64,000 nt of DNA, from NCBI RefSeq assembly GCF_039535785.1, contig NZ_BAAAXV010000005.1, positions 744,001 through 808,000 on the forward strand. Direction: 5' to 3'. The stretch's first letter is position 1. Each line of letters begins with the position of its first letter. A model generated the notes under the pieces. It searched no databases. It saw only the letters and a program-made list of their open reading frames with translations, and was not told the DNA's origin. Shown piece by piece: positions 1 to 64,000 of this stretch. Both the position numbers and the translations under genes were made by a program. This stretch comes from Nonomuraea helvata (GTDB taxonomy: Bacteria; Actinomycetota; Actinomycetes; Streptosporangiales; Streptosporangiaceae).

Positions 1-1
1 C

Positions 2-757
2 GCCGTCGAGGCCGCGGTCGGCCAGGCGCAGCTCAGCGAGGGCGTCGGGCACGTGTTCCGCAACCTGGCCAGGCGCAGCCAGACGCTGCTGCACCGCCAG
101 CGCATCCAGCTGCAGGACATGCAGCACCGGGCCACCGACCCCGACGCGCTGGACGACCTGTTCAAGCTCGACCACCTGACCACCCGCATGCGCCGCCACG
201 CCGAGGGCCTGATCATCCTCTCGGGCGCCACCCCCGGCCGCGGCTGGAGCCGGCCGGTGCCGATGCTCGACGTGGCCCGCGGCGCGTCGGCCGAGGTGGA
301 GGACTACCAGCGGGTCACCGTCGAGCCGATGTCCGGCCAGCGCCTGGCCGGGCCCGTGGTGGGCGACGTGATCCACCTGATCGCCGAGCTCATCGAGAAC
401 GCCACCGTCTACTCGCCGGCGCACACCACGGTCATCGTGCGCGGCGAGGTGGCGGCCCGCGGCTTCGCCTTCGAGGTCGAGGACCGCGGATTCGGGATGA
501 GCGCAGCGGAGCTGGCCGAGTTCAACGAGCGGCTGGCCAGCCCACCGGAGTTCGACCTGGCCGACAGCGACCGGCTCGGCCTTTTCGTCGTCTCCCGCCT
601 GGCCGCCAGGCACGACATCCGCGTGACGTTGCGCGGTTCACCATATGGAGGGACCACCGCGATCGTGTTGATCCCGGAAGAACACGTGGCCGAGCCGGAA
701 CCGGAGGCCCACGTGAACGAGCCCGCTCGACCCATGCGGGTGGTGCGAAGTGAATGA
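2..757 (+). CDS. Sensor histidine kinase, C-terminal part (conservon CvnA type)
   Basis: The frame is open at the window edge, so the gene starts upstream. About 250 residues are visible. They begin with the dimerisation-like helix of the nitrate/sulfonate-sensing kinase family (FRNLARRSQTLLHRQ, then LFKLDHLTTRMRRHAE), followed by an HATPase domain with an N box (ELIENATVYSP) and a G1-like segment (VEDRGFGM). The DxDRLGLFVVSRLAARH segment completes the ATP lid. In actinomycetes this kinase type heads conservons that couple a membrane sensor to a roadblock protein, a DUF742 protein and a small GTPase. Here it overlaps the DUF742 gene by 8 nt. The C-terminal tail is short and acidic. Confidence 0.85.
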   Translation, partial: AVEAAVGQAQLSEGVGHVFRNLARRSQTLLHRQRIQLQDMQHRATDPDALDDLFKLDHLTTRMRRHAEGLIILSGATPGRGWSRPVPMLDVARGASAEVEDYQRVTVEPMSGQRLAGPVVGDVIHLIAELIENATVYSPAHTTVIVRGEVAARGFAFEVEDRGFGMSAAELAEFNERLASPPEFDLADSDRLGLFVVSRLAARHDIRVTLRGSPYGGTTAIVLIPEEHVAEPEPEAHVNEPARPMRVVRSE

Positions 758-1106
758 CGAGCGCTGGCTGGACGAGGACGCCGGTCCTATCGTCCCGGCC
801 TACCTGCTGACCCGTGGCCGTACGGTGCCCGCGAGCGAGGCCATCGACCTCATCGCGGTGATCATCACCGCCGGCGGCCTGAGCCTGCCCGTGGGCCTGG
901 GCCCCGAGCATCTGATCATCCTGCAGAAGTGCACCAAGCCGACTCGGCTCGTGGACGTCGCGGCCGAGCTGAACCTGCCCATCGGCGTGGTCAGGGTGCT
1001 GGTCGGCGACCTGCACGCGCAGCAGCTCGTGCAGGTCGAGCACCCGCCACCCGCCCCCGACGCGAAGGTGCTGCTCGAGGTGATCAGCGGGTTGAAGGCG
1101 CTGTGA
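750..1106 (+). CDS. DUF742 protein (conservon CvnC type)
   Basis: A 118-residue DUF742 protein with the typical core GPEHLIILQKC and a winged-helix-like end (VDVAAELNLPIGVVRVLVGDL). Its GTG start lies inside the kinase gene, suggesting translational coupling; an ATG at 754 is also possible. In a standard conservon a roadblock/LC7 gene lies between kinase and DUF742, and a GTPase gene follows. Neither is present here: the next gene is a convergent MFS exporter whose end overlaps by 23 nt. The pair is therefore a reduced conservon or uses partners encoded elsewhere. Confidence 0.85.
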   Translation: MNDERWLDEDAGPIVPAYLLTRGRTVPASEAIDLIAVIITAGGLSLPVGLGPEHLIILQKCTKPTRLVDVAAELNLPIGVVRVLVGDLHAQQLVQVEHPPPAPDAKVLLEVISGLKAL

Positions 1107-2490
1107 CCATCCTGCGGTTGAGGCGCCCGTACACGGCCGCGAAGATCGCGGCCACGACGCCTGCCAGGGCGGCTGCCCCGAAGACCCGCTGGTAGCCGCC
1201 CACCCCCGGCTGCGCCGCCAGGATGGCGGCGATGGCCGCGCCCGCCGTGCTGCCGCCCACGATGCGCACGAGCGCGTTGACGCCCGCCGCCAGGGCGGTC
1301 TTGGCCGGGTCCACGTGCTCTACGGCCATGGTGCCCAGCGCCGCGTAGCCGACGCCCAGCCCGATGCCCATCAGCGAGGTCGCGACATACAGGTGGGCCG
1401 GGCTGCTGTGCTCGACCACCAGCCAGATCGCGGCCAGCGCGGTGACCGCCGAACCCGCCGCCACCATGGACGAGGCCTGGAAGCGGCGCATGAAACGCCC
1501 GGCGAACAGCGAGATCACCAGCATGAAGAGCGTGCTCGGCAGCAGGAAGAAGCCGACTTCCAGGGTGGACGCGCCGAAGCCGTAGCCGGTCTTCTCGGGG
1601 ATCTGGGCGAAGTTCGAGATGCCGGTCATGAGGGTGAAGAACGAGAACCCGAGCAGCATCGAGGCCACCGTCGCGCCGATCGTCCCCCGCTGCGCCAGCA
1701 TCGCCATCTCCACCAGCGGCTCGGCCACCCTCCGCTCGACCAGCACCCAGACGGCCGCCAGCGCCACCGCGGCGGCGAACAGGCCGAGCACGCCCGGCGA
1801 GGTCCAGCCCCACGAGCCGCCCTCGCTGATGGCCAGCAGGAGGGCGACCAGCCAGGCGGTCAGCAGCGCGGCACCGGCCAGGTCAGGCCGGCCCTTGCCT
1901 GCCGGGGCGCCGTCGCGTACGAGGAAGGCCACGATCACGGCGGCCACCAGCGAGATGCCGCCCGTGATCCAGAACACCAGGTGGAAGTCGCCGGACGCGA
2001 GCCCGGCCAGGATCATCCCGCCGCCGCTCCCGAACCCCATCGTCGCGCTGATCACCCCGATGCCGGTCGCGAGCTGCTCCCTGGGCAGCACGTCGCGCGC
2101 CACCCCGATGGAGAGCGGCACCAGCGCGGCCACCGAGCCCTGCAGCACCCTCGCCACGATCAACCAGGTCAGCGAGGTCGCCAGCGCCGCCATGACCGAG
2201 CCGACCACCAGCAGGGTCAGGGCGCCGAGGATCATGGGGCGTCTGCCGTACATGTCGCCGAAGCGCGACAGCAACGGCGTGGCGACCGCCCCGACCAGGA
2301 GGCTCAGCGTGAGCGTCCAGCTCACGGCGGAGAGGGAGACGTGCAGCTCCCGCTGCAGCACGGGAAGCAACGGGACCACCGCGGTGTTCTGCAGCGCGGC
2401 GATGGAGGCTGCGAAGGACAACGCGACCACCGCGGGCCACGGGTTCTTGGTGGGCGTCTCGCGTGCGGCGGGCACGACCACTGTCGCCAT
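1084..2490 (-). CDS. MFS transporter, DHA2 drug-exporter type
   Basis: A 468-residue polytopic membrane protein. The N-terminal half carries the MFS loop 2-3 signature (RFGDMYGRRPM) and motif C-like glycine-rich helices (GFGSGGGMILAG). The length and long central linker fit DHA2-type proton antiporters that export drugs or toxic metabolites. The start has a strong Shine-Dalgarno (AAAGGAG, 5 nt spacer). It is divergent from a MarR regulator across 74 bp containing two inverted-repeat operators, the usual arrangement of a MarR-repressed efflux pump. The substrate cannot be read from sequence. Confidence 0.9.
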   Translation of the reverse strand: MATVVVPAARETPTKNPWPAVVALSFAASIAALQNTAVVPLLPVLQRELHVSLSAVSWTLTLSLLVGAVATPLLSRFGDMYGRRPMILGALTLLVVGSVMAALATSLTWLIVARVLQGSVAALVPLSIGVARDVLPREQLATGIGVISATMGFGSGGGMILAGLASGDFHLVFWITGGISLVAAVIVAFLVRDGAPAGKGRPDLAGAALLTAWLVALLLAISEGGSWGWTSPGVLGLFAAAVALAAVWVLVERRVAEPLVEMAMLAQRGTIGATVASMLLGFSFFTLMTGISNFAQIPEKTGYGFGASTLEVGFFLLPSTLFMLVISLFAGRFMRRFQASSMVAAGSAVTALAAIWLVVEHSSPAHLYVATSLMGIGLGVGYAALGTMAVEHVDPAKTALAAGVNALVRIVGGSTAGAAIAAILAAQPGVGGYQRVFGAAALAGVVAAIFAAVYGRLNRRMVTAPSTR

Positions 2491-2507
2491 GTCGGCTCCT
2501 TTAGGTA

Positions 2508-2556
2508 ACTTAGGTAAGTAACAAGCGACGATACTACATACGTAAGTTAGGTAAGT
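2508..2556. promoter_or_regulatory. Two MarR-type operators in the divergent promoter region
   Basis: ACTTAGGTAAGT at 2508-2519 is a perfect 5-bp inverted repeat around GG. AGTTAGGTAAGT at 2545-2556 is the same site with one mismatch. The sites are 37 bp apart and lie between the exporter start (2490) and the marR start (2565), so MarR probably controls both genes. Inference from repeat structure and gene context. Confidence 0.7.
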
Positions 2557-2564
2557 AAATCAGG

Positions 2565-3023
2565 ATGGACGAAGATCTCAACAGGACGGTTGTGGCGTTC
2601 CGCACACTCGTGAACTCACTCCACCGTGCCAAGACGCACGAGCGGCTGACCGAGGCCGCCGGCGTCCGGCTCGACCGGCCGGACGTGCAGATCCTCGCCC
2701 ACCTGCTGGACGCGCCCGAGCCGTGCAGGATCGGGGCGATCGCCCAAGGTCTGCAGGTGGAGAGCCCTCACGTGACCAGGCACGTCGCCTCGCTCGAGCA
2801 GCGCAAGCTGGTCGAGCGGGTACGCGACCCCGACGACGGCAGGGCGTGGCGCATCGCGCTCACCGAGGAGGGGATCGAGGTCGCGAACAGGTGCCGCAAG
2901 GTGACGACCGACTGGTTCGAGGGCGCGCTCGCCGCGTGGCCGACGGCGGATCGAGCGGAGCTGTCCAGGTTGATGGAGAAACTGGCCGACGACCTCACCG
3001 CACACCTGCGAGGCGTTATTTAG
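2565..3023 (+). CDS. MarR-family transcriptional regulator
   Basis: A 152-residue winged-helix protein with the MarR layout: N-terminal helices, recognition region ([21 protein letters not shown]), wing ([18 protein letters not shown]) and a C-terminal dimerisation helix. It starts 9 nt after the second operator repeat, so it likely represses itself and the divergent exporter. It overlaps the convergent dppF gene by 8 nt. Confidence 0.9.
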
Positions 3024-3885
3024 CCAGTACGTCCTCCGCGCGGTGGCAGGCGACCTGACGGCCTCCTCCGATCTCCCTGAGCGCGGGCGGCTGCTCGCAT
3101 TCCGGCACGGCCAGCGGGCAGCGCAGCCTGAAGGCGCACCCGGTCCGGGCGGGTACGGCCTCCGTCCTGCCCTTGGCCTCCGGCGGGGCGCCGCCCAGCT
3201 TCGGCACGGCGTCGCGCAGGGCACGCGTGTAGGGATGGGCCGGTTTCGCCAGGAGGTCGCCCGTGGGGCCCGACTCCACCACGCGGCCCGCGAAGAGCAC
3301 GTGCGAGGTGCGGCAGAGCCGGTCCACGACGGCGAGGTTGTGGGTGATGAGGAGGCGCTCGGTCTCCAGTGCGGCCAGCAGGTCGAGGATCCTGGCCTGG
3401 ACGGTGACGTCGAGCGCGCTGGTGGGCTCATCCAGGATGAGCAGGCGGGGGCCGACGGCCAGGGCTCTGGCGATGACCACGCGCTGGCGCTGGCCTCCGG
3501 AGAGCTGGTGCGGTCTGCGGGCGGCCACCTCGGGGTCCAGGCCGACCTGTTCGAGCAGTTCCTTCACCCTGGACCGGGCGCTTCTCGGGAGTGCCTCCGC
3601 GACGGAGGTGCCGATGCGCATCCTGGGGTCGAGGGCCTCGGCCTGGAAGACAGGCTGGACGTCCTTGCGGAACTTCCTCATGTCAGCCTTTTTCAGGGTT
3701 TGGTCGCCGTACCAAATATTTCCGGACATGGGGGTGAGGAGGCCCAGAAACGCGCGCGCCAGCGTCGTCTTGCCTGAGCCGCTCTCCCCTATCAGGCCGA
3801 CGCCGCCCTCGGTGATGTCCAGGGTCACGTCGTGCACGACCGGGTGGCGGCCGTACCCGAGCGTGACCCGCTCGGCCCTGAGCAT
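3016..3885 (-). CDS. ABC importer ATPase, DppF/OppF type
   Basis: A 289-residue ABC ATPase with Walker A (GESGSGKTT), signature (LSGGQRQRV), Walker B ([12 protein letters not shown]) and H-loop ([10 protein letters not shown]). The C-terminal oligopeptide/dipeptide extension ([12 protein letters not shown], then [16 protein letters not shown]) has the four-cysteine pattern that often binds an Fe-S cluster in this family. It starts 2 nt after the preceding ATPase stop and is the last gene of the seven-gene operon. It forms the heterodimeric ATPase with the neighbouring DppD-type protein. Confidence 0.92.
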
Positions 3886-3887
3886 GG

Positions 3888-4691
3888 TCACGGCAGCGCC
3901 TCCAGCAGCTCGCGCGTGTACGGATGGGACGGCTCGGCCAGCACCTTCGCGGCGGGTCCCGACTCCACCACGACGCCGTCCTTCATGACCAGCACCCGGT
4001 CGGCGACCGTCGAGACCAGGGCCAGGTCGTGCGAGACGAGCAGCAGCGCCAGGCCGCGCTCCGCCCGCAGCCTGCGCAGCACGCCGACCACCTCGGCCTG
4101 CACGGTCACGTCGAGAGCACTCGTGGGCTCGTCGGCCAGGATCACCTCGGCGCCCAGGGCGATGGCCAGCGCGAGGGCGAAGCGCTGCGCCTGGCCGCCG
4201 GAGATCTCGTGGGGGTAGCGGCGCAGGATCTCGCGGTCGAGCATGACCGCCTCCACGGCCTCCCCCATGATCTCGTCCAGGCGTCCCTTCCCACCGTGCG
4301 TGACGGCACCTTGCGGAGAGGTACCGTCCGTTGGGGAGGAAGGGACCTTGCCGACGCCGTGGAGCTTGAGTGCGCGGCGCATCAGGACGCCGAGGCGGGT
4401 GGCGGGGCTGAGGGCGGCCTGGGGCGTCTGCATGACGAGCGCCACCCTCGCGCCCCGGATCTCGCGGAGCCGGCGCGGCGGGGCTGTCAGGACGTCCACG
4501 CCGCACACCCGTACATGTCCTGAAATTTCGGCATCAGGGGTGAGGCCGAGCAGCGACATCAGCGTGGTCGACTTGCCCGAGCCGCTCTCCCCCACGATCG
4601 CGACGCACTCCCCCCGCCCCACGTCCAGCTCCGGCACGTCGGCCACGAGCCGCCCGCCGTAGCGCACCTGGAGTCCGCGCACCTCGATCAT
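3888..4691 (-). CDS. ABC importer ATPase, DppD/OppD type
   Basis: A 267-residue ABC ATPase with Walker A ([10 protein letters not shown]), Q-loop, signature (ISGGQAQRF), Walker B ([12 protein letters not shown]) and H-loop ([10 protein letters not shown]). It overlaps the DppC stop by ATGA. It is shorter than usual DppD because it ends shortly after [12 protein letters not shown] and lacks the cysteine-rich tail. Between the Q-loop and the signature there is an unusual insertion rich in Ser, Thr, Gly and Pro ([20 protein letters not shown], coded at about 4288-4350). Confidence 0.92.
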
Positions 4692-5599
4692 CTGACCGCC
4701 CTCGTGCTTATGGTCGCGGCCGCTTCGGCACTCGTTGGCTTCGCTCTCTCCTGCCGAGCTCCTCCGCTCCGGGGATCCAGCGCGTTGCGCAAACCCTCCC
4801 CCAGCACGTTGAACGCGAACGCCGTCACCAGGATCGCGAGCCCGGGGAACGTGACCACCCACCAGTTCGTGGTGAAGAGCGTCTGCCCCTGCTGCACCAT
4901 CAGCCCCCACTCCGCCGTCGGCTCCTGCGCGCCCAGCCCCAGGTACGACAGCGCCGCCGAGGTCAGGATCACGCCGCCCGCGTCCAGGGAGAGCTGGACC
5001 AGCACGGGGGTGAGCGAGTTCGGCAGCACGTGCCTGAGCACGATCAGCGGCGCCGGCACGCCGAGGCACCGGGCGGCGTCCACGTAGCTGCGGGTGGCGA
5101 TCGAGGCGGCCACGGAGGCGGCCAGCCGGGTGTACCAGGGCCACCACGTCACCGCGATGGCCAGGATGACCGTGTTCACGCTGGGCTGGAGCACCACGGC
5201 CAGGGCCAGGGAGAGCAGCAGCGCGGGGAAGGCCAGGAACACGTCCGTGACCCGCATGATGACGTCCCTGATCCAGCCGCCCGCGTACCCGGCGACCACG
5301 CCGAGCGTGACCCCGACCGCCGACGACACGGCCAGGACCGCCACGGCGATGAACAGCGAGGTGCGGCCGCCGTACAGGATCCTCGTGAGCACGTCACGGC
5401 CGTACTGGTCGGTCCCGAACCAGTGGGCGCCGCTCGGCGGCTGCAGCCCCTCCACCGGCTTGAGCTGGTCCACGGGGTACGGGGCGAGCCACGGCGCGAA
5501 GATCGCGGCCAGGAGGACCAGCACGATGAGCACCGCGCCGAGCGCGGCGAACCGGTCGGGGATCCTGGGCAGCGTGCGGCGCAGGGGAGCTTCGGTCAT
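4688..5599 (-). CDS. ABC importer permease, DppC/OppC type
   Basis: A 303-residue inner-membrane permease. The N-terminal region has one membrane helix and the typical segment HWFGTDQYGRDVLTRILYGGRTSL. The EAA loop (DAARCLGVPAPLIVLRHVLPN) contacts the ATPases. It overlaps the genes on either side by 4 nt (ATGA), so the transporter genes are translationally coupled. Confidence 0.92.
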   Translation of the reverse strand: MTEAPLRRTLPRIPDRFAALGAVLIVLVLLAAIFAPWLAPYPVDQLKPVEGLQPPSGAHWFGTDQYGRDVLTRILYGGRTSLFIAVAVLAVSSAVGVTLGVVAGYAGGWIRDVIMRVTDVFLAFPALLLSLALAVVLQPSVNTVILAIAVTWWPWYTRLAASVAASIATRSYVDAARCLGVPAPLIVLRHVLPNSLTPVLVQLSLDAGGVILTSAALSYLGLGAQEPTAEWGLMVQQGQTLFTTNWWVVTFPGLAILVTAFAFNVLGEGLRNALDPRSGGARQERAKPTSAEAAATISTRAVR

Positions 5600-6612
5600 C
5601 GGGCCCTCGTTCGCGGGTCGACGAAGCCCTGGAGGATGTCCACGACCAGGTTGGCCAGCACGTACACCAGGGCCACGAGCAGCGTGACGCCCGCGATGGC
5701 CGGGGTGTCCAGCGAGCGGATCGAGTCGGCGGCGTAGCGGCCCAGACCGGGCCAGTTGAACACGGCCTCGACGAGGAAACCGTTGACGATCGAGTAGGCG
5801 AAGACCAGGGCGATCAGCGACAGGACGGGGTTCAACGCGGGTCGCAGGGCGAACCTGGTCAGGATGGACGTCTCGCCGAAGCCGAGTGCGCGTTCCAGCC
5901 TGGTGTGGTCCTGTCCGGACTCCTCGATGAGCGCCGCCCTGGTCATCTGGGCGATCACGCCCGTCGGGTACGCGGCCACGACCAGCGCGGGCAGCACCAG
6001 GTGCTGGAGCGTGCTGGTGAAGATGGGCCAGTTGCCGGTGATGAGGGCGTCGACGACGGTGATGTTCGTCCAGAGGGTGAGCGGGCTGGTGGTGTCGAGC
6101 TTGGCGTCGTACTCGCCTGCGATCGGGAACCAGCCGAGGTTGCTGGCGAAGACCGTCTGCAGGGCCAGGGCCAGCCAGAAGACCGGGACGGAGACGGCCA
6201 GCATGCTGCCGAACCGCACCCCTATATCCGGAAATTTCGTCTTATAGCGGGCTGCGAGCACTCCGACCGGGATGCCCACGACGACCGCGATGAGCAGAGC
6301 CGTACCGACCAGCTCAAGAGAAGCGGGAAAGGCCAGGTAGAGGTCGTCACGCACTGGTTGCCTGGTGTGCAGGCTGATGCCCCAGTCGCCCGAGAGCAGG
6401 TCGCGTACGTAGTTCAGGAGCTGTACGGGGATCGAGTCGTCGAGCCCGAACTGCCTGCGTGCCGCGGCGAGCTCCTCCGGCGTGGCCTTCGGCCCGGCGA
6501 ACGCGACCGCCGGATCCCCCGGCACCAGCCGCATGACGGCGAACGTGAGCACGACCACGCCGGCCACGACCAGGAGGGCCTGGCCGAGCCGGCGGGTCAG
6601 GTAACGCAGCAT
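5596..6612 (-). CDS. ABC importer permease, DppB/OppB type
   Basis: A 338-residue permease with the DppB N-terminus (LRYLTRRLGQALLVV) and the family motif VPGDPAVAFAGPKATPEEL in the first periplasmic loop. It has six predicted membrane helices and an EAA-like loop (LERALGFGETSILTRFALRP). It is 3 nt downstream of the substrate-binding protein gene and overlaps dppC by ATGA. It pairs with the DppC-type permease to form the channel. Confidence 0.92.
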   Translation of the reverse strand: MLRYLTRRLGQALLVVAGVVVLTFAVMRLVPGDPAVAFAGPKATPEELAAARRQFGLDDSIPVQLLNYVRDLLSGDWGISLHTRQPVRDDLYLAFPASLELVGTALLIAVVVGIPVGVLAARYKTKFPDIGVRFGSMLAVSVPVFWLALALQTVFASNLGWFPIAGEYDAKLDTTSPLTLWTNITVVDALITGNWPIFTSTLQHLVLPALVVAAYPTGVIAQMTRAALIEESGQDHTRLERALGFGETSILTRFALRPALNPVLSLIALVFAYSIVNGFLVEAVFNWPGLGRYAADSIRSLDTPAIAGVTLLVALVYVLANLVVDILQGFVDPRTRAR

Positions 6613-6615
6613 GGG

Positions 6616-8235
6616 TCAGCTTGCGCGCTTGAGGTCGTAGAAGAAGACGACGTTGGGATAAGCGGGATTGTCCACATATCCCTCGACGTCTGCCGTCAGT
6701 GCGCGCTGGTACGTCTGCACGTACGGCACCGCCACCGCCGCCTGCTCCTCGATGATCTTCTTCTGCAGATCCTTGTACGCCAGGTCGGCCTGGAGCTGGT
6801 CGGTCGCCGTGAGCTGCGGCAGCGAGTCGATCTCCTTGTCGACGGCCGGGTCCTTCAGGTACGAGAGGTTGAACTGCGGCTTGTCCGCGCTCTTGAACAC
6901 GTTGAGGAACCAGGAGTAGGCGTCCGGATAGTCCGGATACCAGTACATGACGAAGATGTCCTGCCCCTGCTTCTTGCCCAGGTCCCACTGCGCGGCCCAG
7001 GACATGGGCTTGGCCTGCAGCGTCACGTTCACGCCCTTGAGCGCCGAGCTGAGCAGCGTGACCAGCAGCTTCTGGTCGTCGTCGCCCTGGGCGTAGGTCA
7101 TCGTGAGCTTGAGCTCGGGGTTGTCGGGGCCGTACCCGGCCTCGGCGAGCAGCGCCTGCGCCTTGGCCAGGTCCTGCTTGGGCTCCATGCCGTTGATGTG
7201 ACCGAGCAGCCCCTGCGGCACCAGGCCGCTGGCCTTCTCGCCCGAGCCCTTCAGCGCCGCCGTCAGGCCGTCGTAGTCGATCGCGTACTGGAGCGCCTGC
7301 CGGATCTTGACGTTCTTCGTCGGGCCCGTGGCCGTGTTGAACAGCACCAGGAGGTTCTGGAACGACGGCGACGAGGACGTCTTCACGTTCTCGGTCATGC
7401 CGGCTTTCTCGAACAGCTGCGGGTTCAGGCGCTGGACGAAGTTCACCTCGCCCTTCTGCAGGAGCTGCCAGGCCGTGGTGATCTCGGGCGTGACGCGGAA
7501 GGCGACCTTCTTGTACTGCTCCGGCTTCCAGCCGCCCCAGTAGCCGTCGAACGCCTTCAGCGTGAGCTCGGTCTCCTTGCCCTTCTGCCAGGAGCCGATC
7601 GTGTACGGGCCGGTGCCGGCATCCGACTTGCCGTCCTTGTCCACGGCGTTCACGTCGTAGATGTAGGAGGCGTAGGCGGAGGAGGCGACCAGGTCGAGCG
7701 GTGTGGCGTACTTGAGCGTGAACTTCAGCGTGGACGGGTCCACCGCGTCGATCTTCTTGACCGCGCCCCAGATGTAGGACGCGCCGCCCTTCTTCTCGAT
7801 CGTCCGCTCGATGGCCTTCTTGGCGGCCTCGGCGTCGAGCGTCGCGCCGGAGTGGAACTTGACGCCCTGGCGCAGCTTGAACGTCCACTCCTTGCCGCCG
7901 TCCGCCGAGCTCCACTCGGTGGCCAGGCGCGGCTCGGCCTTGCGGGACTGGGAGTTGTACCTGGTCAGGCCCTCGTAGATGTTCTGCATGGCCATGATCT
8001 CGTTGGAGTACGAGGTCGCCGGGTCCCAGTCGGTGACCACGTCCAGGTTCGGCACGTAGACGAACGTGCTGTCGTTGGCCTGGGCGGCCGGGGAGGCCGC
8101 CGGCTGACTGCTGTCGCTCGCCGCCGGCTTGGGGGTCCCGCCGGCGCCGCGCACCTGGCCGCCCGCGCACGCGGATGCGGTCAAGGCCACGGCACCGGTG
8201 ACCCCGGCGACGAGCAGACGCTTGTGCCAGCGCAT
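6616..8235 (-). CDS. Family 5 substrate-binding lipoprotein of the ABC importer
   Basis: A 539-residue SBP_bac_5 protein. The N-terminus is a lipoprotein signal (basic MRWHKR, hydrophobic stretch, cleavage box ASAC near residue 23) followed by a Ser/Ala-rich linker. The mature protein carries family features (LATEWSSADGGKEWTFKLRQ, VKFHSGA, TGPYTIGSW). It is anchored outside the membrane and gives the importer its specificity. A run of seven C (minus strand, 8239-8245) lies between the AAAGGA ribosome site and the ATG. The substrate is unknown; the adjacent HyuA and DUF917 genes suggest a cyclic amide or peptide-like compound. Confidence 0.92.
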   Translation of the reverse strand: MRWHKRLLVAGVTGAVALTASACAGGQVRGAGGTPKPAASDSSQPAASPAAQANDSTFVYVPNLDVVTDWDPATSYSNEIMAMQNIYEGLTRYNSQSRKAEPRLATEWSSADGGKEWTFKLRQGVKFHSGATLDAEAAKKAIERTIEKKGGASYIWGAVKKIDAVDPSTLKFTLKYATPLDLVASSAYASYIYDVNAVDKDGKSDAGTGPYTIGSWQKGKETELTLKAFDGYWGGWKPEQYKKVAFRVTPEITTAWQLLQKGEVNFVQRLNPQLFEKAGMTENVKTSSSPSFQNLLVLFNTATGPTKNVKIRQALQYAIDYDGLTAALKGSGEKASGLVPQGLLGHINGMEPKQDLAKAQALLAEAGYGPDNPELKLTMTYAQGDDDQKLLVTLLSSALKGVNVTLQAKPMSWAAQWDLGKKQGQDIFVMYWYPDYPDAYSWFLNVFKSADKPQFNLSYLKDPAVDKEIDSLPQLTATDQLQADLAYKDLQKKIIEEQAAVAVPYVQTYQRALTADVEGYVDNPAYPNVVFFYDLKRAS

Positions 8236-8256
8236 GGTGGGGGGGTCCTTTCGATC

Positions 8257-9846
8257 TTACCGGGCGAGGGGTCCGGCTGCTTTGACGTGTACCCGCACGG
8301 CGGGCTGGGAGAGGTAGCTCAGCGGCACCTCGAGGAGGTCCACGATCTCTACGCCGGAGGGATCCGCCCCCGCCGCCACGGCTCGCGCCGCCGCTTCCTC
8401 CTTGGCCCTTTCGATCGCTTCTGACCGGCTATCTCCCGCTGGCAAGATCGTATCCACTCTGCCGCTCGCCAGCGCGATGGCCGCGCCCACGGCGTTGGCC
8501 ACTTCGGCGTGCTCCGGGCGGATGACCCGGCTCGCGCCCGGGATCACGTCGGGCAGCAGGAACGCCCCGCCACCCACCGCGACCAGCGGTCTGTCGGTTC
8601 TGCCGAGTGCCATCCTGTCCACGGCGTCGATGACCGTCTCGTCCGCGATGGCCACCGCTCTTTCCAGGATGTCTTCCATTCTTTCCGATATGTCGGCTCT
8701 TTCCGACATGTCGGCTTGGACGGCGGCTTCGAGGCGCTCTCGCCACCCGGCCACGCCCCGCGGGCTCCGGCCCGCCGCCACGGCCGCGTCGGTCATCGTC
8801 ACCGTGGCGCCGCCGAACACGAGTGCCTCCCTGACGATCCGGTAACCGACCGAGTCGGGGCCGATGCCGCCGTTCCGCACCACGGTCCCGCCGCCGAGCG
8901 CGATGGCCAGGATGTCGGGCATGCGGAAGTTCGTCAGCACCCCGCCGATCTCCACCGCCGCCGCCGACTCCCTGGGGAAGCCGCCGGCGAGCACGCCGAG
9001 GTCGGTGGACGTACCGCCCACATCCACCACGATCGCGTCCGACACCCCGGACAGGTACGCGGCTCCGCGCAGGGAGTTCGCCGGGCCGGAGCCGATCGTC
9101 GAGACCGGCAGCCGCGCGGCGTGCTCGAGCGTCATGAGCGTGCCGTCGTTCTGCGCCAGGTACGGCCGCGCGCCCAGGCCGCGTTCGGCCATCGCGGTGA
9201 CCAGGGCCTCGGTCACGTGGGCGGCGACGCCGTACAGGGCGGCGTTGAGCACGGTGGCGTTCTCGCGCTCGAGCAGGCCGAGCGAGCCGATCTCGTGGCT
9301 CACCGAGACCGGCAGGCCGTACTCGGCCTTGACCAGCTCCTCGACGAGCCGCTCGTGCTCGCCGCCGGCCGGGCTGAACACGCTGGTGACGGCCACGGCG
9401 TCGGCCTCCACGCCGTCCAGGAAGCGGCGGACCGCGTCGAGCCCCGGCGGGGCGATCTCGCGGCCGTCGACGTAGTGGCCGCCGGGCACGATCGCCTCCC
9501 CCGCCGAGACGGCCTCGCGCAGGTCGTCGGGCCAGCCGGAGAGCGGGGGGACGGAGGTGGTGGCGGGCGCGCCGAGCCGCAGCACGGCGACGCGGCCGAG
9601 GTTCCTGCGCTCCAGGATCGCGTTGGTGGCGTGCGTGGTGCCGAGCATGACCCGGCTGATCCGCTCCCATCCGCCCTCGAGCTCGCCGAGGACCGCGTCG
9701 AGGGCGGCCCGCAGCCCTTCGGTCACGTCCGGGGAGGTCGGGCGCTTGGCCTTGGCGATCACCTGGCCGTCGGCGCCGAGCACCACCGCGTCGGTGTTCG
9801 TGCCGCCGACGTCGATCCCGATCCGGAGCTCCGGCAGGTCAGCCAT
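8257..9846 (-). CDS. Hydantoinase/oxoprolinase family protein (HyuA type)
   Basis: A 529-residue protein of the ASKHA-fold hydantoinase A/oxoprolinase family. The N-terminal phosphate-binding motif is GIDVGGTNTDAVVL, followed by the conserved MLGTTHATNAI segment. A second nucleotide-binding loop (VVDVGGTSTDLGVLAGGFP) and GSGPANSLRGAAYL are characteristic of HyuA. Family members use ATP to open hydantoin or 5-oxoproline rings. It overlaps the DUF917 gene by 8 nt, and HyuA-DUF917 pairs are a common arrangement. The C-terminus carries a repeat-like helix with ISER/MSER motifs. Confidence 0.88.
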   Translation of the reverse strand: MADLPELRIGIDVGGTNTDAVVLGADGQVIAKAKRPTSPDVTEGLRAALDAVLGELEGGWERISRVMLGTTHATNAILERRNLGRVAVLRLGAPATTSVPPLSGWPDDLREAVSAGEAIVPGGHYVDGREIAPPGLDAVRRFLDGVEADAVAVTSVFSPAGGEHERLVEELVKAEYGLPVSVSHEIGSLGLLERENATVLNAALYGVAAHVTEALVTAMAERGLGARPYLAQNDGTLMTLEHAARLPVSTIGSGPANSLRGAAYLSGVSDAIVVDVGGTSTDLGVLAGGFPRESAAAVEIGGVLTNFRMPDILAIALGGGTVVRNGGIGPDSVGYRIVREALVFGGATVTMTDAAVAAGRSPRGVAGWRERLEAAVQADMSERADISERMEDILERAVAIADETVIDAVDRMALGRTDRPLVAVGGGAFLLPDVIPGASRVIRPEHAEVANAVGAAIALASGRVDTILPAGDSRSEAIERAKEEAAARAVAAGADPSGVEIVDLLEVPLSYLSQPAVRVHVKAAGPLAR

Positions 9847-10912
9847 GGGTTGTCAGCTCCTCGACGGGAAGGTAGTCCAGGTCGTACCCGAAGGCCCGCG
9901 GCCCGGCCGTGTCCAGGCCCTTGGGGGTGCGCCAGAGCGGGTCGCACGGCCAGGCGAGCACCGTGACGCGCTGGCCGTACCTGAGGGCCTCGGTCTGGAT
10001 CGCGCCGGCGGTCTCGGTGTCCACGACGGTGATGAGGTCGGGCACCATGGCCCGAACCCGGCCGTCCTCGAGGGCGACCAGGTTCTCGTTCTGCAGCTCC
10101 AGGGTGAGGCGGCGGCCCCGGTCGTCCCCGGTGCCCTCGATCGTGGCCGTCCCCCTGACGAACCCGCCGGTGGTGCGGCGTTCCACGTCCGTGAGCTTGC
10201 CGGTGATCAGCCGTACGGCGTCCAGGCTCTCCTGGAGCGCTCCGAGGGGGTCCGCCGTGCCCTCCGTGGCCCTGCCGATCTCGATGGCGCGGGTGACCGT
10301 ACCCTCGATGACCGCGCCCCTGGCCCGTGCGGTGGTGAGCACGTAGTCGGCCATCAGCGCGGTCGAGCCCGCGGCCACGCACACGGCGCGGGCGAGCCGC
10401 TCCGACCAGAGGCCGTCGACGGGGCGGATGGTCACCACGTTGCCCACGATGTCCGACATGATCACCAGGTCGGCCGGGAGTCCCGCCACGTACATGGAGA
10501 CCATCTGGACCTCGGGGAACGCCCGCCCCATGCCGTCGGCGTCGAGCAGCGGCAGCCCGAGCTGGGCCGCCCAGGCGACGGGCGCCACGCCGTTCGAGCC
10601 GCCGATCTCGGAGGACATGATCGCGCTCGGGGGGCGACCGAAGAGGCGTTCGACCTCCTCGGCGATGCGGCCGGGCTCGTCCGCACTGTGGATCATCTCG
10701 TGGCTGACGGTCGGGGCGCCGATGCCGGACAGCGGCACGATCAACGCGTCCTCGGGCAGGTCGTCCAGCTCGACCAGCGGCACCTCGCCGTGCTCGCGGA
10801 TGGCCCTGATCGCCGCCAGCGATCCCGTACGCACGTCGCCGCCGCCTCCGGTGCCGAGAACGGCGCACCCCCGGGCGAGAGCCGGAATGTCGCTCACATC
10901 AACGCTGCTCAT
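9839..10912 (-). CDS. DUF917 family protein
   Basis: A 357-residue DUF917 protein, first gene of the importer operon. Family features include the N-terminal GCAVLGTGGGGD, the loop SSEIGGSNGVAP and the segment LDADGMGRAFPE. DUF917 proteins usually accompany HyuA-like enzymes and permeases; their biochemical role is unsettled. The ATG at 10912 gives the usual N-terminus, but an ATG at 10939 is also in frame. Neither has a clear ribosome site, so the start is uncertain. Confidence 0.85.
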   Translation of the reverse strand: MSSVDVSDIPALARGCAVLGTGGGGDVRTGSLAAIRAIREHGEVPLVELDDLPEDALIVPLSGIGAPTVSHEMIHSADEPGRIAEEVERLFGRPPSAIMSSEIGGSNGVAPVAWAAQLGLPLLDADGMGRAFPEVQMVSMYVAGLPADLVIMSDIVGNVVTIRPVDGLWSERLARAVCVAAGSTALMADYVLTTARARGAVIEGTVTRAIEIGRATEGTADPLGALQESLDAVRLITGKLTDVERRTTGGFVRGTATIEGTGDDRGRRLTLELQNENLVALEDGRVRAMVPDLITVVDTETAGAIQTEALRYGQRVTVLAWPCDPLWRTPKGLDTAGPRAFGYDLDYLPVEELTTHG

Positions 10913-11025
10913 ATGGCGACACAACCAAGCACATTTCATCTCATTTAGCCAGTCCAGCGGATGTGCTTGTGCTTTACCTCCGTTCGCGGCCCTTGGTAGA
11001 CCTGAGATCGGGTAAGGGAGGGCGC

Positions 11026-11460
11026 ATGCGTATTTCGGTGGCCGCCGACAGCAAGGACGGCGTGGCGGAACGGGTCGTGGCGGAGCTGCGCAGGCGGGGG
11101 CACGAGGTGGTGACCCACGGCGCGCTCAGCGACGAGGAGCGCGCCGACTGGGCGTGGGCCTCCGAGCTGGCCGCCCGCGACGTGAGCGAGGGTCGGGCCG
11201 ACCAGGCGGTGGTCTGCTGCTGGACCGGTACGGGGGCGTCGATCGCGGCGAACAAGGTGCCGGGCGTCCGCGCGGCGCTCTGCGTGGACGCCTACACCGC
11301 CGACGGAGCCAGGAAGTGGAACGACGCCAACGTGCTGGCGCTCAGCCTCCGGCTCACCTCCGACGTGGTGCTCGACGAGATCCTCGCCGCCTGGCTGGAC
11401 GGGCGTCCCAGCACCGACGCCGCCGACCTGGCGAACGTCGCCCATCTTGAGGAGATCTGA
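11026..11460 (+). CDS. RpiB/LacA/LacB-family sugar-phosphate isomerase
   Basis: A 144-residue protein with the RpiB fold signature: N-terminal ISVAADSKDG, then the phosphate-binding loop TGTGASIAANK and WNDANVLALSLR. Family members interconvert aldose and ketose phosphates using a catalytic Cys in a CGTG motif. Here the local sequence is CCWTGTG, and Trp replaces the usual His before NDAN, so the substrate may differ from ribose 5-phosphate. The start is set by AAGGGAGG at 11014-11021. It is divergent from the DUF917 operon. Confidence 0.85.
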   Translation: MRISVAADSKDGVAERVVAELRRRGHEVVTHGALSDEERADWAWASELAARDVSEGRADQAVVCCWTGTGASIAANKVPGVRAALCVDAYTADGARKWNDANVLALSLRLTSDVVLDEILAAWLDGRPSTDAADLANVAHLEEI

Positions 11461-11475
11461 CTACCCTGTGTGGGT

Positions 11476-11697
11476 ATGGACTTACGCTGTACGCACTGCG
11501 GCGAAGAGGGGTTGGAGCCCGGGTTCATCATGGACTCGGGCGAGAACTCGCGCGGCTTCGCCAGGTGGGTCGAGGGCGCGCTTGAGCGTGGGATCTTCGG
11601 CGGCGCCAAGCTGATGGGCCGGCCGAAGTGGGAGATCGACGCCTACCGCTGCCGTTACTGCCACCACCTGGAGCTTTTCGCGGCCCGCCCCTCGTGA
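11476..11697 (+). CDS. Small zinc-ribbon protein
   Basis: A 73-residue protein with two Cys pairs placed like a zinc ribbon: CTHCG near the N-terminus and CRYCHHLELFA near the end. The middle is a short helix (GFARWVEGALERG). It follows the RpiB-like gene by 15 nt and may be co-transcribed. An in-frame GTG at 11470 is an alternative start. Its stop codon lies inside the first, degenerate copy of a short tandem repeat. The function is unknown. Confidence 0.65.
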   Translation: MDLRCTHCGEEGLEPGFIMDSGENSRGFARWVEGALERGIFGGAKLMGRPKWEIDAYRCRYCHHLELFAARPS

Positions 11698-11754
11698 GCC
11701 GGACCGGCCCGCTCTTGTGAGCGTGGCCGGTTTGCTCTTGTGAGCGTGGCCGGT
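11690..11754. repeat. Short tandem repeat, two perfect 21-bp copies plus one degenerate
   Basis: GCTCTTGTGAGCGTGGCCGG plus one base occurs at 11711-11731 and again at 11734-11754 (period 23). A degenerate third copy at about 11690-11710 covers the stop codon of the preceding gene. The repeats fill most of the gap before the amidohydrolase promoter. No function is visible. Confidence 0.8.
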
Positions 11755-11803
11755 CGCGGCCGAGGAGCGGAAATCGTCGGCGCCGCCGTTTAGGGTGCTT
11801 GGC

Positions 11804-12967
11804 ATGACCGACGTCCTGCTCCGCGGCGGGCTCCCCTGGGGGCTCGAGGGCCCTGCCGACGTCCTCGTCCGCGACGGCCGGATCCACCTCGTCGGCCAGG
11901 GCATCGACGCGCCCGGCGCCCGGGTCGTCGACATCGCGGGGCAGCTCGTGCTGCCCGGCCTCGTCGAGGCGCACTGCCATCTCGACAAGACCCTCTTCGG
12001 CGGCCCGTGGGTGCCCCACTCGGCCGATGACACGCTGGCCGGCCGCATCGGAAACGACCTCGGCCGCCGTGCGGAGCTGGGCGTGCCGAGCGTCGAGCGG
12101 ATCGGCGCGCTGCTGGAACGCATGAGCGCGGCGGGCACGTGCCATGTCCGCACCCACACCGACATCGACCCCGTCGTGGGGCTGCGGGGCGTGGAGGCCG
12201 TGCTCGAGGCCGCCGCGGGCTCCCCCGTCGACGTGCGCCAGGTGGCGTTCCCGCAGCACGGCGTGCTGATCAACCCCGGCACGGCCGAGCTGCTCGAAGA
12301 GGCGCTGAAGAGCGGCGTCGAGGCGGTCGGCGGCCTCGACCCGGCGGGCATCGACCGCGACCCCGTACGCCACCTCGACCTGATCTTCGGGCTGGCGGAG
12401 CGCTACGGCGCCCATCTCGACCTCCACCTGCACGACGGCGGCTCGCTGGGCGGGTGGGAGCTCGAGCTCATCACCGAACGCACCCGGGCGCTGGGGCTGG
12501 GCGGCCGGGTGACGGTCAGCCACGCGTACGCGCTCGGCCAGCTCGACGACGCCTACCAGGATCGGCTGGTCCAGGGCTTCGCCGAGGCGGGCGTCGCCAT
12601 CGCGACCGCGGCCGTCTACAGCTTCCCCGTGCCGCCGATCAAGAAGCTGCGGGCCGCGGGGGTCACGGTCGCCTGCGGCCACGACGGCATCCGCGATCTG
12701 TGGGGCCCGTACGGCAGCGGCGACATGCTGGAGCGGGCGATGCACGTCGCCTACCGCAGCACGTTCAGGAGGGACCAGGACATCGAGCTGGCGCTGGAGG
12801 CCGCCACCTACGGCGGGGCCCGCGCGCTCGGGCTGGAGTCGTACGGGCTGGCGCCGGGTGACCGGGCCGACCTCGTCGTCGTGCCGTGCGGGGGCGCGGC
12901 GGAGGCGGTGGTCGTTCACCCTGCGCGCACACTGGTCATGAAAGACGGCGTAGTCCTGCACAATTGA
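11804..12967 (+). CDS. Amidohydrolase, cytosine-deaminase-like
   Basis: A 387-residue metal-dependent hydrolase of the amidohydrolase superfamily. It has the HxH metal pair (EAHCHLDKT), a CodA-like HTDIDP segment, a further His pair (LHLHDGG), SHAYALG, and the metal Asp region GHDGIRDLWGPYG. This pattern matches cytosine deaminase and related deaminases of N-heterocycles. A TAGGGT -10 box at 11791-11796 lies 7 nt before the ATG, so the mRNA is probably leaderless. Proximity to the HyuA/DUF917 importer operon suggests a related catabolic role (inference). Confidence 0.85.
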   Translation: MTDVLLRGGLPWGLEGPADVLVRDGRIHLVGQGIDAPGARVVDIAGQLVLPGLVEAHCHLDKTLFGGPWVPHSADDTLAGRIGNDLGRRAELGVPSVERIGALLERMSAAGTCHVRTHTDIDPVVGLRGVEAVLEAAAGSPVDVRQVAFPQHGVLINPGTAELLEEALKSGVEAVGGLDPAGIDRDPVRHLDLIFGLAERYGAHLDLHLHDGGSLGGWELELITERTRALGLGGRVTVSHAYALGQLDDAYQDRLVQGFAEAGVAIATAAVYSFPVPPIKKLRAAGVTVACGHDGIRDLWGPYGSGDMLERAMHVAYRSTFRRDQDIELALEAATYGGARALGLESYGLAPGDRADLVVVPCGGAAEAVVVHPARTLVMKDGVVLHN

Positions 12968-12994
12968 CCGGCGGGACCATCGAAAGGCAGGCAA

Positions 12995-15475
12995 GTGCTC
13001 TCTATTCACCAGCGGATCGCGGCAGAGCTGGGCGTACGCGACGGCCAGGTGCAGGCGGCCGTCGATCTGCTCGACGGCGGCGCGACCGTGCCGTTCATCG
13101 CGCGATACCGGAAAGAGGCCACCGGCGCCCTCGACGACGCGCAGCTGCGCACGCTCGAAGAGCGGCTGCGCTACCTTCGCGAGCTGGAGGAGCGCAGGAC
13201 GGCGATCCTCGAGTCGATCGAGTCTCAGGGCAAGCTCGACGACGAGCTGCGCGAGCAGATCATGGCAGCGGAGACCAAGGCCAGGCTCGAGGACATCTAC
13301 CTGCCTTACAAGCCCAAGCGGCGCACCAAGGCGCAGATCGCCCGCGAGCTGGGCCTTGAGCCGCTGGCCGACCAGCTGCTCGGCGACCCCACGCTCGACC
13401 CCGCCGCGACGGCCGAGGGCTTCGTCACCGAGGGCGTGGCCGACGCGGGCGCCGCACTCGAGGGGGCCAGGGCGATCCTGATCGAGCGGTTCGCCGAGGA
13501 CGCCGACCTGATCGGCGGTCTGCGCGAGCAGCTGTGGAGCCGCGGTCGGCTGGTGTCGAAGGTGCGCGAGGGCAAGGAGGAGGCGGGAGCCAAGTTCTCC
13601 GACTACTTCGAGTTCGGCGAGCCGTTCACGAAGCTGCCCTCCCACCGGATCCTCGCCATGTTCAGGGGGGAGAAGGAGGAGGTGCTCTCCGTCACGCTGG
13701 AGCCCGACGACAGCCCCGACTACGAGCTGCGCATCGCCTCCCGCTTCGGCGTCTCCGACCAGGGCCGGCCTGCCGACAAGTGGCTGGGCGAGACCGTGCG
13801 CTGGGCCTGGCGCACCCGCATCCTCGTGCATCTCGGCATCGACCTGCGGATGCGGCTGTGGCAGGCGGCCGAGGACGAGGCGGTGCGGGTCTTCGCGGCC
13901 AACCTGCGCGACCTGCTGCTCGCCGCCCCCGCCGGGAGCCGGGCCACGATGGGCCTCGACCCCGGCCTGCGTACGGGCGTGAAGGTCGCCGTGGTCGACG
14001 CCACGGGCAAGGTCGTCGAGACGGCGACCATCTACCCTCATGAGCCCAAGCGGCAGTGGGACCAGTCGCTGGCCGTCCTCGGCGCGCTCGCGCAGCGCCA
14101 CGGGGTCGAGCTGATCGCCATCGGCAACGGCACCGCCTCGCGCGAGACCGACAAGCTGGCCGGCGAGCTGGTCCAGCACATGCCGTCGATCACCAAGATC
14201 GTGGTTTCGGAGGCCGGGGCCTCGGTCTACTCCGCCTCGCCGTACGCGTCGCAGGAGCTGCCCGAGCTCGACGTGTCCCTGCGCGGGGCGGTGTCGATCG
14301 CCCGCAGGCTCCAGGACCCGCTGGCCGAGCTGGTCAAGATCGACCCCAAGTCGATCGGCGTCGGCCAGTACCAGCACGACCTGGCCGAGTCCAAGCTCTC
14401 CCGCTCGCTCGACGCGGTGGTCGAAGACTGCGTCAACGCCGTCGGCGTCGACGTCAACACCGCGTCGGCGCCGCTGCTCACGCGGGTGTCCGGCATCGGC
14501 TCCACGCTGGCCGAGAGCATCGTCCGCCACCGTGACGCCAACGGCCCCTTCAGGACGCGTGCCGCCCTCAAGGGCGTGCCCCGGCTCGGGCCCAAGGCGT
14601 TCGAGCAGTGCGCGGGCTTCCTGCGCATCCGCGGCGGCGACGACCCGCTCGACGTGTCGAGCGTCCACCCCGAGGCCTACCCGGTGGTCCGCCGCATCCT
14701 CACCTCGGCCAAGACCGACCTCAAGTCCCTGATCGGTAACACGGCGGCGCTGCGGGCCATGAAGCCCGCCGAGTTCACGGACGACACGTTCGGTCTGCCG
14801 ACGGTCACCGACATCCTGCGCGAGCTGGAGAAGCCCGGCCGCGACCCGCGGCCCGCCTTCAAGACCGCCACCTTCAAGGAGGGGGTCGAGAAGATCTCCG
14901 ACCTGACCTCAGGGATGATCCTCGAGGGTGTGGTCACCAACGTCGCCGCCTTCGGCGCGTTCGTGGACATCGGCGTCCACCAGGACGGCCTGGTCCACGT
15001 TTCCGCCATGTCCCGAAATTTCGTGAAGGACCCCCGCGATGTGGTCAAGCCCGGCGACATCGTCCGCGTCAAGGTCCTCGACGTCGACATTCCCCGCAAG
15101 CGCATCTCCCTGACCCTCCGGCTGGAGGACGAGACGCCGGCCCAGGCCTCGGGCGACGGCTCACGCAGGGGTTCGGGCCGCGGCGACGGCGCACGGGGTG
15201 ACGGACGGGGTGACGGCCAGCGCGACCGCGCCCAGAGCCGGGGCGACGGCCGCCGCGGTGGCGACAGCGGCCGCGGTGGCGAAGGAAGCCGAGGCGGGGA
15301 CGGCCGGGGCGGCGCTGGGGGCCGTGGTGGCGACGGCGGCCGAGGCGGCGACGGTGGCCAGCGCGGGCGCGGAGACGGCCAGCGCGGCGGCGGCCGCCGC
15401 CAGGACCGCCCGGCACCCACCGGCGCGATGGCCGAAGCCCTCCGCAAGGCGGGCCTCACCGGCAACGACCGCTAA
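12995..15475 (+). CDS. tex: Tex-family transcription accessory protein with RGD/RGG-rich tail
   Basis: An 826-residue Tex protein. In order: N-terminal helical domain ([15 protein letters not shown]), YqgF-like RNase H fold ([16 protein letters not shown]), helix-hairpin-helix region ([19 protein letters not shown]), and an S1 RNA-binding domain ([31 protein letters not shown]). Tex binds nucleic acid and affects transcription and stress survival. The last 100 or so residues after the S1 domain are almost only Gly, Arg, Asp, Ser and Gln, a disordered low-complexity extension longer than in most Tex proteins. It starts with GTG after GAAAGGCAGG, 27 nt behind the amidohydrolase. Confidence 0.95.
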
Positions 15476-15520
15476 CCTGCCGGCACCCGTCCACGCCGAC
15501 CGGCCAGCCGCCGGTCTGCG

Positions 15521-15557
15521 CCCGCGTGTGGCGGCGCGACTCGCCGCCACACGCGGG
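15521..15557 (+). terminator. Strong hairpin terminator downstream of tex
   Basis: A perfect 16-bp stem (CCCGCGTGTGGCGGCG at 15521-15536 with its complement at 15542-15557) around a 5-nt CGACT loop, 45 nt after the tex stop. There is no T run, as is common for actinomycete intrinsic terminators. Confidence 0.8.
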
Positions 15558-15867
15558 TGACGAAAACGCCACCCCACATACCGCACCACCAGAAGCGGGC
15601 CAGCGTGCCACCGCAGGCCTGACGAGGCGGAGAGTCATCAACACCCCGTCTCGCGCCCGTTGGGTGCCCCTAAACTCGGATGACAGAACGGAGGGCGCCA
15701 CACTGCGCCTCTCGGTTGCATGTCGCCGCGTACTGGGTGCGAGACATCGAGCCACCACCGGTAATGTCCATAGCGCCTCGGCCTTGAGGCCGATGAGTGA
15801 AGCCGACTTACCGCACAGCGGACAGGAGCATCCGTTGCGCCGTCAGGCAAACGGCGCTCGTGTGATT

Positions 15868-16252
15868 TCACATCGACGTTTTTGCTGCTCGATGTACTGA
15901 TGTACGACAGTCAGCGGCACCTCGCCACGGCTTTCGGCAAAGTGTGAGCCGCACCAAGGTATCCGCCCTACAAATACCGCCGCGCGCGTGAGTCGTGTTC
16001 CTTGCACAGCAGCCGGGCCGAAACGCCCTCAAGGGAATTGACCAACTCAGAGATGACGAGCTTGGGCGAGCGGTGAACGGACAGGTGCGCGTGATCGTGC
16101 TCGCCGTTGGCTCGGCGAAGTTCAGCTTCAAAGTCGGCGCACACGTCCACCATGATCCCCTCGAACCGCTTCAGCCTGGCATCGGCGAAGACATAACGCC
16201 GATATCTGGCAAAAACCAAATGACATAAGGCTGCATACGACGTGCCGCGTGT
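15868..16252 (-). pseudogene. Broken IS200-type TnpA (HUH/Y1 transposase)
   Basis: Reading on the minus strand from about 16250, the sequence gives typical TnpA segments: HLVFARYRRYVF, IMVDVCADFEAELR, NGEHDHAHLSVH (the HUH-type His pair) and LVNSLEGVSARLL. A TAG stop at 15968-15970 replaces the Trp of the usual KYLWGGHFWSPSY motif. The rest (LTVVHQYIEQQKR) continues in another frame, so there is also a frameshift. Ordinary Y1 transposition by this copy should be dead. Confidence 0.8.
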
Positions 16253-16315
16253 CTACCTATATCGAGGTTTGAAACGCTACTTCAGTGACACAAATAACTG
16301 ATATGATCACAGATT

Positions 16316-17629
16316 GTGACGAGCGAATCGGCGAGGAAGGGCCTGCAGTTCGGGCACCGCGCCCGGCTGATGCTGACGCCCGCCCAGGTCCGCCTAATCG
16401 ATGAACAGGCGCATGCCGCCCGTGCACTGTGGAATCTACTGCACGACTGGTGGACGATGCTAGGCAAGGACAAGCGCTCACTTGCCACAGCAGACGCCGC
16501 GATACGCCAGGCCCGCAAAGACATCGACTGGCTCGCTGTTCTGCCCGCCCAAGCCTCGCAGGCAGTTCTCAAGACATATTTCCAGGCCTGGCAGAACCAC
16601 TGGGAAGGTCGAGCCGACAAGCCGAAATTCAAAGCCCGTCTGCGCGCGGTGATGTCTGTGGACATCCCCCAGGGCCGCGACCTACGTATCATGCGGGTAC
16701 ACCGCCGCTGGGGCATGGTCACCATCCCAAAAGTTGGACGGGTCCGGTTCCGCTGGACCAGGGATCTGCCCATCGGCAAGAAGGCGAGCGCCAACAACCG
16801 GATTACCGGTGCGCGGCTGGTCAAGGATCCGCTGGGCTGGCACATCGCCCTTCGCGTCCAGGCTCTTCAGCCCGAGCCTGAGCGACACCAGGGGCCGGAA
16901 GTTGGCCTCGATGCCGGCGTGAGCGTGCCCCTGGCTCTGTCGGACGGCAACCATCAGACCCACGATGAGTGGAGGTCCACCAAGGACAAGCCGAACGTCT
17001 GGCTGACCGACAAGGAACAGGCCAAGCTGCTCGCGCTACAGCAGCGGGCAGCCCGCCGCAAGAGCTTCCGCAAGCCGGGTGAGCGCACCTCGCACCGTCT
17101 GCGGGCCACCTATGACCAGATCGCTAGCCTGGGCGCTAGAGCCAAGCGCCGGGCAGTGGACTGGCAGCACCAGACCACCACCGAGATCGCCCGCACCTAC
17201 AGCGTGATCGTGGTGGAAGACTTGACCATCACGAACATGGTCAAGAGCGCCAAGGGAACCGTCGAGAAGCCGGGAAAGAACGTTGCACAAAAGTCCGGCC
17301 TGAACCGCTCCATTAGCCAGGAGGCATGGGGCCGCACCGTGACGATGCTGACGTACAAGGCGGCGCGCTACGGCGGCATCCTGCACAAAGTTCCCGCCCC
17401 TGGTACCTCCCAGCGCTGCTCAGTCTGCGGGTTCACTACCCCGGGCAGCCGGGAGAGCCAGGCCATGTTCGCCTGCAAGAACGAAGGCTGCGGCTGGTCC
17501 GGGAACGCCGACCACAACGCCGCCCGCAACATCTTGCACCTGTACCGGATGGGCCTTGCGCTCGTCCCGGTTGCCGGGAGGGCAATCGTCAGGCGCGCTC
17601 ACCGCGTCGAGCCCGCCACCGCAAGGTAG
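16316..17629 (+). CDS. tnpB: TnpB, RNA-guided nuclease of the IS605 OrfB family
   Basis: A full-length 437-residue TnpB. The RuvC residues are present: D199 in GLDAGVSVPLA, E301 in VIVVEDLTI and D399 in GNADHNAARNI. Between them is the zinc finger C368-x2-C371 ... C387-x4-C392. TnpB proteins cut DNA next to a short TAM, guided by an RNA from the element's right end, and help retain the transposon. A TATGAT -10 at 16302-16307 is 8 nt before the GTG, so it is probably leaderless. TnpA is broken while TnpB is intact, so TnpB has been kept without its partner. Confidence 0.93.
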   Translation: MTSESARKGLQFGHRARLMLTPAQVRLIDEQAHAARALWNLLHDWWTMLGKDKRSLATADAAIRQARKDIDWLAVLPAQASQAVLKTYFQAWQNHWEGRADKPKFKARLRAVMSVDIPQGRDLRIMRVHRRWGMVTIPKVGRVRFRWTRDLPIGKKASANNRITGARLVKDPLGWHIALRVQALQPEPERHQGPEVGLDAGVSVPLALSDGNHQTHDEWRSTKDKPNVWLTDKEQAKLLALQQRAARRKSFRKPGERTSHRLRATYDQIASLGARAKRRAVDWQHQTTTEIARTYSVIVVEDLTITNMVKSAKGTVEKPGKNVAQKSGLNRSISQEAWGRTVTMLTYKAARYGGILHKVPAPGTSQRCSVCGFTTPGSRESQAMFACKNEGCGWSGNADHNAARNILHLYRMGLALVPVAGRAIVRRAHRVEPATAR

Positions 17630-17688
17630 GAGGGAATCTCCTCCGTTCGCCGGAGGAGAACACTTCAATGTTCGCGCAGCTGCCAGGG
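17500..17688 (+). ncRNA. Predicted omega/reRNA scaffold with adjoining guide
   Basis: In IS605 elements the guide RNA overlaps the end of tnpB and the right end; its guide is the flanking host DNA. Here a 9-bp hairpin (TCTCCTCCG, TTCGC loop, CGGAGGAGA; 17637-17659) is followed by the likely right-end terminus at about 17668. The predicted guide is the next 15-20 nt, from about 17669, which lie in the 3' end of the saccharopine-dehydrogenase-like gene. The 5' boundary is arbitrary. Confidence 0.5.
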
Positions 17689-18885
17689 GGAGCCGTACTC
17701 GACCAGGAGGTCCAGGAACGGGCGCGGCTCGAACGCCTCGGGCCCCAGCACGCCCGTGCCCTTCCACGCCCCGTTGGCCAGCAGTTCCAGGGCGACGACC
17801 GGGTTCACGGCGGTCTGCCAGACCACGGCCTGGGAGCCGTACTCGCGCATCGACCACTGGTTGTCCACCACGTGGTAGAGGTACACCTCGCGTGGCCGTC
17901 CGTCCTTGACGCCCTTCACCCAGGTGCCGGCGCAGGTCTTGCCGTGCATGCGCTCGCCGAGGCCCGCCGGGTCGGGCAGCACGGCCGCGACCACGTCGCG
18001 CGGGGCGACCCGGGCGGTGCCGTCGTCGGTCCTGACGGAGACCGGCTCGGTGCTGTCCACACCGAGCGCGCGCAGGGTCTTGAGCTTGCCGATGAAGTCC
18101 TCGCCGAGGCCGTACTTGAACGTCACCCGCTGGGCGGGGATCCACCTCGGGACGAGCACCACCTCCTCGTGCTCGACGTTCACGCATTCCACGGGGCCGA
18201 TCCCGTCCGGGAAGTCGAAGACCTCGGGCTCGCTGAACGGCTCCGTGGTGTACCAGCCGCGCTCCTTCTCGTAGATGAGCGGCGGGTTGAGGCACTCCTC
18301 GATGGTGGTCCAGATGTTGAACGACGGGGCGAACTCGTAGCCGTCGACGGTCAGGTTGGCGCCGTCCCTGATGCCGATCTCCTCGATCTCGTCGAAGAGC
18401 TCGTCGGCGGCGTACCTGGCGAAGACGTCGGCCAGGCCTGGCTCGACGCCCATGCCGACCAGCGCCAGCCGGCCCCTCGCCGCCCATTCGCCGTCGCGGG
18501 CGAACTGGTCGTCGCCCAGCTTGACCCCCACCTCCTCGTACGGGCGGTCCGGGTGCGGCCTGGACATCGACATCGCCATGTCGAGGTAATCGGCGTCGGC
18601 GGCGAGCGCCGCGTCGAACAGCGGCAGCACGTAACGAGGGTCGGTGGCGTTCAGGAGCACGTCGCACCGGTGCTCTTTCAGCAGCGCGATGACCGCGGCC
18701 CGGTCGGCGGCGTCGATCCTGGCCGGGGTGAACCTGTCCGCCTGCTCGCCCAGCGCGGCGACGGCCGCCTTGGCGCGGGGCAGGTCGTAGTCGGCGATGA
18801 CCATGTGGTCGAAGAACGGGCGGCGCGCGGCGATGCGGGTGATGGCGGTTCCCACCCCGCCGGCTCCGATGAGAAGGATACGCAT
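17665..18885 (-). CDS. Saccharopine-dehydrogenase-family oxidoreductase
   Basis: A 406-residue protein with an N-terminal NAD(P)-binding Rossmann motif (MRILLIGAGGVGTAI) and saccharopine-dehydrogenase features (ADYDLPRAKAA, LLNATDPRYVLPLFDAAL, GVEPGLADVFARYAADEL). Family members oxidise or reduce secondary amines such as saccharopine or carboxynorspermidine; the actual substrate is not clear. The stop codon (minus TGA, plus-strand 17665-17667) lies in the last bases of the IS605-type element, so the natural C-terminus has been replaced or trimmed. It is divergent from a TetR gene. The ATG at 18885 is chosen because it starts the Rossmann fold. Confidence 0.85.
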   Translation of the reverse strand: MRILLIGAGGVGTAITRIAARRPFFDHMVIADYDLPRAKAAVAALGEQADRFTPARIDAADRAAVIALLKEHRCDVLLNATDPRYVLPLFDAALAADADYLDMAMSMSRPHPDRPYEEVGVKLGDDQFARDGEWAARGRLALVGMGVEPGLADVFARYAADELFDEIEEIGIRDGANLTVDGYEFAPSFNIWTTIEECLNPPLIYEKERGWYTTEPFSEPEVFDFPDGIGPVECVNVEHEEVVLVPRWIPAQRVTFKYGLGEDFIGKLKTLRALGVDSTEPVSVRTDDGTARVAPRDVVAAVLPDPAGLGERMHGKTCAGTWVKGVKDGRPREVYLYHVVDNQWSMREYGSQAVVWQTAVNPVVALELLANGAWKGTGVLGPEAFEPRPFLDLLVEYGSPWQLREH

Positions 18886-18984
18886 GATAAATAAGGCCCC
18901 TTTTGATGGTTTTCGGGGGGTTTCGTGCATCCAATCCCGATAGGGTGTTCAACGTCAATGGCGTTGGCATAAGGAGCGGTCGCC

Positions 18985-19728
18985 GTGGCAAAGCGGGTGG
19001 TGCCGGACGCGGCGCGCAGGCGGAGGCGTCCCACCAAGCAGGGGCAGGTCCTCAGCCACCAGCTCATCGTGGAGACCGCCCTGCGCATGCTCCGCGAACA
19101 CGGGGCCGCCGGGCTGACCGCCCGCCGGCTCGGGCTCGCCCTCGGCGCCGACGCCAGCACGGTCTACCGCTACTTCCGCGGCATGGACGACCTGGTCCTG
19201 GCGATCGCCGACGAGCTGTACGGCACCGCGATGGCCGACTGGCGGCCCGTGGGGGACTGGCGCGCCGACCTGCGCGAGCTGGGCCTCCGCATCCACCACG
19301 CGTACCTGACGCACCCGCAGGCCGCGGTGCTGACCGCCAGCCGGGTCACCGGCAGGCCGAACGAGGTGGCCGGTGACGAGACCATCCTCGGCATCCTGCG
19401 CGAGGCCGGATTCGCGGACGCGGACGCGGTGCGGATCTATCACGCGTTCATCGACCAGGCGCTGGCCTTCTCCATCCTGGACGCCGCGACGCTGGCCCTG
19501 CCGAAGGCGGCGCGTGAGGGCGACGAGGAAGTGTGGCGTGCCACGTACGCCCGGCTGCCGGCGCGTACCCACCCGAACATCGCCGCGACGGCGCCGCTGC
19601 TGGTGGACCAGATGAACGACAGCGCCTACTCGACGGCCCTCGACATGCTCCTGTCCAGCGCGGCCGGGCAGCTCAACCGGAACGCCCGCCAGTCGGGGAG
19701 GAGCGGCGCTGAATCGGGACATGTATGA
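18985..19728 (+). CDS. TetR-family transcriptional regulator
   Basis: A 247-residue regulator. After a basic N-terminus comes the TetR helix-turn-helix (AALRMLREHGAAGLTARRLG, then ADASTVYRYFRGMDDLV) and a larger C-terminal ligand domain. The GTG start has AAGGAG at 18971-18976 with an 8-nt spacer. It is divergent from the saccharopine-dehydrogenase-like gene, a likely target. Confidence 0.9.
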   Translation: MAKRVVPDAARRRRRPTKQGQVLSHQLIVETALRMLREHGAAGLTARRLGLALGADASTVYRYFRGMDDLVLAIADELYGTAMADWRPVGDWRADLRELGLRIHHAYLTHPQAAVLTASRVTGRPNEVAGDETILGILREAGFADADAVRIYHAFIDQALAFSILDAATLALPKAAREGDEEVWRATYARLPARTHPNIAATAPLLVDQMNDSAYSTALDMLLSSAAGQLNRNARQSGRSGAESGHV

Positions 19729-19737
19729 TCCCTGTTC

Positions 19738-20214
19738 GTGAACATGGGAGAAGGCGTCGAATGGGGCCTGCACTGCTGCGTGACGCTGGCCTGGCTCACC
19801 GACGAGGGGCCGGTGTCCATCCGTAAGCTCGCGACCTGGTTCGACCTGCCGCAGGAGTACCTCAAGAAGCGGCTGCAGGCGCTGACGAAGGCCGGCATCC
19901 TGACCTCCACGCCAGGCGTCCGGGGCGGCTTCTCCCTGGCCAGGGCTCCAGAGCGGATCACGTTGATGGACGTGGTCGTCGCCATGGAGGGCACCGAGGA
20001 CGCGTTCCAGTGCACCGAGATCCGGCAGCGCGGCGCGGGCGCGGTCGGCGCGGATGCCGAGTTCGGGCGGCCCTGTGGCATCGCCGCCGCCATGCGCCGC
20101 GCCGAGCTGGCCTGGCGCCGCGAGCTCGCCGCCCAGACCATCGCCGACCTGATGGCCCACGCTCCTTCGGCGGCCGAACGTACCCGCCGTAATTACGCCC
20201 GCATGCGCGGCTGA
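19738..20214 (+). CDS. Rrf2-family transcriptional regulator
   Basis: A 158-residue Rrf2 protein with the winged helix (VSIRKLATWFDLPQEYLKKRLQ, then GILTSTPGVRGGFSLAR) and the family segment FQCTEIRQRG. Only two Cys lie in the usual cluster-ligand region (one in FQCTE, one in GRPCG), so an Fe-S cluster is uncertain. A TATGAT -10 at 19724-19729 sits 8 nt before the GTG, indicating a leaderless transcript. It directly precedes an MFS exporter that it may control. Confidence 0.88.
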   Translation: MNMGEGVEWGLHCCVTLAWLTDEGPVSIRKLATWFDLPQEYLKKRLQALTKAGILTSTPGVRGGFSLARAPERITLMDVVVAMEGTEDAFQCTEIRQRGAGAVGADAEFGRPCGIAAAMRRAELAWRRELAAQTIADLMAHAPSAAERTRRNYARMRG

Positions 20215-20307
20215 CCCCTTCCCGGCGCGCGCCGCCCCGTCCGGCGGGGCGCTTGACCAAGCTCCTCTGCCCGCACCGGCAGCACACCCATGATGAGAGG
20301 AACCGGG

Positions 20308-21486
20308 ATGTCTGACGTCCTGATTTCCGGCGAACAAGCCGCCCCTCGCCGCTTCCGCGCGACCTTCGTCCTGGCCCTCGGCACGTTCGCCGTCGGCACC
20401 GACGCCTACGTGGTGGCCGGCTTCCTGCCTGCCATGGCCAGCTCCCTGCACGTCTCCGAGGGCGCGGCAGGCCAGTCCGCGACCGTCTTCGCGATCGCCT
20501 ACGCCGTCCTCGCCCCTGTTCTCGCCACCGTCGCCGCCCGCGTTCCCCGCCGCGCCCTCCTGGTGGCCGCACTGCTCGTGCTCGCCGTGGCCAACCTGGG
20601 CTCGGCGCTGTCGCCGGGCTATGCGTGGCTGATGGCGTCCAGGGTCCTGGCCGCGTTCGGGGCCGCCGCGTTCACCCCCAACGCCGGCGCCGTCGCCGCC
20701 TCTCTGGTCGCCCCCGCGCAGCGGGCCCGCGCGCTGGCCGTGGTGGTCGGGGGTCTGACCGCCGCGACCGCGCTGGGGGTTCCCCTGGGCAACCTGGCCG
20801 ACAGACTCCTGGACTGGCGGGCCGCGCTCACCCTGGTCGCGGTCCTGTGCCTGGTGTGCGCGGCAGGCGTGTACGCCGTCATGCCCGCACTGCCCGGCAG
20901 CCCCCACGTTCCCCTGCGTGACCGGCTCGCCGCCCTGCGCCGCCCCGGCGTGGTGGCGGTGCTCCCGCTGACCGTGCTCGGCCTGGCGGCCAGCTACGGG
21001 CTCTACGCGTACGCCGTCCCGCTCCTGCACGCGCTCGGTGCGGGAGGGGCAGCGGAAATGTGGATGCTGTTCCTGTACGGGGTCGGCGCTGTGGCCGGGA
21101 ACCTGGTGGCAGGCGCGGCGGCCGACCGGCGCGGGCCGATCCGCGTCCTGGCGGTCGGATACGTGGTGCTGGCGGTGACGCTGGCGCTGTTCGCGTGGGC
21201 GGTGGAGGCCCACTGGCTGCCGCTGACCGGTCCGCTCATGGTGATCTGGGGCGCGAGCACGTGGTCCCAGACCCCGGCTCAGCAGCTGCGGCTGATCTCG
21301 GCCGCACCCCAGGAGACGGCGGTGGTCGTCGGACTCAACGCCTCGGCGCTCTACCTCGGCATCGCCCTCGGTACGGCGCTCGGCGGGCTGCTCCTCCCCG
21401 TCGGCGTCCCCACCGCACTGGCGGCCGCCGCGGGGCTCGCCGTCCTGTCCCTCGTCTACCTGGCGCTCACCCGCCGCACCGGATGA
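20308..21486 (+). CDS. MFS transporter, DHA1 (AraJ/Cmx-like)
   Basis: A 392-residue, 12-helix MFS protein of the sugar-efflux/chloramphenicol-exporter type. Helix 1 carries FAVGTDAYVVAGFLP, and motif C-like residues appear in TALGVPLGNLAD. The ATG at 20308 is preferred over 20290 because GAGAGGA lies 6 nt upstream. It sits behind the Rrf2 regulator, suggesting a redox- or drug-responsive efflux unit (inference). Confidence 0.88.
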   Translation: MSDVLISGEQAAPRRFRATFVLALGTFAVGTDAYVVAGFLPAMASSLHVSEGAAGQSATVFAIAYAVLAPVLATVAARVPRRALLVAALLVLAVANLGSALSPGYAWLMASRVLAAFGAAAFTPNAGAVAASLVAPAQRARALAVVVGGLTAATALGVPLGNLADRLLDWRAALTLVAVLCLVCAAGVYAVMPALPGSPHVPLRDRLAALRRPGVVAVLPLTVLGLAASYGLYAYAVPLLHALGAGGAAEMWMLFLYGVGAVAGNLVAGAAADRRGPIRVLAVGYVVLAVTLALFAWAVEAHWLPLTGPLMVIWGASTWSQTPAQQLRLISAAPQETAVVVGLNASALYLGIALGTALGGLLLPVGVPTALAAAAGLAVLSLVYLALTRRTG

Positions 21487-21553
21487 CGGGACCCCGCCGC
21501 TCCGGGGCCTCATGCGAGGGGCTCGCCTCGGGCACGGGGGGACGATCGACCGG

Positions 21554-22648
21554 TCAGCGGTCGCGCTGCGCCTGGGCGATGCGTTTACCCAGGCCGGCCA
21601 GGGAGTCGTCGCCCATGAGGGCGGGCAGCCGGGGCGCGTCCGCCTCGACCTGAGCGAGCACCTCGGCATGGCCTCCGGCGAACCGGCTCCAGGCCCGCAC
21701 CACCTCCGGCATCGCCGCGATCCCCGCCTCCGACAGGATGGCCTCCCTGGGCAGCCACGACGTCAGGAACTGGGTGACCCTCGCCGGGCTCCACCACAAA
21801 GGACGATCGCCCACGAACTCGGCCAGCTTCTCGAACGCCTCCTGCGCGCCGGGCAGCTCCGGTAGCTCCTGGAACCGGCTCGTCGTGTCGTCGGGCGCCG
21901 GCCGTACGAGATCGGGCACCGCGTGAGCTCGCGAGAGCGCGACCGGCCGGACGGAGGGCAGCGTCTCGGCGACCAGCGCGCCCATGATCCGATCGCCCAG
22001 CTCGAACGCGTCCAGCACCCGTCCCGCGACCACACCCGGCTCCTCGGCCCGCAGGTCCAGATCGTCGAGGAACTTCACCTCCTCGACCACCGCGTCAACG
22101 GCCAGCCCTCCGCTCACCTGGTCGATCGCGACGACGAGGAGGTGCGGCTCCTTGCCGTTCTCATAGCGGAAGGACAGGGCGGCGAGGGTCTGCTCGCCGA
22201 ACCGGTCGGCCTTGCCGTACCAGGCGCCGTCACACGTCACCCGCCCCATCCGCCGCACCCACCCGGGCAGCGTCTCCATCACGCCCTGCGCGGCACGCGC
22301 GACCACTCCACCGTCCGCGCCCCCACCGACGCTCCGGCTCCCGTCGTGATCGACGGGCCGCCGCCCCACGCCCCCGCCCACGGCTGAGCCTGCGCCTTCA
22401 CCTGCGGACAGGCTCGCGTCCTCGCCGGTGGGTGGGCGCACCTCAGCGGAGGCGTTGACCGCGGAGAGGGCCGCGAGGGTGAGACGTGCCTCCGTGCTGC
22501 CGTCCTCGACCAGCCGCCGCAGGAAGGCCTCCACTTCGTCCGGCTCGAGGTCGGCGGTGAGCCGCGCCGCCCACAACTCGGTCCGCAGCGGCGACCGCCA
22601 CCTGAGGAGGTCGCGGGCCTGGGCAATCACCGTGGCAAACGCTGTCAT
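21554..22648 (-). CDS. Hypothetical protein, 364 residues
   Basis: I do not recognise this family. The protein is acidic and mostly helical, with a Gly/Asp/Ser-rich linker near residues 70-115. Landmarks are [39 protein letters not shown] and [20 protein letters not shown]. It has no signal peptide or membrane helix, so it is probably cytosolic. The ATG at 22648 follows GAGTGAG; a longer reading frame upstream lacks family-like sequence. It is convergent with the MFS gene. Confidence 0.7.
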
Positions 22649-22904
22649 GCTCACTCTTCGACCGTATCGCCCCTTAGAGGCCACAGGTGCGAGACGGAGT
22701 GTGGCGCTCCTGTCCCGCCGCTCGACGCGCGTGGAAGTTGGCCGTCTCGCCACCCGTTCGTGGGCGGTCTGTGGTTTGGTCTGCGGCCTGGTTGGTGTCA
22801 TAGGTGCCAGAGTTGCCCGTGCGTGTGGCCACCCACCGGACCCGTTCCCAAGTACGGCGCGGGATCATTGTGGGGCAACGACCCGCACGACGAAGGACTG
22901 CGCC

Positions 22905-24554
22905 TTGAGCATCGCCGACGATCCCGACCGCGCCCCGGCCCGCTCCCACCTGTACGCCATGGGCTGGTCGGAGGAGGACATGCGCCGCCCCGTGGTCGGC
23001 ATCGCCTCCACCTGGACCGGCACCATGCCCTGCAACCTCACCCACCGAGAGCTGGCCGCCCACGTCGCCGAGGGGGTGCGCGCGGCGGGCGGCACGCCGA
23101 TGGAGTTCAACACGATCGCCGTCTCCGACAACCTCACCATGCACACCCCCGGCATGCGCACGTCCCTGGTCAGCCGCGAGGTCATCGCCGACTCGATCGA
23201 GCTCATGGGCCGCGCGCACGGCTTCGACGCGCTGGTGGTCATCGTGGGCTGCGACAAGACGGTGCCCGCCGGGATCATGGCGCTCGCCCGCCTCGACGTG
23301 CCCTCCGTCGTCCTCTACAGCGGCACGATGATGCCGGGCAGGTGGCGCGGGCGCGACGTCACCATCCAGGACATGTGGGAGGCGCTCGGCGAGCGCGCCG
23401 TCGGCCGCCTGGACCAGGCGGAGCTGGACGACCTGGCCCGGCACGCCTGCCCGGGCGCCGGCACCTGCGCCGCCCAGTACACCGCCAACACCATGGGCGG
23501 CGTCGCCGACTTCCTCGGCCTGGCGCCGTTCGGCGTGGGTGACATCCCCGCCGTGGCCGAGGAGAAGAACGCCGCGGCCCGGCGGATCGGGGAGATCGCC
23601 ATGGAGGCGCTGGCCCGCGACGCCCGCCCCTCGCGCGTGCTCACCGAGGACGCCCTGCACAACGCGATCGTCTCGGTGGCGGCCATGGGCGGCTCCACCA
23701 ACGCCGTCCTGCACCTGCTGGCCATCGCCCGCGAGGCCGGGCTGTCCCTGCGCATCGACGAGATCGGCGAGGTCTGCCGCCAGGTCCCGATCATCACCGG
23801 GCTCAAGCCGAGCGGCGGCGAGCACACGGCCCTGGACCTGTGGCGGGCCGGGGGCACCTCGCTGGTGGTGCGCCGCCTGCTGGAGGCCGGGCTGCTGCGC
23901 GAGAACGTCACGCTGGTGGACGGCCGTACCCTCGCCGAGGTCGCGGCGGACGCCCAGGAGACGCCGGGGCAGCAGGTGGTGGCGAGCGTGGCCGAGCCGT
24001 TCAAGCCGCGCGGCGCGCTGGCCATCCTGCGGGGCTCGCTCGCGCCCGACGGCTGCGTGCTCAAGCTGGGCGGCAAGGACGACTTCCGCCACGAGGGCCC
24101 GGCCAAGGTGTTCGACTCGGAGAAGGACTGCTACGTCGCCATCCAGGACGGACGCATCGTGCCCGGTGACGTCATCGTCCTGCGTTACGAGGGTCCCGCG
24201 GGCGGTCCCGGCATGCAGGAGATGCTCTCGATCACGGGCCCGCTCGTCGGCCGCGGCCTCGGGAGCTCGGTGGCCCTGGTGACCGACGGGCGCTTCAGCG
24301 GGGTCTCGCACGGGCGGGTGGTCGGGCACGTGGCGCCCGAGGCGTACCACGGCGGGCCGATCGCACTGGTGCGCGACGGAGACACGATCGTCATCGACAG
24401 CGCGGCGGCGACGATCGAGCTGGTGGTGCCGGAGGAGGAGTTGGAGCTGCGCCGGGCCTCGTGGCAGCGGCCCGAGAGGGAGGTCGAGCGGGGGGTGTTG
24501 ACCAAGTACATGGCGACGGTCGGCTCCGCCTCGGACGGCGCGGTCACCGCCTGA
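22905..24554 (+). CDS. ilvD: IlvD/EDD-family dehydratase (dihydroxy-acid dehydratase)
   Basis: A 549-residue protein with the IlvD/Edd Fe-S cysteines: MPCN near residue 40, [13 protein letters not shown] and [16 protein letters not shown]. The later signature [25 protein letters not shown] is also present. The enzyme dehydrates dihydroxy acids, as in valine/isoleucine synthesis, or sugar acids. The start is a TTG with AAGGA (22893-22897) 7 nt upstream, giving the short N-terminus of the [12 protein letters not shown] subgroup. The gene stands alone; a second ilvD elsewhere is possible, and a sugar-acid role is not excluded. Confidence 0.88.
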
Positions 24555-24630
24555 CGGGGATCAAGCAGGTCACCGAGGCCGCTACACTGCGCAGTGACGT
24601 TCGCCGGACCCTCATAAGGAGACTTACGCG

Positions 24631-24717
24631 ATGTACAAGGAGTTCGCTGTCGAGGCCGTGATGTGGCTCGTCCCGGTCGTGGTGCTGATCGGGGTGGCAC
24701 TCCTCGTCACCGCGTGA
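24631..24717 (+). CDS. Single-pass membrane microprotein, 28 residues
   Basis: A short gene with an excellent AAGGAG site (24616-24621, 9-nt spacer). It codes for a charged N-terminus (MYKEFAVEA) and one hydrophobic helix rich in Val and Leu (WLVPVVVLIGVALLV), ending TA. It has its own TACACT -10 candidate at about 24583 and is followed at once by a strong hairpin. That start-helix-terminator arrangement supports a real short membrane peptide. The function is unknown. Confidence 0.6.
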   Translation: MYKEFAVEAVMWLVPVVVLIGVALLVTA

Positions 24718-24755
24718 GCCAGGGGCCCAGCCGGGGGTCGGCCCGGCCCCTGGCT
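24717..24755 (+). terminator. Hairpin terminator after the microprotein gene
   Basis: An 11-bp perfect stem (AGCCAGGGGCC at 24717-24727 and its complement at 24745-24755) begins at the last base of the stop codon. It also lies 6 nt beyond the convergent gene's end, so it may serve both directions. Confidence 0.75.
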
Positions 24756-24760
24756 GTCAC

Positions 24761-25183
24761 TCAGCCGTAGTACCTGTACGAGACGTACGTGCTGGCGTAC
24801 CGGTCGAAGTCGTCCTCACCGTCCAGCCAGTTGTTCCACATCTGCGCCAGCGTCCCGGTGCGCACGACGCAGGCGGCCCACTTGATCTTGCGGGGGCGGA
24901 TGGTGCCCACGTAGTCGTAGCAGGACCCGGCCTTGCGGCCGTTGACCTTGAGACGCGCGTTGAGCTTCACGTTGTAGAGCGTCTTGTACGACTTGTTCCT
25001 GATCCGGACCTTGATCAGGCAAGTGTCCTTGCACCGGCCGAAGTAGACCTTGGTGCTGATGAGCTGAGCCTTGGCCGTGGTGCTCGTGGTGCTCGTGGTG
25101 GCCGTGGTTGCGCCGGCGGGCGGCGCCATGAGCGTGGTCGCGGTGGCCGCGACTAAGGCCATACCGGCAAGCCTCTTGAGCAT
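24761..25183 (-). CDS. Small secreted protein, 140 residues
   Basis: The N-terminus is a Sec signal peptide (MLKRLAGMALVAATATTLMA, cleavage after PAGA). A Thr-rich linker follows (TTSTTSTTAKAQ), then a compact basic domain with four cysteines (GRCKDTCLIKVRI, GSCYDYVG, WAACVVRTG) that could form two disulfides. I do not recognise the family. The end is aromatic (YASTYVSYRYYG). Confidence 0.7.
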   Translation of the reverse strand: MLKRLAGMALVAATATTLMAPPAGATTATTSTTSTTAKAQLISTKVYFGRCKDTCLIKVRIRNKSYKTLYNVKLNARLKVNGRKAGSCYDYVGTIRPRKIKWAACVVRTGTLAQMWNNWLDGEDDFDRYASTYVSYRYYG

Positions 25184-25335
25184 GATTGCCCCCTGTGGTG
25201 GATTGCAGTCGCTCCCCCCGCCGGCAGCGACTTGTGCCTGTTCGACTACTATCAGGAAACCGACCAGGCCGACATTTCACCAAGAAGATCCGATACGAAA
25301 CGGTTATCCGCTTATATCGGGCTTATACCGCAGGG

Positions 25336-25737
25336 CTACTCGGTCTCGTTGAGCTCGGCGATGGCCAGCTCGGCCGTGCTGCGGATGTCGAAGAACTTGT
25401 CGAGCGCCGTGATCGCGAACAGGTGCTTGCACCTGCCGTTCAGACCTGACAGCAGCAGCCGCCCGCCCGAGGCGGTGACGGCCTTGTGCAGGTAGACCAG
25501 CACGGACAGGCCGGAGGAGTCGCAGACGCTGACGGCCTGCATGTCGATGACGAGCATCGGGGGCTGGGTGAGGTCGAGGGCCTTGGTGACGCGGTCGCGG
25601 ACCTCCGCCGCGGAGCCGAAGTCGAAGTCCCCCGTCAGCCGCGCGATGACGCAAGGTCCCTGGAGTCCGAGGCTTATCGACAAGGCCTGCTCCGAAGTCA
25701 CCCAGCTCCACCTACCTGCGTTGCTCGACCGATCCAC
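25336..25737 (-). CDS. STAS-domain anti-sigma factor antagonist
   Basis: A 133-residue SpoIIAA/RsbV-like protein. The STAS core runs from about residue 20 (LSISLGLQGPCVIARLTGDFD) and includes the phosphorylation site VCDSSGLSVLVYLHK. Such antagonists bind anti-sigma kinases when unphosphorylated and release sigma factors. The GTG at 25737 is taken as start; a GTG at 25698 with a better ribosome site (AGGTGGAG) is an alternative. Two RsbW-like ATPases lie elsewhere in the window (32819 and 54343), but no partner is adjacent. Confidence 0.85.
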   Translation of the reverse strand: MDRSSNAGRWSWVTSEQALSISLGLQGPCVIARLTGDFDFGSAAEVRDRVTKALDLTQPPMLVIDMQAVSVCDSSGLSVLVYLHKAVTASGGRLLLSGLNGRCKHLFAITALDKFFDIRSTAELAIAELNETE

Positions 25738-25742
25738 CTACT

Positions 25743-26720
25743 TTACGAGAAGTAGCGCTTCGGGTTGAACACCAGCATCTGCTCAATCTGGTCGTCGGTC
25801 ACACCCGAGTCCAGCAGTGCGGCCAAGACATCGTCGTGAATGTGATCGTAGCGCCAGTTCGGTGCGAGCGTTGAGCGGGCCTCGTCCCAGGCGCCGCCGA
25901 AGTAGTCCATGAAGCAGGCGGTGTCGTGGCTGAGGACCATGCGGTCGGCGTATCCGCGCTGGCAGAGCGCCGCGACCGTGGCCACCCGCTGAGCCGTCGA
26001 GTTGTACGCGTCCAGGCCGAACCGGTCCATTCCCAGCGTCGCGCCGGTGTCGGCCAGGCGCATGAGGTAGTCGAGGTCGTTGCTGTCGCCCGCGTGCCCG
26101 ACCACCACCTTCGCCAGGTCCACGCCTTCCTTGGCGAACAGGTCGAGCGCGATCAGGCCGCTCTGCGTGAAGGCGTTCGTGTGGACGGTGATCGGCGCGC
26201 CGGTGCGCACGTGCGCCTGCGCGACGGCCCGGCAGATGCGCTCGACGCCGGGCGTCAGGCCCTTCTGCTCCACCACGCACTTCAGGAACGCGGCCTTCAC
26301 GCCGGTGTCGGCGATGCCCTCCGTCAGGTCACGGACGAAGTCGTCGATCATCGGCTCCGGCATGTCGAGGAACAGGCCGGGGCCCCGGTGCGCGTACTGG
26401 TGCGGCAGCTCCTCGAAGGCGTAGACGCCGGTGGCGGCGATGATGTTCAGGCCGGGCACCTGCTCGGCGACGCGCTGGATGCGCGGGATGTACCGGCCGA
26501 GGCCCCACACCGTCGGGTCGACGATCGTCCGCACGCCCTTCGCGACCACCGCGTCGAGCTTGGCGACCGCGTCCGCCACGCGGTACTCCTCGTCCCACCA
26601 GGCACCTTTGCCGTAGTTGTCCAGGTGCTCGGTGGAGAGCACGAACACGTGCTCGTGCATGAGCGTCTGCCCGAGCCGGTCGACGTCCACAGGTCCGCGG
26701 ACGGTGTCGACAGTGGGCAT
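25743..26720 (-). CDS. Phosphotriesterase-family metal hydrolase
   Basis: A 325-residue PTE/lactonase-like barrel. The metal ligands are visible: HEHVF (HxH), a carboxylatable Lys in AAFLKCVVEQKG, HTNAF, VVGHAGDSND and LSHDTACF. Family members hydrolyse lactones or phosphotriesters. The ATG at 26720 has GGAGG upstream. It follows metG by 59 nt on the same strand, so it may belong to the same transcript. The native substrate is probably a lactone (family knowledge). Confidence 0.88.
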   Translation of the reverse strand: MPTVDTVRGPVDVDRLGQTLMHEHVFVLSTEHLDNYGKGAWWDEEYRVADAVAKLDAVVAKGVRTIVDPTVWGLGRYIPRIQRVAEQVPGLNIIAATGVYAFEELPHQYAHRGPGLFLDMPEPMIDDFVRDLTEGIADTGVKAAFLKCVVEQKGLTPGVERICRAVAQAHVRTGAPITVHTNAFTQSGLIALDLFAKEGVDLAKVVVGHAGDSNDLDYLMRLADTGATLGMDRFGLDAYNSTAQRVATVAALCQRGYADRMVLSHDTACFMDYFGGAWDEARSTLAPNWRYDHIHDDVLAALLDSGVTDDQIEQMLVFNPKRYFS

Positions 26721-26779
26721 GAGCGCCTCCGTACCGACTGGGCTGTAGGCGCTCAACCTAGGCTCGTCCACGGCCTCCG

Positions 26780-28192
26780 TCAACCACCTGCCCCGGCGCG
26801 GGCGAGCCGCCGGAACAGCGGCTCCGGGCCGGGCAGCCGCTCACCGCGCACCGCCGCGGCCACACGCGCCGCCGCGGTCGGCAGGAAGGGCTCGAGCTGT
26901 ACGGCCAGCTCCCGGCAGGCGCGCACCAGCGTCCCCAGCGAGACCTCCTGCTGGGCCCGCGTCTGACGCCACGGCTGGGTGCGCTCGACGTACTTGTTGG
27001 CCTCCTCGACGAGCGCCCACACGGCCACCGCCGCCCGCCGGAAGTCGAACGCCTCCAGCGCCTCGTCCACCGACACCTCGACGAGCGCCTCCCCGTCGGC
27101 GGGCACGTGGCCGTCCAGGAAGCGGTGGACCATGGTGACGACCCGGTTGACCAGGTTCCCCAGCCCGTTGGCCAGGTCCTCGTCGGCCCTGGCGACCAGC
27201 CGTTCCTCGGTGAAGTCGGCGTCGCCCACGCGCGGCACCTCGCGCAGCAGCCACCACCGCACGGCGTCGACCCCGTACGCGTCGACGAGCGCGAGGGGGT
27301 CGGCCGCGTTACCCGCCGACTTGCTGATCTTCCGGCCGTCCACCGTGAGGTAGTCGTGCACGAAGATCCCCGTGGGCAGCGGCTCCCCCGCGGACAGCAG
27401 CATCGCGGGCCAGTAGACCGCGTGGAACCGGATCACCCCCTTGCCCATCAGGTGCACCTTGCGCGGCTCGGCGACCCACCAGCGGTCGTAGTCGTCGCCT
27501 TCGAGCGCGGTGACGTAGTTGGCCAGCGCGTCCCACCACACGTACACCACCTGGCTCGGGTCGCCGGGCACCGGGATGCCCCACCCGCGGGCCCGTGCGG
27601 CGGACCGCGAGATGCTGATGTCGCCCAGCCCCGCCTCGATGAACGCGAGCACCTCGTTCCGGCGCGCGACGGGCTCGATCCTGAGCCGTCCCGAGCGGAT
27701 GAGCTCGCTCAGGGCGTCCTGGTACCGGGAGAGGCGGAAGAACCAGTTCTCCTCGGACACGTGCTGCAACGGCGCCTCATGCCCGTCGGGGCAGGGGCCT
27801 TCCTGGTAGAACTGCTCGCAGCCCACGCAGTAGAGCCCCTCGTAATGCCGCTGGTAGAGGTCGTGCCGCGTGGCCTCCCAGATCCGCTCGACCCCGGCGC
27901 GGTGCCCGGCGTGGGCGCTCGTCCGGATGAACGAGTCGAACGACAGGTCCAGCGGCCCCCTCAGCCCCTCGAACGCGGCCGCGTTCCTGTCCACCAGCTC
28001 CCGCACCGGCACGCCCTCCGCCTCGGCGGCCAGCACGTTCTTCAGCGAGTTGTCGTCGGTGCCCGTCTGGAACCGCACCGGCTCGCCCCGCCGCCGATGG
28101 TGCCTGGCCAGCACGTCGGCCTGCACCAGCTCCAAGGCGTACCCGACGTGGGGGCGGGCGTTGACGTAGGGGATGGTCGTCGTGATGTACAT
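26780..28192 (-). CDS. metG: Methionyl-tRNA synthetase, short form
   Basis: A 470-residue class I synthetase with the HIGH-like PYVNARPHVGYA, a zinc knuckle (CVGCEQFYQEGPCPDGH), the anticodon-proximal WWDALANYV and the KMSKS-type loop GRKISKSAGN. It lacks the C-terminal tRNA-binding domain and is short for an actinomycete MetRS, so it could be a second, specialised copy. The start has GGAGG with a 6-nt spacer. Upstream lie a Met-rich leader peptide and a hairpin, suggesting control by methionine charging. Confidence 0.92.
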   Translation of the reverse strand: MYITTTIPYVNARPHVGYALELVQADVLARHHRRRGEPVRFQTGTDDNSLKNVLAAEAEGVPVRELVDRNAAAFEGLRGPLDLSFDSFIRTSAHAGHRAGVERIWEATRHDLYQRHYEGLYCVGCEQFYQEGPCPDGHEAPLQHVSEENWFFRLSRYQDALSELIRSGRLRIEPVARRNEVLAFIEAGLGDISISRSAARARGWGIPVPGDPSQVVYVWWDALANYVTALEGDDYDRWWVAEPRKVHLMGKGVIRFHAVYWPAMLLSAGEPLPTGIFVHDYLTVDGRKISKSAGNAADPLALVDAYGVDAVRWWLLREVPRVGDADFTEERLVARADEDLANGLGNLVNRVVTMVHRFLDGHVPADGEALVEVSVDEALEAFDFRRAAVAVWALVEEANKYVERTQPWRQTRAQQEVSLGTLVRACRELAVQLEPFLPTAAARVAAAVRGERLPGPEPLFRRLARAGAGG

Positions 28193-28225
28193 CGGTTGCC
28201 TCCAAAGGGGCCCCGAACACGACGA

Positions 28226-28248
28226 GAGGCCCCGGGTCGCAGGGCCTC
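28226..28248 (-). terminator. Attenuator-like hairpin between Met leader and metG
   Basis: On the minus strand GAGGCCC (28248-28242) pairs with GGGCCTC (28232-28226) around a 9-nt loop. Flanking CGACG and CGTCG could extend it. It lies after the leader stop codon and before the metG ribosome site, where a ribosome-controlled terminator would be. A CCCCCTAGGGGG palindrome (28270-28281) spanning the leader stop codon could form a competing structure. Confidence 0.6.
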
Positions 28249-28273
28249 AACAAGACGTCGCCGGTGAAACCCC

Positions 28274-28315
28274 CTAGGGGGCCATCATCACCAGGCAGGC
28301 GGTCATGACGCTCAT
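28274..28315 (-). CDS. Methionine-rich leader peptide of metG
   Basis: A 13-residue reading frame, MSVMTACLVMMAP, has a near-ideal ribosome site (GGAGG at 28328-28324, 8-nt spacer). Four of 13 residues are Met, including a tandem MM near the end. It sits 81 nt upstream of metG, in the 163-nt gap after the APC permease. This is the architecture of amino-acid leader peptides that sense charged tRNA through ribosome stalling. Assignment as an attenuator is inference. Confidence 0.65.
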   Translation of the reverse strand: MSVMTACLVMMAP

Positions 28316-28355
28316 GCTAACGGCCTCCGGCCCGCCCGGGCCACCCATATCGGCG

Positions 28356-29666
28356 TCAGCGCGCGGCACGGTGGCGTATCAGCCACACCGCCAGGCCGAC
28401 CGCGAAGACCGTGAGCCCGGCGAGCACCGATGTCAGAGGAAGTGTCGCCGCCAACAGCGCGCACAGCGCCAGCCCGACCACCGGGACGAGCCTCGGCGGC
28501 GCGCCCTCGCCGGGGCCGAGCGTGAGCGCGCACGCGTTGGCGATGCCGTAGTAGACCAGCACGCCGAACGACGAGAACCCGATCGCCTCCCTCAGGTCGG
28601 CGACCAGCAGCAGCACGATCACCGCGCCCCCGACCGCCAGCTCGGCCCGCCGCGGCACCTGGTGCACCGGATCCACCACGGCCAGCACGCCGGGCAGGTC
28701 GCGCTCGCGCGCCATGGCCAGCACGGTGCGCGAGACGCCGAGCAGCAGCGCCAGCAGCGCGCCCAGCGCCGCCGCCGCGGCGCCGATCCCCACCACCGGC
28801 ACCAGCCACGCGGCCCCGGCCTCCCTGGCGACCTCGGCCAGCGGCGCCGGGGACCTGGCCAGCAGGAACGGGCCGAGCGCGCGCAGCGCGGCCAGCGCGA
28901 CCAGTGTGTAGACGACGAACGCGATGCCCAGCGCGATGCCGACGGCCCGTGGGATCGTGCGGGCCGGATCTCGCACCTCCTCGCCGAGAGTGGCGATCCT
29001 GGCGTAACCGGCGAACGCGAAGAACAGCAGCCCGGCCGCCTGCAGCACGCCCCACACATCGACGTGCTCCGGGCCGAGCGGGGTGAACCCGAGGTCGTGC
29101 CGCGCCTTGGCGAGCTCAGGACCGTACTCGGAGAGCGGCGCGTAGACGAACCAGCCGAACGTGACCGTGTTGTCGCCGAACAGCCCCGCGACCACCACCG
29201 CGGCGAGCACGGCCAGGACGAACACCACGATCACCTTGGCGAACCCCGCCGAGCGCCGCACGCCGTACACGCTGAGCGCGGTCAGCGCGGCCACGGCGCC
29301 GACGGCCAGGGGCCGCGCCAGCTCAGGGGCGACGTACGCGCCGAACGTGAGGGCCATCGCCGCGCACGAGGCGGTCTTGCCGACCGTGAAACCCCAGCCC
29401 GCCAGGTAGCCCCACAGCGGGCCGAGCCGCCGCCTGCCGTAGACGTAGGTGCCGCCCGACTCCGGGTAAAGAGCGGCCAGCCGCGCCGAGGAGGTGGCGT
29501 TGCAGTAGGCCACGACGGCGGCGAGCGCGAGCGCGAGGAGCAGCCAGTGGCCCGCGGCGCCCGCGGCGGGCGCGAACGCCGCGAACACGCCCGCGCCGAT
29601 CATCGCGCTCAGGCCCACGACGACCGCGTCGGTGGTGCCGAGCCGCCGCGACAACTCCTCGGCCAC
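28356..29666 (-). CDS. APC-family amino acid permease
   Basis: A 436-residue, roughly 12-helix transporter. The first helix has the APC motif VGLSAMIGAGVFAAF, followed by the family region YPESGGTYVYGRRRLGPLWG and GEEVRDPARTIPRA. It imports amino acids or amines by proton symport. A GTG start follows GGGGGAGG. It lies upstream of the Met leader and metG on the same strand, so methionine is a reasonable but unproven substrate. Confidence 0.88.
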   Translation of the reverse strand: MAEELSRRLGTTDAVVVGLSAMIGAGVFAAFAPAAGAAGHWLLLALALAAVVAYCNATSSARLAALYPESGGTYVYGRRRLGPLWGYLAGWGFTVGKTASCAAMALTFGAYVAPELARPLAVGAVAALTALSVYGVRRSAGFAKVIVVFVLAVLAAVVVAGLFGDNTVTFGWFVYAPLSEYGPELAKARHDLGFTPLGPEHVDVWGVLQAAGLLFFAFAGYARIATLGEEVRDPARTIPRAVGIALGIAFVVYTLVALAALRALGPFLLARSPAPLAEVAREAGAAWLVPVVGIGAAAAALGALLALLLGVSRTVLAMARERDLPGVLAVVDPVHQVPRRAELAVGGAVIVLLLVADLREAIGFSSFGVLVYYGIANACALTLGPGEGAPPRLVPVVGLALCALLAATLPLTSVLAGLTVFAVGLAVWLIRHRAAR

Positions 29667-29758
29667 GCCTCCCCCTCTGCTTCAGGAGGCTCCTACTCTG
29701 CCGCATCCCACCGACAGTCCACACCGACGCCCAGGTGAACGTTTACCGCCGGCCCCGT

Positions 29759-30217
29759 CTACGTGGCCTTCTCCGGCGCGGGCACCACCAGCATCGGCCG
29801 GTGTGCGTGGTGCAGCACCCGGTCGGACGTGCTGCCGAGCAGCAGCGAGCGCAGCCCGCCCAGCCCCCGGGTGCCGGTCACGATGAGCTTGGCGTCGATC
29901 TCGTCCGCCACGTCCACGATGGTCGACCAGACGGCGACGGAGTCCACGTCGCACCGCGGGGTGGCGTCCAGCCCGGCCTGGCGCGCCAGGTCCGCGCCCT
30001 GGTGGGCGAGCTCCCTCATCGCCTCCTCGACCGCCTTGTCCTCCTCGCCCAGCTGGTCCACCGCCATCATGAGCCCGGCGGAGGCTCTGGCCGTGGTCAT
30101 CGCCACCCGCTCCCACACGGTCAGCACGACCGCGGGCTCCCCCGGCATGATCTCCCCAGCCAGGGCGATCGCCGCCTTGGCGTCCTCCGAGCCGTCGTAC
30201 GCGATCAAGATGGTCAT
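29759..30217 (-). CDS. Universal stress protein (UspA family)
   Basis: A 152-residue single-domain Usp. It begins with MTILIAYDGSEDAKAAI and ends with the ATP-binding loop GTRGLGGLRSLLLGSTSDRV followed by HRPMLVVP. The ATG at 30217 follows AGGAG with an 8-nt spacer; the upstream GTG at 30226 overlaps that site and is unlikely. Usp proteins bind ATP or AMP and act in stress or dormancy. Confidence 0.92.
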   Translation of the reverse strand: MTILIAYDGSEDAKAAIALAGEIMPGEPAVVLTVWERVAMTTARASAGLMMAVDQLGEEDKAVEEAMRELAHQGADLARQAGLDATPRCDVDSVAVWSTIVDVADEIDAKLIVTGTRGLGGLRSLLLGSTSDRVLHHAHRPMLVVPAPEKAT

Positions 30218-30301
30218 CGCAGCCACTCCTTTACGAGGTCAGGGCCTACCTCTTTCCCGCACGAACCGTTTCACGCCTGTTTCACGGGTAGGCCGCCCTT
30301 C

Positions 30302-30667
30302 ATGACGGTGACGCGATTCCAGAAACTGCCCCTCGCCGAGCGCGACCGGGAGTGGGACGCCGACGAGGCGGACAAGCGGGTGCGCAAGTGGGCCGGCGCG
30401 GAGGACGGGCCGAACGAGAAGTACCGCAAGGCCTTCATCTGGTACGACGCCGACAACGCCGACGAGTTCGGAGCGTACAAGCTGCCGATCGCCGACGTCG
30501 TGGGCGGGGACCTGAAGGCGGTGCCGCGGGCCGTGTTCTCGGCGGCGGCGGTCATGGAGGGCGCCCGGGGCGGGGTCGATCTGCCGAAGAAGGACATCGA
30601 ATCCGTCAAGGAGCACCTGGCGGGCTACTACGCCAAGATGGGCGAAGAACCGCCCTGGGAGCGCTGA
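30302..30667 (+). CDS. DUF6582-like protein
   Basis: A 121-residue acidic protein with WDADEADKRVRKWAG, YRKAFIWYDADN, YKLPIADVVGGDLKAVPRAV, GARGGVDLP and a PPW end. I know this layout from phage and prophage proteins, often beside head-protease regions, and from stand-alone actinobacterial copies; the DUF6582 name is from memory. No other phage gene is near. It overlaps the convergent DUF998 gene by 40 nt. Confidence 0.65.
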   Translation: MTVTRFQKLPLAERDREWDADEADKRVRKWAGAEDGPNEKYRKAFIWYDADNADEFGAYKLPIADVVGGDLKAVPRAVFSAAAVMEGARGGVDLPKKDIESVKEHLAGYYAKMGEEPPWER

Positions 30668-31257
30668 GCCAACGGCGTCAGCATCGACAGCCCCGCCAGC
30701 GCCAGCACGCCGAGCTCGGTGACGACCACCATCCGCTGGGTCAGCCCGGCCGGGATGTCGTCGTTGGTCAGCGGGATGCCGAACATCCGCACCACGTACG
30801 GGACCACGACCAGCAGCAGGGCGCCCAGGGCCACGGCGCTGAGGACGCGCACCGCCCTGGCGTACCTGATCTTCGCCTTGGCCAGCAACATTCCCGCCGC
30901 GGGCATCACCAGGAAAGCGGCGAAAGCGGCGTACCGGTGAATGCCACCGGACAACGACAGTGGCACGCCCGGCCGGTCGGTGGGAAAGGCGCCGATCAGG
31001 AACATGCTCGCCCCCCACACCAGCAGCAGCGCGACGATCCAGCGGCTCATCCCGGCCCGGCGCAGCGCCTCGGCGATCAGCGCGGAGCCCACCGCGAACA
31101 GGGTCAGCGAGGCGGGCAGCAGCCAGCCGGACGGCTGGAAGGCGTACTCACTGATGACGCTGTGCAACGGGTCGAGGCCGGATTCGGCGTGCAAGGTGAG
31201 CATGGCGCCGCTTCCGGTGCCTATGGCCGCGAATCCACTGACAAGCAATTCCTTCAT
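30628..31257 (-). CDS. DUF998 family membrane protein
   Basis: A 209-residue protein with about six membrane helices. DUF998 features are DPLHSVISEYAFQPSGWL after the first helix, LIGAFPTD and GGIHRYAAFAAF. The function of the family is unknown. Confidence 0.82.
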   Translation of the reverse strand: MKELLVSGFAAIGTGSGAMLTLHAESGLDPLHSVISEYAFQPSGWLLPASLTLFAVGSALIAEALRRAGMSRWIVALLLVWGASMFLIGAFPTDRPGVPLSLSGGIHRYAAFAAFLVMPAAGMLLAKAKIRYARAVRVLSAVALGALLLVVVPYVVRMFGIPLTNDDIPAGLTQRMVVVTELGVLALAGLSMLTPLAQRSQGGSSPILA

Positions 31258-31435
31258 GCCCTAAAGCTCGAGGAATGCGCGCTCGCGGAGTATCGGAGAT
31301 CGGCCCGAAACGGCCCTGAACCATCCCCTAATACCGAGGTATGCACGGCCCTGAGAGGTGCCACTTGACCTGGGCGGAAGCGACCCTTGGTAGGGACTCC
31401 CCCCTCAGGGTGCGTACGGGGCGCACGACCGCGAT

Positions 31436-31457
31436 TTGACTTCGAGTGCACTCTAAG
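31436..31457 (+). promoter_or_regulatory. MerR-type promoter and operator
   Basis: A TTGACT -35 (31436-31441) overlaps the dyad CTTCGAGTGCACTCTAAG (31440-31457; 8 of 9 positions symmetric). Dyads in the spacer between -35 and -10 are the hallmark of MerR-family promoters. It probably serves the merR/aldo-keto reductase operon just downstream. Confidence 0.75.
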
Positions 31458-31472
31458 GGTGAACCTGGATAC

Positions 31473-31823
31473 ATGACGATCCAGGAGGCCGCCCAGCGGT
31501 CCGGACTGAGCGCGCACACGCTGCGTTACTACGAGCGCATCGGGCTCATCCACTCCGTGGGCCGCGACCACAACGGGCACCGCGACTACGCGGAGGAGGA
31601 CCTCCGGTGGCTGGAGTTCCTCACCAGGCTGCGGACCACCGGCATGTCGATCGCCGACATGTGCCGGTACGCGGAGCTGCGGCGCATGGGCAAGCACACC
31701 GCCGGCGAGCGGCGCGAACTGCTCAAGCTGCACCGTGAGCGGGTCAGGTCGAAGATCGCCGAGCTGACCGAGGACCTGAAGGTGCTCGACTACAAGATCA
31801 ACCGTTACGGGGACATGGCATGA
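31473..31823 (+). CDS. MerR-family transcriptional regulator
   Basis: A 116-residue regulator with the MerR winged helix ([26 protein letters not shown]), the dimer helix ([18 protein letters not shown]) and a C-terminal coiled coil ending LDYKINRYG. Its stop overlaps the next gene's ATG. An upstream GTG at 31446 would start inside the operator dyad, so it is less likely. Such MerR proteins often activate aldo-keto reductase genes in response to reactive metabolites. Confidence 0.92.
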
Positions 31824-32794
31824 AGAAGCGCATTCTCGGAAAGAGCGGCCCGGAGGTCTCCGCGCTGGGGCTCGGCTGCATGGGCATGTCCGAGTTCTAC
31901 GGCCCCGGCGACGACAAGGAGTCGATCGCCGTCATCCATCGCGCCCTCGACCTGGGCATCGACTTCCTCGACACGGCCGACATGTACGGGCGCGGCGCCA
32001 ACGAGGAGCTCGTCGGCCGGGCCATCAGGGATCGGCGGGACGAGGTCGTGCTGGCCACCAAGTTCGGCGTCAAGCGCGGCGCCGGCGCGCGCTCGATCGA
32101 GAACAGCCCCGAGTACATCAGGGCCGCCTGCGACGCCTCACTCCAGCGCCTCGGCGTGGACCACATCGACCTCTACTACATGCACCGGCGCAACAGGAAC
32201 GTGCCCGTCGAGGAGTCGGTCGGCGCGATGGCCGAGCTGGTCGAGCAGGGCAAGGTACGCCACCTCGGGCTGTCCGAGGTGAGCGCGGACACGCTGCGCA
32301 AGGCGTCCGCCGTCCACCCGATCGCGGCCCTGCAGAGCGAGTACTCGCTGTTCGCCAGGGGGCTGGAGGCGGAGATCCTGCCCGCGGCCAGGGAGCTGGG
32401 CGTGGCGCTGGTGGCGTACTCGCCGATCAGCCGCGGCCTCCTGTCCGGCACGCTGCCCCCGGTCGACGAGCTGCCCGAGGACGACGTCCGGCGGTGGATG
32501 CCGCGCATCGCGGGCGAGGCCGGCGCGCGCAACTCGGCGCTGGTGGCGGAGGTACGGCAGATCGCCGACGCGGCCGGGATCACCACGGCGCAGCTCGCCC
32601 TGGCCTGGGTGCTGGCCCAGGGGGACGACATCGTGCCGATCCCGGGGACGAAGCGGCTGACGTACCTGGAGGAGAACGCTGCGGCAGCCGACATCACGCT
32701 GACGTCCGACCAGCTCGACGCCCTGGCCCGCGCCATCCCCGCCGACGCCGTCACCGGCACCCGCTACCCGGACATGTCGGAGATCGAGGCATAA
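31820..32794 (+). CDS. Aldo/keto reductase
   Basis: A 324-residue NADPH-dependent reductase. Catalytic-site regions are visible: [17 protein letters not shown] (Asp and Tyr), [11 protein letters not shown] (Lys) and [10 protein letters not shown] (His), with the cofactor region [16 protein letters not shown]. It is translationally coupled (ATGA) to the MerR regulator and likely detoxifies aldehydes. Confidence 0.93.
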
Positions 32795-32818
32795 CCCCGC
32801 GGCCGCTTTGGGCCGGGG

Positions 32819-33742
32819 TCACGACGGGAGGTCGAAGTACGCGCGGATCGTGGTCGCCCCCGCGCGGGTGTGGACGCGTACGAGATCGCTCAGCAGGTTG
32901 ACGATCAACAGCCCCCGCGACCCCGCGTGACGGGGATCGACCGGCCGGCGCCCCGCCAGCGGGTCGGTGATGTGTCCCGAGTCGCTGACCTCGCACACCA
33001 TCCGCCCGTCCTCCACCCAGATCCGGACGGTCCCCGACCCGCCCCCGTGGTCGAGGCTGTTGGCCCCGAGCTCCGCCACCGTCAGGCGGATGTCGTCGAG
33101 CCGGTCGCCGGAGAACCCCATCAACGCGGCCTGCCCGGCGGCCAGGCTGCGGGCCTCCGAAAGGTTGGTGCGGTCGAAGCGCAGCGACACGAACTCGGCC
33201 GGCTCCTGCAGCGCCCGGTTGTGCCCCGAGATCACCAGCTCGGGCGCGTAGTCGGCGCTGGGCCACTCCCCCCTGACGTCCCACATCACGGGATGGGTGC
33301 GCTCCGCCTCCTGGATGACCTCGGGCGCCAGCCCCACGACGTCGTACGGGCACAGGATCGTGACCCGCCGCCCCGCGAACGCCAGGTTGATCAGCGCCTC
33401 GTGCTGCGCGGCGGCACCGTATTCGGTGTCGGTGCGCCCGGCCCAGATCGGCTCGCCGATGATCCGGACGTGTACGCCCGGGTGCTGGTCGGCGAAGTCG
33501 CGGAGCACGGCGGGGATGATCCGCCCCGGATTGCGCCCGGCCTCCTGCATGTTGAGCAGGAGCACCGACTTGGCGTCGTCACCCAGCTCGGCCTCGATCA
33601 ACGCGAGATTCGCGGCGGGGACCGCGACCGCGACGGGCTCGCCGAGGGCCAGTCCGGCGCGGACGAACGCCGTGGTGGCAGCCACGTATTCCCGGTCGCC
33701 CCGGTAGAGGAGCGCCGGATGTACGAACGGTTCCGCGAACAT
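32819..33742 (-). CDS. MEDS-domain / RsbW-like ATPase regulator
   Basis: A 307-residue two-domain protein. The first 165 residues match the MEDS sensor domain (HPALLYRGDREYVAATTAFV, RIIGEPIWAGRT, LCPYDVVGL). The second part is an HATPase of the anti-sigma type (RLTVAELGANSLDHGGGSG, VCEVSDSGHI, GLLIVNLLSDLV). The family is common in Streptomyces and relatives and is thought to control stress sigma factors. The upstream region has an 8-bp inverted repeat. Confidence 0.88.
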   Translation of the reverse strand: MFAEPFVHPALLYRGDREYVAATTAFVRAGLALGEPVAVAVPAANLALIEAELGDDAKSVLLLNMQEAGRNPGRIIPAVLRDFADQHPGVHVRIIGEPIWAGRTDTEYGAAAQHEALINLAFAGRRVTILCPYDVVGLAPEVIQEAERTHPVMWDVRGEWPSADYAPELVISGHNRALQEPAEFVSLRFDRTNLSEARSLAAGQAALMGFSGDRLDDIRLTVAELGANSLDHGGGSGTVRIWVEDGRMVCEVSDSGHITDPLAGRRPVDPRHAGSRGLLIVNLLSDLVRVHTRAGATTIRAYFDLPS

Positions 33743-33755
33743 CAGGGTTCACGCT

Positions 33756-33793
33756 ACCCAACGTTGATGACTTCAAGGCAATCAGTTGGGTAT
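33756..33793. promoter_or_regulatory. Inverted repeat between the MEDS and DUF1707 genes
   Basis: TACCCAAC at 33756-33763 is mirrored by GTTGGGTA at 33786-33793, with a further palindrome CAACGTTG at 33760-33767. Each arm contains GGGTA on one strand, resembling the -10 of SigB-type stress promoters (GGGTAT). It could be an operator or two divergent stress promoters. Confidence 0.4.
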
Positions 33794-33915
33794 CTAGTGA
33801 GTGTGAAGAGCAGAATGCCGCTTATCCGCCGCCCCCGCCCCGCAACCAGGCCGCTCCCCCTCGATCTACGCACTCCGTCCGGCCGGATCCTCCCGTTCTG
33901 AGCGATGAGAACCCT

Positions 33916-34482
33916 ATGCTCGAGGACATGCCGGAATTGCAGATGCGGGTTTCCGACGATGACCGGGAGTGCGCCGCGCAGCAGCTGCAGCATGCCTTCA
34001 CCGAGGGCCGCCTCACCCAGCTGGAGCTCGAGGACCGCCTTGAGATCGCCCTGACCGCGAAGACCTACGGCGACCTGCTGGGCCTGATCGACGATCTCCC
34101 CGTCGATCAGCCGCAGGTCGACGACGTGGTCGAGCTGGAGTCGAAGAACGGCCACATCAAGCGCTCCGGCGACTGGGCCGTCCCCCGGCGGCTGCGGGTG
34201 ACCTCCAAGTACGGCGGCGTCGAGCTGGACCTGTCCGAGGCCGTGGTCACCCACCCGGTCGTGGACATCGAGCTCGACCTCGCGTACGGCTCCGCCAAGA
34301 TCATCCTTCCGGAGGGCGGGGTCGCGAACGTCGACGCGTTCCGAAGCGACCACGGCCACGTCTCGACCTCCGACGTGCCGGGCAGGCGGCGCCCCGGCGC
34401 CCTCTACGTCGTGATCAGCGGCAGGACGAAGTACGGCGGGCTGACGGTGCGCTATCCGCGCAGGCGCTGGTTCACCCAGTGA
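33916..34482 (+). CDS. DUF1707 domain protein
   Basis: A 188-residue protein. The N-terminal DUF1707 domain (MRVSDDDRECAAQQLQHAFT, EGRLTQLELEDRLEIALTAK, TYGDLLGLIDDLP) is followed by a beta-rich domain (KYGGVELDLSEAVV, DLAYGSAKIILPEGG) like the cell-wall-active/LiaF-type C-terminal domain. It has no membrane helix. An ATG at 33928 is an alternative start. Its end overlaps the convergent Rieske gene by 31 nt. Confidence 0.85.
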   Translation: MLEDMPELQMRVSDDDRECAAQQLQHAFTEGRLTQLELEDRLEIALTAKTYGDLLGLIDDLPVDQPQVDDVVELESKNGHIKRSGDWAVPRRLRVTSKYGGVELDLSEAVVTHPVVDIELDLAYGSAKIILPEGGVANVDAFRSDHGHVSTSDVPGRRRPGALYVVISGRTKYGGLTVRYPRRRWFTQ

Positions 34483-35576
34483 TGGAAGAGCGAGATGTGG
34501 TGCTCGCTGGGCACGAGCACCCCTCCGTCGCGGTACGCGCGTGACGACATGCCGGGCTGGGTCCGCTCGCAGGCGTCGAAGTCCTGCTCGTTGACCCGGT
34601 GGAACAGCTCGACCGACGACGACAGGTCGGCGCCGGAGGCCACCACGTCCGGGTGGTAGAGCCAGTCGCACTCGACCACGGTCCTGTCCGCCGCCAGCGG
34701 GACCATCCGGTGCAGGATCACGTGGTCGGGCACGAGATTGACGAACACCTGCGGCTTGACGGTGATCGCGTAGTAGCGGCGATCCTGGTCCTGCGACACG
34801 TCGGGCAGCTTGCCGAACCCCGGGCCGCCGTCCACGGTGAACCCCTCGACCCGCTCGGCGAACTCCGCGCCGTGACCCACGTAGTACTGCGCCGCGTAGC
34901 CGCCCGCGAACTCCGGCAGCACGGCGACCAGCTCGGGGTGGATGGTGGCGCAGTGGTAGCACTCCATGAAGTTCTCGACGACGAGCTTCCAGTTGGCCTT
35001 GACGTCGTAGACGATCCTGCGGCCGAGCGCGAGCTTGTCGACGTGGTAGCGCTCGATGGCGGCGGGGTCGCCGAGCCGTTCGACAGCCGCGTACGTCACC
35101 GTCTCCTCGAACGAGGGCGGCTCCACGGCCAGGCACACCCACGCGTACCCCAGCCATTCCCGCAGGTGCACGGGCACCAGGCCGTACTCGACGCGGTCGA
35201 CGTCGGGCATCTTCGCCAGGTTCGGGGCGGCGGCCAGGCGGCCGTCGAGGTCGTAGGACCAGGCGTGGTACGCGCACCTGATCGTCCTCCTGACCTCGCC
35301 CTCCGGCTCGAGGCAGAGGCGGGCGCCACGGTGCCTGCAGACGTTGAGGAAGGCCCGCAGCCGATCGTCGCGGCCGCGTACCACGATCACGCTCTCCCTG
35401 CCGACCTGGACCGTCCTGAACGCGCCCGGCTTCGGCAGGTCCTCGCCCCTGACCGCGCAGAACCAGAGGGCCTCGAAGATCTTGGCCTGCTCCTCGGCGA
35501 ACACCTCGGGGTCGGTGTACGAGCGGCCGGGAAGCGTGGGCATCAAGCTGGACAACCGGCCCCCTCTGTTGCGCAT
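34452..35576 (-). CDS. Rieske 2Fe-2S ring-hydroxylating oxygenase, alpha subunit
   Basis: A 374-residue oxygenase. The Rieske motif is CRHRGARL ... CAYHAWSY (C-x-H and C-x2-H), and the mononuclear iron site is in ENFMECYHCATIHPEL. The domain order and length resemble the GbcA/choline-monooxygenase-like group that demethylates quaternary amines. No reductase gene is adjacent, so it must use one encoded elsewhere. The ATG at 35576 or 35543 could be used. Confidence 0.88.
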   Translation of the reverse strand: MRNRGGRLSSLMPTLPGRSYTDPEVFAEEQAKIFEALWFCAVRGEDLPKPGAFRTVQVGRESVIVVRGRDDRLRAFLNVCRHRGARLCLEPEGEVRRTIRCAYHAWSYDLDGRLAAAPNLAKMPDVDRVEYGLVPVHLREWLGYAWVCLAVEPPSFEETVTYAAVERLGDPAAIERYHVDKLALGRRIVYDVKANWKLVVENFMECYHCATIHPELVAVLPEFAGGYAAQYYVGHGAEFAERVEGFTVDGGPGFGKLPDVSQDQDRRYYAITVKPQVFVNLVPDHVILHRMVPLAADRTVVECDWLYHPDVVASGADLSSSVELFHRVNEQDFDACERTQPGMSSRAYRDGGVLVPSEHHISLFHHWVNQRLRG

Positions 35577-35740
35577 GACGCACCGAGTTGCTCTATATGC
35601 GACTTTATGCGGACATCGTCAGTCGGCCCTAGGACACTGTCAAGAGGTAGGTGCTGTACCCCGACAACGTGGCCGGTTTTTACACCGGCTTGATACCGAT
35701 GGTGTTAGCGGGGTGCAAGTGACGGTCAAGGACTGCTCCA

Positions 35741-35774
35741 TAATGTTCCCTTCGTTCGTTAAACCTACGAAGGG
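35741..35774 (+). promoter_or_regulatory. Promoter with operator-like inverted repeat before the lipoprotein gene
   Basis: A TAATGT -10 candidate (35741-35746) is followed by CCCTTCGT (35748-35755) and its complement ACGAAGGG (35767-35774), 11 nt apart. The second arm contains the likely ribosome site GAAGGG, 6 nt from the ATG. The repeat overlaps the expected transcription start, so it is more likely a repressor site than an RNA hairpin. Confidence 0.5.
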
Positions 35775-35780
35775 CTTGAA

Positions 35781-36155
35781 ATGACACCCCCTCGTCGTCG
35801 CCTGGCCGTCGCGGCCGCGACGCTGACCCTTGCCGTCCTCACCACCGCCTGCGGTGCCATCGGCCAGGCTGTTGACTGCAACACCGCCGCCAGTGAGGCC
35901 AGCAAGATCGCCACCGAGTGGAGCTCCGCGATGGCGAGCGCCGCCACGGACAAGGACGCCCTCGGGAAGGCCTCGAAGACCGCGGCGGACAAGACCAAGG
36001 AGCTCGCGGGCAAGTACGACGGCGACGTCGCCGCCGCGCTGAACGACCTCGCCGCCGGGTTCGAGACCATGGAGAAGGGCGACCTGAGCAGCGCGGCCGA
36101 GTTCACCAGCAAGATCGGCGGCTTCCAGAGCAAGATCACGTCTGCCTGCTCCTGA
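35781..36155 (+). CDS. Small lipoprotein
   Basis: A 124-residue protein with a lipoprotein signal (MTPPRRRLAVAAATLTLAVL, then TTAC as cleavage box). The mature part is Ala/Lys-rich and helical (ASKTAADKTKELAGKYDGDV), with one Cys soon after the lipid anchor (VDCNTAA) and one at the end (TSACS) that could form a disulfide. The family is not recognised. Confidence 0.75.
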   Translation: MTPPRRRLAVAAATLTLAVLTTACGAIGQAVDCNTAASEASKIATEWSSAMASAATDKDALGKASKTAADKTKELAGKYDGDVAAALNDLAAGFETMEKGDLSSAAEFTSKIGGFQSKITSACS

Positions 36156-36248
36156 CGTCAGACCCGCGGTCGCCGCCCCTCCTGTGGGGGGCAGGACGGT
36201 GCGGCGGCCGCGCCACATCCGGGCCAATTCGTTCTAGTCTTGCTGCCC

Positions 36249-37712
36249 GTGACGGCTGAGATTCTGGCGGCGCGAACGGGGGCGTCCGCCGCCTTGTGGA
36301 AGGCCCGGCTCTCCGGCCACCCCGCGCGCGTGGGCGCTATGGCGCTCGTCTCCGCGGCGGTCTACGCCGTGCTGGGGCTGGTCAAGCTGGCCACGTTCCG
36401 GGCCACCACGTTCGACCTGGTGATCGTGGACCAGGCCGTGCGCAACTACGCGCACTTCCGCCCGCCGTACATCCCGGTGCGCGGCGTGTTCTCCGACCGC
36501 GGCATGGACTACGTCCAGCTCGCCGACCACTTCTCGCCGATCTACGCGCTGCTGTCGCCGTTCTACTGGATCCACGACGGGCCGGAGTCGCTGATCGTGG
36601 CGCAGGCGGCGCTGTTCGCCGCCGCGATCCCCTTCCTGTGGCGCTACACCAGGCGCGTGCTGGGCGTCGCGCCCGCCTACCTGCTCTCTGTGGCGTACGC
36701 GCTGTCGTGGCCCGTGGCGCAGGCGGTCGCGTTCGACGCGCACGAGGTGATGTTCGTCCCGCTGCTCACCGCGATCATGATCGAGCGCTACCACGCCGGC
36801 CGGACGCTGCCGGCGTTCCTGGCGATGTCCGGGCTCCTCCTGGTCAAGGAGGACATGGGGCTCATGGTCGCCGGGGTGGGGCTCTGCCTGGTCGTCATGG
36901 GCGACCGGTGGCGCGGCGCGCTCTGTGTGCTGTACGGCCTCGGCGCCGTGCTGGTCGCCCGCGGCCTGGTGACCTCGGTCTTCGGGGGCGACGCCACGGA
37001 CTACTGGGGCTACGGGCACCTCGGGAAAAACCTCCCCGACGCGCTCATGGGGATCGTCCGCGATCCCGTCTCCGCGGTCCTGCTGCCGTTCAGCGCGGAG
37101 GCCAAGGTCGACACGCTGCTCCTGCTGGCCTGGCCGACGTTGATGCTCTGCCTGCTCTCGCCGCTGTCGTTGGCGGCGCTGCCCCACGTGCTCGAACGCA
37201 TGCTGTCCGACCGCGACCAGTGGTGGCAGGCCGACTTCCAGTACAGCGCGTTCACCGTGATCATCCTGTTCTGCGCGGGCGTGGACGGGCTGGCCAGGCT
37301 GCTGCGATGGCTCAAGCGCTCCGACGACCGCTCGCTCAAGCTGGCCTGGGCGGCGGCGGCCTGCGCGGTCGCGCTCACCCTGGTGCCCAAGTTCGCGCTG
37401 GACCAGCTCTACCATCCGGCCTTCTACAAGGAGCCCAAGGCGGCCGCCGCCGCGGAGGCCGCGAGCAAGGTGCCCTCCGGGGTCACCGTCGAGGCGGTCA
37501 ACTCCCTCGGCCCCGCCCTGAGCTCCAGGACCACGGTCCTGCTGTGGACGGCCAAGTCGCACGGCGCTCCGTGGGTCGTGGCCGACACCGCACGCTGGGA
37601 GTTCCCCTTCGGCTCCCCCGACGAGCAGCTCGCGGTGGTCGGCGGCCTGCAGGCCAACGGGTACACGAAGGTCTTCGAGCGCGACGGCTACGTGGTCCTG
37701 CGACGCGACTGA
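36249..37712 (+). CDS. DUF2079 family membrane protein
   Basis: A 487-residue polytopic protein with DUF2079 features: TTFDLVIVDQAVRNYAHFR, DHFSPIYALLSPFYWI, DAHEVMFVPLLTA and LLVKEDMGLM. The family resembles GT-C glycosyltransferases that use lipid-linked sugars. A TAGTCT -10 at 36235-36240 is 8 nt before the GTG at 36249, so the mRNA is likely leaderless; a TTG at 36240 lies within the -10. Neighbours (GT4, PIG-L, flippase-like) suggest envelope glycan work. Confidence 0.85.
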   Translation: MTAEILAARTGASAALWKARLSGHPARVGAMALVSAAVYAVLGLVKLATFRATTFDLVIVDQAVRNYAHFRPPYIPVRGVFSDRGMDYVQLADHFSPIYALLSPFYWIHDGPESLIVAQAALFAAAIPFLWRYTRRVLGVAPAYLLSVAYALSWPVAQAVAFDAHEVMFVPLLTAIMIERYHAGRTLPAFLAMSGLLLVKEDMGLMVAGVGLCLVVMGDRWRGALCVLYGLGAVLVARGLVTSVFGGDATDYWGYGHLGKNLPDALMGIVRDPVSAVLLPFSAEAKVDTLLLLAWPTLMLCLLSPLSLAALPHVLERMLSDRDQWWQADFQYSAFTVIILFCAGVDGLARLLRWLKRSDDRSLKLAWAAAACAVALTLVPKFALDQLYHPAFYKEPKAAAAAEAASKVPSGVTVEAVNSLGPALSSRTTVLLWTAKSHGAPWVVADTARWEFPFGSPDEQLAVVGGLQANGYTKVFERDGYVVLRRD

Positions 37713-38800
37713 ACCGCCTCCCCGTAGGCCCGCTCGAACCCCGCCAGAACCGTGGGCCACGAGCCCGCGGCCGGGACCGTCGCGCGGTTGTGCGCGGCGA
37801 TCGACTCGCGCAGCCCGGAGTCCGTGCACAGGCGCGCCACCGCGCGGGCCAGGTCGCCGAGCGTACGGCCGAGCAGCCCCTCCGTGCCGTTCCCGACGAA
37901 GTCGGCGACGCCGCTCTGCGCCCTGGCCACCACGGGCAGACCCGCGGCCCGCGCCTCGAGCGCCGCGATGCCGAACGACTCGCGCGGCGCGGGCGCCACG
38001 AACACGTCCGCGGACTCCAACACCTTCGCGATCTGCTCGCGGGTGTAGCGGCCGGGCAGGGAGACCCAGTCGGCCATGCCGTGCCTGGCGAGAAACCGTT
38101 CCATCTGACCGCGGGCCGGGCCGTCGCCGACGATCGTGGCGCGCATGGGGATCCGGGCGGGCACCCGCGCCCTGGTCGCCTGGAGCAGCTTCAGCAGGCG
38201 CACGGGCTGCTTGCGCGGCGCCAGCCGGCCCACCGCGACGATGTGCACCTCGTCGCGGCGGTCGCGGATCCCAGGAGGCGGCGCCCAGCCGGACAGGTCG
38301 AGGCCGTTGGAGACCACCCGCACCGGCACCTCGGGCCCGGCCACGGCGCGGATCGGGGCCGCCGCCGCGTTGCTGACCGTGGTCGCCACCAGCCCCCACC
38401 GCTGCCAGCCGAACGCCAGCCGCAGCAGCCGGTAGACCATCCGCGTGACCGGGTCCCACATGCTGTGCACGGTCACCACGCACGGCGCCCCAGCCTTCGC
38501 GGCGGCCCGCACGCCCATCCAGGCGAACGGCGAGACCGCCCCCGTGTGGACGTGCACCACGTCCGGGCGCAGTGAGGTGATGCGGCGCGTGAGATGCCCC
38601 ACGCCGAACGGGTGCACCGGCAGGTCGAACGGCATCCTGGCGACGATCCTGTGGACGCCCGGCAGCTCCTCGCCCCTGGTCGCCGTGGCCACGGAGACGT
38701 CGTGTCCCGCCTCGCGCTGCATCCGCACGAGATCGGCCACCTGGACCTCGATCCCCCCGAGTCGCGGCAGGTAACAGTCACTCACGTGAAAGATCCGCAC
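37688..38800 (-). CDS. Glycosyltransferase family 4
   Basis: A 370-residue GT-B enzyme. The N-terminal acceptor domain carries YLPRLGGIEVQVADLVRMQR and VVHVHTGAVSPFAW. The donor domain carries VAVGRLAPRKQPVRLLKLLQ and the E-x7-E region APRESFGIAALEARAAG. It uses a nucleotide sugar; the acceptor is unknown. The GTG start is 7 nt downstream of a TAGTCT -10, so it is probably leaderless. It overlaps the DUF2079 gene end by 25 nt. Confidence 0.9.
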   Translation of the reverse strand: MRIFHVSDCYLPRLGGIEVQVADLVRMQREAGHDVSVATATRGEELPGVHRIVARMPFDLPVHPFGVGHLTRRITSLRPDVVHVHTGAVSPFAWMGVRAAAKAGAPCVVTVHSMWDPVTRMVYRLLRLAFGWQRWGLVATTVSNAAAAPIRAVAGPEVPVRVVSNGLDLSGWAPPPGIRDRRDEVHIVAVGRLAPRKQPVRLLKLLQATRARVPARIPMRATIVGDGPARGQMERFLARHGMADWVSLPGRYTREQIAKVLESADVFVAPAPRESFGIAALEARAAGLPVVARAQSGVADFVGNGTEGLLGRTLGDLARAVARLCTDSGLRESIAAHNRATVPAAGSWPTVLAGFERAYGEAVQSRRRTT

Positions 38801-38807
38801 CCCTCCC

Positions 38808-38817
38808 AGACTAATCT
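38808..38817. promoter_or_regulatory. Divergent promoter with overlapping -10 boxes
   Basis: AGACTAATCT contains a plus-strand -10 TAATCT (38812-38817) and a minus-strand -10 TAGTCT (38813-38808) sharing two bases. Each is 6-7 nt from a GTG start (38824 plus, 38800 minus). Both transcripts would be leaderless, with starts about 24 bp apart, so the two genes compete for or share one melted region. Confidence 0.65.
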
Positions 38818-38823
38818 GGGCGT

Positions 38824-39642
38824 GTGCCTCCACGTACCGCTGTGTTCTTCCATGCCCATCCCGACGACGAGGCCCTGCTGACGGCGGGCACCATGGCGAT
38901 GCTCGCGGCCGAGGGGCACCGCGTGGTGCTCGTGGTGGCCACCGCGGGCGAACGCGGCCTGGCCGATATGGAGCCGGGCGAGGCGCTCGGCGAGACCAGG
39001 CTCAAGGAGCTCTACCAGTCGGCGGCGATGCTCGGCTGCGCGCGCGTGGAGTGCCTCGGATACGGCGACTCCGGGCTGAGTCCCAAGGGCGGCATCGCCG
39101 AGGAGCGGCCCGACAACGCCTTCATCGACGCCGACACGGAGGAGGCGGCCAAGGCACTGGCCGCGATCCTGCAGGAGGAGAAGGCGGACCTGCTGGCGAT
39201 CTACGATCCGGCGGGCGGCTACGGGCACCCCGACCACGTGCAGGTGCACCGGGTGGGCAAGCGGGCGGCGAAGATCGCCGGTACGGAGATCGTCCTGGAG
39301 GCGACGGTCAACCGCGATCCGCTGGTCAGGCTGCTGCGGCTGGCGGGCCGGTTCTACAAGTTCCCGCCGGAGTTCGACGTGCGGACGTTCGAGAGCGCGT
39401 ACTCGTCGAACGAGACGATCACCCACCGGGTCAATGTCCGGAAATATACGAAACAGAAGCGGGCGTCCATGGCCGCGCACGCCTCCCAGGCCAGCGGCGG
39501 CGACAGCGACCGCACGCTCGCCGTCATGCTCAAGGTCCCCGGCCCGATCTACCGGTTCGTCTTCGGCACCGAGTGGTACGTACGCCGTGACCTGCCGCCC
39601 GGCACCCGGCTGACTCATCCCTTCGACCAGTGGCCCAAATAA
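38824..39642 (+). CDS. PIG-L family deacetylase
   Basis: A 272-residue LmbE-like zinc deacetylase. The metal site is FHAHPDDEAL near the N-terminus with the later GYGHPDHVQVH. Family members remove acetyl groups from N-acetylglucosamine-type sugars (GlcNAc-PI, MshB, Bca). Head-to-head pairing with a GT4 recalls glycosyltransferase/deacetylase pairs such as MshA/MshB, but the sugar here is unknown. Confidence 0.9.
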   Translation: MPPRTAVFFHAHPDDEALLTAGTMAMLAAEGHRVVLVVATAGERGLADMEPGEALGETRLKELYQSAAMLGCARVECLGYGDSGLSPKGGIAEERPDNAFIDADTEEAAKALAAILQEEKADLLAIYDPAGGYGHPDHVQVHRVGKRAAKIAGTEIVLEATVNRDPLVRLLRLAGRFYKFPPEFDVRTFESAYSSNETITHRVNVRKYTKQKRASMAAHASQASGGDSDRTLAVMLKVPGPIYRFVFGTEWYVRRDLPPGTRLTHPFDQWPK

Positions 39643-39691
39643 TCCTCCAGAAGGACGTTGTCGCTCCGGCGACCCGTCAGACTGGACCCCG

Positions 39692-40750
39692 ATGAAGAAC
39701 AAGTGGCTCCAGACCGCCCTGTCCGTGCTGTCGCTCGGACTCGCCGTGCTGCTCGTGGTCTACCTGCCGCAGATCGTCCACACGCTCACCGGCAAGCCCG
39801 TCTCCTGGCGCCAGATCGGCGCCGTCTTCGGCACGCTCGGGGCCGGTGAGATCGCGCTGATGAGCGCGCTGTGGCTGCTGAGCCTGCTGGCGTACACGTT
39901 CGTGCTGACCAACTCCCTGCCCGGCCTCAACAACCTGCAGGGCCTCACCATCAACGCGGCGGGCAGCGCGGTCAGCAACCTGCTGCCGTTCGGCGGGGCG
40001 GTCGGCGTGGCGGTGACGTTCGCGATGACCAAGGGCTGGGGCTTCACCAGCCGGTCGATCGTGGTGATGACGCTGGTCAGCGGCATCTGGAACACGTTGT
40101 TCAGGTTCATCCTGCCGGCCGTCGGGATCATCGCGCTGCTGGCGGCGGGCAAGGCGCCCAACGCGACCGTCGCGAACGCCGGGTGGACGGGGGCCATCTC
40201 GATCCTCGTGCTCTGCGTGATCGTGGCCGTCGCCCTCTACTGGGAGCGCGCCGCCGACGTGCTCGGCCGCGCGCTCGACGGCATCACCCGGCTGCTCCGG
40301 CTGAAGTTCCATGCCTCGGACGCGTTCCACAAGCTGCGCGCCGACACCGCCGGCGTCGTCAGGACCCGGTGGCTCGGGCTCTCGCTCGGCATGGTGTTCT
40401 TCCTCGGCTTCCAGTGGGCGATCATGGCGGCCTGCATGTACGCCACCGGCGCCTGGCCTGGCCCGGCCGAGTCGATCGCCGTCTTCGCGCTGTCCAGGGT
40501 CCTGACCAGCGCCCTGATCACGCCCAGCGGGGCGGGGATCATGGAGAGCGGCGTGGCCGCCCTGCTCATCTCCGCGTTCGGCGTGCCGGCCACTCCCGCC
40601 ATCGCCACCGCGCTGCTTTTCGGCTTCTGGACTTACACTATCGAGATCCCGTTCGGCGGCCTGGCACTGGGCGCATGGGCGCTGCTGCGCAGGCGCAACG
40701 GCCGGAACGCCGGCGCGGAGCCCCCGTCCGCGATCTCGAAGGCCCAGTAG
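39692..40750 (+). CDS. Flippase-like integral membrane protein (UPF0104/LPG-synthase-domain type)
   Basis: A 352-residue protein with about eight membrane helices. Family features are AAGSAVSNLLPFGGAVGVAVT in the first half and ITPSGAGIMESGVAALL in the second, the paired glycine/proline motifs of the AglD/MprF-flippase group. It follows the PIG-L gene by 49 nt and may move a lipid or lipid-linked sugar made by the neighbouring enzymes. Confidence 0.85.
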   Translation: MKNKWLQTALSVLSLGLAVLLVVYLPQIVHTLTGKPVSWRQIGAVFGTLGAGEIALMSALWLLSLLAYTFVLTNSLPGLNNLQGLTINAAGSAVSNLLPFGGAVGVAVTFAMTKGWGFTSRSIVVMTLVSGIWNTLFRFILPAVGIIALLAAGKAPNATVANAGWTGAISILVLCVIVAVALYWERAADVLGRALDGITRLLRLKFHASDAFHKLRADTAGVVRTRWLGLSLGMVFFLGFQWAIMAACMYATGAWPGPAESIAVFALSRVLTSALITPSGAGIMESGVAALLISAFGVPATPAIATALLFGFWTYTIEIPFGGLALGAWALLRRRNGRNAGAEPPSAISKAQ

Positions 40751-40816
40751 TGACAATCCCAAACCCATCAAAGACCTTGTGCGTGATTCCTAGGCCCGCA
40801 TAGCGTGGCGGCTGAC

Positions 40817-43800
40817 ATGGTGGCGTTCCGAGTTCTGGGGCCAGTCGAGGCGTACGAACAAGACGACGAACTCGACCTCGGCGGGTTGCGGCAGCGGGCC
40901 GTCCTCGCCCGACTTCTCGTGGCCAGAGGTCAGGTCGTGCCCGTTGACACGCTTCTTTACGATCTGTGGGACGACGACGCGGCAAAGGGCGCGCAGTCGG
41001 GTCTGCAGGTCTACATCTCGCGCCTGCGGCGGGTGCTGGAGCCCGGCCGCCCGCGCGGCGGGCCCAACCGGCTGCTGGTGACGGTCGCGTCCGGCTACGC
41101 GTTGCGGGTGGCCGCCGACCAGGTCGACGCGCTCAGCTTCGAGCAGCTCGTACGCGCGGCGGGCGAGCATCTCGAGGAGGGCGATCCGCAGTCCGCCCGC
41201 GGCCGCCTGCAGAAGGCTCTGGGGCTGTGGCGCGGCACCCCGTACTCCGACTTCGCCGACCAGTCGTGGGCGGAGGCCGAGGTCAACCGCCTGGCGGAGC
41301 TGCGTCTCGTGACGCGCGAGCGGCACGCCGACACCGGCCTGCGGCTGGGCCTGCACGCCGAGACCGTGCCCGACCTCGAGGCGCTGACCACCGAGCACCC
41401 GCTGCGCGAGGAGGGCTGGCGGCTGCTGGCGCTCGGCCTCTACCGGTGCGGCCGGCAGGGCGACGCGCTGGCCGCGCTGCGCAGGGCCAGGAACATCCTG
41501 GCCGACGAACTGGGCATCGACCCGGGTCCCGCGCTGCGCAAGCTGGAGTCCGACATCCTCGCCCAGTCGCCGGAGCTGGACCTCGCCGTCCCCGCGCGGC
41601 CCACGCGTCCGGCGCCGGTCACCGACACCTGGCCGCCCAGGCCGGCCGCGGCCGTCGAGCCGCCGCCGCTGGAGCCCGAGCCGTTCGTCGGCCGCGACGC
41701 CGAGCTGGCCAGGCTGACCACGACCGCCTCGCGCACGGGCAGGTTCCAGGTCGCGATCGTGGCCGGGGTCGCGGGCGCGGGCAAGACCACGCTGCTGCGC
41801 CAGCTCGAGAGCAGGCTCTCCACTGACGGCTGGATCGCCGCGTCCGGCGCGTGCCCCGACTCCAGCGCCACCCCGCCGGGCTGGGCCTGGGTGGAGATCC
41901 TGCGCTCGCTCACCGCCGTGTCCGGCGCGGGCGAATACGCGCAGCTGCTCGCGCCGCTGCTCGACGACGCCGCCCCCGACCCCGACGAGGACGAGGCGTC
42001 CGGCGGCTTCCGGCTGCACCGCGCGGTCGGCGGTTACCTGGCCGGGGTCGCGCGCCGGGCGCCGGTGCTGCTGACGCTCGAGGACCTCCACTGGGCCGAC
42101 GACCAGACGCTCGCCCTGCTGCGCGCGCTGCCCAGCCTGCTGGCCACCAGCCGGGTGCTGCTGGTGGTGACGTGCCGGGACAACGAGCTCGACGACCGCC
42201 AGTCCGACGTGCTGGCCGCGCTGGCCAGGCTGGGCCCGGTGCGCGTGAGCCTGTCGGGGCTCGACCCCAAGGCCGTGGCCGAGCTGGTCAAGGCGACGTG
42301 CGTACGCGAGATCGACGAGGACGCGGTCGAGTCGATCGTCGAGCGCACGGGCGGCAACCCGTTCTTCGTCCGCGAGACCGTCCGCCTGCTCGACTCCGAG
42401 GGCGCGGCCGACCGGGCCAGCGCCGCCGAGGTGCTCTCGCAGGTGCCCTCCGGCGTGCGTGACGTGCTGCGGCGGCGCATCTCGCGGCTGCCCTCGGGGG
42501 CGCAGCAGATCCTGCTGCAGGCCGCCGTGATCGGGCGCGACGTCGATCTCGACGTGCTGATCGCCGTGTCCGGCGACGCGGACGCCGTGATCGAGGCCGT
42601 CGAGGCGGCGCTGCTGGCCGGGCTGGTGACCGAGCCGGGTCCCGGGCAGCTCAGGTTCGACCACGACCTGGTGCGCGACACGATCTACTCCGACGCCTCC
42701 AGGCTCCGCCGCACCAGGCTGCACGCGGCCGTGGCGGCGGTCATCGAGCACCAGCGGCCGTCCGACGTGGCGGCGCTGGCCCACCACTACTTCCTGGCCG
42801 ACGCGGCCGGCAAGGCGGTCCACTACGCGGGGCTCGCGGCCGAGCAGGCCGAGCGGCGCTTCGCCCACCGCGAGGCGGCCACGCTGTGGGAGCAGGCCAT
42901 CGCGGCGTTCGACCGCTCGCGCGACGACCAGAGCGGCGCGCAGACGCCGGAGCGCACGAAGGAACGCCTGCGGCTCATGCTCCGCCAGATCAGGGCGCTG
43001 GCGCTGTGCGGCGACATGACGGCGGCCCGGCTGCTGCGACGCCAGGCCATGGACGCCGCGCTGCCGCTGGGCGACCTGGAGATCACCGCGAAGGTGGCGG
43101 CGTCGCTGGCCGTGCCGCACAAGGGCATGGCGCGCGACTTCACCCGCACGGCGTGGGAGATCGTGGACGTCACCGAGAAGGCGCTCATGGAGCTGCCCGA
43201 GGGTGAGCAGCGGCTGCGGGCCAGCCTGCTGACCACGCTGGCGCTGGAGCTGGAGGGCTCCTCCTCGCCGGAGCGCGGCCGCCAGGCGTCCCTGGAGGCG
43301 CTGGAGCTGGCCAGGCAGAGCGGCGACCCGACGCTGATCGCGGCGGCGCTGAGCGGGCGGCTGCGGCAGTCGTACGACATCCCGGCGGTGGACAGCCGCG
43401 AGAGCATCGGCAGGGAGCTGCTGGAGGTCGCACAGCGCTCGGGGCAGATGGCCACGCAGGCGCTGGCCCACCTGGTGCTCCTGGAGTGCGCGGCGGCCAG
43501 GGGCGAGTTCACGGTCGCCGACGAGCACGCTGCCGCCGCCGACCGCCTGGCCAAGCAGTACGACCTGTCGGCCCCCGCCGCGGTCGTGGTCTGGTACTCG
43601 GGCCAGCGGCTGATGATCTCCGGCGACTACGCGGGCGCCGAGCGGGCCTACCGCGAGGCGGCCAGGATGACCGCGCGGGCGGGCATGCTGGAGGGCCGCC
43701 AGGACCTCCCGTTGATCACGACCTTCTGCCTGCACCTGGTCGACGGCCGGGCGGCCGAGATGGTCGACCTGCTCGCGGAGGCCCACCTGCGCGGCGCCAA

Positions 43801-44209
43801 GTGGACGCTCGACGCGTACGCGCTGGCCCTGGCCTCGGCGGGGCACCTCCAGGACGCCAAGGCCGTGGCCGCCACCCGTCCGCCGGTGCGTCCCGACTTC
43901 CTCTACGAGCTGGCGATGACCTGGCGGGCCCTGGCCGGCATGCTGCTCGACGACCGGGAGCGGATGGTCGACTGCTACGACAAGCTCAAGCCGTTCGCCG
44001 ACCGGGTGGCGGGCGCGGGCACCGGCGTGGTGGCGCTGTGGCCGGTGGCGCTGACGCTCGGAGACCTCGCCATCCGCCTGGGGCAGCCCGACGCCGCGCG
44101 CGACCACTACACGAAGGCGCTGGAGGTGGCCGAGCGGGTCGGCGTGCCGCGCTGGGTGGAGGCGGCGCAGCGGTCGGTCAGCAGCTCACCTGGCAACGGA
44201 CGCTCCTGA
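40817..44209 (+). CDS. AfsR/SARP-type regulator with BTAD, AAA and TPR-like domains
   Basis: A 1130-residue regulator. In order: OmpR-type winged helix (residues 1-95, QSGLQVYISRLRRVLEP), bacterial transcriptional activation domain (about 100-245), AAA ATPase with Walker A VAGVAGAGKTTLL near residue 317 and Walker B-like LLTLEDLHWADD, and a long helical TPR-like C-terminus. Such proteins often activate secondary-metabolite or developmental genes, but no biosynthetic cluster is visible here. A TAGCGT -10 at 40801-40806 suggests a leaderless or near-leaderless start at the ATG 40817. Confidence 0.9.
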   Translation: MVAFRVLGPVEAYEQDDELDLGGLRQRAVLARLLVARGQVVPVDTLLYDLWDDDAAKGAQSGLQVYISRLRRVLEPGRPRGGPNRLLVTVASGYALRVAADQVDALSFEQLVRAAGEHLEEGDPQSARGRLQKALGLWRGTPYSDFADQSWAEAEVNRLAELRLVTRERHADTGLRLGLHAETVPDLEALTTEHPLREEGWRLLALGLYRCGRQGDALAALRRARNILADELGIDPGPALRKLESDILAQSPELDLAVPARPTRPAPVTDTWPPRPAAAVEPPPLEPEPFVGRDAELARLTTTASRTGRFQVAIVAGVAGAGKTTLLRQLESRLSTDGWIAASGACPDSSATPPGWAWVEILRSLTAVSGAGEYAQLLAPLLDDAAPDPDEDEASGGFRLHRAVGGYLAGVARRAPVLLTLEDLHWADDQTLALLRALPSLLATSRVLLVVTCRDNELDDRQSDVLAALARLGPVRVSLSGLDPKAVAELVKATCVREIDEDAVESIVERTGGNPFFVRETVRLLDSEGAADRASAAEVLSQVPSGVRDVLRRRISRLPSGAQQILLQAAVIGRDVDLDVLIAVSGDADAVIEAVEAALLAGLVTEPGPGQLRFDHDLVRDTIYSDASRLRRTRLHAAVAAVIEHQRPSDVAALAHHYFLADAAGKAVHYAGLAAEQAERRFAHREAATLWEQAIAAFDRSRDDQSGAQTPERTKERLRLMLRQIRALALCGDMTAARLLRRQAMDAALPLGDLEITAKVAASLAVPHKGMARDFTRTAWEIVDVTEKALMELPEGEQRLRASLLTTLALELEGSSSPERGRQASLEALELARQSGDPTLIAAALSGRLRQSYDIPAVDSRESIGRELLEVAQRSGQMATQALAHLVLLECAAARGEFTVADEHAAAADRLAKQYDLSAPAAVVVWYSGQRLMISGDYAGAERAYREAARMTARAGMLEGRQDLPLITTFCLHLVDGRAAEMVDLLAEAHLRGAKWTLDAYALALASAGHLQDAKAVAATRPPVRPDFLYELAMTWRALAGMLLDDRERMVDCYDKLKPFADRVAGAGTGVVALWPVALTLGDLAIRLGQPDAARDHYTKALEVAERVGVPRWVEAAQRSVSSSPGNGRS

Positions 44210-44254
44210 CGGCGGTCGGTCAGCAGCTCACCTGGCAACGGGCGCTCTTGACGG
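44171..44254. repeat. 42-bp tandem duplication across the regulator stop codon
   Basis: Two copies (44171-44212 and 44213-44254) differ at only two positions (44200/44242 and 44206/44248). The first contains the stop of the AfsR-like gene; the second enters the end of the convergent small gene. The length is a multiple of three. Confidence 0.85.
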
Positions 44255-44482
44255 CCTCGGCGCCTTGGACCGGCTGACCGCCACGGGCCGCTCCTGCAGT
44301 GGCTCGGTGACGGGCATCTCGCGGGCCGACAGGGTGACAGTCGTCACAGGCGCGGGCTCGCTGCCGGCCCCGTCGTGGACGGAGACGCCGGCGTACGCGC
44401 CGGTGAAGGCCAGGGACGCCACGAGGAGCTTGGCCGCGTTCGTGACGCCGCAGGCCAGGACCGCTGCGCTTCTCCCCGGCAT
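44228..44482 (-). CDS. Small exported protein
   Basis: An 84-residue protein with an N-terminal hydrophobic segment (AAKLLVASLAFTGAYAGVSV) after a basic start (MPGRSAA), then a Thr/Pro-rich tail (PVTTVTLSAREMPVTEPLQE). It looks exported or membrane-anchored, and the family is unknown. The ATG at 44482 has AAGGGGG 6 nt upstream. Its last codons lie in the second copy of the 42-bp duplication, so its C-terminus is recent. Confidence 0.6.
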   Translation of the reverse strand: MPGRSAAVLACGVTNAAKLLVASLAFTGAYAGVSVHDGAGSEPAPVTTVTLSAREMPVTEPLQERPVAVSRSKAPRPSRAPVAR

Positions 44483-44593
44483 GTCCAACCCCCTTCTGCC
44501 TCACCCCTAGAGTGAGGCTGGGTGGTTGAGTCCTGGTTGTCGCCTGGTTGCCGTGGCTTGCAAGCTGGTGTGGCGGAAACTTTCAGCTTGAAC

Positions 44594-44612
44594 TAAGGTA
44601 AGCCTGACCTAA
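44594..44612 (+). promoter_or_regulatory. IdeR/DmdR-type iron box
   Basis: TAAGGTAAGCCTGACCTAA matches the 19-bp iron-box consensus TTAGGTTAGGCTAACCTAA at 15 of 19 positions, including both outer AGGT/ACCT arms. It lies 20 nt upstream of the DedA-like start and between two divergent genes, so iron-dependent repression of one or both is predicted. Confidence 0.65.
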
Positions 44613-44632
44613 GACTTGGGAGGGGTGTGCGG

Positions 44633-45148
44633 ATGAGCGGCATTGCCGATCCTCTGAAGCCGTCCTGGTTCGGCCTGCCGCACTGGCTGGTCGGAGCCGT
44701 GCTCATCCTCGCCCTGTTCGGAGCGTTCCAGGTCTACTACTGGGTCGGCCGCAGGCTGGGCGAGAAGCTCTACGACTCGCGCGTGGGCGTCCGGCTGGGG
44801 CGCGAGCGGATCGCGAAGATCGAGCAGGTCGTCGAGAGGTGGGGCGCGCTGGCCGTCTACGGCTGCTTCTGGGTGCCCATGCTGCGGCACACGCTGCCGT
44901 GGGTGGCGGGGGCGCTGCGCGTGTCCTATCCCTGGTACGTGGTCGCGAGCGCGCTGGGCTGCCTCACCTGGGCGCCGCTGTGGTGGTTCGCCGCGACGGC
45001 GGTCGTGTGGGGATGGCTGGAGCTGGCCGCGCGTTCCCCCGTCACGGCGGCGGTCGTGGCCGTGCTCGCCGTGGCCGCGATCTCCTGGGCGGTGGTGCGG
45101 CGCAGGCGGAAGCGGCGCGCCGCCTCGTCAGAGGCCCTGGTCTCCTGA
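44633..45148 (+). CDS. DedA-like membrane protein
   Basis: A 171-residue protein with four or so membrane helices. The DedA/SNARE-associated region shows VYYWVGRRLGEKLYDSR, the re-entrant FWVPMLRHTLPWVAGALRVS and a terminal basic tail (RRRRKRR). DedA proteins flip undecaprenyl phosphate or phospholipids. It lacks the usual first GxxxPGE motif, so it is short for the family. The ATG at 44633 follows GGGAGGGG with a 7-nt spacer. The iron box upstream suggests low-iron induction. Confidence 0.78.
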   Translation: MSGIADPLKPSWFGLPHWLVGAVLILALFGAFQVYYWVGRRLGEKLYDSRVGVRLGRERIAKIEQVVERWGALAVYGCFWVPMLRHTLPWVAGALRVSYPWYVVASALGCLTWAPLWWFAATAVVWGWLELAARSPVTAAVVAVLAVAAISWAVVRRRRKRRAASSEALVS

Positions 45149-45204
45149 TCCGATCTGGGCTTTATGGCGTAGTTCGGCAAACGGACCCTTGATTTCCTGT
45201 CACC

Positions 45205-46050
45205 ATGTTTGGCATGCGTATTGGGGGTTTCATTGGCTCTGCCGTACTCGCGCTGGTTGTTGGGGTCGCCTCCCCGGCCGCGGCGGCGGATGCGCCGGAG
45301 GTCGCGGCCAAGTCCGCGTACGTGGTCGACTCGGCCGGAACGATCCACTTCGGCAAGAGCGAGACTCGCCGGACTCCGGTGGCCAGCCTGGTCAAGGTCA
45401 TGACGGCGTACGTCGTGCTGCAGGAGGCCAAGCTGAGCGACACGATCACGATCAGCGCGACCGACGTCAAGTACGCGGCCGGCAACGGCGCGACCACGGC
45501 CGGGCTGAAGAAGGGCGAGCAGCTCACCGTCAGGGACCTGCTGTACGGCCTCCTGCTGCCGTCCGGCGCGGACGCGGCCAACGCCCTGGCGCGGCGCTAC
45601 GGTCCGGGGAAGACGGCGTTCGTCGCCAAGATGAACCGCACCGCCCGCTCCCTCGGCCTGTCCGACACCCGCTACGCCAACCCGGACGGCATGCCCACGC
45701 CGGGCGACGGCGGCTACTCGACAGCGGTCGACCAGGTCAAGCTGGCGCAGCGGGCGCTGGACGACGCCGACTTCGCGGCCGTGGTGGGGAGCAAGGTGTA
45801 CAAGGTGGCCAAGACGTCGTTGCACCGCGCGCACACCTGGCGCAACTCCAACAAGCTGCTGTCGCGTGCCGACGGGGTGCTGGGCGTGAAGACCGGTTAC
45901 ACGAAGGCCGCCGGATACTGCCTGCTGTTCGCCGGGGAGCGGAGCGGCAAGCGCGTGGTGGGCGTGCTGCTCGGTGACCGGAACGAGCGCCGCTTCGCGA
46001 CCGCCGAGCAGCTCCTGGACTACGCCGGGGAGCAGATCGCGGGCGGCTGA
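45205..46050 (+). CDS. D-alanyl-D-alanine carboxypeptidase (S11, low-molecular-weight PBP)
   Basis: A 281-residue exported serine peptidase. The signal peptide ends near ASPAAAADA. Active-site motifs are ASLVK (S61, K64), SGA at 120-122 in the SxN position, and KTG at 229-231. The third residue of the middle motif is Ala where many DacA enzymes have Asn; actinomycete relatives often deviate here. It trims peptidoglycan stem peptides. It lacks the C-terminal anchor helix, so it is probably secreted. An ATG at 45214 is an alternative start. Confidence 0.9.
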   Translation: MFGMRIGGFIGSAVLALVVGVASPAAAADAPEVAAKSAYVVDSAGTIHFGKSETRRTPVASLVKVMTAYVVLQEAKLSDTITISATDVKYAAGNGATTAGLKKGEQLTVRDLLYGLLLPSGADAANALARRYGPGKTAFVAKMNRTARSLGLSDTRYANPDGMPTPGDGGYSTAVDQVKLAQRALDDADFAAVVGSKVYKVAKTSLHRAHTWRNSNKLLSRADGVLGVKTGYTKAAGYCLLFAGERSGKRVVGVLLGDRNERRFATAEQLLDYAGEQIAGG

Positions 46051-46652
46051 CCGAGGCGGTAGGCGCGACCTTCGACGCCCCACTCGCCGAACGGCGGGCG
46101 CTCGCCGCGATCGATCGCACGGATGGAGGGGCGGCCTATGTGGGCGAACACCAGCCGCCCCACCCGCAGCTCCTGGGCCTGCCGCGCGACCTGGAGCACG
46201 CTCGCGTGCCCGCCCACGCCGCCCGCGAAGCGGATCGGCCGGTCCCAGCCCGCCGCGTCGGCGAACATCAGGTCCACCCCGGCCGCCCAGGCGGGAAAGG
46301 TCCAGAACTCCGGCGCCCAGGCGGCGTTCGCCCGCTCCGTCCTGATCAGGTAGCCGTAGGTGGGGTGGGAGGTGTGGGTGACCGGCAGCGGCACGATCTC
46401 CACGCCCGCGGCCTCGTAGGCCGCCACCCCGGTGGTCATCCCGAGCGCCCGCGCCGCGCGGCGGATCTGGGGCATCAGCTCGGCGCGTTCGTCGCAGACC
46501 AGCCAGCCGTCGAGCCGCTCGCCGCCGGCGGCCTCGCCTCCCCCGTCGAGCAGGACGCGGTGGCCCTGCCAGCGGGCCAGCAGCCCGGCGGGGCGGTAGC
46601 GCGGGGAGTTCATCGCGCCGACGCCGACCAGGCGCAGCCGCACGGCCGTCAT
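46020..46652 (-). CDS. Metallo-beta-lactamase-fold protein lacking the HxHxDH motif
   Basis: A 210-residue protein with MBL-fold landmarks: GVGAMNSPRYRPAGLLARW, VLLDGGGEAAG, THTSHPTYGYLI, MFADAAGWDRPIRF, GGHASVLQVARQA and LVFAHIGRPSIRAID. The classical HxHxDH metal motif is missing, with only GGHAS and FAHIG histidines left, so it may bind metal differently or not at all. It is the last gene of the LacI-controlled operon (ATGA overlap) and overlaps the convergent carboxypeptidase gene by 31 nt. Confidence 0.7.
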   Translation of the reverse strand: MTAVRLRLVGVGAMNSPRYRPAGLLARWQGHRVLLDGGGEAAGGERLDGWLVCDERAELMPQIRRAARALGMTTGVAAYEAAGVEIVPLPVTHTSHPTYGYLIRTERANAAWAPEFWTFPAWAAGVDLMFADAAGWDRPIRFAGGVGGHASVLQVARQAQELRVGRLVFAHIGRPSIRAIDRGERPPFGEWGVEGRAYRLGQPPAICSPA

Positions 46653-48028
46653 CCGGTGGTCCAGCTCACGTCCTCGCGCGCCCCCAGCGCCTCCTCCACC
46701 TGGGACAGGGGCAGAGCCAGCGGCATCGGGTACGTGGTGCGCACCCTGGACAGATCACGGTGCATGCGGGCGAAGACCGCGAAGTCGCGCGGGAACGCCC
46801 GGGGATCGACCCCGGCGAACACCCCGATCTTCCGCCCCCTTGCCAGCACGTCCTGCCACGCGTCGATTGGCGCGATCCCCGGCGACTCCACGCCGTGTGA
46901 GAAGAGCGCCATCCGGATCTCGTCGTACGGCTCCCCGCCGTCGAGGTACGACAGCAGCCCTTTGCGTGAACTCTCCGAGTTGAAGACCATCCAGTACGGC
47001 ACCGATCCCGTACGCAGCGTCCACCACGGCTCCAGCAGCACGAACGACTCCACCAGCAGCCGGTCACCCGGGAGGCCGCGGGACTCGTACCAGGACCGGT
47101 AGAGGTCGGCCACCGCCGGGGTCAGCGCCTCGGGATCCGCGAACCGCAGCAGGGCGACCTCGTTGTCGACACGGCCGGCGGCGTCCCGCAGATCGTCCAT
47201 GAGCTCGGGTTCGAACCCCCACTCCGCCTCGGGGCTCTCGCCGTCCGGCTCGGGAGCGTCCCAGCTGCGGTACGGGGAGCCGTGGCTCGCCAGGTAGCGG
47301 GCGATCTCGGGGCTCCCGAGGCGGTACTCCTGAGGGGACAGGCCGCCGAGCGCGCCGTGCTGGAAGACGTACCGCTCGCCGATGCGGGTGGTCGGCCAGC
47401 TCAGCTCGCAGTCGGAGACGACGAGCGTGCCGTCGAGACATTCATCAAGGAACCGGCGGTAGGCCTCCGGCAACCGCCGCCACTTAATCCGGAAATAGGA
47501 CATTCCCGAAATCATCAGGCGGTCCTGGTTCGCGTCGTGCATGTGGTGCAGGATCAGGTCGGGGTTGGCGGCCAGCATGGCCTCACCGGCCGGGCGGACG
47601 CGGCGGAGGCAGTCCTTGGGGGCGTCGGGGTGGCCGCCGCGCTGGCGTACCGGCACCAAGAGGGTCTGGGGCAGCCAGGGCGCGCCGAGCGCCGCGGCCA
47701 GGTGGACCAGCGCGCCCGAGGCGGAGCCCACGAAGACCACCGGGTAGCGGCGGCGCGGGTAGTGCCCGACGACCCACTCGGCCAGTTCGTCCGCGCGCAG
47801 GCTCGCCAGCTTCGCCGGTGCGCTCGCCTCGCTCCACCCGGACAGCGCGTACGCCCGCTCCGAGAGGCGGCGCGGCAGCCGGTTCGCCGCCCCCAGCACG
47901 CGGGAGACGACCGGCTCGGCGGCGGCGGGGAACTGCCCGAGCGCCGGGAAGTCACGTCCGCGCAGATGGCGGGAGAGCGCACGGAGCATGCCCGTGGCCG
48001 AGTCGAAAGAGGCGGCGTACTTATGCAT
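46649..48028 (-). CDS. Hypothetical protein, 459 residues
   Basis: I do not recognise the family. The sequence is soluble and rich in Arg, Trp and Leu. A GxSxG-like turn (VVFVGSASGALVHLAAALG, near residue 105) and a strand-helix pattern suggest an alpha/beta core. Other landmarks are LILHHMHDANQDRLMISG and FSHGVESPGIAPIDAW. It is coupled to both neighbours (8-nt and 4-nt overlaps). Confidence 0.75.
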   Translation of the reverse strand: MHKYAASFDSATGMLRALSRHLRGRDFPALGQFPAAAEPVVSRVLGAANRLPRRLSERAYALSGWSEASAPAKLASLRADELAEWVVGHYPRRRYPVVFVGSASGALVHLAAALGAPWLPQTLLVPVRQRGGHPDAPKDCLRRVRPAGEAMLAANPDLILHHMHDANQDRLMISGMSYFRIKWRRLPEAYRRFLDECLDGTLVVSDCELSWPTTRIGERYVFQHGALGGLSPQEYRLGSPEIARYLASHGSPYRSWDAPEPDGESPEAEWGFEPELMDDLRDAAGRVDNEVALLRFADPEALTPAVADLYRSWYESRGLPGDRLLVESFVLLEPWWTLRTGSVPYWMVFNSESSRKGLLSYLDGGEPYDEIRMALFSHGVESPGIAPIDAWQDVLARGRKIGVFAGVDPRAFPRDFAVFARMHRDLSRVRTTYPMPLALPLSQVEEALGAREDVSWTTG

Positions 48029-48788
48029 CGGCCACGAACTCCCTGATGAGCGGCACCAGGACCGCCGGATCGCGGAACGGGATCATGTGCGGCGCACCGG
48101 GCACGACCGTCAGCCTGCCACGCGGCGTCATGCGGGTGACCTCCTCGGCCCAGTCCTGTGGCACCAGCCTGTCGAACTCTCCCCTGACGACCAGCGTGGG
48201 CACCGTGAGATGCGGGAGCTTGTCCTCCACGCGGTCCCGTACCGCCGCGCCGAAGCTGGCCATGACCTGCCGGAGCCCCGCATCGCGGTAATCGGCGGCG
48301 TTGAGGGGCATCATGCGCGGGTCCTCGCGCCTGGAGTTGCGGACCCACCGCGCGATGAGCCGCGGCCACGATCTGGCCGCGGCATCCACGGTGGGTCCGA
48401 TCAGTACGAGCGAGCGGACCCGTTCCGGATGGCGCACCGCGACGTCCACGGCGACCTGGCAGCCGAACGAGCAGCCCACCAGGCAGGCGGGCGGAAGCCC
48501 CTCGGCCTCCAGCCAGTCGGCCAGCGCGTCGGCGAGTTCGGTCAGGCCGAGCGCGTACGGCGGCTTCGTGCTCTGCCCGAATCCCGGCAGATCGACGGTC
48601 CAGGCGGGCAGGTGCTCCCCCAGCGCGGCGACCAGAGGGCGCAGCTCCCTGCTCGACACGCCCGCGCCGTGCACGCAGACCACGGGTGGGCTTCCGTCCG
48701 CGTCCGGCGGGACGCGCCGCCATCCGGTCACCGACCAGTCGCCGAGCCTGGCCGTCCGCTGTTCGAGTTCGATCTCTGTGCTTCTCAT
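48021..48788 (-). CDS. Alpha/beta-fold hydrolase
   Basis: A 255-residue hydrolase. The oxyanion region is VVCVHGAGVSSREL, the nucleophile elbow GCSFG, the acid GEFDRLVPQ and the catalytic His GAPHMIPF. The ATG at 48788 gives a normal N-terminus. It is the second gene behind the LacI operators and precedes the 459-residue unknown, with which it overlaps by 8 nt. Confidence 0.88.
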   Translation of the reverse strand: MRSTEIELEQRTARLGDWSVTGWRRVPPDADGSPPVVCVHGAGVSSRELRPLVAALGEHLPAWTVDLPGFGQSTKPPYALGLTELADALADWLEAEGLPPACLVGCSFGCQVAVDVAVRHPERVRSLVLIGPTVDAAARSWPRLIARWVRNSRREDPRMMPLNAADYRDAGLRQVMASFGAAVRDRVEDKLPHLTVPTLVVRGEFDRLVPQDWAEEVTRMTPRGRLTVVPGAPHMIPFRDPAVLVPLIREFVADA

Positions 48789-48831
48789 GGCACAGACACA
48801 GGTGCCCTCAGGAAGGCCGGGCTCACTTTTC

Positions 48832-49011
48832 TCACATGGTCCGGCAGGCCGGATCCAGTCGGTCGGCCGTCCACCTGAGCGAGTACGCCACTCGTACGCG
48901 CACCCTGGCCCTGGGGCGGTGCGGTCTGCGCGGCGCGCCAGGGAGCGCGTCGCCCAGCTGATCCCGGTAGCCCATCGCCGTCTGGTGAGCGAGGACCTGC
49001 ATAGCATCCAT
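48832..49011 (-). CDS. Small basic protein, 59 residues
   Basis: A short gene with a perfect ribosome site (AAGGAGG, 4 nt from the ATG) placed 9 nt after the LacI operators. It codes for MDAMQVLAHQTAMGYRDQ, then a Pro/Arg-rich stretch and a helix-like end (VRVAYSLRWTADRLDP). It ends 43 nt before the hydrolase gene. Position and ribosome site, more than protein sequence, support it. Confidence 0.5.
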   Translation of the reverse strand: MDAMQVLAHQTAMGYRDQLGDALPGAPRRPHRPRARVRVRVAYSLRWTADRLDPACRTM

Positions 49012-49019
49012 GACTCCTC

Positions 49020-49050
49020 CTTAATCAATTAAGACCTTAATCGATTAAGG
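49020..49050. promoter_or_regulatory. Tandem LacI-type operators
   Basis: CCTTAATCGATTAAGG (49035-49050) is a perfect 16-bp palindrome. CTTAATCAATTAAG (49020-49033) is the same site with altered centre. Centres are 16 bp apart. They lie between lacI and the divergent four-gene operon, so the LacI protein probably represses both. Confidence 0.75.
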
Positions 49051-49083
49051 CCAATCGGACAAGCTCTTCGGTACGGTGGGACG

Positions 49084-50136
49084 ATGGCCAGGGTGACACT
49101 GCAGACGATCGCCGACCGGCTGGGCGTGTCCCGGGCCACCGTGTCCTACGCGTTCTCCCGGCCCGACCAGCTCAGCGAAGGGCTGCGACAGCGGATCATG
49201 GAGGTGGCCGACGAGCTCGGCTACGCGGGGCCCAACCCGACGGCGCGCTCGCTCCGGCTGGGGCGGGCGGGGGCGCTCGGGTTGATCTTCAGCGAGACGC
49301 TGGCGTACGCGTTCGCCGACCCGTACGCGATCGGGTTCTTCCAGGGGCTGGCCACGGCGGCCGAGGACGCGGGGGTGGGGCTGCTCATCCTGCCGCTGCC
49401 GCACGGCGACCGGCGCAGCGAGACGGTCAGGGACGCGGTGGTCGACTCCTTCTGCGTGATGTCGCTGCCCGACGGCCATCCGGCGCTGGCCGAGGTGCTC
49501 GCCAGGAAGCTGCCCGTCGTGGTGGTGGACGAGCCGTACGTGCCGGGACATCCGTTCCTGGGCATCGACGAGCCCGCCGCCGCGGCCACCGCCGCGCGGC
49601 ACGTGCTGCGGCTCGGGCACCGGCGGGTGGGGGTGGCCATGGTCGGGCTGCACGACGACGGCTACACCGGCTGGGCCTCCCAGGAGCGGCAGGAAGGCGC
49701 CGCGTTCGATGCCATGCGGCGTCGGCGGAGCGGCTACCAGCAGGCCTGCGAGGAGGCCGGGGTCGACTGGTCAGGAGTGCCGTTCTACGAGGTCGCGCGT
49801 AACTCACGGGAGGCCGGGCGGAAGGCGGGGCACGCGCTGCTCCGGCGCGACCCGCGGCCCACCGCGATCCTCACCAACACCGACGTGCTCGCGCTGGGGA
49901 TCCTCGACGCGGCCGCCGACCTGGGGCTGGAGGTGCCGAGGGAGCTGTCGGTGGTGGGCTTCTCCGACAGCGCGGCCGAGGAGGCGGGGCTCACCACGAT
50001 CAGGCAGGCCAAGCAGGAGATGGGCGAGGCGGCGGGGCGGCTGCTGCTGTCGGGGGCCGCGGCCGAGCCGGAGCGCCTGATCTTCCCGTACGAGCTGGTC
50101 GTCCGCACCTCGACCGCTCCCCCGCCTCAGGCCTGA
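49084..50136 (+). CDS. LacI-family transcriptional regulator
   Basis: A 350-residue regulator with the N-terminal LacI headpiece (VTLQTIADRLGVSRATVSYA) and a periplasmic-binding-protein-like effector domain (GLIFSETLAYAFADPYAIGF, AILTNTDVLALGILDAAADL, SVVGFSDSAAEEAGLTTIRQ). A TACGGT -10 at 49072-49077 is 6 nt before the ATG, so it is leaderless. The divergent hydrolase operon and its tandem palindromes are the likely targets. The last 10 nt overlap the convergent TetR gene. Confidence 0.93.
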   Translation: MARVTLQTIADRLGVSRATVSYAFSRPDQLSEGLRQRIMEVADELGYAGPNPTARSLRLGRAGALGLIFSETLAYAFADPYAIGFFQGLATAAEDAGVGLLILPLPHGDRRSETVRDAVVDSFCVMSLPDGHPALAEVLARKLPVVVVDEPYVPGHPFLGIDEPAAAATAARHVLRLGHRRVGVAMVGLHDDGYTGWASQERQEGAAFDAMRRRRSGYQQACEEAGVDWSGVPFYEVARNSREAGRKAGHALLRRDPRPTAILTNTDVLALGILDAAADLGLEVPRELSVVGFSDSAAEEAGLTTIRQAKQEMGEAAGRLLLSGAAAEPERLIFPYELVVRTSTAPPPQA

Positions 50137-50675
50137 CGGATCAGGCCGCGCAGCGAGAGCTCGAGCCAGCGCTCCCTGCGCGCGGCGGGCGTGTCCGTGC
50201 CCGGCATGGTGGTCATGAGCAGGGCGAGGTCGTCGACCGTGACGTCGGCGTACAGGTCGCCCTGCCGCTGAGCCGCCTCCACCATCATGCCGAGCGCGTC
50301 CCTCGACCGGCGCTCGGCGTCGGCCAGCGAGTACGCGCCCAGGTTGGTCGCGGCCTCGCGCAGCGCCCGATCCTGGTCCATCTCCAGCGCCACCCACCGG
50401 AGCAGTGCGGTGATCTCCGCGAGAGCCGCTCCCCCGGCGTCGATCCTGGCCAGCGCGGCGTCGAGGCGCGCCACGATCTCGTCCGCCAGCTCGGCCATGG
50501 CGGCGCCCACCAGGGAGACCTTGGTCGGGAAGTGCCGGTAGAGCGTGCCGACCGCGACGCCGGCCTCGGCGGCGATCTCGTCCATGCCCACCTCGGGGCC
50601 GCGCTCGGCGATCAGCCTGCGCGCGGCCCGCAGGATGCCGGCCCTGTTCCTGATCGCGTCCGCTCGCGGTGCCAC
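50127..50675 (-). CDS. TetR-family transcriptional regulator
   Basis: A 182-residue regulator with a standard TetR DNA-binding domain (RLIAERGPEVGMDEIAAEAG, VAVGTLYRHFPTK). The GTG at 50675 is divergent from the LLM oxidoreductase across 73 bp holding two palindromes, the expected autoregulated pair. Confidence 0.92.
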   Translation of the reverse strand: MAPRADAIRNRAGILRAARRLIAERGPEVGMDEIAAEAGVAVGTLYRHFPTKVSLVGAAMAELADEIVARLDAALARIDAGGAALAEITALLRWVALEMDQDRALREAATNLGAYSLADAERRSRDALGMMVEAAQRQGDLYADVTVDDLALLMTTMPGTDTPAARRERWLELSLRGLIRQA

Positions 50676-50693
50676 AGGTCTCCCCCTTCAACA

Positions 50694-50731
50694 TGAACTA
50701 TGGTTCACTATATAACGTGAACGATGGTTCA
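50694..50731. promoter_or_regulatory. Two TetR operators
   Basis: TGAACTATGGTTCA (50694-50707) and TGAACGATGGTTCA (50718-50731) share perfect TGAAC/GTTCA arms around 4 nt, with centres 24 bp apart. They lie in the tetR/LLM divergent promoter region. Confidence 0.8.
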
Positions 50732-50748
50732 TCTTAGTGGAGGTTCTC

Positions 50749-51540
50749 ATGCGTTTCGGGCTCGCACTGCCGAGCATGGCTCCGCCCCGCCGGTTGGTGG
50801 ACCTCGCCGTGACGGCCGAGCGGTCGGGCTGGGACGGGGTCTTCGTCGACGATCACATACAGATGCCCGCCGCCACCGCTCTCGAGCCGCACGACCCATG
50901 GGTGCTGCTGGGAGCGATCGCGCAGACCACGGGGCGGATCCGGCTGGGCGCCATGGTGACGCCGCTCTCGAGGCGGCGGCCACAGAAGTTCGCCAAGGAG
51001 GTGGTGACGCTCGACCACCTGTCGGGCGGGCGGGTGATCACGGGCGTCGGGCTGGGGAACCTGCCCGAGGAGGAGTTCGCGGCCTTCGGCGACGCGGCCT
51101 CGCTCAAGGAACGGGCCGAGCGGACGGACGAGGCGCTGGACGTGGTCTCGGCGCTGTGGAGCGGGGAGCGGGTGCGGCACCAAGGGGCGCATTTCACCGT
51201 GGACGCCGTCATGCGGCCCGTCCCGGTGCAGCGCCCGCGTCCGCCGATCTGGATCGCCTGCGGCTGGCCGAACGCGCGCCCGCTCGCCCGCGCCCGCCGC
51301 TGGGACGGCGTCGTGGCGATCGACCGGCAGCGGGGGTTCATGGAGCCGGAGGAGGTGCGGCGCGTCGTGGAGGCGCTGGGGCCGGCCGCGCCGGGGTTCG
51401 ACGTGGTGGCCATCTGGAGTCCCGGACGGGCGGCCGAGGAGTACGCGAAGGCGGGAGCGACCTGGCTGCTCAGGGCACTCCCGCCAGCGGACGACTGGCT
51501 GGCCGCCCTGGAGGCGGCCGCCGCGGAGTCACCCGAGTAG
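50749..51540 (+). CDS. LLM-class F420-type oxidoreductase
   Basis: A 263-residue luciferase-like barrel (MRFGLALPSMAPPRRLVDLA, GWDGVFVDDHI, RLGAMVTPLSRRRPQKFAKE, VITGVGLGN). Length and motifs fit coenzyme F420-dependent members rather than FMN monooxygenases, but the cofactor is inferred. The ATG at 50749 has GGAGG at 50739-50743. It is presumably repressed by the divergent TetR. Confidence 0.88.
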   Translation: MRFGLALPSMAPPRRLVDLAVTAERSGWDGVFVDDHIQMPAATALEPHDPWVLLGAIAQTTGRIRLGAMVTPLSRRRPQKFAKEVVTLDHLSGGRVITGVGLGNLPEEEFAAFGDAASLKERAERTDEALDVVSALWSGERVRHQGAHFTVDAVMRPVPVQRPRPPIWIACGWPNARPLARARRWDGVVAIDRQRGFMEPEEVRRVVEALGPAAPGFDVVAIWSPGRAAEEYAKAGATWLLRALPPADDWLAALEAAAAESPE

Positions 51541-51655
51541 GAGCATGAGAGCCGGCGAGGGCAGCCAGCTGGACCACCTGATCCAGAAACCGCTTACCGG
51601 CGGGCCGATCCCGCGGATAGGGTTGGGCTTCGCAGCATCCCGGAGGGGCATCTCC

Positions 51656-51946
51656 ATGGCGGAATTCATCGAGGTCCGGGCCACGGTCGAGGGCTATGAG
51701 AGAGCGGCCGCCCTGGCGCACGCCCTCCTCGGCGCGGGTCTGGCGGCCTCGATCGACATCGCGGAAGTGCCGTCCGCGCGCCCCGGCGCGATCACCTGGG
51801 AGCTCACGCTCGTCACGACGGACCGCCAGGCGGCCACACTCGAACAGCACATCAGGCAGACCGGCGAATGCTGCTCCGTCGTCAGCGCGCCGGTCGCCCA
51901 CGACGTCGACGGCTACCCCGACTGGCTCGGCGAGGGCCGGCGCTGA
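51656..51946 (+). CDS. CutA1-like protein
   Basis: A 96-residue protein resembling the CutA1/PII-like fold: IEVRATVEGYERAAALAHAL, GAGLAASIDIAEV, LVTTDRQAATLEQHI and a YPDWLGEG end. CutA proteins form trimers; their role in metal tolerance is debated. The ATG at 51656 follows GGAGGGG with a 7-nt spacer. Confidence 0.7.
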   Translation: MAEFIEVRATVEGYERAAALAHALLGAGLAASIDIAEVPSARPGAITWELTLVTTDRQAATLEQHIRQTGECCSVVSAPVAHDVDGYPDWLGEGRR

Positions 51947-51948
51947 CG

Positions 51949-52080
51949 CTACTCCCAGGTCCAGCGCGGGACCTCGCGCAGGGGATGGAGCCGGTCGTCG
52001 GTCTCCGCATGGGAGTTCTGCACGGCCACCTCCGTGCCGAACTCCACATGAGCATTTACCAGAACAACCGCTGGACGCGA
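51949..52080 (-). pseudogene. 3' remnant of an unidentified gene
   Basis: A minus-strand frame of about 40 codons reads VLVNAHVEFGTEVAVQNSHA then ETDDRLHPLREVPRWTWE and stops at 51949. The composition looks coding, but it has no start, and upstream it runs into the trmH remnant. It is probably the tail of a chromosomal gene cut at the border of the accessory region. The family is not recognised. Confidence 0.35.
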
Positions 52081-52094
52081 CGTTGCTCATGGTG

Positions 52095-52292
52095 AAACCG
52101 CGTCAGCTCGCGCGCATCAGCCCGTGGCAGGCGATCGCGGCGGCGGCCACCACGTTCAGCGAGTCCACGCCCGCGGCCATCGCCGCCGCACTCATCGGGA
52201 TGCACACCGCCTGATCCCGTCCGCGTGTACGGGATCGAGAACACGCCCCTATTGAGACCTTCACCGCCCGCCGGTTCAGTGGATCGGCGCAC
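52095..52292 (-). pseudogene. Decayed, internally deleted trmH/spoU copy
   Basis: In pieces of different frame the minus strand gives CADPLNRRAVKVSIG, GVFSIPYTRTGSG and VCIPMSAAAMAAGVDSLNVV. These match the trmH gene at the right edge (63585-64000), but about 60 codons between them are missing and there is a frameshift. DNA identity is high but not perfect, with many third-position differences, so it is a diverged copy rather than a fresh att duplication. Confidence 0.8.
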
Positions 52293-52295
52293 CGA

Positions 52296-53018
52296 CTAAT
52301 TGAGGTTGTTCTTGGCGCGGGCGCCGAGGATCGGGATCGCCGCAATCTTGTCCGCGGGCATGCTGGACCAGATCAACCCGCTGGGGCGCGGTGAGCGCGG
52401 GCAGGCGATGATGTCCTTCTCTGTGACGATCAGATCCACGCGGAAGTCGTGCTCCCTTTCCGGCAGCGCCTCATCGACGACCTGCAGCGAATGCACCGTC
52501 GTCACGATCACTGTGTCGTCGGTGACGAGGCCCTCTTCGATCAGGAGAGCGACTTCGATGTCCGAGTAGCCGGCTCCTTTGCCAAGGCGTACACCAGCCC
52601 GGTTGACCGCCACGGTGCCGCACACAATCAGATCGATCGGCCGCATCTGCTCGGTGCCCACTCGGGGGCTCGCCTTCGAGGCGGTGCTACTCGACGCTGC
52701 CTGAGCGGGTGGCAGTGTGGAATGAGCCGGGTCAATGAAGTAGAACGGCTCGATCGTGGCGATCTTCGGGACAGCCATGTAAAGGATCTTGCCCTCGGCC
52801 AGGGCGCGGGCACGGACTGGAAGCTGCGCCGTATCGGGGTTGGCCTTCACGGTGTGTGCTGCCCGCCAGGCATCCGTGGTGGCGAGTAGCTCAGCAGCCT
52901 TGTCAGAGCCGACGAAATGAGGGATGTAGCCGCGTGCGTCGGGCGCGGAGATCTCAGATTCGATCAAGGCCGACCACATACGCTCCCGGACGGCGTTCTT
53001 GGCATCGTCGAGGCTCAT
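52296..53018 (-). CDS. 5-formyltetrahydrofolate cyclo-ligase-like protein (MTHFSD group)
   Basis: A 240-residue protein. Landmarks are YIPHFVGSDKAAELLATT, HTVKANPDTAQLPVRARAL, GKILYMAVPKI, IDLIVCGTVAVNRAGVRLGK, GAGYSDIEVALLIEEGLV and TTVHSLQVVDEALPE. The GKGAGYSDIE motif is the ATP/folate site region of the cyclo-ligase family. The longer form is a less-studied group whose reaction is not certain. Its stop lies 3 nt from the trmH remnant. Confidence 0.82.
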   Translation of the reverse strand: MSLDDAKNAVRERMWSALIESEISAPDARGYIPHFVGSDKAAELLATTDAWRAAHTVKANPDTAQLPVRARALAEGKILYMAVPKIATIEPFYFIDPAHSTLPPAQAASSSTASKASPRVGTEQMRPIDLIVCGTVAVNRAGVRLGKGAGYSDIEVALLIEEGLVTDDTVIVTTVHSLQVVDEALPEREHDFRVDLIVTEKDIIACPRSPRPSGLIWSSMPADKIAAIPILGARAKNNLN

Positions 53019-53030
53019 ACCGCCAGTTCA

Positions 53031-54191
53031 TCACGTCGCCATCAGCGCGAACAGTCGATCGCTGATCTCCTGTACCCATGGCTCGTGGCACCAGGGTCCA
53101 AGCTCTCTCCCGGCGGTGAAGGCGATGTTCAGTCCTCCTCCCCCGCGTGTCTCCTCGATGAGGTCGATGGCCTCGTGCAGGGTGCCGCACGCCTCTTCCG
53201 GCTTGCCCTGCCGGATGTAGGCGAGTGTCAGGTTCCCCAGTGCGATGGACTGGGATTTCTTCCAGCGGACCAGACTGCGCGCCGACTTGGTCAAGATCTG
53301 CTCCGCCTTGTGGTTCACGCCGAGGAACAGGTAGCAGGAGCCTGCCAGACGGTCGAATTGGGTTGGCGAGAACATGTGCAGGGCTTCGTCGTCTTTGTGG
53401 ATTCGGCCGAAACTGTCCGCCGCCTCTCCAAGCGCCTTCTCGCAGTGGCGCCTCTCCCCCAACATCGCGTACGCCTCGCCGACGTGTAGGAACCCCAGAC
53501 CGGCGAGGACGTCGCTAGCATTCCGGCTGACAATCGCCGTCTCGTTGCAGAGACGCAGCCCTTCTCTGGCGTCTTTCGTGCCGTACAAAGCAACGAAACC
53601 TTTCCGGAGCTGGGCGTGAGCTTCGAGGATGGGATCTCCAACTTCCCTGGCGGCGGTGATCGCCTGGTCAAAGTACTGCACTGACACCGCGCCGTCGCGC
53701 CGCTGTGACGCGTCCCATACGAGTTGGCCCATGAGGGTGGCTGACTCGGCGAGCGAGATGCACAATTCGCGGCGGATGCGCCCGTTCGGCGCAAAGTTGT
53801 GTAGCAGCGTCACCTGGCTGTGGCTGTGGCCGGCATCCGCCAGCAGTGAAGCGGAGGGCGCGGTGTCGTACTCGGTGTTAAGGCGATCCACTCGCTCCGC
53901 CAGATGGGCCACGGCAACCAGGTCCACGGCTGCCGGGTTGCGCAACACGAAGTCGAGCCGTTCGGCCTCCGGTTCCTCGTTCACATGCTGTGTGAGGAGT
54001 TCGTCCACCTCGTCCAGCGAGATCTTCAATACGGCGGCCAGCTTGGGACGCTGCCAGGGACGCGGCTCCGTCTCGCCGCTTTCCCAGCGCACGACGGTGG
54101 ATCGTTCGACACCGACTGTGTGAGCCAGCCGTTCTTGCGAGAAGCCCAGAGTCTTTCGGCGCTGAATGAGCCTTTGCCGCCGCTGTGGCAC
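53031..54191 (-). CDS. XRE-family regulator with TPR-like domain
   Basis: A 386-residue protein. An N-terminal XRE helix-turn-helix (GFSQERLAHTVGVERSTVVR, WESGETEPRPWQRPKLAAVL) is followed by a long helical repeat region typical of actinomycete TPR-type XRE proteins. The GTG at 54191 follows GGAGGAG. It stands 12 nt behind the MTHFS-like gene start on the same strand and is divergent from an RsbW-like ATPase gene. A perfect palindrome TGATGCATCA (54277-54286) in the gap could be its operator. Confidence 0.88.
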   Translation of the reverse strand: MPQRRQRLIQRRKTLGFSQERLAHTVGVERSTVVRWESGETEPRPWQRPKLAAVLKISLDEVDELLTQHVNEEPEAERLDFVLRNPAAVDLVAVAHLAERVDRLNTEYDTAPSASLLADAGHSHSQVTLLHNFAPNGRIRRELCISLAESATLMGQLVWDASQRRDGAVSVQYFDQAITAAREVGDPILEAHAQLRKGFVALYGTKDAREGLRLCNETAIVSRNASDVLAGLGFLHVGEAYAMLGERRHCEKALGEAADSFGRIHKDDEALHMFSPTQFDRLAGSCYLFLGVNHKAEQILTKSARSLVRWKKSQSIALGNLTLAYIRQGKPEEACGTLHEAIDLIEETRGGGGLNIAFTAGRELGPWCHEPWVQEISDRLFALMAT

Positions 54192-54276
54192 GGTCCATCT
54201 CCTCCCGCGCGAGCTGACAGGAGCCTCAACCGAGTATTGCGCCTGAACGCGCTGGTCCGCAGGGGCAACGCCACAC

Positions 54277-54286
54277 TGATGCATCA
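54277..54286. promoter_or_regulatory. Candidate XRE operator palindrome
   Basis: TGATGCATCA is a perfect 10-bp palindrome in the 151-bp gap between the divergent XRE and ATPase genes. Only its location suggests regulation. Confidence 0.3.
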
Positions 54287-54342
54287 TCTATGCACGGTTC
54301 TGCTGTGGAGTTGCCGCGCGTCGAGGCGTTTCCTACGGATCT

Positions 54343-54783
54343 ATGACCAGCCGCCTGACACACGAAACCTGCGCAACCTTGTCGCGGGCCTTCACCCTGT
54401 CGCCGATCCCAGCCTCCGTTCCTGTGGCTCGTAAGTGGGTGCGGCAGCTGCTCGACAGGTGGGATCTTGCTGTCTTCAAGTGGCGCACGGAACTGCTGGT
54501 CACCGAGCTGTTCACCAACGCGATCAAGCACGCCTGTACCGGCGGTGCCACCGTAACGGGCCTGGTGATGTACGCAGGGGGCACGCTCAGGGTCGAAGTC
54601 CACGATCGGGACACGAACCACCTTCCTGTACGGCGGCAGGCCCCGCCGGGTAATGCGAGCGGCCACGGATTACTGATCGTCGAGACGTACGCCGACCGCT
54701 GGGGCGTCCGCCTGAACGAGACCAGCAAGGCGGTCTGGTGTGAGTTGGATACGCCTTCCACGCGGAAGGCGGTGTCGCGATGA
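54343..54783 (+). CDS. RsbW-like ATP-binding protein
   Basis: A 146-residue HATPase_c_2 protein with an N box (LVTELFTNAIKHACTGG), a G1-like VEVHDRDTNHLP and a G2-like GHGLLIVETYADRWGV. Many actinomycetes pair such orphan ATPases with XRE regulators and tiny partner proteins, as in whiJ/abaA-type loci. It is translationally coupled to the next small gene (ATGA). Confidence 0.85.
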   Translation: MTSRLTHETCATLSRAFTLSPIPASVPVARKWVRQLLDRWDLAVFKWRTELLVTELFTNAIKHACTGGATVTGLVMYAGGTLRVEVHDRDTNHLPVRRQAPPGNASGHGLLIVETYADRWGVRLNETSKAVWCELDTPSTRKAVSR

Positions 54784-55097
54784 GACCGCACGACCGCACA
54801 CCCCTCGAAGGCGCTCCTGCCTCTGACACGCCCTACACCCTATGGCGGTATGGGACAGAAGCACCTCCTTCGGGCAGGCGGCCAGTGATGCGCGACGAGG
54901 AAGGACGCGCGCTGGCGGCCACCCTCCAACAGCGGAGCCCTGGATGGATGGTCATGTGGTCTCCCTGGCGTCGTAGCTTTTCAGCCTTCGCCTGCTGGAT
55001 TCCCACCCAGTGCGTCGTGATCGACGCGCATAGCCCTGAAGACCTGCTCCATCTCATTCTCTCTGTAGAAATGACAGCCCTGCGCAGCACGCCATGA
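54780..55097 (+). CDS. Small hypothetical protein coupled to the ATPase
   Basis: A 105-residue protein starting within the ATPase stop (ATGA). A conserved-looking core reads GWMVMWSPWRRSFSAFACW, followed by VVIDAHSPEDLLHLI. It is similar in style to the small partners of XRE/ATPase loci, but I cannot name a family. The next gene also overlaps by ATGA. Confidence 0.65.
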   Translation: MRPHDRTPLEGAPASDTPYTLWRYGTEAPPSGRRPVMRDEEGRALAATLQQRSPGWMVMWSPWRRSFSAFACWIPTQCVVIDAHSPEDLLHLILSVEMTALRSTP

Positions 55098-55366
55098 GCT
55101 CTGACGACTCCTGCATGAGCCCTCACGTCCCAGCCGCGGCTCTCGACTGCGCATCACTCCACTGGAGTGCATCTCGCGCCGACGAACGCGTCCGGGTCTA
55201 CGCCTGGACCTGCCACCATTCCGGGCCGATCTACGAACTCTGCGCTTCCGGCGGCCAGTGGTTCATCCGGCGCATGTCCGAAGGCACGGTCATGGAGACG
55301 ACGCGATGGCTTCGCCGCAAAGCCGAAGCCATGTGGTCGGCCCTGTTGACGGGCCAGGTCCGCTGA
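55094..55366 (+). CDS. Small hypothetical protein, third gene of the ATPase operon
   Basis: A 90-residue protein with VYAWTCHHSGPIYELCASGG and WFIRRM, then a helical end (TTRWLRRKAEAMWSALL). It overlaps the preceding gene by 4 nt, so it is part of the same translational unit. It has four Cys and several His but no recognised zinc motif. The function is unknown. Confidence 0.6.
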   Translation: MSSDDSCMSPHVPAAALDCASLHWSASRADERVRVYAWTCHHSGPIYELCASGGQWFIRRMSEGTVMETTRWLRRKAEAMWSALLTGQVR

Positions 55367-55496
55367 CCGCATAAGCCCATGGCACACAGCGATAACCGCA
55401 GCAGGCATCGCGGCAAACGTGCCCTCACGGCGGTCGACACCTTCACCGCTCGCGCACCATGACTAGATTGTCGGCGCCGCGCTCTACGCTCAGACT

Positions 55497-57509
55497 ATGT
55501 TGCAGGACACCTCATCGCCTCCACCTCTCCTTCCATGGCGGACACGGACCGGTTCGCTGCCTGCGATGCCTGGCGGGTGGGAGGAGTCTCTTGCGACGCT
55601 CCGCCGTCTCTTGGAGCAGTTGGAGGTGCATCCAGCACTTGAAAGCCGGATCACTTGGCCGACCGAAAACACGGAAACTACGGTGCGTGATGCCGTCCGT
55701 CACTTCGGTACGTGTGGCCTCCTGAGACGCGAAGGGCAAGCTATAAGGCTCACGGAGTTTGCGCGCCACTGGCTGCGGTCGGGTGATGACGCATATCTCA
55801 TTACGGTCTTTCACGCTCACGTGCGACTTATCGCTGAAATTCTAGCCGAGGTCGAGAAAGACGACCTCTCGCACGAATCATTGCTAGAGGTCGCGAACGA
55901 AGCGTATGACATGAGCTGGTCCAGCCTTGATCAGCTCAGGCGTAGAACTAACTGGCTACGCGCAGCAGGCCTTATCGAGTTACGCTTCGATTATAAACTG
56001 ATCATAACACCAGCAGGGCGCGAATTGCTCTCCACCACGAGAATCCATGAGCCGCACTCATCAGATTCGGGATATTCGGGACACGAAGACAGCGCATTCC
56101 TTTCAGAACCAACAGAGGAACTCAAGCGAATTCTGAGCAGCCTAGACGATACCGCCCTAAAGGCCCGTAAGCCAGTTATAGGATTCATTCCCAGAGGAGA
56201 CGGAAATGTAGTTCGCAGCATTAGAATACTCGCAACCGCAGCCGTACCTAGCATTGAGCGGGCCGATTTTCATTCCATCTGCGAGGAGGATTTTAATACA
56301 AAGTCCGGCGATGGCGCAATATCGACACTTAAAGGCTTAGGAATTCTAGAGCAGGTCGGAAGAGACAAGTTCGCTACGACGGAGGTGGCCAAACATTGGC
56401 TGGAATCAGAGGACGACCTAGAACTCGCACGACTGATCCATTCCAAGATATTCTACTTCGGCGAAGTCCTCGATTCGTTACAGCATGCCGATAACGCTCC
56501 CAAGCTTGTAGGAAATGCTGAAAGCTTCTACAAGGGCTCGCGAGTCAATCTGAACGAGATGAGAAACCGCCTGCACCTACTGCGAGACTGTCAACTGATT
56601 GAAGATATAGGCAACGCTCGATACCGTGCTACTCCGCTAGGCGTCGCCTTCCGCGACTCTCTGCCGAAGCTTCAGGCCAACGAGTCTTCGGATGCAGTGC
56701 AGACTGCACCCGCAGAGGAAAGCAACACCACTCGTTCCCCGGTCGAGATCGTTGCCAGTGAGCTTATTGAGGCCTCCGTAGATTCCGATCATCCGGTACG
56801 GTTCGAACGGGCTATAGCCGAGGCCATGGAGGCACTCGGCCTTCATGCGGAGCACGAGGGACGTCCCGGCAGGACTGACGTGATCGTAAGGATCGACTTC
56901 GGGACAAAGGGAGCCACACGCCTGATAGTGGATGCCAAATCCTCCGCAGCGGGAGTCATCACCGAGCGCAACATTGACTTCGATACCTTGATGGAGCATA
57001 GAAACCTCCACCAAGCGGATGCCATTGCTGTCGTGGCACCAAGATTCGAGGGACGGGTCATCGGTCGCGCTGAAGAGCGCGGCGTCGCTTTAGTAGATGT
57101 CCATCTGCTCGCCGAAGCCGTCCGCCGGCAAGTCCATACCCCACTCGCACCAAAGGAAGTAGCTGTTCTCTTCACCGGCAACTCGCAAGAACTCCTTCAA
57201 GAGGCGTGGGATCGCACCTCCAGCGAAACGCATCTTCTAGCACGGATCCTAAAAGTTCTCCACGATGAGGCCACCAATGTGGACTTGGTGTTCGGCGGCG
57301 CGTTGCCGATAGAGGTTATCTACAGCACCCTTCGTAACGATGTGACTGTACAGCCTGACATGACACAGATAAAGAGGTCGCTGGACCTTTTGGCCTCTCC
57401 CCTCGTTCGTGCGATCACCAAGGAGGGCGACCGTTATCGTGCCGCCGAGAAACCCGCTACAACCGCACTTCGCCTTCACGCCTTAGCGGATGCGCTCGCT
57501 AAACAGTAA
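55497..57509 (+). CDS. Winged-helix protein with PD-(D/E)XK nuclease core (candidate defence nuclease)
   Basis: A 670-residue protein. Two homologous modules, about residues 60-180 and 270-390, each hold two winged-helix units; compare LTEFARHWLRSGDDAYLI with TTEVAKHWLESEDDLELA. A PD-(D/E)XK core follows: E437 in RFERAIAEAM, D461 in GRTDVIV and D479-A-K481 in LIVDAKSS, then IAVVAPRFEG. A further winged helix is near 620-650. The layout suggests a DNA-sensing restriction-like enzyme. The gene is visibly AT-richer than its neighbours and uses several TTA codons. A TACGCT -10 6 nt before the ATG suggests leaderless expression. I do not recognise the exact family. Confidence 0.75.
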   Translation: MLQDTSSPPPLLPWRTRTGSLPAMPGGWEESLATLRRLLEQLEVHPALESRITWPTENTETTVRDAVRHFGTCGLLRREGQAIRLTEFARHWLRSGDDAYLITVFHAHVRLIAEILAEVEKDDLSHESLLEVANEAYDMSWSSLDQLRRRTNWLRAAGLIELRFDYKLIITPAGRELLSTTRIHEPHSSDSGYSGHEDSAFLSEPTEELKRILSSLDDTALKARKPVIGFIPRGDGNVVRSIRILATAAVPSIERADFHSICEEDFNTKSGDGAISTLKGLGILEQVGRDKFATTEVAKHWLESEDDLELARLIHSKIFYFGEVLDSLQHADNAPKLVGNAESFYKGSRVNLNEMRNRLHLLRDCQLIEDIGNARYRATPLGVAFRDSLPKLQANESSDAVQTAPAEESNTTRSPVEIVASELIEASVDSDHPVRFERAIAEAMEALGLHAEHEGRPGRTDVIVRIDFGTKGATRLIVDAKSSAAGVITERNIDFDTLMEHRNLHQADAIAVVAPRFEGRVIGRAEERGVALVDVHLLAEAVRRQVHTPLAPKEVAVLFTGNSQELLQEAWDRTSSETHLLARILKVLHDEATNVDLVFGGALPIEVIYSTLRNDVTVQPDMTQIKRSLDLLASPLVRAITKEGDRYRAAEKPATTALRLHALADALAKQ

Positions 57510-57615
57510 CGTTGCAAGTTACTCGGAGCGCGCGATTCAGCGAGACGTTTGCCCTTCGGCTCGCAACTGAAACCGGACCATGTATGCAACGGCTGTCTGC
57601 CGCCAGCCGCACTTA

Positions 57616-57636
57616 GTGCCCGTGTACAAACTGATC
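57616..57636. repeat. Left terminal inverted repeat of the IS5-family element
   Basis: GTGCCCGTGTACAAACTGAT plus C is the exact reverse complement of 63564-63584. TTA at 57613-57615 just outside is repeated at 63585-63587, the TNA-type target duplication of some IS5-family groups. Confidence 0.9.
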
Positions 57637-57756
57637 CCTGCGCTTGCTGTGTCCGATCCGCACGAACCTTGCCACGTCCGGACTTACCTTGCCACCGGCT
57701 GCGCAGCGTCCGGACTAACCCTGCATAAGGACGGAATTGACAGGGAGAATGGGCCG

Positions 57757-58407
57757 ATGATCGACAGAGAGCACGCCGTGCGCTTGATCGAAGGATTGCT
57801 CCGTGCTGACCGCGAGACCGTGGATCGTCACGGCCAAGTCATGCCCCTTGCGATCACCAGGGTCACCGAGCACCGCCTCGGCTGGATCGTCAGCTATCAG
57901 TCCCAGGCGTACCTCCGCAGCGGCAGCACCGGCGATCTGCTTGCCGGCAACGGCCCCTATCTCGTCGACCGCCATGACGGCAGCATCCATCTCATCCCCG
58001 TCACCGACTACGTCGCCGGGCTCTGGGAAGAGGACTACGAACAGCGCATCAAACCCATCGGCTCTGTTGAGAACGACCCTCATATCGACATCCCATTCGC
58101 GACCGAAGTTCACGAGGTGCTGGCGGACGGTCGGATCGCCGCCATCCGCCTCCTCCGGCGACGCGCTCCCAGCCTGAACATGACCCAAGCCAGTGACTAC
58201 ATTGCCGCGATCGAGACCGGCCAGCGCCCAACAGCCGAGTTGATCGAACTGGTCAGGCCACCCGAACCGTTCTCACCCCGACTGGGGATCGTGACCATCA
58301 CGGGCCCCCTCCTGTCGGCCACTGACCCTCCTGAAGCCGAGCTCGGCGTGCCCCAGCGCCCAGGGGTGACGCCGAAAATGAAAAGTAAATCCGAACAACC
58401 AGACTGA
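57757..58407 (+). CDS. Imm35/YrhB-like immunity-domain protein carried by the IS5 element
   Basis: A 216-residue protein. The N-terminal half fits the Imm35/YrhB immunity domain (IDREHAVRLIEGLL, GWIVSYQSQAYLRSG, GNGPYLVDRHDGSIHLIPVT). The second part (VHEVLADGRIAAIRLLRRRA, then a short helix) resembles a ribosomal-L7/L12-like fold. Such proteins neutralise polymorphic toxins or act as regulators; no toxin gene is adjacent. The ATG at 57757 follows AGGGAG with a 9-nt spacer. It lies between the left repeat and the transposase. Confidence 0.75.
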   Translation: MIDREHAVRLIEGLLRADRETVDRHGQVMPLAITRVTEHRLGWIVSYQSQAYLRSGSTGDLLAGNGPYLVDRHDGSIHLIPVTDYVAGLWEEDYEQRIKPIGSVENDPHIDIPFATEVHEVLADGRIAAIRLLRRRAPSLNMTQASDYIAAIETGQRPTAELIELVRPPEPFSPRLGIVTITGPLLSATDPPEAELGVPQRPGVTPKMKSKSEQPD

Positions 58408-58602
58408 TCGTTGTTCACTTGACCTTGCATTCAGCAGCCCAGCTCTTCGGTACAGGTAATCCTCAAGCGGAACGGACATGCTGCGTGGGGCCGATATCGG
58501 ACGAAACTGTGACGTAGAGTGAATCCCCTGCGACATAAAGCGACCTTCCGGTAGCAACGGTGATTATCCAAACCCCGTCACCAACCGGAAGGTCTGCCGC
58601 CG

Positions 58603-59358
58603 TTGTACGCCACCGCCCCCATCGCTGTCTCCCGTAACGAAGAAACTGCCTGCTCATGCGTGGCCTGCCGGTACGGCCGCGGAGCCGATCACCCGATCCG
58701 TGCGCCCCGCTACACCACCGACATGAGCGACAAAGAATGGCAGGTCATCGAGCCGGTCATGCCCCATCCGGCCTGGTTACACGGCAACGGCGGACGACCC
58801 GAGAAGTACTGCCGCCGCTTGATCGTGGACGCCATCCGATACGTGGTCGACAACGGTTGCAAATGGCGCAATCTGCCCGCCGACTTCCTGGTGCCCTGGC
58901 GCACCGTCCATGCGATCTTCACGCGCTGGTGGCAGGACGGTGATCTCTATGCTCTCCACAATGACCTGCGCGAACAGGTCCGGATAGCCGACGGGCGCGA
59001 GCCGGAGCCCAGCGCGGGGATCATCGATTCGCAGTCGCTGCGGGCCGCCGAGACCGTCGCCGCCGGCTCGCGCGGATATGACGCGGCCAAGAAAGTGCAG
59101 GGCACCAAGCGGCACGTCATCGTGGACACCCTGGGCCTGCTGCTGGTCGTCATCGTCACCGCCGCCAGCGTCCAGGACCGCGACGGCGCCAAGCCCGCGC
59201 TGGCGCGTCTGCGCGACTGGTACGAGCGAATCGCGCTGATCTGGGCCGACAGCGCCTACGCCGGCAAGCTCGTGACCTGGGCCAAAAAGCACGTCCGGCT
59301 CACTGTGGAGATCGTCAAGCGCAGTGACGATGTCAGCGGCTTCGTGGTCCTTCCCCGC
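58603..59358 (+). pseudogene. IS5-family transposase, 5' part (split)
   Basis: The frame shows the IS5 DDE features: MSDKEWQVIEPVMP, DAIRYVVDNGCKWRNLP, the first Asp in IIDSQSLRA, KKVQGTKRHVIVDTLG and IWADSAYAGKLV (second Asp). It runs to FVVLPR (codon at 59356-59358) and then enters foreign sequence. The missing end is at 63401-63562. The true start may be the ATG at 58723 or further upstream. Confidence 0.88.
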
Positions 59359-59363
59359 ATTCT

Positions 59364-59373
59364 GTGGAATCTG
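59364..59373. repeat. Left inverted repeat of the Tn554-like transposon
   Basis: GTGGAATCTG, exact reverse complement of 63382-63391. The similarity ends after 10 bp, so it probably marks recombinase-binding arms. Confidence 0.7.
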
Positions 59374-59402
59374 TTTTGTCAAGCCGCGCTGATCGGTCGC
59401 GG

Positions 59403-59891
59403 TCAGTTGGGTGCCGGATCCCCGAGCAGGATGACCTTGCTGACAACGGGATCGAAGCCGAGGACCGGGTGTTCTTGGCTTCCGCCTTCCGGGGTCATCA
59501 GCACCGGCTTGCCGAGTTCGCTCCCGATCGCCCGAAGGAAGTCGCAGAGTGTGTCGACCCCCTTTTGACCTTGTAGTTCACGAAGGTTGACGTCGAAGTC
59601 GATCTCGGTCTCCGATATGAGCCGGAAGATCGCGAGCACGCCTGGAGCAGGCCAGACTCGCAGCGACACCGTTTCGGCCTCGGGTGGACGCGCGAGCACT
59701 TCGGCGGCGGTAGGCAGCGGCAGCACTGTGTCGCCTTGCGAGTACTGCCACTGCCATCCACGCGTTCTGACCAAGTCCAGGACGGTCTGCCAGTCCTCGA
59801 CGGTGGCGTCCGGGACGAAGAGGTTCGGCAATGCGCCCATCAAGTCGGGATCGAAGAATTCCCTGACCTCGTCCCATCGGAGATCCGTCAT
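59403..59891 (-). CDS. Cargo protein of the Tn554-like transposon, unknown function
   Basis: A 162-residue acidic protein (MTDLRWDEVREFFDPDLMGA, VEDWQTVLDLVRTRGWQWQY, EIDFDVNLRELQGQKGVDTL, LGKPVLMTPEGG). It has no transmembrane segment. It sits 40 nt downstream of the large recombinase gene, where Tn554 has tnpC, but it is longer and shows no visible similarity to that family. Its acidic, compact character would also fit an immunity-like protein; this is speculation. Confidence 0.7.
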   Translation of the reverse strand: MTDLRWDEVREFFDPDLMGALPNLFVPDATVEDWQTVLDLVRTRGWQWQYSQGDTVLPLPTAAEVLARPPEAETVSLRVWPAPGVLAIFRLISETEIDFDVNLRELQGQKGVDTLCDFLRAIGSELGKPVLMTPEGGSQEHPVLGFDPVVSKVILLGDPAPN

Positions 59892-59931
59892 GCCGTCATG
59901 TTGCCTGGTCGCGGGGCCTGCCGCAGCTCGA

Positions 59932-62259
59932 TTAGGTCGGCTTCTGGTTGACAGCGATGACCGGGAGCAGCGTCGCCTGGGCTGGAATGCCGATCTGCCG
60001 CGGCGTCGCACCGGACGGTGTGGGGATGTCGGCGAGACGTTCCAGAAGCTTGTCAAGGGCGGCCTGGCCGTCGTCGACGGCCGCTCGTTCGTCGTCGGTG
60101 AGCGGAACGTTGGCCCGCATGCGCTGGAGGTTGTCCTTGGCCTCCAGGAGTTGGCCCTTGCTGGACGTCTTCGGGGTGTAGAAGTCGCAGCGGGCGCAGG
60201 CCATTCGATGTGGGCACTGCTCGAAGAAGGTGTAGGTGCAGTAGCCGTGTCCGAGGTCGTAGTACTGCCAGGGCTCGCCATTCGCGGCGGCGCCGGAGGT
60301 GACGGCGTCCCGGTCGACGAGGACCTCGATGGTGCGCACGTTGCGTTCGAAGTAGCCGGCGTCGTTGTAGGCTCTGGCCAGCGTGTTCGGCGTGATCTTG
60401 GCGTAGTGCTGGGTCGATTCCGGGCTTCGGTGCCCGAGCCATGCTTGCAGCTCGAACAGGGTCATCGGCTCTTTGGCGTTGTAGAGCTGGCTGGCGATTG
60501 TGGACCGTGCCCGGTGGCTGGTGATGGCGCCACGCGCGTCCGCGGCGGGAACTCCGGCCTTGCGGCATAGGGCGGGGATGATCGTCCTGTTGATGTAGGT
60601 CTTGTCCATCGCGTGGGCCCGCAGCGCGAACAGCAGGTGCACTTGGTCTCCGGTCTTGCGATCCGTCAGGATCGGCTGGCTCGGCCGAGCGGCCTCCCAT
60701 GCCTCGATCGCCTTGCCCAGCAACGGATCGACCGGTTTGGTGAACGCGGTGCCGGTCTTGTGGGTGGGCACGTCCAGGAGGCAGACCGCGTCCCGGGCCA
60801 GGACCTCGCGGGAGTCGCCGGGGATGGAGAATCCGTCGTGCTGCCAGCGGACGCAGCCGACTCGCAGTCGGGCGATCTCCGCGCTGCGCTGGCCGCTGAA
60901 GAGCCAGGCCAGGGATACAGCCCGGAGGAACTCAAGGGGGTAGCGAAGGCTGTTGTAGCTGGTCGGCAAGTCCTCGGGCTGGATGTTCAGCCCGGCCCAG
61001 AGCAGCTTGGCCCAGATGTCGTCGGCGATCACGCGGGGGTCCGGTCCGAGCATCGCCAGGACGGTTCTGGGCGTGGCGAGGGCTCGAGTGGGGTCGAAGC
61101 GTCGGGGGATCCACTCCCACTCCTGGCAGTCGCGGAAGAACGCCCTGGTCGCGGTCAGGTAGCCGGCCTTGGTTTCTGCGGAGATCGGCTGTCCTTGCCT
61201 GTCGCCCAGGCCGCCGCGTCGCTGGACGTAGTCACCGATACTCATCCGATCCAGCGCGGCGATCCAGGACGCGCAGGTCCGCCGGGTCCACTGGCCGGGT
61301 TCGGTGATCTCCGGGTGTTCCTCAGCGAGCCAGCGGCCGATCTTGGATAAGACGCTGCGAGCGGTCGCGCGGGTCTTGGGTGCGAGCGTGGAGGTGGCGT
61401 GCCACCGCTCGACCCAATCCGCCCACGGCCGCGCGGTGCCCTCGATTTCAGGCATCCGCCCCCGAAAAGGGGAGGGTGGGGGTTCGCAGAAGCCGATGGA
61501 GGCGACGGCGCGTTGGATGGCATGCAGGGCCCCGATGTGTGGGCGTCGCATAGCGGGGTGTTGGCGCAGCCGGGCGAACGCCTCGGTGGTCAGGTCTTGC
61601 AGCAGTGGGCTGCGGTTGAGCAGAAGGGCCTGGCAGAGGACCGGAGAGATTCGAGAGTCCACGTCGGACTCGATCCGGTAGCCCCATCCGTAGAGGACCC
61701 GCTTGACCTGCTGGTGGGCCTGTTCGACGAGTTCTTCACCGAACACGCGTCGGCTCAGCGGGAGGCGCTGGAACCCACCGAGGCGGTCGAAGTCGGTGAA
61801 GCCGCTAAGCAGGTAGGCGTATGCGGCTAGGGTCGACCGCGCGGTCCCATCGACCCACCCTGGGCTGGACTTGCGGAACTCCGCGGTGCCGACGCCGATC
61901 AGCTGAAGCCAGTCCTCTGCGGTCCAGCACCAGAACGTCCTGCCCTGCCCGATGCAGCGCAGCAGGATCAGGGCGATGGCGTCGTTCATGCCCTGGCGTT
62001 GGTATGTGCTGTCCGGGCACCACAATGACGCCCGGACGTCGTCGAGCGGGTGGAGCAGCCATTCGATGGCTGTCCACCCCGGAGCGTCGGGGTTGTGGCG
62101 GCCTGGCCGGCGACGCAGGTCGGTGCCCAGCTGCTGAAGCGCTGACACCTCCTGGGCAGTAAGACCATCGCGCTGCTGGTAGCGAGACGGGTCGAACGGC
62201 CATGTCCACGTGACGTCCGCGGCCGCCGTGTCGACGGCCACTGATGGCGAAAGGGTCAC
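59932..62259 (-). CDS. Large tyrosine recombinase (Tn554 TnpB-like)
   Basis: A 775-residue recombinase. Catalytic residues of the tyrosine family are R458 (SGQRSAEIARL), H582-x2-R585 (SHRARSTIAS), H610 (WLGHRSPEST) and Y619 (QHYAKI). After the catalytic domain comes a Cys-rich segment (CTYTFFEQCPHRMACARCDF), a likely zinc site common in large Tn554-type recombinases. The GTG overlaps the stop of the preceding recombinase by GTGA, so the two are translationally coupled. Confidence 0.88.
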   Translation of the reverse strand: MTLSPSVAVDTAAADVTWTWPFDPSRYQQRDGLTAQEVSALQQLGTDLRRRPGRHNPDAPGWTAIEWLLHPLDDVRASLWCPDSTYQRQGMNDAIALILLRCIGQGRTFWCWTAEDWLQLIGVGTAEFRKSSPGWVDGTARSTLAAYAYLLSGFTDFDRLGGFQRLPLSRRVFGEELVEQAHQQVKRVLYGWGYRIESDVDSRISPVLCQALLLNRSPLLQDLTTEAFARLRQHPAMRRPHIGALHAIQRAVASIGFCEPPPSPFRGRMPEIEGTARPWADWVERWHATSTLAPKTRATARSVLSKIGRWLAEEHPEITEPGQWTRRTCASWIAALDRMSIGDYVQRRGGLGDRQGQPISAETKAGYLTATRAFFRDCQEWEWIPRRFDPTRALATPRTVLAMLGPDPRVIADDIWAKLLWAGLNIQPEDLPTSYNSLRYPLEFLRAVSLAWLFSGQRSAEIARLRVGCVRWQHDGFSIPGDSREVLARDAVCLLDVPTHKTGTAFTKPVDPLLGKAIEAWEAARPSQPILTDRKTGDQVHLLFALRAHAMDKTYINRTIIPALCRKAGVPAADARGAITSHRARSTIASQLYNAKEPMTLFELQAWLGHRSPESTQHYAKITPNTLARAYNDAGYFERNVRTIEVLVDRDAVTSGAAANGEPWQYYDLGHGYCTYTFFEQCPHRMACARCDFYTPKTSSKGQLLEAKDNLQRMRANVPLTDDERAAVDDGQAALDKLLERLADIPTPSGATPRQIGIPAQATLLPVIAVNQKPT

Positions 62260-63329
62260 CGGCGCACGGCTCCGAGCCCCTGCTCGCCGAGGCGGGCGAG
62301 CATCTCCACGCGCCAGGCATGGATCTGATTCATGCCCTTGGTGAGCTTGTCCGCCAGGTCGCGGCCGGACAAGTGAATGTAGGTGAGCGTCGAGTCGGTC
62401 GAGCGGTGGCCGGCGAAGGTGGCGATGGCGTGCAGTTCCCACCCCATCCGGGCCAGGTCGGTCAGGCACAGGTGCCGGGTGGTGTGGGTGGAGAAACGCG
62501 GGAGGCCGGCGGCCAGGGCGATCCGGCGGACGACCTTGGACCAGGTCCACAGGCTCAGCGGTTGAGCGTGGTTGCGGCGCGACTCCGACAGGAACAGCGG
62601 CCCGCGTGCCCGGCTGATCGTGGCGCGGTGAGTAAGGTAGCCGGACAGCAGCACGCCGGTAGGCGCGGAGTACGGCACCACACGCTCCCGTCGGTTCTTC
62701 GTCGTCTCTGCCCGCACCCGCAGCGTCCGGTGGGCCGGGTCCAGGTCATCGGTGCGCAGCGAGCACAACTCCTCCCGGCGCAACGCCGCGTCGTATGCCA
62801 ACGCGAGCATCACCCGGTTGCGGACCGGCTCATCAGCGGCGACAGCCAGGATGTCCGTCCACTGCTGCTCAGTGGGGATCCACGGCAGCTTGGTCAGCCT
62901 CGGCACCAGGCCCCGCCGATGCCCGCCGTGACGACGACCGGGCGTGTAACGGCCCCGGCCGACCGGGTTGAACTCCCGCAGCCCTTCCTCCATCAGGTAG
63001 TCGTAGAACAGCCGGACGGGAACCAACCGCTGCTGGATGGTGGCGTTGGCTAGGCCCGACCCGGAGTCGATCGACATCACGTTCGCGCCCTTGTGGCTGG
63101 GACGCTCAGTCAGCTCACGCACGTAGGCGGCGACGTGCGCCCGGTTCGCGGCCAGCGGGTCGACGCCCTCCCGGTCGCACATAGCCAGGTACTCGGCCAG
63201 CCCTCGCGCGTACGCGTCGATCGTCCGAGGTGCCCGCCCGAGATCGGTCCACACCCGCAGCCATTCGGCCGCCCGCTCGTGCCTGACCAGGACCGGCCAT
63301 TTCTCCTCCAGCACCACCGTGCCGCCCAA
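62256..63329 (-). CDS. Tyrosine recombinase (Tn554 TnpA-like)
   Basis: A 357-residue recombinase, close to the length of Tn554 TnpA. It has a SAM-like N-terminal core-binding domain and catalytic residues R184 or R185 (ALRREEL), H282-x2-R285 (HTTRHLCL), H308 (AGHRSTDS) and Y317 (LTYIHL). A TTG start at 63329 follows GAGGAGA. It is the first gene of the transposon's minus-strand operon. Confidence 0.88.
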   Translation of the reverse strand: MGGTVVLEEKWPVLVRHERAAEWLRVWTDLGRAPRTIDAYARGLAEYLAMCDREGVDPLAANRAHVAAYVRELTERPSHKGANVMSIDSGSGLANATIQQRLVPVRLFYDYLMEEGLREFNPVGRGRYTPGRRHGGHRRGLVPRLTKLPWIPTEQQWTDILAVAADEPVRNRVMLALAYDAALRREELCSLRTDDLDPAHRTLRVRAETTKNRRERVVPYSAPTGVLLSGYLTHRATISRARGPLFLSESRRNHAQPLSLWTWSKVVRRIALAAGLPRFSTHTTRHLCLTDLARMGWELHAIATFAGHRSTDSTLTYIHLSGRDLADKLTKGMNQIHAWRVEMLARLGEQGLGAVRR

Positions 63330-63381
63330 CCCATCTCCTCAGTTCGTGGTGGCTCCGCAGAGAGATGATGTTCCCTGCGGC

Positions 63382-63391
63382 CAGATTCCAC
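63382..63391. repeat. Right inverted repeat of the Tn554-like transposon
   Basis: CAGATTCCAC, exact reverse complement of 59364-59373, 9 nt before the interrupted transposase resumes. Confidence 0.7.
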
Positions 63392-63400
63392 GTAACTAGT

Positions 63401-63562
63401 AGGTGGGTGGTGGAAAGGACGCTGTCGTGGATCTCCCAGCGCAGGCGGTGCGTGCGGGACTATGAGCGGTTATCCGAGCATCACGAGGCCATGGTCTTGT
63501 GGGCGATGATCATCCTCATGGGACGACGACTCACACGATCCGCATCTCCCAAATCAACCTGA
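63401..63562 (+). pseudogene. IS5-family transposase, 3' part (split)
   Basis: RWVVERTLSWISQRRRCVRD followed by HHEAMVLWAMIILMGRRL is the C-terminal DDE-E region of IS5 transposases, including the catalytic Glu in WVVERT. It continues the frame broken at 59358 and ends 1 nt before the right inverted repeat. Confidence 0.88.
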
Positions 63563-63563
63563 C

Positions 63564-63584
63564 GATCAGTTTGTACACGGGCAC
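63564..63584. repeat. Right terminal inverted repeat of the IS5-family element
   Basis: GATCAGTTTGTACACGGGCA plus C, exact reverse complement of the left repeat. It is followed by the TTA duplication (63585-63587), which on the minus strand is the TAA stop of trmH. Confidence 0.9.
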
Positions 63585-64000
63585 TTAGCGCGGCAACTCC
63601 GCTGACCTCATCAGTCCATGGCAAGCGATGGCCGCCGCAGCCACGACGTTCAGCGAGTCCACGCCCGCTGCCATCGCCGCCGCGCTCATGGGGATACACA
63701 CCGCCTCATCGGCCTCCTCCAGCCAGTGGGACGACAGCCCATCGCCTTCGGAACCCAGCAACAGCGCCACCCGATCCCCCAGCTTGACCGTGTCTATGGG
63801 TGTGGTCGTCTGATCCGGGGTTAGAGCCAGCGTCTGGAAACCTGCTTCCCGCAACTGCGACAGCCCCTCGAACCAGTTGTCCATACGCGCGTACGGGATC
63901 GAGAACACCGCCCCCATCGAGACCTTCACCGCCCGCCGGTACAGCGGATCGGCGCACCGGGGCGACAAGATGATCGCGTCCACCCCCAACGCAGCCGCCG
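63585..64000 (-). CDS. TrmH/SpoU-family RNA 2'-O-methyltransferase, C-terminal part
   Basis: The gene continues beyond the window. The visible 138 residues form the SPOUT methyltransferase core: GVDAIILSPRCADPLYRRAV, VALLLGSEGDGL (motif 2) and VCIPMSAAAMAAGVDSLNVV (motif 3, SAM-binding knot). It methylates 2'-OH of tRNA or rRNA; the exact target is unclear. Its stop codon coincides with the IS5 target duplication, so the reading frame was not damaged. A decayed paralogue lies at 52095-52292. Confidence 0.9.
   Translation of the reverse strand, partial: AAALGVDAIILSPRCADPLYRRAVKVSMGAVFSIPYARMDNWFEGLSQLREAGFQTLALTPDQTTTPIDTVKLGDRVALLLGSEGDGLSSHWLEEADEAVCIPMSAAAMAAGVDSLNVVAAAAIACHGLMRSAELPR

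Follow-up and report, generated by a model that had tools for sequence, protein, structure and literature searches.

A predicted methionine-codon attenuator upstream of an auxiliary methionyl-tRNA synthetase gene in Nonomuraea helvata and other actinomycetes

The window analyzed here is a 64,000-nucleotide stretch of the Nonomuraea helvata genome (contig NZ_BAAAXV010000005.1, positions 744,001 to 808,000). Its minus strand carries metG (window positions 26780 to 28192), which codes for an auxiliary methionyl-tRNA synthetase (MetRS) of 470 amino acids that matches TIGR00398 with 383.9 bits (cut-off 336.35) and also PF09334. As in TrpRS1-type systems, the genome has a second gene for the same synthetase, located at G000:C9:3028799-3030359, and its frame is broken in the assembly. 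This other MetRS gene is split over two frames beside a run of six A nucleotides (L002:1500-1505, G000:C9), perhaps through a sequencing error. If the loss is real, the gene in the window would be the sole intact MetRS gene of the genome.

Among PDB entries, the window enzyme is matched better by 7wpi (E 1.3e-88), which we take to be the type 1 MetRS of S. aureus, than by 1qqt (E 5.7e-44), presumably the type 2 enzyme of E. coli. The existence of two MetRS types is described in the accessible text of PMC9071491. Because the genome has a second MetRS gene and the window enzyme is closer to 7wpi than to 1qqt, we call the window gene auxiliary. MetRS proteins of the window type (at least 76% identity) are encoded in 38 of the 54 genomes of the genus sample, N. 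helvata included. A third MetRS type, with 40-42% identity, occurs in nine genus genomes (L048-L056) and has no Met leader.

Upstream of metG is a short open reading frame that carries tandem Met codons. The first-pass annotation placed this frame at 28315-28274 on the minus strand, with 13 codons encoding MSVMTACLVMMAP before the stop codon, and credited it with an excellent ribosome site. The frame exists, but the upstream regions of relatives indicate that the start that is kept is the second ATG (28306), 9 nucleotides downstream of the first. The conserved frame (28274 to 28306) therefore has 10 codons, encodes MTACLVMMAP followed by a stop, and is putatively leaderless. At loci such as L017 and L029, reading from the first ATG yields only MTA and a stop codon. 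The GGAGG that precedes the first ATG is not kept among relatives when the alignment is judged by eye, and the ribosome site proposed for that ATG is not supported. Met codons 7 and 8 (28283 to 28288) constitute the proposed stall site and have tandem in-frame counterparts in 100 of 132 loci.

The first ATG instead lies inside a -10-like box, TAGCAT (28314 to 28319), which is positioned 7 nucleotides ahead of the conserved start. The distance from TANNNT to the start is 6 or 7 nucleotides in all 78 matches of either scan described below, where TANNNT was required by both and 4-9 nucleotides (family scan) or 5-8 nucleotides (named-loci scan) were allowed. A sigma-70 consensus promoter scan of positions 28150-28420 found nothing, and thus the promoter assignment rests on conservation. 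Given this spacing and the placement of the first ATG within the box, the leader is probably leaderless, with an mRNA that begins at or beside its AUG.

The frame was sought across relatives with a rule comprising TANNNT, 4-9 nucleotides, a start codon, and an ORF of 6-40 codons, from which the Met-richest frame was chosen. In the family to which N. helvata belongs, 78 of 85 auxiliary-MetRS loci carry a frame with at least one internal Met codon, 62 have at least two, and 61 have a tandem pair. For the Nonomuraea group, a genus sample that also includes Thermoactinospora, an internal-Met frame is present at 37 of 38 loci (two Met codons in 28, one in 9). The scan finds the leader at 41 of 47 loci from other genera of the family, and inspection by eye adds Met-Met frames at L106 and L080 but does not locate a leader at L068, L087, L102 or L105. 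Six additional family genomes lay outside the scan, one of which (L108) has a Met-Met frame by eye. At the N. basaltis locus (L019 and L140), which is near a contig end, unrelated sequence in the first 205 bases replaces the leader through its stop codon.

Beyond the family, 27 genomes of the class matched the enzyme at 57% identity or more, a set that leaves out four genomes at 43-46% identity. A locus was available in 24 of the 27, and 23 of these have the frame by scan; L134 also has one by eye, and for L115 the start chosen by the scan differs from that chosen by eye. Many of these loci carry 3-4 internal Met codons. When named loci were examined, the frame was present in 78 of the best 80 of 478. 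The two exceptions are the cut N. basaltis locus (L140) and L205, which has a frame by eye but a poorer -10 box. The named set spans Streptomyces, Streptacidiphilus, Micromonospora, Phytohabitans, Saccharothrix, Kribbella, Actinomadura, Planomonospora and Streptosporangium, and the family, class and named sets overlap in that many named contigs are from the same genomes.

The first-pass annotation had proposed attenuation by Met codons ahead of metG, to be judged by whether these codons are lost when the gap between the permease and metG is compared across relatives. They are kept while the remaining codons of the peptide vary, both within the genus and far outside it, and the leader part of the alignment has gaps of 12 and 3 nucleotides upstream of the Met codons. 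Over 132 loci, internal AUG triplets occur at 0.139 per codon in frame versus 0.002 out of frame, a contrast that is inflated because the frames were selected for Met content.

A frame of just 10 codons could arise by chance within a conserved promoter region. However, when the identical rule was applied to 1700 dinucleotide shuffles, 0.7% had a frame with at least one internal Met codon and none had two. This result and the spread of the frame over several families make a chance origin next to negligible in our estimation. An internal-Met frame was missing ahead of all ten MetRS genes examined from outside the auxiliary type, namely one canonical gene and nine third-type genes. At the sequence level, a predicted leader frame with codons for the cognate amino acid is present.

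The RNA between the leader start and metG can be modeled as a chain of three hairpins, all on the minus strand. P1 (segments 1:2; 28254 to 28304) spans the leader frame and has five pairs that changed on both sides among 36 sequences. Its 3′ arm, segment 2 (28260 to 28273), is proposed to capture segment 3 while a ribosome is held up at the Met codons. P2 (segments 3:4; 28226 to 28248) is the GC-rich hairpin that had been noted as preceding metG, and both hairpin and gene are present as described; 99.4% of its cells are paired in the 36 sequences. P3 (segments 5:6; 28193 to 28215; 92.4% of cells paired in the same set) covers the metG Shine-Dalgarno sequence, GGAGG, which is read directly from the sequence at 28199 to 28203. 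Segment 5 (28207 to 28214), GGGGCCCC, has two possible partners, namely segment 4 and the arm that holds the ribosome site. The window leader taken alone has an ordinary folding energy (z -0.69).

For the three hairpins together, 92.0% of cells pair in the 36 sequences and six pairs changed on both sides, with a covariation score that was reached by none of 500 shuffles. RNAalifold, applied to a MAFFT alignment, gave 16 pairs of which just one changed on both sides, a low covariation that we attribute to P1 shifting register between species; the helices were defined from per-sequence folds after this result. In arm-swap permutations, which ignore relatedness, none of 2000 was as good as the own arms for P1, P2 or P3 with 49 representatives, and 1, 2 and 186 of 2000 were as good, respectively, with 13 representatives. 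P1 and P2 covary, whereas P3 is not upheld by the smaller set. The alternative 2:3 pairing has no lineage-specific covariation by the same measure (672/2000 with 49 representatives and 978/2000 with 13). The 4:5 pairing gave 0/2000 at first and 37/2000 with other segment borders (49 representatives), and 438/2000 with 13. For the control pairings 2:4, 3:5 and 2:6, own arms were no better than swapped arms among the 49 representatives.

A covariance model search of the genus genomes, conducted with strict filters, gave a single match in every one of the 38 gene-bearing genomes, 36 of which had supplied training sequences. Among the 16 genus genomes that lack the gene, there was a single weak match (G021:C2:408530-408630, E 0.005). 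When applied to the window, 20 of the 31 Nonomuraea-group loci and all 49 other named loci, the model recovered 22 of the 49 upstream of metG at E values of 0.01 or below. Pairing of the metG ribosome site exceeds 0.5 at 110 of 131 loci. It is stronger than in controls with shuffled flanks at 81 of the 131, but within the Nonomuraea group at only 12 of 29.

A known riboswitch or T-box might instead sense methionine, SAM or tRNA directly, with the small frame being incidental. Such elements govern methionine genes in other bacteria, according to the accessible portion of PMC1262725. However, no Rfam family reached its gathering score in the window and the codon frame itself is conserved, which leaves this option very remote.

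The arrangement of Met codons and hairpins most probably reflects a ribosome-mediated attenuator through which the level of charged methionine tRNA governs a backup MetRS. We propose that the mRNA begins at or near the AUG of the 10-codon frame, such that the first ribosome would load without a ribosome site. When Met-tRNA is ample, this ribosome would reach the stop codon, segment 2 would be masked or released, and P2 and P3 could form, whereby P3 would cover the metG ribosome site and turn the gene off. When Met-tRNA is scarce, the ribosome would pause on the Met codons and keep P1 open, and computed folds predict that segments 2:3 and 4:5 then pair, which might free the metG ribosome site. 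The spare MetRS would restore charging, for example when an inhibitor blocks the usual enzyme or when that enzyme is limiting.

We modeled this switch by folding leaders with a ribosome whose edge was assumed to lie 12 nucleotides beyond the first base of the A-site codon. There were 142 leader loci, some from repeated genomes; the metG start and ribosome site were identified in 138, and P2 was found by pattern in 132. Capture of segment 3 (the 5′ arm of P2) by upstream RNA exceeds 0.5 at all 132 loci when the ribosome sits on the first internal Met codon, compared with 123 on the last Met codon, 20 at the stop codon and 27 without a ribosome. The corresponding counts are 31, 29, 6 and 8 for 31 representatives, and 29, 29, 12 and 1 for 29 Nonomuraea-group loci. 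In the window, segment 3 pairs with upstream RNA at 0.98 when the ribosome is stalled, 0.63 when it is at the stop codon and 0.55 when the RNA is free.

The 4:5 pairing behaves similarly, exceeding 0.5 in 129 of 131 loci with segment 3 taken versus 28 of 131 with segment 3 free. However, capture of segment 3 stays above 0.5 at 121 of 132 loci when segment 2 is shuffled, with a median of 0.59 versus 0.84 for the real segment, and a shuffled segment 5 retains 4:5 pairing at 0.61 versus 0.85. Since shuffled versions of both segments also pair well, much of the pairing is due to base composition. Ribosome position matters, yet capture itself is largely a matter of composition. Removing segment 3 did not free the ribosome site in equilibrium folding (the median unpaired value moved from 0.21 to 0.24, with a rise in 43 of 135 loci), and therefore the proposed release step would require folding during transcription.

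The output of the predicted attenuator might be exerted on translation, as the hairpin over the ribosome site suggests, and we give this form nearly an even chance. The same Met-codon sensor might instead act on transcription in the manner of trp attenuators, with P2 as a terminator, the 2:3 pairing as an antiterminator and P3 as incidental, which we regard as a plausible but minority view. P2 is the best-kept helix, capture of segment 3 by segment 2 would suit an antiterminator, a run of four U nucleotides lies within 14 nucleotides of P2 in 11 of 132 loci, and the tails are richer in U than the leaders (0.24 versus 0.18). In contrast, the longest U-run is two or fewer in 103 of 132 loci, no terminator-like site was found in positions 28150-28420 of the window, and P3, which covers the ribosome site of metG, is conserved as well. 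Termination at 28226-28248, as envisioned by the first-pass annotation, is thus uncertain, and occlusion of the ribosome site by P3 provides an alternative.

Another possibility is that the leader is a leaderless upstream ORF that merely loads ribosomes, which then reinitiate at metG, and that its Met codons sense nothing. The accessible text of PMC4833913 indicates that reinitiation from leader genes may raise translation, and the leader stop and the metG start are separated by 81 nucleotides in the window. This proposal leaves unexplained why internal Met codons are kept, why divergent leaders hold the number that they do, and why P1 forms over them, and hence we find it improbable.

Under the preferred attenuation model, the leader could be a two-input sensor that responds to initiator Met-tRNA through its leaderless start and to elongator Met-tRNA through the tandem codons. 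Both charged tRNAs are products of the type of enzyme that the leader would control. A spare MetRS of different build would then be switched on when the housekeeping enzyme is attacked, which would mean that actinomycete communities contain natural inhibitors of MetRS. This extension is speculative, and we consider it rather unlikely.

No methionine attenuator appeared among the matches listed for literature on methionine and synthetase attenuators, a search whose scope mostly excluded subscription journals. Among known systems, erm-type translational attenuators consist of a hairpin chain in which the last hairpin holds the ribosome site, and they respond to drug-induced stalling. The metG leader resembles them in its predicted hairpin chain, the last member of which would cover a ribosome site, whereas stalling here would be caused by amino-acid shortage.

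Among analogues, the auxiliary TrpRS1 comes nearest in function, and leaderless polycysteine frames come nearest in form. Vecchione and Sello reportedly described an attenuator for the auxiliary TrpRS1 of Streptomyces coelicolor, in which a leader rich in Trp codons acts through transcription attenuation. Both cases appear to pair an additional synthetase gene with a leader in which the cognate codon is abundant, although the amino acid is Trp there and Met here, and transcription attenuation (as reported) and inhibitor resistance are features of TrpRS1. The available part of PMC9437257 states that this enzyme resists indolmycin.

Polycysteine leaderless short ORFs of mycobacteria were described by Canestrari et al. 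2020, as cited in the accessible text of PMC9094748, after an earlier proposal that appears in the corresponding text of PMC4633059. These share with the metG leader a leaderless short frame, cognate codons and an effect on the downstream gene (leaderless start and effect being predicted in our case), but their amino acid is cysteine instead of methionine, and the present leader precedes a synthetase gene and is associated with three conserved hairpins. In the accessible portion of PMC1262725, trp, trpS, leuS, ilvB and cys leaders are reported for Actinobacteria, but none for methionine operons, which are also said there to have no conserved RNA structure. The classical trp-operon, trpS and leuS attenuators of Streptomyces and Corynebacterium covered in that portion likewise combine cognate codons with alternative hairpins. 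However, the trp attenuators are described there as having poly-U terminators, unlike the site in the window.

We conclude that the Met leader preceding auxiliary metG probably represents a new form of ribosome-mediated attenuation. Methionine is an odd case for sensing by a leader peptide, as each translation start also needs Met-tRNA. If the model is correct, a conserved methionine attenuator could be used as a reporter for Met-tRNA charging, leaderless sensing frames would extend past mycobacteria and cysteine, and many actinomycetes would possess an inducible spare copy of MetRS, which is an antibiotic target.

The genes flanking metG differ among lineages. The first-pass annotation envisioned a methionine-related operon that includes the upstream APC permease gene, and we rejected this arrangement. 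Within 3 kb upstream, 23 of 31 Nonomuraea-group loci have an APC homologue on the same strand, and the 49 other loci have none; contig ends truncate some of the Nonomuraea-group loci. In the window, the -10-like box is situated downstream of the permease gene. A gene of the phosphotriesterase family (25743-26783, minus strand) lies downstream of metG. Such a gene follows metG at 28 of the 31 loci of the Nonomuraea group and at none of the 49 other loci.
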